In this document: piece by piece, positions 1 to 32,928 of the stretch
Numbering within the stretch: the stretch's first letter is position 1
Layout of the letters: each line of letters begins with the position of its first letter
DNA from: Algicola sp.
Lineage (GTDB): Bacteria; Pseudomonadota; Gammaproteobacteria; Enterobacterales; Alteromonadaceae
Assembly (NCBI GenBank): GCA_013216025.1
Contig: JABSOG010000002.1
Coordinates: 1-32,928, forward strand
Reading direction: 5' to 3'
Length of the DNA stretch: 32,928 bases
Translations under genes and position numbers: made by a program
Notes under the pieces: generated by a model
Databases searched by the model: none
What the model was told of the DNA's origin: nothing
What the model saw: only the letters and a program-made list of their open reading frames with translations

Positions 1-412
1 GGTTAATAGGCCCGACAACCTCCGCATCAACCCACGGCATAAAGCAGCCGATGAAAGCACCCAGCATCGCAATAGATACAACCGTACACGCAGCACCCAA
101 CGCACCGACAAAACGACTGCTCAGTAAGGTCCATTTCTCGATTGCAGTGGCAAAAATCAGCTCACTCATTTTATGCTCAGCATCGCGCAACATCGCATTG
201 GCGCAGGTTACCATCAGCACAAAAATAGCGCCCAAAGAAAATAAGCAGGCAATATAATTAACCGTGGCTGGCGCGTTGATATAAACGCCTGGCCCCGTCA
301 CAAGGTTAGTGCCAAGCTGCATACCTAAAGCCAGCGCCAACAGCGAACTCCCCGCAAACGAGACCTGCCGGGTATGATAAGCCCATTCAAAACCGACTAA
401 TTGCCTAAACAT
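1..412 (-). CDS. ABC-2 permease, probably fused to M1-type aminopeptidase (5' part only)
   Basis: The gene is cut by the window edge; about 137 N-terminal residues are visible and it is absent from the ORF track. Translation starts MFRQLVGFEWAYHTRQVSF and shows a first membrane segment (SSLLALALGMQLG), a second (YIACLFSLGAIFVLMVTCAN), the cytoplasmic stretch MLRDAEHKMSELIFATAIEK and a third hydrophobic region. This N-terminus closely resembles large bacterial permeases that carry an M1-family aminopeptidase domain after an ABC-2 membrane domain; the peptidase part would lie outside the window, so the fusion is inference. The start ATG overlaps the stop of the upstream ATPase gene by 8 bases, so the two are translationally coupled and likely form one transporter. 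Confidence 0.75.
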   Translation of the reverse strand, partial: MFRQLVGFEWAYHTRQVSFAGSSLLALALGMQLGTNLVTGPGVYINAPATVNYIACLFSLGAIFVLMVTCANAMLRDAEHKMSELIFATAIEKWTLLSSRFVGALGAACTVVSIAMLGAFIGCFMPWVDAEVVGPIN

Positions 413-1313
413 GATTGGCCCCCTTGGCACTTCCCTTAACACAGCCCCTAACACGGCTCAAAGTAGAAAAATACACATCTTCGAGGCCCGGTTGCAGCGC
501 TTCAAAACCCGCGCCCGGCGACTGGTCGGCCAATACATGAATTTGCGTTTGTCCGGCAAATAAATGGGTAGAGATCACCTTATGATTGGCCTGATATTCT
601 GCCAATGCTGCTTTTTCGATGGTCGCGCGCCAAATTTTTCCGTTAAGCTCGTTAATCAATTCAATCGGTTTGCCCTCAAGCAACACACTACCTTGCGCCA
701 TAATCGCCATGTTGGGGCAAAGGTCCAACACGTCTTCAACAATGTGGGTCGACAAAATCACCACTACGCTTTCGCCAATTTCGCTCAATAGATTATGAAA
801 ACGATTGCGCTCTTCAGGGTCGAGTCCTGCTGTGGGTTCGTCGACTATCACCAACTTTGGGTCACCCAACAACGCCTGCGCAATACCAAAACGCTGGCGC
901 ATACCGCCCGAAAACGTACTGACAGCTTTGTTTTTCTGCTCAAAAAGATTGGTTTGTTGCAGTAGCGCATTCACCTGATCGTGCCGCTCGCCCTTGTTGA
1001 GCAACCCTTTTAGAATCGCCATATGATCAAGCAACTTAAACGCCGAAATTTTAGGATACACACCAAAATCTTGCGGCAAATAACCCAAACGGCGACGAAT
1101 AGTTTGCGGATCGTCAAAAGCATTTTTGCCGTCAAACACAATTTGCCCATCGTCGGCTTCTTGCAACGTCGCGATAGTTCGCATCAGGCTCGATTTACCC
1201 GCACCGTTAGGCCCGAGCAGGCCAAACATGCCCTTATCGATAGACAAATTGACATTGATCAGGGCTTTAACGCCGTTTTCGTAAGTTTTAGACAGATTTT
1301 TAATGATCAGCAT
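405..1313 (-). CDS. ABC transporter ATP-binding protein
   Basis: This 302-aa cytoplasmic ATPase should energise the permease encoded directly downstream. It has a Walker A motif GPNGAGKSS near residue 35, a Q-loop (YLPQDFG), the ABC signature FSGGMRQR, Walker B LVIVDEPTAGLD and the switch histidine in STHIVEDV; a C-terminal extension of about 90 residues follows, as in ABC-2 type exporters. The start is supported by a strong ribosome binding site (AAGGAG, 7 bases before the ATG). It lies 113 bases downstream of the hybrid permease gene on the same strand, so it may be co-transcribed with the GntR-led cluster or have its own promoter. The substrate cannot be told from the sequence. Confidence 0.93.
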   Translation of the reverse strand: MLIIKNLSKTYENGVKALINVNLSIDKGMFGLLGPNGAGKSSLMRTIATLQEADDGQIVFDGKNAFDDPQTIRRRLGYLPQDFGVYPKISAFKLLDHMAILKGLLNKGERHDQVNALLQQTNLFEQKNKAVSTFSGGMRQRFGIAQALLGDPKLVIVDEPTAGLDPEERNRFHNLLSEIGESVVVILSTHIVEDVLDLCPNMAIMAQGSVLLEGKPIELINELNGKIWRATIEKAALAEYQANHKVISTHLFAGQTQIHVLADQSPGAGFEALQPGLEDVYFSTLSRVRGCVKGSAKGANHV

Positions 1314-1426
1314 GGTGCGCTCCTTGGAACGTAAACTTTATTGAGGGCGAACGAATCGATAGCGTGTTCGACGCACATAAAAATGGGTGATTAAATGAAT
1401 AGATTTGGCCGTATTACTTTGGAGGT

Positions 1427-3289
1427 TCAGTCCGGCGGTTTTTTAATATGATTAAGAAAAAATAGACTGACCAAACCGGGGATTCCGGTAAGACCATTAA
1501 CAAGAATCCAACCGAACTTACACCTGTCAGACCACAATAGAGGCCTAACAAACCAAGAGGTTATGGCCATAGATAAAATACTCACCAACAACATACTCCA
1601 CAAAATATTAGTGGGCATTGGCTGAGTAATGATTTCTTTCGCAGACAAATCAGGGTTTTGATACGGCTTTAACACCGACCACAGCAATTCGTGAAAATAA
1701 CCCATGGTAGGCGAAACAATATATTGTCGATAACGAAAACTATCAGCCCAGTTTACCGTCAAAGCCTTAGTACTTAAGTGAGTCACTTCGCCAGTTGACG
1801 CATTCACCCGGTAAAAAGCATGATTGGCGTCTGCAAAATTGAACCTTTGCTGGGTGCCCGACAAAATCGACACATAATATTGGCCATTGAAACTCGCCAT
1901 ACTCACTCTCGACAGATTACTGAGGTGTGCATTGAGTGGTACCTTGGCCACCGTTTTTAATTGGCCGTCAGCACTTTTGTCGAGCAAATACAAAAACTGA
2001 TCGGTTAACGCAGCCGAACGCTCATCTTTTAACAAGAGCAAAGGCGCAACAAATGATTCGCCTTCACCCACAGTCAAATGATTGAACAAACGATTACCTT
2101 CATAAACAAACCCTTGATTGCCAACATAAATTTCTTTGTTGTCTATGCTGCGCACAATGTCTTTAAAACGCAGATCGTCGTCAATTGATTGCTTTGACTG
2201 ATGAATCTTACCCGATTTATCCATCCAACCTTTAAACTGCCCACTACGTTCATGAATGCCAAAAAACAACATTTCGCCATGATTGAAATACCAATTAATA
2301 CCCTTGGCTTCGTCTCTTATTTTACTCACCGCATCATAGGCCCGGTCCATATACAACAACTGGTGACGAACGACAGGTTTAATCCATTCAACATAAAACG
2401 GGTTGAATTCGATATCACTGGCTTGGGTCACGACCGTTTCAGCTGCATTGAGATGGCTCTTGTTCTTCGTATTAGTATGGCCAAGACCATAATCGAACAG
2501 TTCGCGCTCGGTCATTTGCTCAACAAAATGAAAACTATCCTCTGGCCAATAATCTGACCAGCTACCGGTATGTTTAGGGTCGGTTAAAATCAACCCCAAT
2601 TGAAGCACCGTATTGCAAGCATAAGCCAAAACAAACGACAACAAATAGATGATAGGCAGCGCAATCATACCGGTCGCAACCGGCTGAGTAATGTGCGCAT
2701 CTAGCGCCGGTTTAAACGCCTTATAGCAGATGAAAACCAGCCAAATTAACACCACCGACATCGTCACAAACACCCATAAACCGTGGGCATTTGTGGTGAT
2801 CAAACAAGCGGGTAACACAAAAACCAAGGGTGCCAGTTTACTAGGGCTAAGCACCGCAAACGCCGCAGCAAAATAACAGCACATCAACAAAACGGCAATG
2901 GCAGGCAAAATCAAATACAAACGCCAATCAACAACCCCGTGGTTATTCAAATCAACAACAATAAAACTGCACAGCAGCGGCAACAGCGTGGCCAAACAAA
3001 AAACCGCCAACGCGCCCAACGTAAAACCACCAAACAACTTGGCGCGAGACAATGGCCTGTGGATCATAAAAGACCAGCGATTGATCTTGGTCAAAGAGCG
3101 CATTTGAAACCAACCAAACCCCGCACCAAACACCAAATTAAGCACCAAAATGGCATGGTAAATGCCGACAAAGGCCTCCATAAACCATTGAAGATTAGTG
3201 ATAAACAGCACAAAAATAAACTGCAGCAGCGCCATGCCGACGATCAGATTTTTATAACGAGTCAATTCAGACAGAACAATGCTTAACAT
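1427..3289 (-). CDS. Multi-pass membrane protein, ABC permease partner with large extracytoplasmic domain
   Basis: The predicted 620-aa protein begins with about seven hydrophobic segments (residues about 13-235). A long hydrophilic region follows (about 240-535) with beta-rich, propeller-like phrases such as GQYYVSILSG and HAFYRVNASTGEVTHLS, and the protein ends with two more membrane segments. The gene sits immediately after an ABC ATPase gene with a TGATG overlap, so it is best read as that ATPase's membrane partner. The ATG at 3289 is preferred; the track's extra residue comes from a preceding GTG. No family-specific motif was recognised in the soluble insert, and its beta-propeller nature is an impression. 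The unusual size comes from this insert, as ABC-2 permeases are normally 250-400 residues. Confidence 0.75.
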   Translation of the reverse strand: MLSIVLSELTRYKNLIVGMALLQFIFVLFITNLQWFMEAFVGIYHAILVLNLVFGAGFGWFQMRSLTKINRWSFMIHRPLSRAKLFGGFTLGALAVFCLATLLPLLCSFIVVDLNNHGVVDWRLYLILPAIAVLLMCCYFAAAFAVLSPSKLAPLVFVLPACLITTNAHGLWVFVTMSVVLIWLVFICYKAFKPALDAHITQPVATGMIALPIIYLLSFVLAYACNTVLQLGLILTDPKHTGSWSDYWPEDSFHFVEQMTERELFDYGLGHTNTKNKSHLNAAETVVTQASDIEFNPFYVEWIKPVVRHQLLYMDRAYDAVSKIRDEAKGINWYFNHGEMLFFGIHERSGQFKGWMDKSGKIHQSKQSIDDDLRFKDIVRSIDNKEIYVGNQGFVYEGNRLFNHLTVGEGESFVAPLLLLKDERSAALTDQFLYLLDKSADGQLKTVAKVPLNAHLSNLSRVSMASFNGQYYVSILSGTQQRFNFADANHAFYRVNASTGEVTHLSTKALTVNWADSFRYRQYIVSPTMGYFHELLWSVLKPYQNPDLSAKEIITQPMPTNILWSMLLVSILSMAITSWFVRPLLWSDRCKFGWILVNGLTGIPGLVSLFFLNHIKKPPD

Positions 3290-4230
3290 CACACCTTCTC
3301 CTGTTTGTGTAGGTACTTTTGCTGCTGAAGGTGCAAACCACGGGTCAAGTAGGCATTGATTGCTCGGTCGAGGCTGACGGGATTTTGCATGGGCGAAATC
3401 GCCCCATGTTGACGTAAAAACGCACCAAAATCGGCTTGGTGATCGAGCACCATATAATGATAAGCATCATCGATTTTGCGCAGTTGCAATAGGTCAGGAA
3501 CGAGGTCTTTTTGGGGGGCTTGTTGCAATGGATTTGCATTAAACTCGGCCACCCAATATTGAATACGCTGACAAAAATCCTCAGGCGCTTCAACGGTTTT
3601 TATCTCGCCGCGTTCCATGATGATTAGCGAATCGGCAATGCGTTCGACCTCTTCCATGTGGTGCGAGCAGTACAAAATAGTGCAATTATCGTGGTCTTGC
3701 GTAAACAATAAAGACTCAAAGAACGACTGCTTGGCGACCACATCTAGCCCCAGCGTGGGTTCATCTAAAATCAGCACCTCAGGCTTTTGCGCCAGCGCCA
3801 TGGCCAAACACAAACCGGCTCGCTCACCGCGCGACAGCTGACTAATTTTTTGCGCAGGTCTCAAAAAGAAATTGCCAATAACCTGTTGATAAACATCATC
3901 TTGCCACTGCGGGTAATGGCTCTTTTGCATCTTGGTCAACGCCTTAACGGTCATCCACTCGGGCAGCGAATGATCTTCGTTAACAAAACCAATTTTGCCT
4001 CTGATTTGCGGCGTTAGTTCACGGCTGTCGCAACCCAATATCGAAGCGCTGCCACTGGTGGGCTGAACCAGCCCAAGTAACACCCGAAACAACGTCGACT
4101 TACCCGCACCATTGCCGCCAACAACAGCATGAACACCGCCCGCAGGCAATTGCAGGTTTAGCGAATTAAGTACTCGCTTGTTTGAGTAGTCCTTACAAAT
4201 ATTATGTGCTTCGATAATATATTCAGCCAT
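3289..4230 (-). CDS. ABC transporter ATP-binding protein (YtrB-like)
   Basis: This is a 313-aa cytoplasmic ATPase from the ATG start (the track begins one GTG codon earlier). It shows Walker A GGNGAGKST, signature LSRGERAG, Walker B VLILDEPTLGLD and switch region CSHHMEEVERIAD. The Q-loop glutamine position reads FVNED instead of the usual Q, which is seen in YtrB-like exporters but deserves a check. A 75-residue C-terminal tail follows the nucleotide-binding domain. The gene overlaps both neighbours: its start touches the stop of the GntR regulator and its stop overlaps the permease ATG. The arrangement GntR > ATPase > permease matches the ytr type of self-regulated ABC operon; the exported substrate is unknown. 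Confidence 0.92.
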   Translation of the reverse strand: MAEYIIEAHNICKDYSNKRVLNSLNLQLPAGGVHAVVGGNGAGKSTLFRVLLGLVQPTSGSASILGCDSRELTPQIRGKIGFVNEDHSLPEWMTVKALTKMQKSHYPQWQDDVYQQVIGNFFLRPAQKISQLSRGERAGLCLAMALAQKPEVLILDEPTLGLDVVAKQSFFESLLFTQDHDNCTILYCSHHMEEVERIADSLIIMERGEIKTVEAPEDFCQRIQYWVAEFNANPLQQAPQKDLVPDLLQLRKIDDAYHYMVLDHQADFGAFLRQHGAISPMQNPVSLDRAINAYLTRGLHLQQQKYLHKQEKV

Positions 4231-4232
4231 CA

Positions 4233-4646
4233 CTACTTCGCCTGCTTGGGGTTATTGGGAGAATTGTGAAAGGTGTTAAGCGCGTTGAGACGCTCACTTA
4301 ACCTATCAACAATGGTTTGGTTCGGATAATTCAACCCAATGATTTCATTAATAAACTTATCAACCTGCTCACCAAGCCGCTTTTCGCGTTCAGCATCACT
4401 AAGCAATTGTCGCGGCGGACAAACAAACAGCCCCAACCCTTTTCGAGCCTCAACCAGCCCTTCATCAGTCAACTTCGCATAAGCCCGCGCCACAGTATTG
4501 GTATTAATGGTCAGTTGCATCGCCAAACCCCGCACGCTCGGAATTTTACTGCCGGGCACCAGCTCGCCGGTGACGATCTTCATTCGAATACCGTCAACAA
4601 TCTGCTTAGAAATAGGCCGGGGATCCCCGGTAACAATCTGAATCAT
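4233..4646 (-). CDS. GntR-family transcriptional regulator, YtrA subfamily
   Basis: This 137-aa protein has an N-terminal winged helix-turn-helix (residues about 8-75) with the GntR signature phrases ISKQIVDGIRMKIVTGEL, IPSVRGLAMQLTINTNTVAR and LTDEGLVEARKGLGLFV. The C-terminal part is short (about 55 residues) and mostly helical, which is typical of the YtrA subfamily and differs from the large effector domains of FadR or HutC types. YtrA regulators usually repress the ABC transporter operon they head. Here the gene is first in the cluster, its stop overlaps the ATPase start, and an inverted repeat (AGGTGTAC/GTACACCT) lies about 55-90 bases upstream of its start. Autoregulation is therefore likely but inferred. 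Confidence 0.93.
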   Translation of the reverse strand: MIQIVTGDPRPISKQIVDGIRMKIVTGELVPGSKIPSVRGLAMQLTINTNTVARAYAKLTDEGLVEARKGLGLFVCPPRQLLSDAEREKRLGEQVDKFINEIIGLNYPNQTIVDRLSERLNALNTFHNSPNNPKQAK

Positions 4647-4702
4647 TATTTACCGAATATTAGACTGGGTTAATCTGCGTTTGGTTAAAGATTTAGTCAA
4701 AC

Positions 4703-4738
4703 AGGTGTACTGCATGTGATGGTACACTACGTACACCT
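4703..4738. promoter_or_regulatory. Probable GntR/YtrA operator (inverted repeat)
   Basis: The half-sites AGGTGTAC (4703-4710) and GTACACCT (4731-4738) form a perfect 8-bp inverted repeat spaced by 20 bases. A third GTACAC (4722-4727) lies inside, giving an alternative closer pairing with the right arm through GTACACTACGTAC. The repeat is the only clear dyad upstream of the minus-strand regulator/ABC cluster. YtrA-type repressors are known to bind GTGTA-like inverted repeats, so this is the natural candidate for autoregulation. Binding itself is inferred. Confidence 0.6.
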
Positions 4739-4926
4739 TGGTTAAATGTCAATCGGTTAGATTTTGAAGTGTGGTTTATGGGGTAGTCATTGGCGATTTA
4801 ATTTATTTTATTTCAATGGGATAGGTCTATTGATGTGGGTGGTGATATTTTTTCGTGGTGTAATGATACGGATGAGACACCTATCTATTTTAGGCTGGGA
4901 CAGCATGGAGTTTTCTTACAAATAAA

Positions 4927-5316
4927 TCATATTGGCAGTGTAGAGGTAATCGTGTTACGACGAAAATCAATGACCGCCCCCATGTCTCGTAAAATATCAG
5001 CGCCAATCAATCCTTCAATATCAAATCCATAGTCCATTTCGCCAAATTGTACGGTTGGTTTAACAACAGTGCTTTGTGCGATCTGCGCGCTATGAATTTG
5101 CCGCTGAATAACGTACTCAGTACCGCCGATTCCAATCATTTCGCAAATAATATCGTTTTTATCGACACCAAGTCCGTTTTCAAACAGTTTTTCTATATTA
5201 AACAATGATGAGGCGGCACCTGAATCAATCAGAACATTACTAAAAGCAATTTCGACACCACCAATGTTGAGCACGACAGAAATATATGGCAGACCCTTAT
5301 GCCATATAAACGTCAT
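4927..5316 (-). CDS. Retropepsin-like aspartyl protease
   Basis: This is a 129-aa protein with one catalytic motif, LIDSGAASS (D-S-G-A, residues about 29-37), a flap-like glycine region (MIGIGGTEYV) and the second conserved hydrophobic-glycine element GLIGADILRDMGAVIDF near the C-terminus. This is the layout of single-domain retropepsin-like proteases that act as homodimers. No signal peptide or membrane segment is visible, so it should be cytoplasmic; its substrate is unknown. The ATG at 5316 is chosen because it overlaps the stop of the upstream gene as ATGA; the track's longer ORF starts inside that neighbour. Such proteases commonly follow a small partner gene like the one here, suggesting a functional pair. 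Confidence 0.8.
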   Translation of the reverse strand: MTFIWHKGLPYISVVLNIGGVEIAFSNVLIDSGAASSLFNIEKLFENGLGVDKNDIICEMIGIGGTEYVIQRQIHSAQIAQSTVVKPTVQFGEMDYGFDIEGLIGADILRDMGAVIDFRRNTITSTLPI

Positions 5317-5573
5317 AACTTGCCTCGAACGCCAGTCCAATATTGCACTTTAACCTTAAGTGCTTCGTTAGCGGTTGATGCAAACAAATAGTCTCTTTGA
5401 GGGTTTTGTTTATGAATTTTGCGATAGTTTTGGTAGGCCTGTACAGAATCGCGATATGAGTTAACAACGGTCACTTCTTCAATGGTCTTTTCGTCATCTT
5501 GCTGATGACTGGCCAAAGCTTCAATCACAACCCACATATCAGGGTAATCTTTTCTAACGTCACTCCAGAGCAT
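5313..5573 (-). CDS. Small partner protein of the retropepsin-like protease
   Basis: The 86-aa protein starts MLWSDVRKDYPDMWVVIEAL. It is soluble, charged and rich in aromatic residues, ending in a VKVQYWTGVRGKL tail. The internal ATG at 5573 is preferred over the track start at 5588 because GGAG sits 9 bases upstream of it, while the earlier ATG has no ribosome binding site. The overall pattern (YPDxWVVIEAL ... VVNSYRD...AYQNYRKIHKQNPQRDYLFAST) resembles conserved hypothetical proteins found just upstream of retropepsin-like proteases in many bacteria. It is translationally coupled to the protease by a 4-base overlap. The function is unknown; it could be a substrate, adaptor or regulator of the protease. 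Confidence 0.65.
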   Translation of the reverse strand: MLWSDVRKDYPDMWVVIEALASHQQDDEKTIEEVTVVNSYRDSVQAYQNYRKIHKQNPQRDYLFASTANEALKVKVQYWTGVRGKL

Positions 5574-5820
5574 TTTCGGGATCTCCATTGTGTTTCATTG
5601 ATTTGTGTTATCAATTTACCACAATATGTGTTGATACCCTATAAATCACCTTTGCAGTAAAAATAATACTCGGGAGTGTATTTGATAAATCAGAGATTTT
5701 GGAAAAATATTGAGAGAGGAAGAATCACAGACGAAAACGGTTGTTGAAGCTGTTATAAATTTAATGCAAAAACAAATCAGTTTTGGGACTGATAGCTAAA
5801 GGAGATAAACAGCAGGGGGT

Positions 5821-5934
5821 CTACATCATACCAATCAAGAATTGGCTACCCAAATACAACAAGCCTGAGTACAGACCGGTTAAGGCTGTGGTTTCTGCCA
5901 TACAGTTCATGTTTTGTTTGATTACTGCTTTCAT
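5821..5934 (-). CDS. Small hydrophobic protein, 37 aa (not in ORF track)
   Basis: A short open frame encodes MKAVIKQNMNCMAETTAL followed by a hydrophobic stretch TGLYSGLLYLGSQFLIGMM that runs to the stop, so it may be a small membrane protein. It has a good ribosome binding site (AAAGG, 9 bases before the ATG). It lies 12 bases after the stop of a 21-codon ORF on the same strand. Both possible coding strands were examined: the plus-strand reading is open and partly hydrophobic but has no credible start codon. No family was recognised. Real coding status depends on conservation or expression. Confidence 0.45.
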   Translation of the reverse strand: MKAVIKQNMNCMAETTALTGLYSGLLYLGSQFLIGMM

Positions 5935-5946
5935 TGTGATTAGCCT

Positions 5947-6012
5947 TTAATTTGTTTTGCCCGATAACTTGATGAACATTTTATCGATTTCACGCCGTTG
6001 AGGTTCTGTCAT
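5947..6012 (-). CDS. Possible 21-aa micro-ORF upstream of the small hydrophobic protein
   Basis: The frame reads MTEPQRREIDKMFIKLSGKTN and is strongly hydrophilic, in contrast to the hydrophobic product of the ORF that begins 12 bases later. It could be a leader peptide or half of a two-peptide unit. No clear ribosome binding site precedes it, so translation is uncertain. Confidence 0.25.
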   Translation of the reverse strand: MTEPQRREIDKMFIKLSGKTN

Positions 6013-6203
6013 ATCTGACAAAAACTGGCAGATTTACGACAAAATGGCGAAAATAGGGTGAAATAAAGCTTAAATTAGTTATTTAAGAAACTAAATGCAG
6101 GATTTTGTTGAACAAAGGAGGTTTCTGGCTTTGGTGGTAAATGAACAAATCTTTGGTGCGCACAGCACACCCTACTGACCGAGATTGTCATTTGGTAAAT
6201 GTA

Positions 6204-6238
6204 AAAAAGCCCCAAATCATCACAATAAATTCAGGGCC
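6204..6238 (-). terminator. Rho-independent terminator
   Basis: Read on the minus strand, a 9-bp stem (GCCCTGAAT pairing with ATTTGGGGC through two G-T pairs) with an 11-base loop is followed by TTTTTT. It lies 29 bases beyond the stop of the frameshifted tail of the small secreted-protein gene, which supports that tail as part of the original gene. Confidence 0.75.
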
Positions 6239-6266
6239 ATTTGTCTAGTAGGCAGATTTGCTTAAA

Positions 6267-6583
6267 TCAATGGCGACCTAAAACGACTTGGCCATTCTTT
6301 CTCCAGTGCGATACCGAAGTGTTATTACTGTGAGACGCAACACGACTATTCGCCTTCTGTGCTTTGGCTTTAGGCGCTACGACTACCTTGGTGACATCAT
6401 TTGTTTGATTTCGCGTTGCAAAATACTCGCTAAAGTCTTTGACTGAGCACTGTTAGCCTGTTGACCTGACTTTGAGCTAGCACTGGCATTGGCTGTAAAA
6501 ATCATCATCAGCCCTAATGTTAAAACAAAGGTTTGCGCCAAACTGACGAAAAATACGGTGTTAAAACGTTTTAAGTTGCTCAT
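6267..6583 (-). pseudogene. Small secreted protein gene, apparently frameshifted
   Basis: The ATG at 6583 has a ribosome binding site AAAGGA about 9 bases upstream and opens a 66-aa frame: a cationic start (MSNLKRFNTVFF), a long hydrophobic signal sequence (LAQTFVLTLGLMMIFTANASA) and a polar region ending QMMSPR at 6383. In a second frame the sequence stays open from about 6440 to a TGA at 6267 and encodes a lysine/alanine-rich tail (KVVVAPKAKAQKANS ... HWRKNGQVVLGRH). The terminator sits just after that second stop, not after the first. A single-base change between about 6385 and 6450 would join both parts into an exported protein of roughly 105 residues. It could be a real pseudogene, a sequencing error or a programmed shift. 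The family is not recognised. Confidence 0.55.
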
Positions 6584-6743
6584 GGGTCTAATTCCTTTGA
6601 TTACGATTGTCGCTAACTGTTTAAATAACATTAAAGTTGAGAACGAGCATATTAAAGGAGCGTTGGCGTTTTACCGAGGACAAAAAACTATAAATTTAGG
6701 ACTGTTGTTTAAAATCAATGAGTTAAAATAGAAAATGTGAAGA

Positions 6744-7835
6744 TTAGGTCTTTTGATCTAGCGCTGGCAAAATAAACTGTTCGATAATGCCCAGCGGTTG
6801 ACGCATGATTTTAAGGTTGTTGTAGTTGCTGCCGGTAAAAACCACCACCATATCTAGGCTTGGCAGCACCACAATGTACTGTCCGCCATTGCCGCCAGCG
6901 TAATATCCTTCAACAACTTGCCCACTAGTTTTGTTTTTAAACGAGCCCACCCACCATAAATACCCGTAACCATGCGCCTGCCCGGCCCATCTTTTACTCA
7001 GTGGATAAATTGCCGAGGTGCTTTTTTCGACCCACTTGGCAGGCACGACTTGTTTGCCATGCCAATTACCTTTGTTTAAATACAGTTGGCCAAACATCGC
7101 CATTTGGCGTGAGGTCAATTTAAACGGTGATTTGGTGATTAACCCCATGGGTTTGAACAGGTCATCTTGATAATTTAGTTTGCTGGGGTCGCCCGCCGCC
7201 ACATTAATTACTGAGCGCAATACGGCCGGAATTGCATCGGTATAAAGCATCTTTTCGCCGGGTTTGTAGGCCATTGGACGGTCTAGCAGCCATTTTATCG
7301 CTTGTGTGGGTTCGCGACCGTTGAACATCAAGCTGCCACAGCGGGTTTTGGCGCGACCAATAAAACAATTCCAGCCTGCGCGCATGGTCAATAAATCATG
7401 CAGGGTAATGTTAGCTTTACGCTCATCCCAGTGCTTATAATTTGCATAATATGGGGTAAAGTAGCTGTGGAGTTTGTCGTTTACGCTGCCAACTTGTTGT
7501 TTGCCTATGCTAATGCCGACCAGCGCTGACAAAAGGCTTTTACCCGCCGATGCCAAGGCGTGGGGCGTGCGTTTTTTGCCTTTGTTATAGTATTTTTCGA
7601 ACACCAGTTGGCCATGACGGACCACCAGCATACTGTCGACCCGCTGATATTTACCTCGGCGGATCAGGCTGTGCGCCCGGCGCAGTGGTTTGTCGTCTAA
7701 TCCCACGGCAGCGGTATCACTTTGTGGCCATTGCCACTGCTCGGTTTCACCTTTATGCTCACCATCATTGGTCCCGCCCTTTGCGTGAGCCGCAAACAGG
7801 GAGAGCAACAACAAAAGCGCTAAATATCTTTTCAT
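6744..7835 (-). CDS. Serine hydrolase of the beta-lactamase / class C esterase fold
   Basis: The 363-aa protein has a signal peptide (MKRYLALLLLLSLFAAHAKG) and so acts in the periplasm or outside. The catalytic Ser-x-x-Lys motif is SAGK in HALASAGKSLLSALVGI (residues about 94-110). The second motif (Y-x-N in class C enzymes) appears as YTD in KMLYTDAIPAVL. Further family hallmarks are LTMRAGW, HGYGYLWWVG and a C-terminal GGNGGQYIVVLPSLDMVVVFTG in place of the KTG/HxG element. These enzymes are esterases, D-amino peptidases or penicillin-recognising proteins; the substrate cannot be assigned. The ATG at 7835 is used because the track's extra four codons start at a TTG and precede the signal peptide. 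Confidence 0.88.
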   Translation of the reverse strand: MKRYLALLLLLSLFAAHAKGGTNDGEHKGETEQWQWPQSDTAAVGLDDKPLRRAHSLIRRGKYQRVDSMLVVRHGQLVFEKYYNKGKKRTPHALASAGKSLLSALVGISIGKQQVGSVNDKLHSYFTPYYANYKHWDERKANITLHDLLTMRAGWNCFIGRAKTRCGSLMFNGREPTQAIKWLLDRPMAYKPGEKMLYTDAIPAVLRSVINVAAGDPSKLNYQDDLFKPMGLITKSPFKLTSRQMAMFGQLYLNKGNWHGKQVVPAKWVEKSTSAIYPLSKRWAGQAHGYGYLWWVGSFKNKTSGQVVEGYYAGGNGGQYIVVLPSLDMVVVFTGSNYNNLKIMRQPLGIIEQFILPALDQKT

Positions 7836-8019
7836 GGCAGGTGCCAAATCAGTTCAACAATGTGGTTGTTTTACCAGACTTCGGCCAAAACACCAATAAG
7901 AGTGGGTTAAAAGGCCCATTTGACGGGATAACCGCGAAATTGGCTGTACACCAAAGCCGCCAAAAATGTTATTCTTCGCGCTTCTCCAGTAGTAGATTTA
8001 GAAGATCCTAGTTATTAAT

Positions 8020-9126
8020 ATGCAGCAGTTAAAATCGTTATTGTGTTTTTCAGGCAGTGAGCAATCCAGCCGCTTCGGCGTCATTCAGTCAGCCGTTTAT
8101 CTTTGTTTTTTTCTTTTAAGTTTACTGCTAGCCAGTGTCCCCGCATTGTTTTTTGTGGTTGTGCTTGTGCTCGCGGTATTTGCCACCGCCAGCAGTGTAC
8201 GGCGGGTGCGCGATGCCGGATTAGCGCCAATGTTGAGCGCCATTCCGATTGGTGTTTATGTCGTCTGTGCCACGTTAATCAGCAGTATCGGTGGCAGTAG
8301 TTACTTTTTACTGATATTGGCGGTGCTGAGTACCGTTGGCCTGATGCTTTGCCCCAGCCGCCAACGTCATGATTATATTCAGGGTTACCATGGTCCGGTC
8401 GATTTATCGTCTCATCAAGCTAAAAAAGACACGTCCAACACCTATGCCAACCGCATCGAACCCACCTTTGTTGCAAGCCATGGGACCAGCGATCACAGTG
8501 ACACGCACAACGGTCAAATTGACGAACATTTTAGTGGCCAAACAGATTTCGATGAAACCACCAGCCAAAATAACGATTGGATTGAACCGTTAAAAAGCTG
8601 GGTGCTGGCCAATCAAAAAGTGGCGATTGCGGCGTTTGGTTTTATGGCTTTATTGTCGCTGGTGCTAGCGACTCTGCCTATGTGGTCGTCAAATCCAGTA
8701 GTAGAAGAGCAAACCGTTGCCACCCCAGAGCCAGTGGTTGCCGCGCAAAAAGTCAGGCTGCACAAACTCGAAATGCCCAACAATTATTATTTGATGACAG
8801 ATGAAAATCAGGGTTTGCTTATCCACTGGCCAGCTTATGCAGAAAATGACAATCCGGCTTTATGGTCGATATTAACGGCCAAAGGCGAGCCAAGCTGCGA
8901 AAACCTGCGCTTTAGCGACAACACTCGCTTTCGCACCAATTTGGTAGAAATTGAAAACGCTGGAGATCATTACGCCAGCTTTTCGCCGCTAGATACCGAA
9001 GCACTGGTCAAGGCCATCGCCGCCAAGAGCAACTTCTCACTGTGTGGTTACGAATTTTCGTTAAAAGGCAGTACGGCGGCGATCAATTCTTCACCGATAT
9101 TTTCGGTTTATCTTGAATCACTGTAA
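8020..9126 (+). CDS. DUF805-like membrane protein with extra C-terminal domain
   Basis: This 368-aa protein has an N-terminal membrane part with four hydrophobic segments (about residues 25-125), including the arginine/aspartate signature SSVRRVRDAGLAPMLSAIP that resembles the RLHD-type loop of DUF805 proteins. A polar linker (about 130-195) is followed by another membrane helix (VAIAAFGFMALLSLVLATLPMW, about 200-222) and a soluble C-terminal domain with two cysteines (SCENL and SLCGY) that could form a disulphide outside the cytoplasm. The stop overlaps the start of the tandem lipoyl gene (TAATG), so the two products are coupled and probably work together at the membrane. The function is unknown. 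Confidence 0.7.
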   Translation: MQQLKSLLCFSGSEQSSRFGVIQSAVYLCFFLLSLLLASVPALFFVVVLVLAVFATASSVRRVRDAGLAPMLSAIPIGVYVVCATLISSIGGSSYFLLILAVLSTVGLMLCPSRQRHDYIQGYHGPVDLSSHQAKKDTSNTYANRIEPTFVASHGTSDHSDTHNGQIDEHFSGQTDFDETTSQNNDWIEPLKSWVLANQKVAIAAFGFMALLSLVLATLPMWSSNPVVEEQTVATPEPVVAAQKVRLHKLEMPNNYYLMTDENQGLLIHWPAYAENDNPALWSILTAKGEPSCENLRFSDNTRFRTNLVEIENAGDHYASFSPLDTEALVKAIAAKSNFSLCGYEFSLKGSTAAINSSPIFSVYLESL

Positions 9127-9860
9127 TGAGCATATCCGCCCTAGTGCCCATCCTGCCCAGAGAGACCCGTCACGCAACGCTTGAAGCAATTTACGTCAGC
9201 CAAGGTCAATGGGTAGCAAGAGACGAGTGTCTATTCGACATAGAAACCGACAAGGTCGTGCTTGAGATAATGGCCGAACAAAGCGGGATCATCGATGAGA
9301 TTTTGGTGAATATTGGTGACGCTGTTGAAGCTGAACAGCTCATTTTGACCCTAAGAGCGCCCACCGAGCAAGAATTACAAGACATGCCCGCAGCCAAAGC
9401 CGATGCCGAGGAAAAAGCCAGACCACAACCCGCCCCCCAAATTATTCATGACATCCAATGTCGCCCTGAGGTTGTCGAAATAAATGTGCCGATATTACCC
9501 GAAAGTGTTCAAGATGCGACAATTTGCCAACTCAACGTTGTAAAAGGTCAATGGGTAGAGCAAGACGATGTTGTTTTTGAGGTTGAAACCGACAAAGTAA
9601 TACTTGAAGTGATTGCGCCTTATTCTGGGGTGATTTACGACATTAAAATCGACCAAGGTGAAGCGGTTGTTGCCCAGCAGTTGGTCATGACAATGAAAGA
9701 AAGACTGTCGGACGCGCCAAATCCAATGCCAGCAGATTCGCCTGAGCCAAAACCAAGCAGACCAACATCAGACGAACCGCCTCAAGGCTCACCCAACGTA
9801 TTCTACGGCTTGATGATATTTGTCGTTTTGCTAATTTTAGCCGGGATGTTTTTCACTTAG
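9126..9860 (+). CDS. Tail-anchored protein with two lipoyl domains
   Basis: The 244-aa protein contains two E2-type lipoyl domains. Domain 1 (residues about 4-78) carries FDIETDKVVLEI with K43 as the expected lipoylation site; domain 2 (about 117-192) carries FEVETDKVILEV with K157. Domain 2 begins VPILPESVQDATI, very close to the start of SucB (2-oxoglutarate dehydrogenase E2) lipoyl domains. No E1/E3-binding domain or acyltransferase domain follows; after a Pro-rich linker the protein ends in a single membrane helix (FYGLMIFVVLLILAGMFFT). It is therefore a membrane-tethered lipoyl carrier rather than a dehydrogenase subunit. It is coupled by a 1-base overlap to the DUF805-like gene. The partner enzymes are unknown. 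Confidence 0.85.
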   Translation: MSISALVPILPRETRHATLEAIYVSQGQWVARDECLFDIETDKVVLEIMAEQSGIIDEILVNIGDAVEAEQLILTLRAPTEQELQDMPAAKADAEEKARPQPAPQIIHDIQCRPEVVEINVPILPESVQDATICQLNVVKGQWVEQDDVVFEVETDKVILEVIAPYSGVIYDIKIDQGEAVVAQQLVMTMKERLSDAPNPMPADSPEPKPSRPTSDEPPQGSPNVFYGLMIFVVLLILAGMFFT

Positions 9861-9881
9861 TATTACACCCCATAAGCCATG

Positions 9882-9905
9882 GTGCCCAAGCAATGGCCCG
9901 GGCAC
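9882..9905. repeat. Inverted repeat between convergent genes
   Basis: GTGCCC and GGGCAC form a 6-bp GC-rich stem with a 12-base loop between two convergent genes. There is no T-tract on either strand, so it is only a weak candidate terminator. Confidence 0.25.
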
Positions 9906-9919
9906 TGCACTATCTTTGA

Positions 9920-11899
9920 CTACCAAACCCCCTGCCAAACAGCATTACCATGAATATAATAGACATCATTGCCGTGAATAATCGAGCGGTCTTCACGTCC
10001 ATTAATAAAGCTGTAGTCTTCGGGTAGGTTATCAACTTCCAAGGCATTTTTATCGACCAATTCGGCGCCGTTATCAGTGATATTCACCTCCAACATTTGC
10101 AGACTATTGCCGTGCTGCCAATAACCTTCGGCGTTGATATACCAACGACTAATTGGTATGGCAAAACGGTGTTCATTGTCAGTCATCTTTAAATAAGTCA
10201 GCGCATGATGGTCCCACTCTACCGGGGTGTAAGCGTCAGGATAAACCACGGTGCCTAGCTCCAGCGGATTGGCCGGGTCTGACACATCAAACAGCGATAC
10301 CTTAGCCCCTTCTTCAATCGGACTGGTATCAATGGTATTGCCCTGACCATTACCCGGAAAATTACCCGGGTCGACTTGCTGTCCCACGCCCAACAACAAG
10401 TTATCGCCAATTGGATGCAAATAAGACGAGAACCCCGGTACTTCAAGCTCACCGGCAATTTTAGGGTCGGTCGGATCCGACAAATCCAGAATATATAATG
10501 GGTCCATACGTTGATAAGTCACAATATACGCCTTGTCTTCAAAGTATCGAACCGCGTAAATATCTTCTTGCGGCTTGCCGATGGGATCAGGGTGTAAGTC
10601 ATTGGGCAACTGGCTGATAATATTGAGCTTGTTGTCTTGTGGTTGAGCATTAAGTACATACAACTGATGCTTGATATCTCCCGCCGAAACGCTAGAGGTG
10701 ACCACTCTCAAGGTATTCTGATATTCGCTAAGGCGAAAACTGGGGTTGCTCCAACCAAAGTAACCATCGACTGTGCCCGCGCCCACGTAATCTAACGAAT
10801 TGCCAGGCCCACTGCCAAGATCAAACTTGTGGATCACCGACTGCTCAAGAATGCTGGTTGCCATCAGGTAAATCGCATTGCTTGAGGCATAAAGCGCCTG
10901 CGTCACTGCGTTGATGCATACCGATTCAATGCTGTCTGGCTGACTCAAATCGATGGTGGTCAAGGTCACAATACTGTCGTAACCATCGTAAGAACCTGCA
11001 TCTTCAGGGATAAAACAGTTTTGCGGATCAACCAAATTTTGCACGCTGTTGTCGGCTTTGGTCAGCTTGGGCATTAGGCTATTGACGTCAACCGCACGAA
11101 TAGCATCGTAATTGGCTTGTTTGTCTGCATCGGTGAAAGCGCCGTAATTGATGCCCTCAACGTTGGGCGAAAAGCTACTGACCACATACACCTTGTTATC
11201 GATTCGGCGGCTCGACAGTAAATAACCGTCAAACGAAATAGAGTCGTCCATAGTGGCCTGTTCTGGTGTGGCCACGTCATAAATCGCCACTTCGACCTTT
11301 TGATCATACGGATGCCATACATCAATCGGCATGATGTTATACCAGTTTGCCGCGCTACCAACCACGGTCAACTTGTCGCTGTGCAGATACAAACCAGACA
11401 TCGTATTTAACGTCCCTTCAGGCATCAACACTGCAACTTGTTCCATCGAAGTGTCGGGTTGACGTTTCATGATTTTGACATAATCGCGTTGCATGGCATT
11501 GTCGTCGGCCAACGGATCGTAATAACTGCGAGCGGCCATATACAGGTAATCGCCATCGTATTTGATGCGGTCGGCTTCATCCACGCCCGCCTCTTGCACA
11601 TTGGTGCTCGAATATCCTGCAGCGGAGTCACCGGCCTGCGTGGTTGAAGGTGTGGCAGTACAATTTCCACATTCTGTGAATTGCGAAATACTCGAAGTGT
11701 ACAACCCGTTTTTAAGGTGATTGCCAAAAGAAGCGGCGCTGGATGATTTTAACGGCCCTAACGACACCTTGGCCGAATTGACTTCAACCAATTGGCGGTT
11801 GACTTCGTCATCATCACCGCCGCCTCCACTGCCACAGGCAGACAATAGCAAGGTTGAAGAAAGTGCCAACAACGGCAATTTAAAACGTGGGTAATTCAT
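9920..11899 (-). CDS. Beta-propeller domain lipoprotein (PF09826-like)
   Basis: This is a 659-aa exported lipoprotein. The signal peptide ends in the lipobox LLSAC followed by a flexible GSGGGGDDD spacer. The conserved family phrase TNVQEAGVDEADRIKYDGDYLYM (residues about 98-120) is characteristic of the secreted beta-propeller domain family. Later blades repeat patterns such as IYDVATPEQ, LDLSDPTDPKIAGELEVPG and LFDVSDPANPLELG. Position +2 after the lipid-modified cysteine is Gly, which favours outer-membrane sorting under the usual rule. The family has no settled biochemical function; a sensing or binding role is possible. A promoter-like pair and an AAGGAT ribosome binding site lie upstream. 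The gene is divergent from the FG-GAP/Rhs genes. Confidence 0.88.
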   Translation of the reverse strand: MNYPRFKLPLLALSSTLLLSACGSGGGGDDDEVNRQLVEVNSAKVSLGPLKSSSAASFGNHLKNGLYTSSISQFTECGNCTATPSTTQAGDSAAGYSSTNVQEAGVDEADRIKYDGDYLYMAARSYYDPLADDNAMQRDYVKIMKRQPDTSMEQVAVLMPEGTLNTMSGLYLHSDKLTVVGSAANWYNIMPIDVWHPYDQKVEVAIYDVATPEQATMDDSISFDGYLLSSRRIDNKVYVVSSFSPNVEGINYGAFTDADKQANYDAIRAVDVNSLMPKLTKADNSVQNLVDPQNCFIPEDAGSYDGYDSIVTLTTIDLSQPDSIESVCINAVTQALYASSNAIYLMATSILEQSVIHKFDLGSGPGNSLDYVGAGTVDGYFGWSNPSFRLSEYQNTLRVVTSSVSAGDIKHQLYVLNAQPQDNKLNIISQLPNDLHPDPIGKPQEDIYAVRYFEDKAYIVTYQRMDPLYILDLSDPTDPKIAGELEVPGFSSYLHPIGDNLLLGVGQQVDPGNFPGNGQGNTIDTSPIEEGAKVSLFDVSDPANPLELGTVVYPDAYTPVEWDHHALTYLKMTDNEHRFAIPISRWYINAEGYWQHGNSLQMLEVNITDNGAELVDKNALEVDNLPEDYSFINGREDRSIIHGNDVYYIHGNAVWQGVW

Positions 11900-11934
11900 G
11901 GGATATCCTTAATAATCTAGTTCGTATTGGCTTA

Positions 11935-11962
11935 TTGATACTCTAGACCTTTATTTTGACAA
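11935..11962 (-). promoter_or_regulatory. Probable promoter of the beta-propeller lipoprotein gene
   Basis: On the minus strand TTGTCA and TATCAA are spaced by 16 bases, 36 bases upstream of the start codon. The same dyad (TTGACAACAGTTGT region) could supply a -35 for the divergent gene, with a weak -10 near 11979. Confidence 0.4.
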
Positions 11963-12130
11963 CAGTTGTAGCACTTTGATAAGAAATGTAATTATGTGTA
12001 ATTGCGAGCACCAAGCCAACAGTTCAACCAATCAACGACAAAGGTTTTTCGAGCCACTTGACAACCCAAATTAGACACATTAATATAGCCGCCAATTTTT
12101 GCCCAAACACAGTTGTTAAATGGAATAATA

Positions 12131-14272
12131 ATGAAACACGCCACACTGGCTATCGCCCTAGCACTATGCACAACAAATGCCTTATCTGAGCCACGTACCC
12201 ACTGGTCAACCGAAACCCACACCCCTCATTTTGGCAACGTAAACGAAAATACCCAAAAAGATCTACTACTGCAAACCAAAACCGCCGACAACAGCAGCCT
12301 GTTGATACTTGATGACACCACTCAAAGCGAGGTGCCAATTGAGCTGGCTAACGCAAAGCTGGCCTTGAGCGACGTAAACGGTGATGGTTTTGCCGATCTC
12401 TTTGTCGTTTACCCAGCGCAACAAATGGCGGTAACGTACTTGGGTAATGTGGATGGTTTTCAAAGCGTGGCTACTCACCAATACAACGTCGATACATTGA
12501 CTTGGCTTGATGATACGAGTGATGTTGAGTTATTAAGTGGTGATTTCAACGGCGACGGTCGCCAAGATGTCCTAGTCGTTGCTGAACAAAAACACTATAT
12601 GATGCACGCGGATGTTGACGGGCAATTGAGCGTTGTTCAAACCATTAATGGCAATGCCAAATGGGGTAGTAAGAAATCAGAAAAGTGGATAGTAAAAGAT
12701 TTTGATGGTGATGGCCGAGACGACATTTTTGCCCAATCTAAGAAAAAAAGCCAACAACACACCATCACCTACGCCAACAAAAAAGGCTATCTGAAAAATA
12801 AAAATAGCCATAAAATCACGGCCAAGATCACCGGTGTCGATTGGCATGGCGACGACTACAGCATTGGCGCAGGCAATATCGATGATGACAAGGCCGTAGA
12901 TTTGGTGCGGTTCAACAATGCCAGTGGTGGTATTGATGAAAATGGTATCATTGTACAGGGCAAAGCCGCTGCAACATCTAACCACAGTTTTGCACCGGGT
13001 AAAAACAAAGCCAGCACCACCCAGTCATTGGTAGGTGCGCCTGCCACCCCAACCAATTATCCTGGCAACGGCGGCAACAGTTATAAGCCATACAACATCA
13101 CCTATTCAATCCCTTTTGATAGCGTATCAGGCGCAACCTATTACGAATTGTACGAGAGTTCAACCGATTCTAATTACGCCCTCAAGTACAGTGGCAGTGG
13201 CACATCAGCCAGTTTTGTTCACTACAACTTTGGGTATCAATATTATAAATACAAAGCTTGTAATAGCGCAGGTTGCAGTGGGTTGAGCCCTTGGCGGCGG
13301 ATTTATGTTTATACCTCAGCAACAGCCAAAACTCCTGAGGTATCCCCGCTAAACGTCGCCACCAATGTTAACTACACCGTGTCGTGGAGACCCGCAGGTG
13401 GCGCCGTTGATGGTGCCGTTTATACCCTTTATGAAAGCCAAAATGGCGCATTTGAGACGACCGTTTACAGCGTCACGCGACAAACTTGGCAAGAAACCCT
13501 TTACTCGTTTACTACATCAAGGTCGGTTGGTGGTTCTTATCGATACCGAGTGACCGTTTGTAACCCACAAGTGTCGTGTACCGGCTCATCCTCGGTTTAT
13601 CAAACCGTGATAGCCCCCAACAGTGCGCCCATCGCGAACGCCGACAGTATCATGTTGACTCAAGGCAGCACCGTTTATATTAACGTGGTTGGCAACGACT
13701 GGGATGCCGAAGGCCAAGCACTCACGCCGGTATTGTACAATTTACCGGCGCATGGCAGCACCGCCATCGTTAACAATCATGTACGTTATACGCCCTACGG
13801 AAATTATTACGGCACCGACAGCTTCACCTACTGGGCGCAAGATACACAAGGACTGTATTCAGGCTTAGCGCAGGTCAACCTGACCATAAACGCGGCCATA
13901 TTAACCCCCGCCAAACCCACCATTACAGTTGTTAACGCAGCAACTGGTCAATTGACCCTAAGCTGGCCAGCACAAGCCAATGCCAGCAGGTACACCATAC
14001 AAGAGGCCTTTTGTTATGACAATTGTAACAACCTAACCAACACCGACTGGCAAACGCTGACGCCTGATACGTCGGCACTTGCCGTCAGCCTAACGGCCAA
14101 ACGCAGCGGCATATGGGCTTATCGACTATCAGCCTGTACCATCACCAACATTTGCAGCGGCTACAGCGACATGGCGACAACCGAAATTAAACGAAGAAGT
14201 GTGGCATTTATCCACTCAGACCTGCTGGGTACCCCAGTAGCACAATCAGATAAAGATGGAGACGTACTGTAA
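12131..14272 (+). CDS. Exported FG-GAP/VCBS-repeat protein with Ig-like domains and half an Rhs core motif
   Basis: The 713-aa protein starts MKHATLAIALALCTTNALS, a signal peptide, with GGAATA just upstream; the track's longer start is a TTG. FG-GAP/VCBS-type repeats with calcium-loop motifs follow: DVNGDGFADLFVV, DFNGDGRQDVLVV, DFDGDGRDDIFAQ. The middle holds fibronectin-III-like segments with paired cysteines (ATYYELYESS, GAVYTLYESQ). A cadherin-like Ig domain (APIANADSIMLTQGSTVYIN ... YYGTDSFTYWAQD) comes next, then another Fn3-like domain. It ends FIHSDLLGTPVAQSDKDGDVL, the phrase that normally opens the Rhs core region. The stop overlaps the start of the large Rhs gene (TAATG), so they form an operon. 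The likely role is as an adhesive or accessory partner of the Rhs protein. Confidence 0.85.
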   Translation: MKHATLAIALALCTTNALSEPRTHWSTETHTPHFGNVNENTQKDLLLQTKTADNSSLLILDDTTQSEVPIELANAKLALSDVNGDGFADLFVVYPAQQMAVTYLGNVDGFQSVATHQYNVDTLTWLDDTSDVELLSGDFNGDGRQDVLVVAEQKHYMMHADVDGQLSVVQTINGNAKWGSKKSEKWIVKDFDGDGRDDIFAQSKKKSQQHTITYANKKGYLKNKNSHKITAKITGVDWHGDDYSIGAGNIDDDKAVDLVRFNNASGGIDENGIIVQGKAAATSNHSFAPGKNKASTTQSLVGAPATPTNYPGNGGNSYKPYNITYSIPFDSVSGATYYELYESSTDSNYALKYSGSGTSASFVHYNFGYQYYKYKACNSAGCSGLSPWRRIYVYTSATAKTPEVSPLNVATNVNYTVSWRPAGGAVDGAVYTLYESQNGAFETTVYSVTRQTWQETLYSFTTSRSVGGSYRYRVTVCNPQVSCTGSSSVYQTVIAPNSAPIANADSIMLTQGSTVYINVVGNDWDAEGQALTPVLYNLPAHGSTAIVNNHVRYTPYGNYYGTDSFTYWAQDTQGLYSGLAQVNLTINAAILTPAKPTITVVNAATGQLTLSWPAQANASRYTIQEAFCYDNCNNLTNTDWQTLTPDTSALAVSLTAKRSGIWAYRLSACTITNICSGYSDMATTEIKRRSVAFIHSDLLGTPVAQSDKDGDVL

Positions 14273-17200
14273 TGACTGGATTAATCACCAAAACAATGAA
14301 ACCCCTGCACCTCATTGCAGCAATGGCACTGGCCTTTTACAGCCAAAATGTCTTGGCAGGCTCAGCTGAAGAAAGTACTTCGCTGGCCTATGAAGAAGTC
14401 CTGTCACGCAATGAAGCCAACGATTCCGTTACCGCAGAAACCACAGAATTACTGGGCGAGCGAATCGATTTAAATTCAGGCTCAGTCAGTTTCAGCCATA
14501 CCGATGTTTCTTTGCCGGGCAACAGTCAATTGCCCGTGACATTATCGCGGATCCACAAAAGTAAAGCGTACACCAACTTTAATCGCACCGACTTTGCCGA
14601 TTGGGCTTTAGACATACCCTATATTCAAACCACAACATTGGTTGGTGGTGGTTCTGGCAGCATTGGTACCGCCGGCCCTTGGGGTGAAAGCCCAAGAAGA
14701 GAGTGCAGTGGCGAACTTGAACAAGGCGAAGTGAACATTGATGGCAACCCTTACAACAGCACTGACTTTTATAATGGTGACACCATTCACATTCCCGGGC
14801 AGATAAGCGAGAAACTGCTAGATAAAGCCGACAGCCAGTTTCGTAAACGCACCAAATCTAACTGGGGCGTAAAATGTGAAGCCAATGCCGACAATACTGG
14901 CGAAATCTTCAAAGTCCATTCACCTGAGGGTACCGTTTATACCTTTTCTCGCCGCTTTAACGTGCTCGACGGTGTGGTTGTAAATAATTTTGGCAAAGAG
15001 GCTAGCGTAATCGGCAACAACCCAAAAGACGATACCGTTGCATCGGCAACCACGAGCGATCCAGACACACTATCGGTGATCCAGTACGAAGCTGCCAACC
15101 GTTACCATAAGTACATGTTTGTGACTTTGGTCGAAGACCGATTTGGCAATACCGTCACCTATGACTACACCACCGGCGGTTTGTTAAAAAGCATTACAGG
15201 TAGTGACGGTCGTAAAATTGAACTCACCCGATTCACTGAACAAGAGAAACCCGGTTTTACCAAGCTAATCAAAACAATGACCACCAATGGCCGTCAATGG
15301 ACTTACAACTACGCCTATGGCAACAAAGCATTGCAAAGCGTTGAATTACCTAATGGCCGCAGCTGGCAATATAACTTGTTGCCGCTGTTGAATGTTGCTA
15401 AACCAGGTATCGCTGAACAAAACTGTCAGCCTGAGGCTGATACAGCCACATTCAGCATCACCCACCCCAATGGTTTGACGGGTGAGTTTACCGTCAGAAG
15501 AACGTTGCATGGCAATGCCAATGTCACATGGGCGGGTTACCGCGAAAACTGGGGTGCGTATACGTTAAAACATTACACCAAACCCTGCTCGACACCCATG
15601 TCGATTATCAGTAAAAAGCTGACGGCGACCGGTATGGACACCCTAAACTGGGCTTACACTTACTCGCAAAATCAAGGCTTTTACGGTGACATCAGTGCGC
15701 TGCCCACAGGCGGCTCTCCAAGCCCGGCACCAAGTAATGCCGAGCTACCGACTGCCCCAATTACCTTACCAAGCAACATCAACACCACAGATTACAAAAG
15801 TACCACAGTGACTACCCCAGATGGTGCCAAAACCATTTATTACCACAACCGTGATTTTCTCTCGGCAGTGGATGGCTCTTTGGTTGCCACCCAGTATTTT
15901 GATATTGGTGGCACCAAGCTCAAAACCACGCAAGTAACCTTGGTACAAAATCCTACTCACATTGGTGATACAGGTCTGTCATACAGCAATATCAAACCGA
16001 TGGAATACCGGTTGAACAAGACCAAAAGCACCACAAAGCTGCATTATGCCAGTGGTGCAACAGATGAATATATCACCGAGTTTAGTGATTTCAATACCTA
16101 TGGCGTAGCAAAAACAACCCATGGCTATCACAAATACAATGGAGCTGCTGCCGCTGGGCATCGCTACACCAAACAGGCTTTTGACCATGACACCACGGCC
16201 TGGATTCTTAACAAACCAACGACAGCGCAGGTCAGTGCCAGTGCAACCGGACATACCACGGTGAACGAAACCACCTATTATGCCAAAGACCATGCCATGT
16301 ATCCGTTCATGCCTTATGAAGAAAAAGTCCATGGCGTATGGCAAAAGCGGTTTGTTGAATATCACACCCAAGGCGAAAAGTGCATAGCCGATGTGGTTAC
16401 GACAACGCAAGCAGAGTGTCACGGTAATATCAGCAAGGTTGAATTCAACGCCAAGTTAAAAAATGCCAACGGCACCGCTGCAGCTGACAATCGTTATGTC
16501 AGCTACGCCAGTTACAAACGTGGCAAGCCACAAACCGTGACAGTCGCCAAGCGTTACAGTGCCACAGCAACCATGTCGGCAAACACCTTAGTAGATGATA
16601 ATGGCTGGGTAAGCTGGACCACTGATTTTGATGGCACCAAAGTTAATTTTGGTTACGATGCACTGGGCAGACGCACCAGCGTTAACCCAACAGATGCAAC
16701 AGTAGCCGATACAGTAATAAGTTATTCATACATAGGCACAGCGCCCAACGACCAACCTGTGCAGACAATTTCACGTTGTACTGCAACAACCCAAACGGTT
16801 GGTGGGGTTGTTTCAGACATCTGCGTTGCAAGCTCTGAATTACTGACAACCAAAACAACGCTAGATGGTTTGTTGCGTTCATTAAAAACCGAAACCACTG
16901 ATGTTGCCCGTAATTTTACGGTTTACCAAAACAGCCAATTCAATGCATACAACAGTCCGACTTTTCAGTCTTATGTGGCCGGCACTCCCGGTAACAACGC
17001 GGGTACCACGACACTTTATGACGGTTTGCAGCGTGCAAAATCGGCGAGTGTAACCGATGGCGGTTCACAAACAACCACCTACTTGTCTGGCAACAAAATC
17101 AAAGCCAGTGACTTTAACACCAATGAAACCACCACGACTTACTTGGCGTATGGTTCACCAAGTTATGATAATGCAACAACCATTGCTTCACCCGAGGGCG

Positions 17201-19224
17201 TAACAACTTCAATTGCTTACAACCTTTACGGCGCTCAAACCTCAGTGACCCAATCAGGCACCCACAAAGGCGCAGCTATCGATAACACCCAATATATGGC
17301 GTATGACAGCCAACAGCGGTTGTGTAAAGTCAAGCGAACAGATGTGGGCCAAACAGTGTATGGCTACACTACTGGCGGCGAAATGGCATGGATGGCACAA
17401 GGAACCAGTGGTGGAATCAACACTGATTGTACAAACGATGCGGTAGCGGCAGACAAAGTCAGTTATACCTACGGCAATGGCGGTGCAAAACACACGGTCA
17501 GCTTTGGTGATGGTACGGCTTCGGTGACCAGTACACTTAACAATAACGGTGATTTGGTGACCTTGACTGCGGGCAGTGTGACCCAAAGTTACCAGTACAA
17601 TTTGGCCAGAGGCCTTGAATTAGAGACGTTAAACGTTGACGGCAAGTCATTAACACTCGATTACGCTTACAACACGCTCGGTCATCTGTCGAGCCTGACC
17701 TATCCAGATGCCATGGTCGGTAAAGTTGACTTTATGCCCAACGCCTTTGGTCAAGCAACCCAAGCCATCGCCACCAATGGCATGACTTACGCCCAAATGG
17801 GTGTATATCATCCAACAGGCATGTTGCAAAGCTTTACATACGGCAATGGTCTGGTTCATACAACCGAGTTGAATACCCGTAATCAACCGAAAAAGATCAG
17901 TGATGTTAAAGGCTCAATCATACCGATGAGCTTGAGTTATACCTATGATTACCAAAGTAATATCACCTCGATTACAGACAACGTCAACAGTGCTTTCAGT
18001 CTTACGCAATTAACATACGATGGGTTGGATAGACTGACCGCTACCACCGGTGGTAGCGGTATAGGTAGCAGTACGCTTGATTATGATTCGCTGGGTAACA
18101 TCACCCAATACACCAATAAAGGTGCATCACTGAGCTACACTTACGATACGACATCAAACCGCCTAACAGATGTCAGCGACAGTGTTGGCAGCGTAAGCCG
18201 TGATTTCAACAACGGTTATGATGCCAGAGGCAACGTGACTAACAATGGTGAGCGCGGTTTTAACTACAATCTGGCCAACCAAATGGTGCTGTCGGGCAGT
18301 AATACTTACCTATATGACGGCTTTAATCGCCGGGTGAAAACAAAAGACAGCAAAGGCACCAAATACAGTATGTACAGCCAGTCTGGTAAATTACTGTATA
18401 GAGAAACCCAAGACGGCCCTATCAGCTATATCTTTATGGGCGGCAAAATGGTCGCCAAAGATGGTTACCTGCCACCGGCAAAAAGCGGCGACATGCATTA
18501 CAAACCCTTTGGCGATAGTATCGAATCGGCAGTGGATGCCGTGGGTTATACCGGTCATAAGTTTGATAAAGACTTGGGTTTGAGTTATATGCAGGCCCGG
18601 TATTATGACCCGGTGATAGGGCGGTTTATGAGTAATGATCCGGTTGGGTTTAGGGATGTGCATAGCTATAATCGTTATACCTATGCCAATAACAATCCGT
18701 ATAAATATGTTGATCCTGATGGAGAAACTGCTGTTTCGGCAAACTCTGCAAATAATTCACGATTACTGGTCTACATTAACCACAGAGCGACTGCCACCTA
18801 CGAATTTAATTCCAATGGTCAATTGGGTCGAAGTTCGATTGCTTCTCAGGTGGTTAAAATTGGTACTTCTTGGGATTTTACAGCAAAGATTGATTTGGCC
18901 ATTAGTAGTCCTCATACGATGACAATGGATATTGCCCAGACATTCATAGACAGCGCTGGTAATGTACAAAACATTGATTCAGTAGCGGGAGGAGGTGTAA
19001 CTCAAGGCAACGCCAACACTCCGGGAAATACGAATATAATCATCTCAGGTAATATTGTTAATGGGTCTCATCCAGATACCATTCTGACCCATGAAATAGT
19101 AGGCCATGCTCTTCCGATGATGGGACATTCAGATACTGGCAACGCGGTTGATAATACAAACAAGGTCAGGGCAGAGATGGGCGAAAGCCTACGTCCAGCA
19201 GACCCAAATCATGTTGAGAAATAA
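14272..19224 (+). CDS. Rhs/YD-repeat polymorphic toxin with metallopeptidase-like tip
   Basis: This 1650-aa protein begins with a signal peptide (core MKPLHLIAAMALAFYSQNVLAG; the ATG at 14296 is an alternative start), so it is Sec-exported, unlike cytoplasmic T6SS Rhs effectors. After LLGERIDLNSGSVSFSHTDV come long YD-repeat stretches (FGYDALGRRTS, YTYDYQSNITSIT, LTYDGLDRLTA, LDYDSLGNIT) that build the Rhs shell. The core ends YMQARYYDPVIGRFMSNDP ... NNNPYKYVDPDG near residue 1484. The remaining 167 residues are a variable toxin tip containing TILTHEIVGHALPMMGH, a zinc metallopeptidase HExxH signature, then NAVDNTNKVRAEMGE, which may hold the third ligand. The usual HTDxLG motif is missing from the core and instead ends the upstream protein. 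A candidate immunity gene begins 2 bases after the stop. Confidence 0.92.
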   Translation: MTGLITKTMKPLHLIAAMALAFYSQNVLAGSAEESTSLAYEEVLSRNEANDSVTAETTELLGERIDLNSGSVSFSHTDVSLPGNSQLPVTLSRIHKSKAYTNFNRTDFADWALDIPYIQTTTLVGGGSGSIGTAGPWGESPRRECSGELEQGEVNIDGNPYNSTDFYNGDTIHIPGQISEKLLDKADSQFRKRTKSNWGVKCEANADNTGEIFKVHSPEGTVYTFSRRFNVLDGVVVNNFGKEASVIGNNPKDDTVASATTSDPDTLSVIQYEAANRYHKYMFVTLVEDRFGNTVTYDYTTGGLLKSITGSDGRKIELTRFTEQEKPGFTKLIKTMTTNGRQWTYNYAYGNKALQSVELPNGRSWQYNLLPLLNVAKPGIAEQNCQPEADTATFSITHPNGLTGEFTVRRTLHGNANVTWAGYRENWGAYTLKHYTKPCSTPMSIISKKLTATGMDTLNWAYTYSQNQGFYGDISALPTGGSPSPAPSNAELPTAPITLPSNINTTDYKSTTVTTPDGAKTIYYHNRDFLSAVDGSLVATQYFDIGGTKLKTTQVTLVQNPTHIGDTGLSYSNIKPMEYRLNKTKSTTKLHYASGATDEYITEFSDFNTYGVAKTTHGYHKYNGAAAAGHRYTKQAFDHDTTAWILNKPTTAQVSASATGHTTVNETTYYAKDHAMYPFMPYEEKVHGVWQKRFVEYHTQGEKCIADVVTTTQAECHGNISKVEFNAKLKNANGTAAADNRYVSYASYKRGKPQTVTVAKRYSATATMSANTLVDDNGWVSWTTDFDGTKVNFGYDALGRRTSVNPTDATVADTVISYSYIGTAPNDQPVQTISRCTATTQTVGGVVSDICVASSELLTTKTTLDGLLRSLKTETTDVARNFTVYQNSQFNAYNSPTFQSYVAGTPGNNAGTTTLYDGLQRAKSASVTDGGSQTTTYLSGNKIKASDFNTNETTTTYLAYGSPSYDNATTIASPEGVTTSIAYNLYGAQTSVTQSGTHKGAAIDNTQYMAYDSQQRLCKVKRTDVGQTVYGYTTGGEMAWMAQGTSGGINTDCTNDAVAADKVSYTYGNGGAKHTVSFGDGTASVTSTLNNNGDLVTLTAGSVTQSYQYNLARGLELETLNVDGKSLTLDYAYNTLGHLSSLTYPDAMVGKVDFMPNAFGQATQAIATNGMTYAQMGVYHPTGMLQSFTYGNGLVHTTELNTRNQPKKISDVKGSIIPMSLSYTYDYQSNITSITDNVNSAFSLTQLTYDGLDRLTATTGGSGIGSSTLDYDSLGNITQYTNKGASLSYTYDTTSNRLTDVSDSVGSVSRDFNNGYDARGNVTNNGERGFNYNLANQMVLSGSNTYLYDGFNRRVKTKDSKGTKYSMYSQSGKLLYRETQDGPISYIFMGGKMVAKDGYLPPAKSGDMHYKPFGDSIESAVDAVGYTGHKFDKDLGLSYMQARYYDPVIGRFMSNDPVGFRDVHSYNRYTYANNNPYKYVDPDGETAVSANSANNSRLLVYINHRATATYEFNSNGQLGRSSIASQVVKIGTSWDFTAKIDLAISSPHTMTMDIAQTFIDSAGNVQNIDSVAGGGVTQGNANTPGNTNIIISGNIVNGSHPDTILTHEIVGHALPMMGHSDTGNAVDNTNKVRAEMGESLRPADPNHVEK
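18724..19224 (+). other. Variable C-terminal toxin tip of the Rhs protein (HExxH)
   Basis: This segment begins directly after the DPDG that closes the Rhs core and spans 166 residues. A beta-rich region (RLLVYINHRATATYEFNSNG) precedes the HEIVGH motif. In polymorphic toxins everything beyond this seam is exchangeable between strains. The predicted activity is zinc-dependent proteolysis; the assignment rests on the HExxH motif and its position. Confidence 0.7.
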
Positions 19225-19225
19225 C

Positions 19226-19708
19226 ATGAAAACAACATTCTTTGGCTATATTACCCTGATTACTTTGATATTTTCAGCGAGTGTATTCGCCTATGGGTTG
19301 GTTAAGCAGCCGATAGAAGTTCAAATCAAGAAAGCTGAGTATATCGTTATTGGAAAAGTCATTGATATTAAATATGAAAAAGCTGGCCAATGGGAATATC
19401 AATATGCCGAAATTGAACCCATTCAAAGCCTTTTGACAGAGATTCCTCCCCAAATAAAGTTGGCATTAAAGGGAGGATATACAGAGGCAAATTTGCAATG
19501 TTGTGAAAAGGGGTCACTTCATTTATTTTTTCTAACCAAGGGCGATTCGCCATTGATGCATGCTGTTAACGGGCGGCACAGTGACTTTAAGGTGATAAGT
19601 GATCGTGTTATTGGCTGGGAACACAGCGAAAATAACAATACTGAAGCAGTCATCAAGCAGATTTTGAAAATAAGAAATACTCCTAAGGACAGGGTTACTA
19701 AGGACTAG
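19226..19708 (+). CDS. Candidate immunity protein for the metallopeptidase tip, exported, NTR/TIMP-like
   Basis: The ATG at 19226 follows the Rhs stop by one base, with GAG AA as a ribosome binding site. The 160-aa product has a signal peptide (MKTTFFGYITLITLIFSASVFA) and should be periplasmic. The mature part has the pattern AEYIVIGKVIDIKYEKAG, a run of beta strands, a CC pair (NLQCCEKGS), LHLFFLTKGD and VNGRHSDFKV. This order resembles OB-fold NTR/TIMP-type domains, which in animals inhibit metallopeptidases. That likeness is my reading and not a verified homology. Position and export fit an immunity protein that guards the periplasm. The last residues, NTPKDRVTKD, are encoded by a repeated DNA element (CCTAAGGAC) and are probably not part of the original protein. 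Confidence 0.7.
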   Translation: MKTTFFGYITLITLIFSASVFAYGLVKQPIEVQIKKAEYIVIGKVIDIKYEKAGQWEYQYAEIEPIQSLLTEIPPQIKLALKGGYTEANLQCCEKGSLHLFFLTKGDSPLMHAVNGRHSDFKVISDRVIGWEHSENNNTEAVIKQILKIRNTPKDRVTKD

Positions 19709-19730
19709 GCCCCTAAGGAGGCCCTAAGGA
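19683..19730. repeat. Four spaced CTAAGGA repeats
   Basis: CTAAGGA occurs at 19683, 19698, 19713 and 19724 (spacings 15, 15 and 11 bases). The first two lie inside the end of the immunity gene and encode its PKD/KD tail. They look like broken copies of the edge of a CTAAGGACAGTCAC repeat family also present at 23783 and 24423. Confidence 0.6.
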
Positions 19731-19757
19731 CAGTCACAATAATAGATCGACTCTTTA
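19724..19757. repeat. Short interspersed repeat (CTAAGGACAGTCAC family), copy 1, internally deleted
   Basis: The copy reads CTAAGGACAGTCAC, AATAATAGAT, CGACTCTTTAG. Compared with copy 2 (about 23783-23850) it lacks the central 27 or so bases but keeps both edges. It directly abuts the GGGGTCAAGTC repeats. Confidence 0.6.
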
Positions 19758-19810
19758 GAGAGAAAAGGGGTCAAGTCCTGACGGATCCCCACAACTCTGT
19801 GAGAGAAAAG

Positions 19811-20032
19811 GGGTCAAGTCTTTTGATCATTAAAACTATCTGAATTTGTAACAAATAGAGGCCAAAATAGCTGAGAACTAAAACTAATGGAGCTAAGAAA
19901 GACAGGCCGTCAATTTGATTGTAAACCAAGTGACCCGACAAAACTACCGGTTAAGTCAGTTATAAACAGGACTAACACATTGGTGGTTTTTGACCTTTTC
20001 CAAATAGTTTTAATGATCAAAAGACTTGACCC
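19811..20032. mobile_element. 222-bp non-autonomous element with perfect 29-bp inverted ends
   Basis: The left end (19811-19839) starts GGGTCAAGTCTTTTGATC and the right end (20004-20032) is its exact 29-bp reverse complement. The 164-base interior holds no credible gene. The outermost bases GGGTCAAGT match the ends of the nearby RAYT element (21866-22899), so this is likely a MITE mobilised by such a transposase. The sequence CCTGACGGATCCC occurs just left (19777-19789) and at the right edge (20031-20043), and GAGAAAAGGGGTCAAGTC is present twice (ending 19777 and 19820), suggesting repeated insertion or slippage. Confidence 0.75.
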
Positions 20033-20045
20033 TGACGGATCCCTG

Positions 20046-20332
20046 TAAACAATAATCCCTATAAGTATACAGATCCTGATGGTAATTACTTGTTGGGTTT
20101 CAATTTTGGTATTAGTGGGACGCTTTTCAATATTAATGTATCTATATCATTCTCAGTAGCCGTAGATCATAACGGGAAAGCTCAAGCTACATTAACACCT
20201 GAGTTTGGTGTTAGCACAGCAAAAACCGCTGGTGGTGGGTTCGGGAGAATAATGGTTGGCGGTGAGAATGCGACAGTGGATTCATTAGATGGTCCAGGGG
20301 GGTCGGTTTCAGCCAACGTTGGTAGCCAAGAG
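20046..20332 (+). pseudogene. Displaced Rhs tip fragment (N-terminal part)
   Basis: The frame begins VNNNPYKYTDPDG, the last residues of an Rhs core, and runs into a different tip (NYLLGFNFGISGTLFNINVS ... DSLDGPGGSVSANVGSQEP). Only about 13 residues of core remain, with no start codon upstream, which is typical of an orphan tip left by tip exchange. The fragment stops where the first RAYT element begins (20337); the track ORF continues into transposon sequence. The missing C-terminal part is probably the fragment at 22902-23441. It is not expressible as it stands unless recombined onto a full Rhs gene. Confidence 0.75.
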
Positions 20333-20336
20333 CCAA

Positions 20337-21607
20337 GGGTCAGGTTATTAATCCAACCACCAAAAAAGATACAAAACGCTAACAGGGGCCGCTCTGGACT
20401 TCTACAAGTTTTTTAATAATCTCTTGTATTTGACTACCAAGTTGAGGTTCCCGTTGCTTCCTCGTGCGTACTTCATGGGTCATACGACCGACAGAACAAT
20501 AATGACCAAGGTTAAAAACTTCGGCAATCTCTGCTTGATTACCCCCGGTTAATTCTTGACATAGATACAAGGCAACTTTTCTCGGCAGGTTTTCTTCTAC
20601 CCTGCCATGCTCACCGAAAAGGATGTCTTGTCGCTCGACTTGGTAAAAGTCTGCTACAGCTACAATTACGCTGTCTATTGTCAAATTGGGCGTTATAGCG
20701 CAGCATCGTTTTTCAATTTTTAACTGTGGCATCAAATCGTCATACACCCAACTTTTAAACACTTCAGAACCAAATACCGCACCAATCTTGCCGCTTTTGT
20801 GAAACTTCACTGTTTCCTCATCATTGCCCTGCTTAACAAATTCTCGGTATGAGGTAGTCAGTTCGACAGTTGTACCAAGAAGCTGCCTTGTTAAACTCAT
20901 GTCCAACCAATCAAACGACTCATGCTGACCCACGTAATTAGGATAACTCGACCAGATGTAGTTTTCCAGACGCTCAACCAGTGGTGTTTTTGTTTCAATT
21001 GGGTTTCGGTGAATATACCGTGAGACTTGAAGAAAGTACGCATCATGGCTAACAATAATTGGCTTGTAGCGGCCTCGAAACAGTGGGCCGTCTGTTCGCT
21101 TTAACCGGTTATAGCGCTGCGTATATACCCCGTCAATATGCCGCATTACACGACTTAAATTAGCCAGTGGCGTCTGGATCAGCAGGTGGTAATGGTTACC
21201 CATCAAACAATAGGCATGAACAATGCTGCCAAATCGGCTGCAAGCCTCACCTAGCGTTTCTAAAAAAGCATGATAATAATCATCGTGATGGAAAATAAAC
21301 TGGTGGCCTCTGCCCCGGTTCATTACATGGTAAATGGCATTTTCATATTCGATGCGTAGTGGTCTGGGCATTTAACTATCCTTGTAGATTTCATTTCATC
21401 CTTCTATCTCCCGATTTAGACTGTCATTAACAACGTGGAAGATTGCTATATCTGTAAGCGTAGGTTACCGTCACCCAACTTGTAAAGTGCTATTGGGCTT
21501 AGTTAACCCCCTTGCGGTTTTTGCTTGATTAATAGGAGATTATCACAGGATTTTTAGGTTTTAAGCAAAAGGACCTACTTTGGTTGTTGAGATCATAACC
21601 TGACCCC
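20337..21607 (-). mobile_element. RAYT transposable element 1
   Basis: A 1.27-kb unit is bounded by a perfect 12-bp inverted repeat (GGGTCAGGTTAT at 20337-20348, ATAACCTGACCC at 21595-21606) and carries one transposase gene on the minus strand. The inverted ends continue imperfectly inward (TTAATCCAACCACC against TGATCTCAACAACC). It interrupts the displaced Rhs tip. Some 210 bases between the gene start and the right end hold no gene. Confidence 0.7.
20379..21371 (-). CDS. REP-associated tyrosine transposase (RAYT, Y1/HUH)
   Basis: This 330-aa protein starts MPRPLRIEYENAIYHVMNRGRG, the standard start of this family. The HUH metal-binding motif is HYH in MGNHYHLLIQTP. The catalytic tyrosine is expected in SRYIHRNPIE, after the DGPLFRGRYKP signature. 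A C-terminal helix-turn-helix region (ARKVALYL-like: PRKVALYLCQEL ... QAEIAEVFNLGHYCSVGRMTHEV) resembles the DnaA C-terminal DNA-binding domain, as in the long RAYT class. The enzyme should cut and join single-stranded DNA at hairpin ends and move itself or REP-like repeats. The reading frame is intact. The last residues, including the stop, lie in a region duplicated at 21625. Confidence 0.92.
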   Translation of the reverse strand: MPRPLRIEYENAIYHVMNRGRGHQFIFHHDDYYHAFLETLGEACSRFGSIVHAYCLMGNHYHLLIQTPLANLSRVMRHIDGVYTQRYNRLKRTDGPLFRGRYKPIIVSHDAYFLQVSRYIHRNPIETKTPLVERLENYIWSSYPNYVGQHESFDWLDMSLTRQLLGTTVELTTSYREFVKQGNDEETVKFHKSGKIGAVFGSEVFKSWVYDDLMPQLKIEKRCCAITPNLTIDSVIVAVADFYQVERQDILFGEHGRVEENLPRKVALYLCQELTGGNQAEIAEVFNLGHYCSVGRMTHEVRTRKQREPQLGSQIQEIIKKLVEVQSGPC

Positions 21608-21624
21608 TTTCCCCAAAAGAGTGG

Positions 21625-21858
21625 GCCAAGGGTCAGGTTATTAATCCAACCCCCAAAAAAGATACAAAACGCTTTAACAGGGGCCGCTCTGGACTTCTAC
21701 AAGTTTTTTAATCATCTCTTGTATTTGACTACCAAGTTGAGGTTCCCGTTGCTTCCTCGTGCGTACTTCATGGGTCATACGACCGACAGAACAATAATGA
21801 CCAAGGTTAAAAACTTCGGCTATCTCTGCTTGATTACCCCCGGTTAATTCTTGACATA
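21625..21858 (-). repeat. Partial duplicate of the 3' end of RAYT element 1
   Basis: This 234-base stretch repeats 20332-20563 with only a few substitutions and a 2-base insertion (GCTTTAACAGG against GCTAACAGG) that removes the stop codon of the transposase. It ends abruptly after TTGACATA where the full copy continues into the gene. It includes the GGGTCAGGTTAT end. It is a truncated second insertion or a duplication; it directly abuts RAYT element 2. Between 21372 and 21914 no other gene was seen. Confidence 0.85.
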
Positions 21859-21865
21859 AAAAAAA

Positions 21866-22899
21866 GGGGTCAAGTTGCTTGCTTCACAATACTTTCAATA
21901 CTAAGCTTTACTCCATGCCAAGACCCCCAAGAATTGAATATGAACACGCCTTTTATCATGTGATGAATCGTGGGAGAGACAGATGTACTATTTTCCATGA
22001 CGAAACATACTTTCAAGCATTTTTAGATACACTTGGTGAAGCCTGTCAACGATTTGATTGTGTCATACATGCATACTGTCTCTTAAGTAACCATTATCAC
22101 CTGCTGATTGAAACACCAAAAGCAAACCTTAGCCGGGTAATGCGGCATGTCAACGGCGTCTACACCCAAAGATATAACCGACTGAGCAGAGCTGACGGAC
22201 CACTGTTTCGCGGACGATTCAAGTCTATTTTGGTTGACCAAGACAGCTACCTTTTACAATTGTCGAGGTATATCCACCGCAACCCGGTTGAAATGAAGAA
22301 GCCGCTGGTGAGTGAATTGGCTGATTACAGGTGGTCAAGTTACCCGACCTATATTGGTTTGGTTGAACCTGTGTCGTGGCTAGAGCGAGATAAAACCTAT
22401 GCTATGTTGGGTCACACGGTGCAATTTGAAGGTTATGCCAATTATGTCAGGGCTGGGGTTGATGAACAAACCGCAGCGTTTTATCACAAGGGGAATATGG
22501 CCAGCCTTATCGGCGATAAAGCGTTTAGACAATGGGTCTATGAAGAACTGTTACCCGAATTGGCAGCTGAAGACAAGAGCAAAGTGATACAGCCAGATTT
22601 AACTATAGACCAAGTGATAGCCAGCGTTGCCGATGACTATAAAGTCAGCGTGGAGGAGATCACCAGACTAATCAAGGGACCACAAAAAGAAAATGAAGCA
22701 AGAAAACTGGCGATGTATTTATGCCAGCAATTGGCAATGGCGAAACTGGCAGACATTGCTACGGCATTTCAATTGGGGCATGTAGGGTCTGTTAGTTTTA
22801 TTACCCACCAAATTCGAAAACGGGCAAAAGAGGACGCGCGGCTCAGGCAACAAATAGAACGATTGATCAAGAGTATTGTGAAGCAAGCAACTTGACCCC
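21866..22899 (+). mobile_element. RAYT transposable element 2 with perfect 28-bp inverted repeats
   Basis: The ends are exact 28-bp inverted repeats (21866-21893 and 22872-22899), starting GGGGTCAAGTTGCTTGCTTC. A-runs and T-runs flank both ends and extend the symmetry. The right inverted repeat contains the last codons and stop of the transposase. The outer GGGGTCAAGT is shared with the 222-bp element at 19811-20032. Confidence 0.85.
21915..22895 (+). CDS. REP-associated tyrosine transposase (RAYT, Y1/HUH)
   Basis: The ATG at 21915 (MPRPPRIEYEHAFYHVMNRGRD) matches the family start; the track's longer form begins at a TTG inside the inverted repeat. The protein is 326 aa. It shows HYH in LSNHYHLLIETP, DGPLFRGRFKS, and SRYIHRNPVE with the probable catalytic tyrosine. 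The C-terminal DNA-binding region (ARKLAMYLCQQL ... LADIATAFQLGHVGSVSFITHQI) is DnaA-C-like. It is a diverged paralogue of the transposase at 20379-21371, clearly alike over the full length but far from identical. The reading frame is intact, and its stop TGA lies in the CTTGACCCC end of the element. Confidence 0.93.
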   Translation: MPRPPRIEYEHAFYHVMNRGRDRCTIFHDETYFQAFLDTLGEACQRFDCVIHAYCLLSNHYHLLIETPKANLSRVMRHVNGVYTQRYNRLSRADGPLFRGRFKSILVDQDSYLLQLSRYIHRNPVEMKKPLVSELADYRWSSYPTYIGLVEPVSWLERDKTYAMLGHTVQFEGYANYVRAGVDEQTAAFYHKGNMASLIGDKAFRQWVYEELLPELAAEDKSKVIQPDLTIDQVIASVADDYKVSVEEITRLIKGPQKENEARKLAMYLCQQLAMAKLADIATAFQLGHVGSVSFITHQIRKRAKEDARLRQQIERLIKSIVKQAT

Positions 22900-22901
22900 A
22901 T

Positions 22902-23441
22902 TTTTTGACTGTTCAAGGGCTGGCTGAAGGTGAATCTCCTGCGATGAAAGCAGCAAATGTAGCTAGTGCCCATCCAGAAACGCCCCCTTTGCGCAAGCGC
23001 TTCGGTATGCGTGTGCTGGATGGACAACGCAACTTATTGAAAAATAAGCCTTACGACTACGCTGCATAGCGCCCGTCCTGACAAATGTCAGATAGAAACT
23101 GAGTTTCTGGACGGGCACTAGCTACTGAAGTTGTAGACGCAGCCAAAACTTATCATCGCTTAGGCGATTCTGCCGAAAATATAGCGTCTATCAAAAGTAG
23201 TGGGCAATATAAAGGTAATCCGCCGACTAATTTTGTGCAGTCAAGTATTCCTAAAGTTCAAGCTACCGACGGCCCTCTACCTGATGGTAAAAAAGGATTC
23301 GAGTTTACTACAACGATCAAGCCTGATGCAGGACAAATACTAGGACAACCAACATGGTCTAGAAATGGTTTTAATCCAAATGTTCAGACTGTAAATGATC
23401 AAACTGCTATTCCTGTTACTGTCACAAAAATAAACGAATAG
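22902..23441 (+). pseudogene. Displaced Rhs tip fragment (C-terminal part), interrupted by a MITE
   Basis: Open frame resumes right after RAYT element 2 (LTVQGLAEGESPAMKAANVA). A 153-bp MITE then interrupts it, contributing an in-frame stop at 23067. The frame continues TEVVDAAKTYHRLGDSAENI and ends GFEFTTTIKPDAGQILGQ ... AIPVTVTKINE. Removing the MITE and one copy of TAGCTA joins GTA GCT ACT GAA in frame. The C-terminal pattern looks like a small polymorphic-toxin domain, but I cannot name its activity. The likely immunity gene starts 13 bases after the stop. The N-terminal half is probably the fragment at 20046-20332. Confidence 0.7.
22960..23124. mobile_element. MITE / REP-type element, 153 bp, with TAGCTA target duplication
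   Basis: Near-perfect inverted repeats (23 bp, one mismatch) begin GTAGCTAGTGCCC at 22959 and end GGGCACTAGCTAC at 23125. TAGCTA flanks both sides (22960-22965, 23119-23124) and behaves as a 6-bp target duplication, although it is itself a palindrome. The right end folds as a three-way junction: outer stem GCCCGTCC (23071-23078) with GGACGGGC (23109-23116), enclosing the two small hairpins TGACAAATGTCA and AGAAACTGAGTTTCT. The left part holds CATCCAG/CTGGATG. No gene is inside. Confidence 0.85.
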
Positions 23442-23453
23442 TGAGAAATATTA

Positions 23454-23780
23454 ATGTTAGATACGAGTCCATTCAAGGGTTGGCCAAGTAGGGATTGTCG
23501 ACCGGTATTGAAGCTTATTTTCGAGCCAAAGGAATTAGAAAAAAAATATCACTTGAGTTTTGTTAAAGATAAAGATGATTTGGATTGGTTTGAGGCTTCT
23601 CATTTTTGCGATAGTGAGATAGGCCCTGTTGTAATGATACGCCATGAAAATAGTCCACAACCAGGCACTCCAATTTATATTGACGCGGCTTTGAATATAA
23701 ATGTTGCAATAAACCGAATAATCGAAGTTCTTAACTTAGATGCGAGCGTCATAAGTTGGAATGTATTAAATGATAAATAA
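23454..23780 (+). CDS. Candidate immunity protein for the displaced Rhs tip
   Basis: This 108-aa protein has no signal peptide and no membrane segment, so it should be cytoplasmic. It starts MLDTSPFKGWPSRDCRPVLK and contains PVVMIRHENSPQPGTPIYID, a pattern I associate with small conserved proteins encoded after toxin tips. Its gene begins 13 bases after the stop of the displaced tip. Tip and immunity genes normally move together, so a protective role against that tip is the simplest reading. The frame is intact although the tip is broken, which fits continued selection for protection from siblings that still have it. The family name is not recognised. Confidence 0.6.
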   Translation: MLDTSPFKGWPSRDCRPVLKLIFEPKELEKKYHLSFVKDKDDLDWFEASHFCDSEIGPVVMIRHENSPQPGTPIYIDAALNINVAINRIIEVLNLDASVISWNVLNDK

Positions 23781-23782
23781 GG

Positions 23783-23850
23783 TCCTCTAAGAGTTGTCAC
23801 AATAATAGATTGAAAACCAAACGATCTAAAATTGAACCGACTCTTTAGGA
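23783..23850. repeat. Short interspersed repeat (CTAAGGACAGTCAC family), copy 2
   Basis: This is the fullest copy: edge CTCTAAGAGTTGTCAC, core AATAATAGATTGAAAACC, second edge GACTCTTTAGGACAGTCAC. Copies at 19724 and 24423 align with it. It lies directly downstream of an immunity gene, like the others. Confidence 0.6.
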
Positions 23851-23896
23851 CAGTCACTTTTAAAGTACAAAAAGTGCTCTTTTAAAGTGACCGTCC
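23848..23896. repeat. 18-bp inverted repeat hairpin, possible terminator
   Basis: GGACAGTCACTTTTAAAG (23848-23865) pairs with CTTTTAAAGTGACCGTCC (23879-23896) with one mismatch and a 13-base loop, followed on the plus strand by TTTTATTTG. It could terminate transcription after the immunity gene. Its GGACAGTCAC edge is shared with the interspersed repeat family, so it is probably also a REP-like mobile hairpin. Confidence 0.6.
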
Positions 23897-23932
23897 TTTT
23901 ATTTGTCGAAAGTTCACCAAAGGTATATTGAA

Positions 23933-24517
23933 ATGACAGACAGTTTAAATTTGCCAGCACATATTCAAAGCAAGCTGGATGGGTTAAAAGCTGAAGAAAA
24001 TGAGCTTAAACTGCTTACAGATAATTTTGAGAAAGAATCTATGCCCTTTTGGTATTTGCATTTGATTCAAAACAATGCAGTCATTGGTGCTGTTTTCACC
24101 ATGGATAAGGAAACCGATCTTTCTGGACTTGGGGTTAATATGACTTGGATGAAACCATCTGATACAGTTGAGGAGTCACAAGAATTTTACCCTGGAATTG
24201 CCGTTACCAAGATGGGCTATGTTCCTGTAGGCATATGTCGCAGTGGTTCTGGCGACCCTTACTTTCTAAAAATGTCACCAAGTTATCAAAAAGCGACTTT
24301 AGTTAGAATTCCACATGATTTAGTTGAAGAAGATGATTCATACCTTGAAGAGAATATTGAGTACGTCAGCCATAGTTTGGTCGAGTTTTTTGATTTGTGC
24401 TCTATTGTTGAAAAAAGAAAGACCCCTAAGGACAGTCACAATGATAGATTGGAATACAAACAGTCTAAAATTCAACTAGGCAACCAATTAAAGGATTATC
24501 TGGCGGACAACGATTAA
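23933..24517 (+). CDS. SUKH (SMI1/KNR4)-like orphan immunity protein
   Basis: The ATG at 23933 has AAAGG 9 bases upstream; the track's longer start is a TTG. The 194-aa product is cytoplasmic (no signal or membrane segment). Its layout is LNLPAHIQSKLDGLKAEENE, MPFWYLHLIQNNAVIGAVF, VNMTWMKPSD, FYPGIAVTKMGYVPVGICRS, GDPYFLKMS, then VRIPHDLVEEDD and SHSLVEFFDLC. This order is typical of SUKH-family immunity proteins. No matching toxin tip is next to it, so it is an orphan guard. The C-terminal tail KTPKDSHNDRLEYKQSKIQLG is translated from a copy of the CTAAGGACAGTCAC repeat and was probably added by its insertion. Confidence 0.65.
   Translation: MTDSLNLPAHIQSKLDGLKAEENELKLLTDNFEKESMPFWYLHLIQNNAVIGAVFTMDKETDLSGLGVNMTWMKPSDTVEESQEFYPGIAVTKMGYVPVGICRSGSGDPYFLKMSPSYQKATLVRIPHDLVEEDDSYLEENIEYVSHSLVEFFDLCSIVEKRKTPKDSHNDRLEYKQSKIQLGNQLKDYLADND
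24423..24480. repeat. Short interspersed repeat (CTAAGGACAGTCAC family), copy 3, inside a coding region
   Basis: CCCCTAAGGACAGTCACAAT continues as GATAGATTGGAATACAAA and ends near TTCAACTAGG. It aligns with copy 2 at roughly four of five positions. It is read in frame as the tail of the SUKH-like gene. Confidence 0.6.
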
Positions 24518-24580
24518 ATTGTTCGACGATCAAGGAAGTTGATCGATTATGGTGATTTAATCTAATATTTTGAACACAAC

Positions 24581-24615
24581 AATTTGAGTAACTGCTGTGC
24601 GCGGTTACTCAAATT
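24581..24615. repeat. REP-like hairpin (12-bp perfect inverted repeat)
   Basis: AATTTGAGTAAC (24581-24592) and GTTACTCAAATT (24604-24615) enclose an 11-base GC-rich loop. It lies just outside the 3' end of a transposase remnant, the usual place for a RAYT-associated repeat. Confidence 0.6.
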
Positions 24616-24650
24616 ATCAAGACTGAGGTTATTTCGTTTGATTAATACTG

Positions 24651-24818
24651 TCAGCCAACACCTGAGTGAAAAAGCTGGCCATTTTGATTTGCATGAAAAT
24701 ACAACATTGACGCTTTACCGGCAAATCCGGCGAACTTGCCCTCAAAATTCTGCCCGAGTTCCAGCCATTCATCTTCATCAATATTCAGCGATTTGAGCAC
24801 GCAATGGCGATAAGAGCG
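24651..24818 (-). pseudogene. C-terminal remnant of another REP-type transposase
   Basis: On the minus strand a 55-codon frame ends at 24651 and reads RSYRHCVLKSLNIDEDEW, LELGQNFEGKFAGFAGKAS, FHANQNGQLFHSGVG. This matches the C-terminal pattern of a different class of Y1/RAYT-like transposases (LxxDExWLE ... FxGxFxxxxG ... RxWxxG). The catalytic HUH domain is missing. The 330-base gap between the SUKH-like and DUF4265-like genes is thus mainly transposon debris. The plus-strand track ORF here is a shadow. Confidence 0.5.
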
Positions 24819-24847
24819 ATAAAAAATCCTAGGAGTAGAATGAACAA

Positions 24848-25285
24848 ATGAAAATCATATTTGAATTAGATTGTGAGGATGGGTTCCCTCCAATCCAATA
24901 CGAAAAACTAAATGCAGAACAAATTTCGAAAAACCAATTCAAGATTGTAAACACGCCTTTTTTCATAGACGAGGTTTCGTATGGCGATATTGTTGTTGCC
25001 CTGGAAACGGATAACGAAGAGCAATTTGAATTTCTATGTGTTGAAAAGAACGCTTCGTTTACCTCAATATCAATAATCATTCTTGATTCTTCAGTTGATG
25101 ATGAACTAAAAGATATTTTCACAGGTTTTAATTGTGTTATGGAGTACGGTGAATTTGGCAACCTGCGTATTTTTGCGGTTGCAATTCCAACAAGTTCCCC
25201 TTATAAACAAATAGCAAGTCAATTAGATGATTTGGAAACCGCTGCAAAAATCAGTTATTCTGAATTGGCAATTGCCCATCAATAA
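24848..25285 (+). CDS. DUF4265-like protein, candidate orphan immunity protein
   Basis: The 145-aa protein begins MKIIFELDCEDGFPPIQYEKL and shows the DUF4265 order: FKIVNTPFFIDEVSYGDIVVALE, ISIIILDSS, FGNLRIFAVAIPTSSPYKQIASQL, and a final YSELAIAHQ. There is no signal peptide. Proteins of this family are common next to polymorphic toxins, which fits its place at the end of the immunity stack; the immunity role is inference. AGGAG lies 13 bases before this ATG but only 5 bases before an ATG at 24840 that encodes MNK and stops in an ATGA overlap with this start, so translation may be coupled to a three-codon leader or the start was altered by a small deletion. Confidence 0.65.
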   Translation: MKIIFELDCEDGFPPIQYEKLNAEQISKNQFKIVNTPFFIDEVSYGDIVVALETDNEEQFEFLCVEKNASFTSISIIILDSSVDDELKDIFTGFNCVMEYGEFGNLRIFAVAIPTSSPYKQIASQLDDLETAAKISYSELAIAHQ

Positions 25286-25442
25286 TTGCTATTCGTTGTT
25301 TTTTGATTTACAACTTTTAGCCCGACTTAAAAGAACAAAGCTAATTGAAATAATAGCAAAGCCGATACTGGCAAAAACAGGTTGTTTTATCCAATAACAA
25401 AGCTAACATTGCTGGCAAATTAATAACAAGATTAAAAATAGA

Positions 25443-26846
25443 ATGAAACTAATGCGTTATGCGTCTAAATTCCAGATACTGGCTTTGCTGATGTTGCCGC
25501 TTATGGGCTGTCAATCGAACTTAAACAATGTCAGCTACCAGCAAATTGAAAACACCGGCATAACATCAATGCTACTATGGTTGCCCCAATCAAGTGATGT
25601 CGAAGCGCAACAGGTTACCCGCCAGCTCATCGAACGCACAGCACGGCTCAGTCAACAGATAGCACTGCAGCTGGATCTAAATAACATCTCACTGTTCATG
25701 GTCCCAGATCGAACGCTAAATCAAGGGCAATTCAGCAAAAGTACTGACTATGCCATCCACTATCACTACCATCCAGATAAACTAGACCCACAATTCAGCC
25801 AACAGTTGGCATACCAGCTGTATTTAGCGTTGCGACAAAAGTTTGACCCCATTGACACGGCGTTGAATCAAGTGGTCAATCAAGGTCTTGCACTGCATTT
25901 CGTGGCAGATGTGGCACAGTCAAAAACCCCCGCTCAACAACAAACACTGACCGAAAAGCAACTCCAACATCAATTCGCCCTGCTACAACAACATAAGCCA
26001 ATAACTGTTGAATCAAAGCTACTGGGCTACCAGTTGGTCAAACGCCATTTTGAGCAGTATCCAGGCAGTAATGCGGGTAATACTTATACTTTAAATCATC
26101 AACTTTTCAGCCGTTACTTGTCCGTAACAGAAAAACCTGCAAAAAAGACACTGCAATTTGTACGTACCGCCAAAGAGACCGCACCGCAGATTTATCGAAA
26201 TTTAGACTGGGCAAACAGCCCATACAAAGGGCTGGTATTTCTAGAAGGTTGGAATCGACAAAAACTCATTGCCCTAACGTTTGATGACGGGCCTTTCACT
26301 TATACCGAACAAATACTCAACACCCTACAAGCGCATAAGGTAAAAGCCAGCTTCTTTTGGATGGGCAACAGATTAGCGCAAAATAAAGCATTGGTACTAA
26401 GAGCCAAGCAAGCCGGTCACACCCTTGCCAACCACAGTTGGAGTCACCCTCACGGCATGGCGCTGTTACCAGATGAACTGTGGCGTGAACAAATTGACAA
26501 GACCAATCAAGCGTTCAAACAAATTATTGGCCACAAACCGCGCTTTTATCGCCCGCCTTACGGTGAGATCACCGATCAGCAAGTCGAAGATATGGGTCAG
26601 CAGGGCATGAAAATCATGATCTGGTCCATCGACCCCAGAGATTGGGATACCGATAAAGTCGATTCGAAAAAAATAGAGTCAGTGATCATCGACAACCTGC
26701 ACCCCGAAACCATTACTTTACTGCACGATGGTGGCAACAGCCCCAACACCGTAAACGCCCTGCCCCGGGTGATCGAGCACTATCGCCAGCAGGGTTATCA
26801 ATTTGTCACGCTAGAACAGTTACTCGGGATTAGTGACAGGTTTTAA
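25443..26846 (+). CDS. Lipoprotein polysaccharide deacetylase (NodB domain)
   Basis: The 467-aa protein has a lipoprotein signal (LLMLPLMGC, Q at +2, suggesting outer-membrane sorting). Its C-terminal NodB domain (residues about 270-460) has all catalytic motifs: TFDDGP with the base and metal aspartates, NHSWSHPH with both zinc histidines, RPPYGE, DPRDWD and TLLHDGG. It should remove N-acetyl groups from a surface polysaccharide or peptidoglycan-like substrate. The N-terminal 220 residues are a separate domain that resembles a degenerate DUF2268-type peptidase (ALNQVVNQGLALHFVAD in place of an active-site region) without an HExxH. The gene appears monocistronic. Confidence 0.9.
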   Translation: MKLMRYASKFQILALLMLPLMGCQSNLNNVSYQQIENTGITSMLLWLPQSSDVEAQQVTRQLIERTARLSQQIALQLDLNNISLFMVPDRTLNQGQFSKSTDYAIHYHYHPDKLDPQFSQQLAYQLYLALRQKFDPIDTALNQVVNQGLALHFVADVAQSKTPAQQQTLTEKQLQHQFALLQQHKPITVESKLLGYQLVKRHFEQYPGSNAGNTYTLNHQLFSRYLSVTEKPAKKTLQFVRTAKETAPQIYRNLDWANSPYKGLVFLEGWNRQKLIALTFDDGPFTYTEQILNTLQAHKVKASFFWMGNRLAQNKALVLRAKQAGHTLANHSWSHPHGMALLPDELWREQIDKTNQAFKQIIGHKPRFYRPPYGEITDQQVEDMGQQGMKIMIWSIDPRDWDTDKVDSKKIESVIIDNLHPETITLLHDGGNSPNTVNALPRVIEHYRQQGYQFVTLEQLLGISDRF

Positions 26847-26946
26847 TGCCAATGAAACGCACAGCTGAGTAATTTAGTTGTTGTTTGACCATAAGCTATA
26901 ATAATAATCATCATTGGTGATTATAATTATTCTTGGGGGATGCATA

Positions 26947-27819
26947 ATGAAACGATTCAAATCGTTGGTTTTAACCTGTTTTTTCATCACCAGCGTTGAA
27001 GTATTTGCAACCCCCCAAAACGACATCCTGTTGCTGATGGGCGGTGATAAAGATGCTCAGTCAATTGCGGCAGGCCAGCGCGCCAACATTGCCACCGACA
27101 CCAATATGCTTCTAATAGATGCGGTGCAACAATATCAGTTCAAAGCCCAATTCGTACCTCAGGCCAGATTAGAGCGCTCTTTACACGCCAGCGAAAATGT
27201 CTGCGCCACCAACCGCATAAAAACACCACAAAGAATCAAAAAATACCTGTTCAGTACGCCGTTAAACTTGTATTTAGGTCAACGATTGTACTCACTGGGT
27301 TCTGCAAACAAACTGCCGCCAGCGGTACTTGATGAAGAGGGTCGTTTACACTCGTTGAACGCTCTGTTCAAACATTATCCCAGAAAAATGCTGGCCATCA
27401 ACCAAGGGCGTTCTTTTGGTGAAAAAATCGATGCTCAGATTACCAAACTACCCGCAAAGAATCGAATATTGCTCGGCGGCTCCCAAGCCAATGACGCCAT
27501 CTTTCAAATGCTGATCAGAAAACGCATCGACTACCAACTTGAATACCCCGCTTACATGAAAAGCCTGATACGAGCCAACAAGCAACCGGTCAAGCTTCAA
27601 GTGCACGAAATCAATGGTCTGCAACCCTACATCATTGGATATGTTAACTGCCCGAAGAGCGAACAAGGCAAGCAGGTAATTGAAGCGGTGAATTGGGCAC
27701 TGCAAAGACTTTACCAAAATCAGGCATTTCATCAGGCCCATATTCGCTATATCGACCCTATCGACCGAGTGGCTTTTGACCGCTATTTTGCCAAGGTGTT
27801 TTTGCCAGTCGGTGACTAA
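26947..27819 (+). CDS. Periplasmic solute-binding-like protein (TIGR02285-like)
   Basis: The ATG at 26947 follows a strong GGGGGA ribosome binding site; the track's upstream start is a TTG. The 290-aa product has a signal peptide (MKRFKSLVLTCFFITSVEVFA). Features of SBP_bac_3-like proteins of the TIGR02285 type are visible: YQFKAQFVPQARLERSL, NVCATNRIKTPQRIKKYLFS, INQGRSFGEKIDAQI, KNRILLGGSQANDAIFQML. It is not next to an ABC transporter, so it may serve sensing rather than uptake. Its stop overlaps the stop of the convergent exporter gene by a few bases. Confidence 0.75.
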   Translation: MKRFKSLVLTCFFITSVEVFATPQNDILLLMGGDKDAQSIAAGQRANIATDTNMLLIDAVQQYQFKAQFVPQARLERSLHASENVCATNRIKTPQRIKKYLFSTPLNLYLGQRLYSLGSANKLPPAVLDEEGRLHSLNALFKHYPRKMLAINQGRSFGEKIDAQITKLPAKNRILLGGSQANDAIFQMLIRKRIDYQLEYPAYMKSLIRANKQPVKLQVHEINGLQPYIIGYVNCPKSEQGKQVIEAVNWALQRLYQNQAFHQAHIRYIDPIDRVAFDRYFAKVFLPVGD

Positions 27820-28424
27820 AGCGCAACTCTGGCTGCAACAGTTAACAAAGCCACACCTGTGATTTTCTCAACGATATGTATGTTATTACGCAAGGCTGTC
27901 AAAAATCCTTTTTGCGACAACGTCAAAACAATGGTGGTGTACCAGATAAAGTCAACTAAACCGACGGTAGCAATCATGACAGCATTTTGAGTCCAGCTGG
28001 CATCGGTTTGGATAAACTGGCTAAACAGCGCCAAAAAGAATATCGCCAACTTGGGGTTCACAAAAGCAATCATCAACCCTTCTCGCGCACTTTGCGCCAA
28101 AGTTACATTGCCCGCTTCACCGTCTATCTTTGATATGCCCGACTTAGCCGTGAACGCTTGATACGCCAGATACAAAATAAACACAATGCTGACATACCGA
28201 ATGGCGTTAAATACCATCGGAGATTCTTGAATTAACACCGCCAAACCCAACACCGTTAAGGTTGCATAAATAGCCACGCCTGTTGCCTGTGCCAGGGCGG
28301 TAACCAGCCCATTACTGCGCCCGCCGCCGATGGTGTTTTTTAATACCACAACCAAACTCGGACCCGGCGTCATCGCACCAAAAATACAAATTGTCACTAA
28401 TGATAACCATGCTGTTAATTCCAT
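27816..28424 (-). CDS. LysE/RhtB family amino-acid exporter
   Basis: This 202-aa inner-membrane protein has six hydrophobic segments and the family signature GAMTPGPSLVVVLKNTIGGGRSNG near the N-terminus (residues about 15-40). Later family phrases are REGLMIAFVNPKLAIFFLALFSQF and LVDFIWYTTIVLTLS. These proteins export amino acids or derivatives using the proton gradient. The LysR gene lies 84 bases upstream on the same strand and may control it. The length is normal for the family. Confidence 0.92.
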   Translation of the reverse strand: MELTAWLSLVTICIFGAMTPGPSLVVVLKNTIGGGRSNGLVTALAQATGVAIYATLTVLGLAVLIQESPMVFNAIRYVSIVFILYLAYQAFTAKSGISKIDGEAGNVTLAQSAREGLMIAFVNPKLAIFFLALFSQFIQTDASWTQNAVMIATVGLVDFIWYTTIVLTLSQKGFLTALRNNIHIVEKITGVALLTVAARVAL

Positions 28425-28507
28425 TGTCTGCCCTCGTAATGTCTTGCCTGAAATAAAGTAAGATCATCTTAACGATTCAATAGCATGAATAAAAATTGAT
28501 TGTACGA

Positions 28508-29449
28508 CTAGTTACCATGAAGTAATTTCATACCATGACCGATACTGTCGTTTAGGTGTTTACTTAAAATGATAAAGCACAGCTCCCTGAACCACTGGTG
28601 CTCAGGATCTTTTTGGTATTTGGCGTGCCACAGTAGGTAATAGTGGTGAGCCTCAATATCCACAGGCAAGGGTTTGATTTTCAAATCATATCGTTGAGAA
28701 AAGTCGACTGCAATATGCAACGGTGTGGTCAACAAAGTGTCGGTGCTTTTGATCAGCTCAATTGCCGCCTGAAAAAACGGCACCCGGGCAAAAACAGTGC
28801 GTTGCAGACCCTGCTTTGCCAACGCCAATTCTACCGGACTGTCTTTGTCGCCGCCGCCGGTGATCACAATGTGTTTGGCCTTGGCATAATCATCAAGCGA
28901 CAAATGCTGTCTGGCTAACGGGTGGTTCGAGCGCATAATCACCACTTGCTTGTCTGTTGCCATTTCTTTGCCATAGAGGTTTTCGGGGATGGTTTGTGCG
29001 ATGGTAGACACCAAGTCCAGCGGTAGCTCTTCTAAACGTTCTAAATGAGATTTCTCCCACAATTGATAAACGATACCGGCATTGGGCGCGTTGAGTGCGA
29101 CCTCAGCGCACACCAGCGGAAAAACCGCCTGGGCGACATAATCGCTTGATGCAAAAGAAAATTGACGGCTGCACTGGGCCAAACTCAACGATTCGGGCAA
29201 ATACAGACTGTCTAGTTGCTGCATCAACGCGGGTAGCTGTTGTTTGAGTATTTCGCCCCTGTGGGTCAGTACAAACCGGTTGGCCTCACGTATCAGAATG
29301 GCGTCATCAAAAGCCTCGCGAATTTGCCCGAGCGTTTTACTCATCGCCGATTGGGTCACATGCAGCGCCTTGGCCGATTCGGTGAGATTACGGGTTTGCA
29401 GCAGCGAGATAAGTGCGGGCAATAGTTTGTAATTGTTCAAGACAGACAA
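28508..29449 (-). CDS. LysR-family transcriptional regulator
   Basis: The 313-aa protein has an N-terminal helix-turn-helix (LLPALISLLQTRNLTESAKALHVTQSAMSKTLGQIREAFDD, residues about 9-50) followed by a LysR substrate-binding domain (SRQFSFASSDYVAQAVFPLV to the end). The start must be a TTG at 29449 (or the TTG three codons later): no ATG or GTG is available in frame before the helix-turn-helix, and the upstream ATG cluster is out of frame. It is divergent from the solute-binding-like gene at 29507 and upstream of the LysE exporter, so either could be its target. The effector is unknown. Confidence 0.92.
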   Translation of the reverse strand: MSVLNNYKLLPALISLLQTRNLTESAKALHVTQSAMSKTLGQIREAFDDAILIREANRFVLTHRGEILKQQLPALMQQLDSLYLPESLSLAQCSRQFSFASSDYVAQAVFPLVCAEVALNAPNAGIVYQLWEKSHLERLEELPLDLVSTIAQTIPENLYGKEMATDKQVVIMRSNHPLARQHLSLDDYAKAKHIVITGGGDKDSPVELALAKQGLQRTVFARVPFFQAAIELIKSTDTLLTTPLHIAVDFSQRYDLKIKPLPVDIEAHHYYLLWHAKYQKDPEHQWFRELCFIILSKHLNDSIGHGMKLLHGN

Positions 29450-29506
29450 CTGGTGAGTTAAACATACATCATCATAACCTGCTAATTACAGCGACACCAA
29501 CCGCAG

Positions 29507-30346
29507 GTGAGTTTATTACAGGGATTGAGTCTGGTACACTACTCGGCGCTGAATAATGTTGTACCAAGAGCGAGTGTTTTGACTAGAATAACCCCAATCA
29601 TTTTACTGTGGCTACTGTGCCTGTCGACACCGGTTTATCCGGTCGATGTATTGATCGCGTCTGGTCACGTCGAATATCCCCCATTCATGTATCGTCAAGG
29701 TGACAAAATCATTGGTGTCGGGCCTGATCTAACCACCATGATATTCAATGAACTGGGGATCACCGTAGACTCAAAATATGTCGGTTCTTGGAACCGGGTG
29801 CAGCGCAAAGCCGAGGCGGGAGAAATCGATTTAATTGTCGGCATTTACAAAACCGATGTACGCGAAAAATACCTCAGCTACCCCGACGAACCTTACGTAG
29901 AAGAACCCGTAGGGATTTTTGTTCAGCGTGGCAATCTATTCAAATTTGACCGTTGGCAAGATTTGATTGGCAAAAAAGGTGGCACCGTCATGGGAGAATC
30001 CTTTGGCCAGGACTTTGACGCCTTTGCACTGAAAAACCTCAAATTGCAGCACCTGTCTGGCATCACCCAAAGCTTTAAAATGATTGAACGCAACCGCCTA
30101 GACTACAGCATTTATGCCTTATACCCCGGCCTAATCAAAGTTATCGAGGCAGGCATGGAAAACAAAATAGACCAACTGCCCAACCCCGTTGCCAAACTGC
30201 CCGCCTATCAGGCAATATCCAAAAAATCCAAATATCTCGTGCACCTACCCTACTTCAACAAACGCTTAATCGCGCTCAAAGCCGACGGCACCGTTGCTGC
30301 ACTGATTGACAAGCACATGCTCTTACTTCGCCGTAAACGGCGCTAG
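29507..30346 (+). CDS. Periplasmic solute-binding protein, family 3
   Basis: The mature part starts VDVLIASGHVEYPPFMYRQG and continues IGVGPDLTTMIFNELGITVD, WNRVQRKAEAGEIDLIVGIY and YVEEPVGIFVQRGNLF, a clear SBP_bac_3 pattern (residues about 45-265). The signal peptide is TRITPIILLWLLCLSTPVYP. The track start is a GTG at 29507, giving 279 aa with an atypically long pre-signal segment; a TTG directly before TRITP (29579) would give a normal signal and may be the real start. No transporter genes accompany it. The gene is divergent from a LysR regulator that may control it. Confidence 0.8.
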   Translation: MSLLQGLSLVHYSALNNVVPRASVLTRITPIILLWLLCLSTPVYPVDVLIASGHVEYPPFMYRQGDKIIGVGPDLTTMIFNELGITVDSKYVGSWNRVQRKAEAGEIDLIVGIYKTDVREKYLSYPDEPYVEEPVGIFVQRGNLFKFDRWQDLIGKKGGTVMGESFGQDFDAFALKNLKLQHLSGITQSFKMIERNRLDYSIYALYPGLIKVIEAGMENKIDQLPNPVAKLPAYQAISKKSKYLVHLPYFNKRLIALKADGTVAALIDKHMLLLRRKRR

Positions 30347-30437
30347 GCTTCGGCCTTAAGGTCAAAAAAAGCAAACCCCAAACTTGTCTGCTACACTGAT
30401 TTGACTTAACCAAAACAACAACAGTAAGGGCAGCAAC

Positions 30438-30767
30438 ATGGCATTTCTAGACGACTTGGCAAGCAAAGCAGAACAAATTGTCAACCTGCAAATCAAAACC
30501 ATTATCGGTGAAGCCACATTCGATCCAAATGACAAAAGCGGCAAATATACCCTCAGTGACAATGCACAAATCATGTACACCTCCATCAACCTGCTTGATG
30601 GTGATATCACCTCAATCGTGCCCGAATCGTTTTTGTCAGACAAATTGAGCAACATGCGCCAATACCACCAGTCTCGCGAAGCAATGGGTCGCCAAATCAT
30701 TAAAGACAACATCGAGTGCCTCAAAGAACTAACCGCACTGATTAAATCATTAGGCAACGGCAAATAA
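30438..30767 (+). CDS. Unknown protein, first gene of a three-gene operon
   Basis: This 109-aa soluble, mostly helical protein starts MAFLDDLASKAEQIVNLQIKT with AAGG 9 bases upstream. It has no signal or membrane segment. The phrase IVNLQIKTIIGE has a counterpart (LCTLQINTILKS) near the start of the next gene's product, suggesting a shared N-terminal module. The last helix is lysine-rich. The spacing to the next gene is 5 bases. The family is not recognised. Confidence 0.7.
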   Translation: MAFLDDLASKAEQIVNLQIKTIIGEATFDPNDKSGKYTLSDNAQIMYTSINLLDGDITSIVPESFLSDKLSNMRQYHQSREAMGRQIIKDNIECLKELTALIKSLGNGK

Positions 30768-30772
30768 CCCTT

Positions 30773-31492
30773 ATGAGCTGGAATCCATTAAGCAAATCGG
30801 ATAACCGCGAAGCACCGCACGAATCCATCGCCCGCGATCTGTGTACCTTACAGATCAATACCATATTAAAATCCCATATTACCGGCAGCAGTATGCCGGC
30901 CATCCGCTTTGCCCTGTGTGACATCGCTTCTCGCTATGGCGAAAAACTAATGGAGCTAGGCGGCGACCCGGACACAGTCAAACCCGGCGGCAAAACCCAA
31001 GGCGGATTCAGCCGCTTTGATCTGTTTCAAAAACTGGCCAAAGAGTTGTCCAAAACCCTGAGGGCAGAGCAACAACCAACAGAAAACGCCGAAAAGCTCA
31101 ACACCCTGCAACGGATCCAAAACAATTCAAACCAATTAAAGGCATTACTCAAAGGCGATACGGTCGAACAGCGCAACGAACTCACCCGGGTTGAGATCAG
31201 AAATCAATTCGATAAAGACCTCAAAGACTTGTCGCTTGAAAGAAAAGATCACCTTACGGTTCGAAAGTTATGGGAGTTGGGACTCGAAACCATCGCCATT
31301 CAAACCGTCATAGAACTCGACGGTGATGTCACCACCCGCATCCAACCCCAATACAGCCAAAACGACAACATCACCTTACAAAGGCTGCACCATAGCTCGG
31401 TAGACTTGAGTTACAACTACTGGCTATCGTTAATCAAACTGATTGGCGAAGTGTTTAATACGGTGCTCAAAAATGTGTTTAAGCCGGGATAG
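30773..31492 (+). CDS. Unknown protein, second gene of a three-gene operon
   Basis: The 239-aa protein is hydrophilic and largely helical, with a probable coiled-coil region (residues about 75-160: ELSKTLRAEQQPTENAEKLN ... LKALLKGDTVEQRNELTRVE). It begins MSWNPLSKSDNREAPHESIARDLCTLQINTILKS, the latter part resembling the product of the upstream gene. The C-terminus (NYWLSLIKLIGEVFNTVLKNVF) is amphipathic and might touch the membrane. The gene lies 5 bases after the first gene and 4 before the third, so the three are one transcript. The family is not recognised. Confidence 0.7.
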   Translation: MSWNPLSKSDNREAPHESIARDLCTLQINTILKSHITGSSMPAIRFALCDIASRYGEKLMELGGDPDTVKPGGKTQGGFSRFDLFQKLAKELSKTLRAEQQPTENAEKLNTLQRIQNNSNQLKALLKGDTVEQRNELTRVEIRNQFDKDLKDLSLERKDHLTVRKLWELGLETIAIQTVIELDGDVTTRIQPQYSQNDNITLQRLHHSSVDLSYNYWLSLIKLIGEVFNTVLKNVFKPG

Positions 31493-31496
31493 TTGA

Positions 31497-31907
31497 ATGA
31501 TACCACTGGGAGAATTCAAGGAGTTGCTACGCGATGGTGCCATTGAGATCACCACCGAACAAGACCAACAAACGATATTCAAAACCATTTTGTATGTCGA
31601 TGGCGATTGCGATTTTTACGTGCACCGCAGCAAATGGAGCCCTCAACTGGCTCAAACGCATCAAGACCGAGTGCAACACAAACAGCAATCTCTATCACGT
31701 CATGCCTCAAATGTACAAATGGCGATGCGACACGGTGCGGGTATTGTTTCTATCGCCAGTTTTGCCACCATAGCGACCCAACTAGATCAATTACTACATA
31801 TGGGGCTGTTAATGACTGCCACTTGGGCCGGATACGCGGCCCTAACAAAAGCGGTTCAACACTGGTGCAAAAGTAAATTTGGCGAATTCACCCAAAGCAA
31901 CGCTTAA
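31497..31907 (+). CDS. Unknown small membrane protein, third gene of a three-gene operon
   Basis: The 136-aa protein has an N-terminal soluble part (MIPLGEFKELLRDGAIEITT ... ILYVDGDCDFYVHR) and two hydrophobic segments near the C-terminus (GAGIVSIASFATIATQL and GLLMTATWAGYAALTKAV), about residues 80-122, forming a probable membrane hairpin. It may anchor the two soluble upstream proteins at the inner membrane; this is inferred from the operon. The family is not recognised. Confidence 0.7.
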   Translation: MIPLGEFKELLRDGAIEITTEQDQQTIFKTILYVDGDCDFYVHRSKWSPQLAQTHQDRVQHKQQSLSRHASNVQMAMRHGAGIVSIASFATIATQLDQLLHMGLLMTATWAGYAALTKAVQHWCKSKFGEFTQSNA

Positions 31908-32120
31908 CTTCTTAACCTCCCAAACAAACTTAACATTTTTATCACAAACCAATGAGAGCGCGGCAAAAAACGTCCCCAATACACACCTACAAATATTGAC
32001 TCACAAGACCCGGAATACGGTATTTTAGACCAATTAATAAACGAAATAGCGCATTTATACCGAAAAACCATTGAAATAACGCGCTAATTCATGCAATTGT
32101 GATTTGTTTGCATTTAATGA

Positions 32121-32148
32121 TTGACATAAATTATTCGACGACTATAAT
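32121..32148 (+). promoter_or_regulatory. Consensus sigma-70 promoter of the cold-shock gene
   Basis: TTGACA (32121-32126) and TATAAT (32143-32148) match both consensus boxes, with a 16-base spacer. The start site would fall near 32155. The gap 31908-32120 shows no gene; it has only an AT-rich stretch and a weak TAGCGC/GCGCTA dyad (about 32046-32086). Confidence 0.8.
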
Positions 32149-32154
32149 TCACGC

Positions 32155-32313
32155 AGCTTGAAAGTACGTCAGATATTTATGTATGCCACTTCGACAAATT
32201 GCTTAAAGTTTATACTTTTGCCGTTCGACCTGTTATTCAGAAATAAGCACCACGATTAAGCACGCGCCTATCTTAAGGCATTTTTAAAACGTATAGAAAA
32301 ACAGGATGACATT
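32155..32313 (+). promoter_or_regulatory. Long 5' leader of the cold-shock gene
   Basis: About 160 untranslated bases separate the predicted start site from the ATG, the hallmark of cspA-type genes whose leader folds differently in the cold. It contains AGTACGTCAGA near the 5' end, which vaguely recalls the cold box, and AGGATGACATT just before the ATG as ribosome binding site. Confidence 0.6.
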
Positions 32314-32520
32314 ATGTCTACTACTACCGGCACTGTAAAATGGTTCAACGAAGCAAAAGGTTTTGGTTTCATCGAGCAAGAGTCTGGCCCAGACGTATTC
32401 GCTCACTTCAGCGCTATTGCTGCTGAAGGATTCAAAACTTTGGCTGAAGGCCAAAAAGTTGAGTTCAAAGTAACTCAAGGTCAAAAAGGCCCACAAGCTG
32501 AAAACATCGTTGCTATCTAA
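32314..32520 (+). CDS. Cold-shock protein, CspA family
   Basis: This 68-aa single cold-shock domain protein has both RNA-binding motifs: KGFGFI (RNP1, residues about 16-21) and DVFAHF (RNP2, about 27-32), after the conserved [11 protein letters not shown]. It binds single-stranded nucleic acid and acts as an RNA chaperone in the cytoplasm. Its length and sequence are normal for the family. It stands alone, with its own consensus promoter, long 5' leader and strong terminator, which suggests cold or growth-phase control at RNA level; which csp paralogue it is cannot be told. Confidence 0.97.
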
Positions 32521-32530
32521 GCTTTGATGT

Positions 32531-32552
32531 TACCAGTCATTACTGACTGGTA
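32531..32552. repeat. Hairpin in the 3' region of the cold-shock transcript
   Basis: TACCAGTCA and TGACTGGTA form a perfect 9-bp stem with loop TTAC, lying between the stop codon and the terminator. It may stabilise the short mRNA. Confidence 0.6.
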
Positions 32553-32564
32553 AACACAGATTTT

Positions 32565-32594
32565 AAAAAAGCAAACCCTCGGGTTTGCTTTTTT
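32565..32594 (+). terminator. Rho-independent terminator of the cold-shock gene
   Basis: AAAAAAGCAAACCC and GGGTTTGCTTTTTT pair perfectly (14 bp) around the loop TC, ending in a T-run. It is symmetrical enough to work on both strands. Confidence 0.95.
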
Positions 32595-32724
32595 GTGTCT
32601 GGCGTATTAAAACCGTAAATAAACTGGCGTGAAAATTTACCGGGAATTAGAGGTTTCACCTTGAAATCATAATGATTGCATATTAAACTCTTTTATATCG
32701 CATTGATAATAAGAAGATCAAACT

Positions 32725-32928
32725 ATGCTCAAAGATATGAATCAAGCACAACAACAACGCCTCGCCTTTATCGACTTTTGCCTCCAGTATTATGGCCAAA
32801 TTGGTCGAGCAGATTTAATCAAACGCTTTAAAACCGGACTCGCCGCCGCCACCCGAGATTTTGCCAGTTACCGCCAGTTGGCCCCAGACAACCTCGAATT
32901 AATCCATCAAACCAAAGACTACCATCGC
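32725..32928 (+). CDS. WYL/BrxR/CapW-like transcriptional regulator (5' part only)
   Basis: The frame is cut by the window edge and missing from the ORF track; 68 residues are visible. It reads MLKDMNQAQQQRLAFIDFCLQYYGQIGRADLIKRFKTGLAAATRDFASYRQLAPDNLELIH. This matches the N-terminal winged helix of WYL-domain regulators of the BrxR/CapW type (LxFIDFxLxFxGxIxRxDLIxRF ... AAxTRDxxxYRxLAPxN). The WYL domain itself would lie outside the window. AAGAAG lies upstream of the first ATG; the ATG at 32737 is an alternative start. Such regulators often stand ahead of BREX, CBASS or other defence genes. Confidence 0.75.
   Translation, partial: MLKDMNQAQQQRLAFIDFCLQYYGQIGRADLIKRFKTGLAAATRDFASYRQLAPDNLELIHQTKDYHR

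Follow-up and report, generated by a model that had tools for sequence, protein, structure and literature searches.

To our knowledge, the clients of lipoic acid are a few soluble complexes and, as found recently, the sulfur pathway of LbpA. The ORF at positions 9126-9860 of the window (the whole 32,928-nucleotide stretch of DNA analysed here, from the marine bacterium Algicola sp.) encodes a protein in which two lipoyl domains are followed by a C-terminal membrane helix, which raises the question of whether it is a lipoyl carrier of its own kind, an accessory of 2-oxoglutarate dehydrogenase, a docking scaffold, or a remnant of a sucB gene. As argued below from profiles, hydropathy and conservation, the gene very probably encodes a tail-anchored lipoyl carrier.

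Domain organization and conservation of the two-gene unit

The ORF runs from ATG to TAG with no internal stop codons, and the opposite (minus) strand is stop-rich. The features of this gene and of the gene preceding it are as follows.

8020-9126 (+): upstream partner gene, 368 aa, uncharacterized family; about four N-terminal membrane helices, a linker, a fifth helix at about aa 200-222, and a C-terminal domain (helix count and topology by inspection only)
9124-9128 (+): TAATG, the one-base stop/start overlap of the two genes, identical in the sister genome
9126-9860 (+): tail-anchored tandem lipoyl protein, 244 aa (ORF, Pfam and NCBIfam profiles, orthologue at 71% identity)
9126-9353 (+): lipoyl domain 1 (LD1), aa 1-76, whose loop has diverged to PRETRHAT; 87% identity with the orthologue and a dN/dS of 0.14
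9252-9254 (+): K43 codon, predicted lipoylation site of LD1 by motif (ETDK at aa 40-43)
9354-9467 (+): linker 1, aa 77-114, Ala/Pro/Glu-rich in sequence
9468-9695 (+): lipoyl domain 2 (LD2), aa 115-190, keeping the SucB-like PESVxDAT loop, with Trp replaced by Leu and His by Asn
9594-9596 (+): K157 codon, predicted lipoylation site of LD2 by motif (ETDK at aa 154-157)
9696-9791 (+): linker 2, aa 191-222, a tether Pro/Ser-rich in sequence
9792-9854 (+): C-terminal transmembrane helix, aa 223-243, the tail anchor (hydropathy and structure model)

The Pfam family Biotin_lipoyl matched two stretches of the protein (E=1.5e-27). Among the NCBIfam profiles, PRK05704 (SucB) matched with E=4.5e-38 over the lipoyl positions only, scoring 132 bits against a cut-off of 449, and TIGR01347 scored 125 bits against a cut-off of 379 and covered profile positions 1-99. 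All Pfam and NCBIfam matches were of the lipoyl type: they included HlyD_3, which was above its Pfam cut-off, and neither an E3-binding domain, a C-terminal catalytic domain nor GCV_H was found among the families of the two collections. The MKM biotinylation motif of the BCCP type is absent, both sites reading ETDKV. The nearest solved chains are 7b9k (the multi-lipoyl region of E. coli-type PDH E2) and 1PMR (the E. coli E2o lipoyl domain), the latter of which was matched by LD2 (aa 117-191) at 4e-12. The best hydropathy window, residues 225-243, has a mean Kyte-Doolittle value of 2.71 and ends one residue before the C-terminus, and a structure model built from a two-sequence input (mean pLDDT 36) is confident solely for the helix at 223-243. 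These results bear out the sequence-only reading, which had described an enzyme-free protein with two SucB-like lipoyl domains, their ETDK lysines intact, and a membrane helix at the C-terminus.

Both genes of the unit are also carried by the second genome of the genus (G001; contig CALKGI010000067.1 of an uncultured Alteromonadaceae MAG). In a search of genome contigs with the lipoyl pair, this sister MAG was the sole match, and a search of genome contigs with the upstream protein gave no match. The lipoyl orthologue (L002/L061/L139) consists of 267 aa, shares 71% identity with the window protein, and reads ETEK in LD1. Between the two genomes, the dN/dS of the lipoyl gene (Nei-Gojobori) is about 0.25 overall, 0.14 for LD1 and 0.24 for LD2, and that of the upstream gene is 0.14; the 22 helix codons show a dN/dS of about 1 with hydrophobicity retained (2.71 in the window and 2.85 in the sister MAG). 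The maintenance of the unit in the sister MAG and this dN/dS pattern indicate that selection acts on the lipoyl gene, which is therefore no fragment in decay.

The sequence-only reading had also coupled the lipoyl protein to a DUF805-like membrane protein. The coupling is tight within the genus, where TAATG is present in both genomes, but does not hold as a general rule. Members of the upstream family were found in 85 of 299 sampled genomes of the host's family, and at 28 loci from other genera no upstream-family gene has an adjoining lipoyl ORF in the roughly 1.5 kb read to either side, contig permitting. Pairing beyond the genus was therefore rejected, and because the upstream family occurs elsewhere without a lipoyl neighbour, the coupling is regarded as a genus-level arrangement. 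The proposed identity is weak as well: DUF805 (PF05656) did not match the window upstream protein and matched only one of 15 relatives, weakly (E=0.0025). Searching the PDB with a profile of this upstream family returned chance matches only. Residue C9 and the Cys pair C293/C342 are near-invariant among its aligned members.

Several other genes around the unit were recorded. Directly downstream of the unit, G001 carries genes for an FHA protein and a Ser/Thr kinase; both are absent from the window, and the pair, seen in G001 only, was rejected as a conserved neighbour. A 659-aa Beta_propel (PF09826) gene (window 9920-11899, minus strand) is found downstream of the lipoyl unit in both genomes of the genus, with the FHA, kinase and other genes intervening in G001. 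At 12113-19224 (+), the gene for a 719-aa FG-GAP/Ig-repeat protein with a weak TcdB_midN match overlaps that for a 1650-aa RHS-repeat protein, forming an RHS/polymorphic-toxin-like pair. Two Y1 (IS200-like) transposase genes, each encoding a DnaA-type helix-turn-helix, are located on opposite strands at 20379-21371 (-) and 21879-22895 (+).

Predicted tail-anchored lipoyl proteins in other genomes and their gene neighbourhoods

Genomes were screened for lipoyl ORFs too short to encode E2. In total, 24 complete proteins were identified in 23 genomes, a number that is a lower bound on their spread; each combines one, two or three lipoyl domains with a linker, which varies, and a helix at the C-terminus. 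Their distribution is scattered among Alteromonas-type bacteria, covering six genera of one family and one genome elsewhere in the order (G054, the only such genome in the order sample outside the family). The genes occur in 11 of 61 genomes of one genus, 4 of 17 of another, 2 of 4 of a third, and both genomes of the window's genus; the family-wide listing comprises matches of at least about 89 bits, so the frequency in the family is likewise a lower bound. The proteins are of two kinds.

Single-domain tail-anchored proteins, 134-211 aa: G005, G002, G287, G277, G152, G244, G304, G624, G605, G619, G623, G611 and G299; a degenerate copy in G111; and, from a different family of the order, G054
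Two- or three-domain tail-anchored proteins: the window genus, G086, G120, G621, G602, G591 and G595 (two adjacent genes in G595)

No such protein was left in the class sample after the removal of sucB genes cut by contig ends; the short lipoyl ORFs of G346, G409 and G382 were rejected as true sucB genes cut at contig ends beside sucA. Matches in plasmids and phages proved to be either conventional E2 proteins or fragments of that kind that carry no annotation, and a 'biotin/lipoyl-containing protein' of Phaeobacter was rejected because it sits within an E1/E2/E3 operon. All complete non-E2 lipoyl ORFs of <550 aa in these loci encode a C-terminal helix except four, which are soluble. In 22 proteins the best hydropathy window ends no more than eight residues from the C-terminus, with mean Kyte-Doolittle values of 2.29-2.94 in 21 and 1.75 in one; two further tail-anchored proteins also have a C-terminal helix.

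Loss of the lysines in most homologues, the outcome that the sequence-only reading had named as refuting it, was not observed: the lipoyl lysine is retained in 30 of the 32 tail-anchored domains and in all four soluble relatives. Lipoylation is nevertheless not retained in every copy, as judged from two loci. At L152:5610-7632 (+), two adjacent genes that follow a DUF3686 ATPase gene each encode two lipoyl domains and a C-terminal helix, and the lysine has been lost in the second domain of each; in the tail-anchored homologue of G111 (L173:5984-6445, plus strand), the degenerate turn RIGKVDHEI keeps the lysine and has lost the ETD context. A separate type of fusion was seen at L133 (G064:C10), where the product of a 997-aa ORF (5580-8573, minus strand) has an N-terminal DUF4062 and ends in a SucB-like lipoyl domain of 75 residues with an intact ETDKVVLEV; the 670-aa ORF upstream is SLOG-like by eye, which suggests a defence-type locus.

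In a survey of the gene neighbours of homologues, suggested with the sequence-only reading, the upstream membrane-protein gene recurred in both genomes of the window's genus; other genera have different neighbours, namely a symporter and a zinc ribbon, a histidine kinase-like protein and DUF7691, or a DUF3686 ATPase. At seven loci (L126, L127, L128 and L153-L156), the order of a sodium symporter (SNF) gene, a single-domain tail-anchored lipoyl gene, and a zf_Tbcl zinc-ribbon gene is kept, and at L149-L151 a histidine kinase-like gene is located near the lipoyl gene. The tandem tail-anchored genes at L129:9387-10211 and L130:9243-10055 lie amid genes that resemble a type III secretion region by eye. 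Neither hdr-like genes nor a dedicated lipoate ligase gene was found among the neighbours of the window gene and its relatives.

The four soluble stand-alone lipoyl domains (L146, L147, L148 and L158; 63-117 aa, reading LEKAVLE or FDKVVLE) are encoded 28-39 bases after the gene for a DUF3686 giant ATPase, which is usually preceded by genes resembling those for YqiJ and flotillin by eye. In one genus, DUF3686 ATPase loci are present in 8 of 9 genomes with tail-anchored genes and in 0 of 7 without them, a count that ignores kinship. The window genome also has a DUF3686 locus, on a contig ending inside the ATPase gene, and the preceding genes are YqiJ- and flotillin-like by eye. Nothing relevant to DUF3686 was found in the open-access literature. 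The flotillin-type membrane loci, where this soluble sister group lies beside the DUF3686 ATPase, offer a further lead to function.

Relation to SucB and rival explanations

In a tree of 77 lipoyl domains, from which other dehydrogenase domains and the divergent L152 were left out, the tail-anchored and soluble stand-alone domains were split from those of SucB with a support of 99/96 and in 200 of 200 bootstraps. In the full 133-row tree, where long dehydrogenase branches interfere, the same split was unresolved (20/79). LD1 and LD2 of the window paired together in the latter tree (92/58), suggesting that they may have arisen by duplication within the lineage. A Trp present in 81 of 81 SucB domains is found in none of the 32 tail-anchored domains, all of which have I, L or V instead; position 188, A or G in SucB, is M, L, V or I in all 32, and V151 of SucB has mostly become F or C. 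The PESVAD-type loop reads PESVxDAT in LD2 and has been rebuilt as PRETRHAT in LD1. The tail-anchored group has kept the lipoylation turn and has lost the Trp and much of the E1-facing surface of SucB. Because SucB-specific residues are lost on that side, acyl loading by SucA appears less likely, above all for LD1. This argument is correlative, covers a domain of just 76 residues, and draws on contact data mostly from E2p studies; E1o may still accept LD2 as a substrate, given that the SucB loop is largely preserved there.

These data bear on several other explanations. The protein could dock 2-oxoglutarate dehydrogenase at the membrane, its domains acting as extra E2o arms that SucA charges with succinyl and the SucB core unloads, by which succinyl would be transferred, or the complex brought, to the membrane. 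SucB is the best profile match, the ETDKVVLE core is that of SucB, and the window LD2 retains PESVxDAT; however, the Trp invariant in SucB is missing from every tail-anchored domain, the LD1 loop has been rebuilt, the tail-anchored domains are not nested among SucB domains, and the protein lacks an E3-binding domain with which E1 or E3 could be held, so that we regard docking as unlikely. A binding or regulatory scaffold is possible, if somewhat improbable. Here the lipoyl fold, lipoylated or not, would be a membrane docking module that recruits or senses enzymes, for example the upstream membrane protein or signalling proteins encoded nearby. The histidine kinase-like gene at L149-L151, the FHA and Ser/Thr kinase genes of the sister genome, and the DUF3686 ATPases fit this role, as does the loss of the lysine or its context in the L152 second domains and in L173, but a pure scaffold has no need of the lysine kept in nearly all domains, and the FHA and kinase genes are absent from the window.

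The remaining two explanations fare worse. A decaying sucB fragment or an assembly accident without function might be suspected from the sporadic distribution and from the source genome, a fragmented 9.2-Mb assembly of 1387 contigs. A recent sucB duplication or fragment is rejected by the 77-domain tree together with purifying selection, and the selection and synteny tests contradict decay: the unit stands in a second MAG with a dN/dS of 0.25 and TAATG kept, the locus is conserved in several genomes of another genus, and the clade lies apart from SucB. This explanation is scarcely credible. In E. coli-type bacteria, LipB and LipA act directly on each domain, leaving no need for a relay, and the present domains are E2-like and not GcvH-like; a lipoyl reservoir or relay that stores octanoyl or lipoyl groups or passes them to other apoproteins is thus highly improbable. 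An enzyme-free lipoyl relay of this kind is nonetheless known, that of GcvH in Bacillus subtilis (PMC6067878).

Proposed role and comparison with known systems

The reading that we favour, possible rather than probable as a whole, is that of a membrane-tethered, cytoplasm-facing lipoyl arm cycled mainly by lipoamide dehydrogenase for a common partner. The helix would anchor the protein in the inner membrane and leave its lipoyl domains on the cytoplasmic side, given that there is no signal sequence and that the helix lies at the very end. The lysines would be modified by the normal LipB/LipA route of the cell; LipA was above its cut-off in a profile search of both genus genomes, and LipB is assumed. 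According to NMR work reviewed in PMC6270654, E1 recognizes the beta1-beta2 loop and the lysine turn, E3 interacts without domain specificity, and lipoylation depends above all on where the lysine sits in its turn. From these recognition data and the residue pattern, we infer that the family is still lipoylated and open to lipoamide dehydrogenase and is poorly or not charged by SucA. The arms would then be reduced and oxidized mainly by soluble lipoamide dehydrogenase (E3), unselective among lipoyl domains, and at the membrane surface the protein would offer a partner a dithiol (or acceptor) arm that can be renewed. Since gene neighbours differ among genera, this partner is probably a common, separately encoded housekeeping component of the cell; in the window's genus, one candidate for the client is the upstream membrane protein, which is co-translated with the carrier. 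Such an arm could deliver thiol or acyl chemistry to the membrane, as the sequence-only reading had hypothesized.

A more elaborate version is a two-arm membrane relay, in which the E1 of a 2-oxoacid dehydrogenase would charge the inner arm, from which electrons or acyl groups would travel to the outer arm and then to a membrane target. In two tandem lineages examined closely, the window genus and L129/L130, a SucB-like PESV loop is retained by the domain nearer the membrane and not by the outer one. We consider this relay very unlikely; if it were true, thiol or acyl chemistry at the membrane would be fed by a 2-oxoacid, with neither NADH nor CoA involved. If the lipoyl carriers of this family are membrane-tethered, as favoured above, and have kept the modified lysine while losing the enzyme and part of the surface that E1 recognizes, lipoic acid would gain a new location in the cell and probably another function as well.

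Lipoyl carriers and tail anchors are each known, and their combination without enzyme domains is apparently undescribed: no named family for it was present among the Pfam and NCBIfam results, and no membrane- or tail-anchored lipoyl protein without enzyme domains was found in the open-access literature, to which the search was confined. ElaB is a bacterial tail-anchored membrane protein (PMC6794478, PMC6389858) that likewise has a single helix at the extreme C-terminus and no N-terminal signal, but no example of this protein type with lipoyl domains was found in the same literature. LbpA, the lipoyl carrier of the sulfur-oxidizing Hdr-like pathway, serves no dehydrogenase complex (PMC6067878) and illustrates that stand-alone lipoyl carriers can have roles outside such complexes; it differs in being GcvH-like and single-domain and in its linkage to hdr genes and a dedicated ligase, features that the window protein does not share. 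GcvH is also a stand-alone lipoyl carrier but belongs to another family, the window protein having no GCV_H match. HlyD and other membrane fusion proteins share a membrane-linked biotin/lipoyl-like fold, but the HlyD domains, which belong to periplasmic adaptors anchored at the N-terminus, consist of split halves and lack the lysine, whereas the domains of the window protein are contiguous and lysine-bearing and its anchor is C-terminal. SucB (E2o) is the closest in sequence, sharing the lipoyl fold, the ETDKVVLE turn, and about 44% mean identity (50 and 47% between the two window domains and the SucB domain of the same genome), and many SucB proteins of this family also carry two lipoyl domains. 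The window protein departs from SucB in having no E3-binding or catalytic domain and in having a C-terminal membrane helix, and the tail-anchored domains form a separate clade in which the invariant Trp and several near-invariant residues have been replaced.
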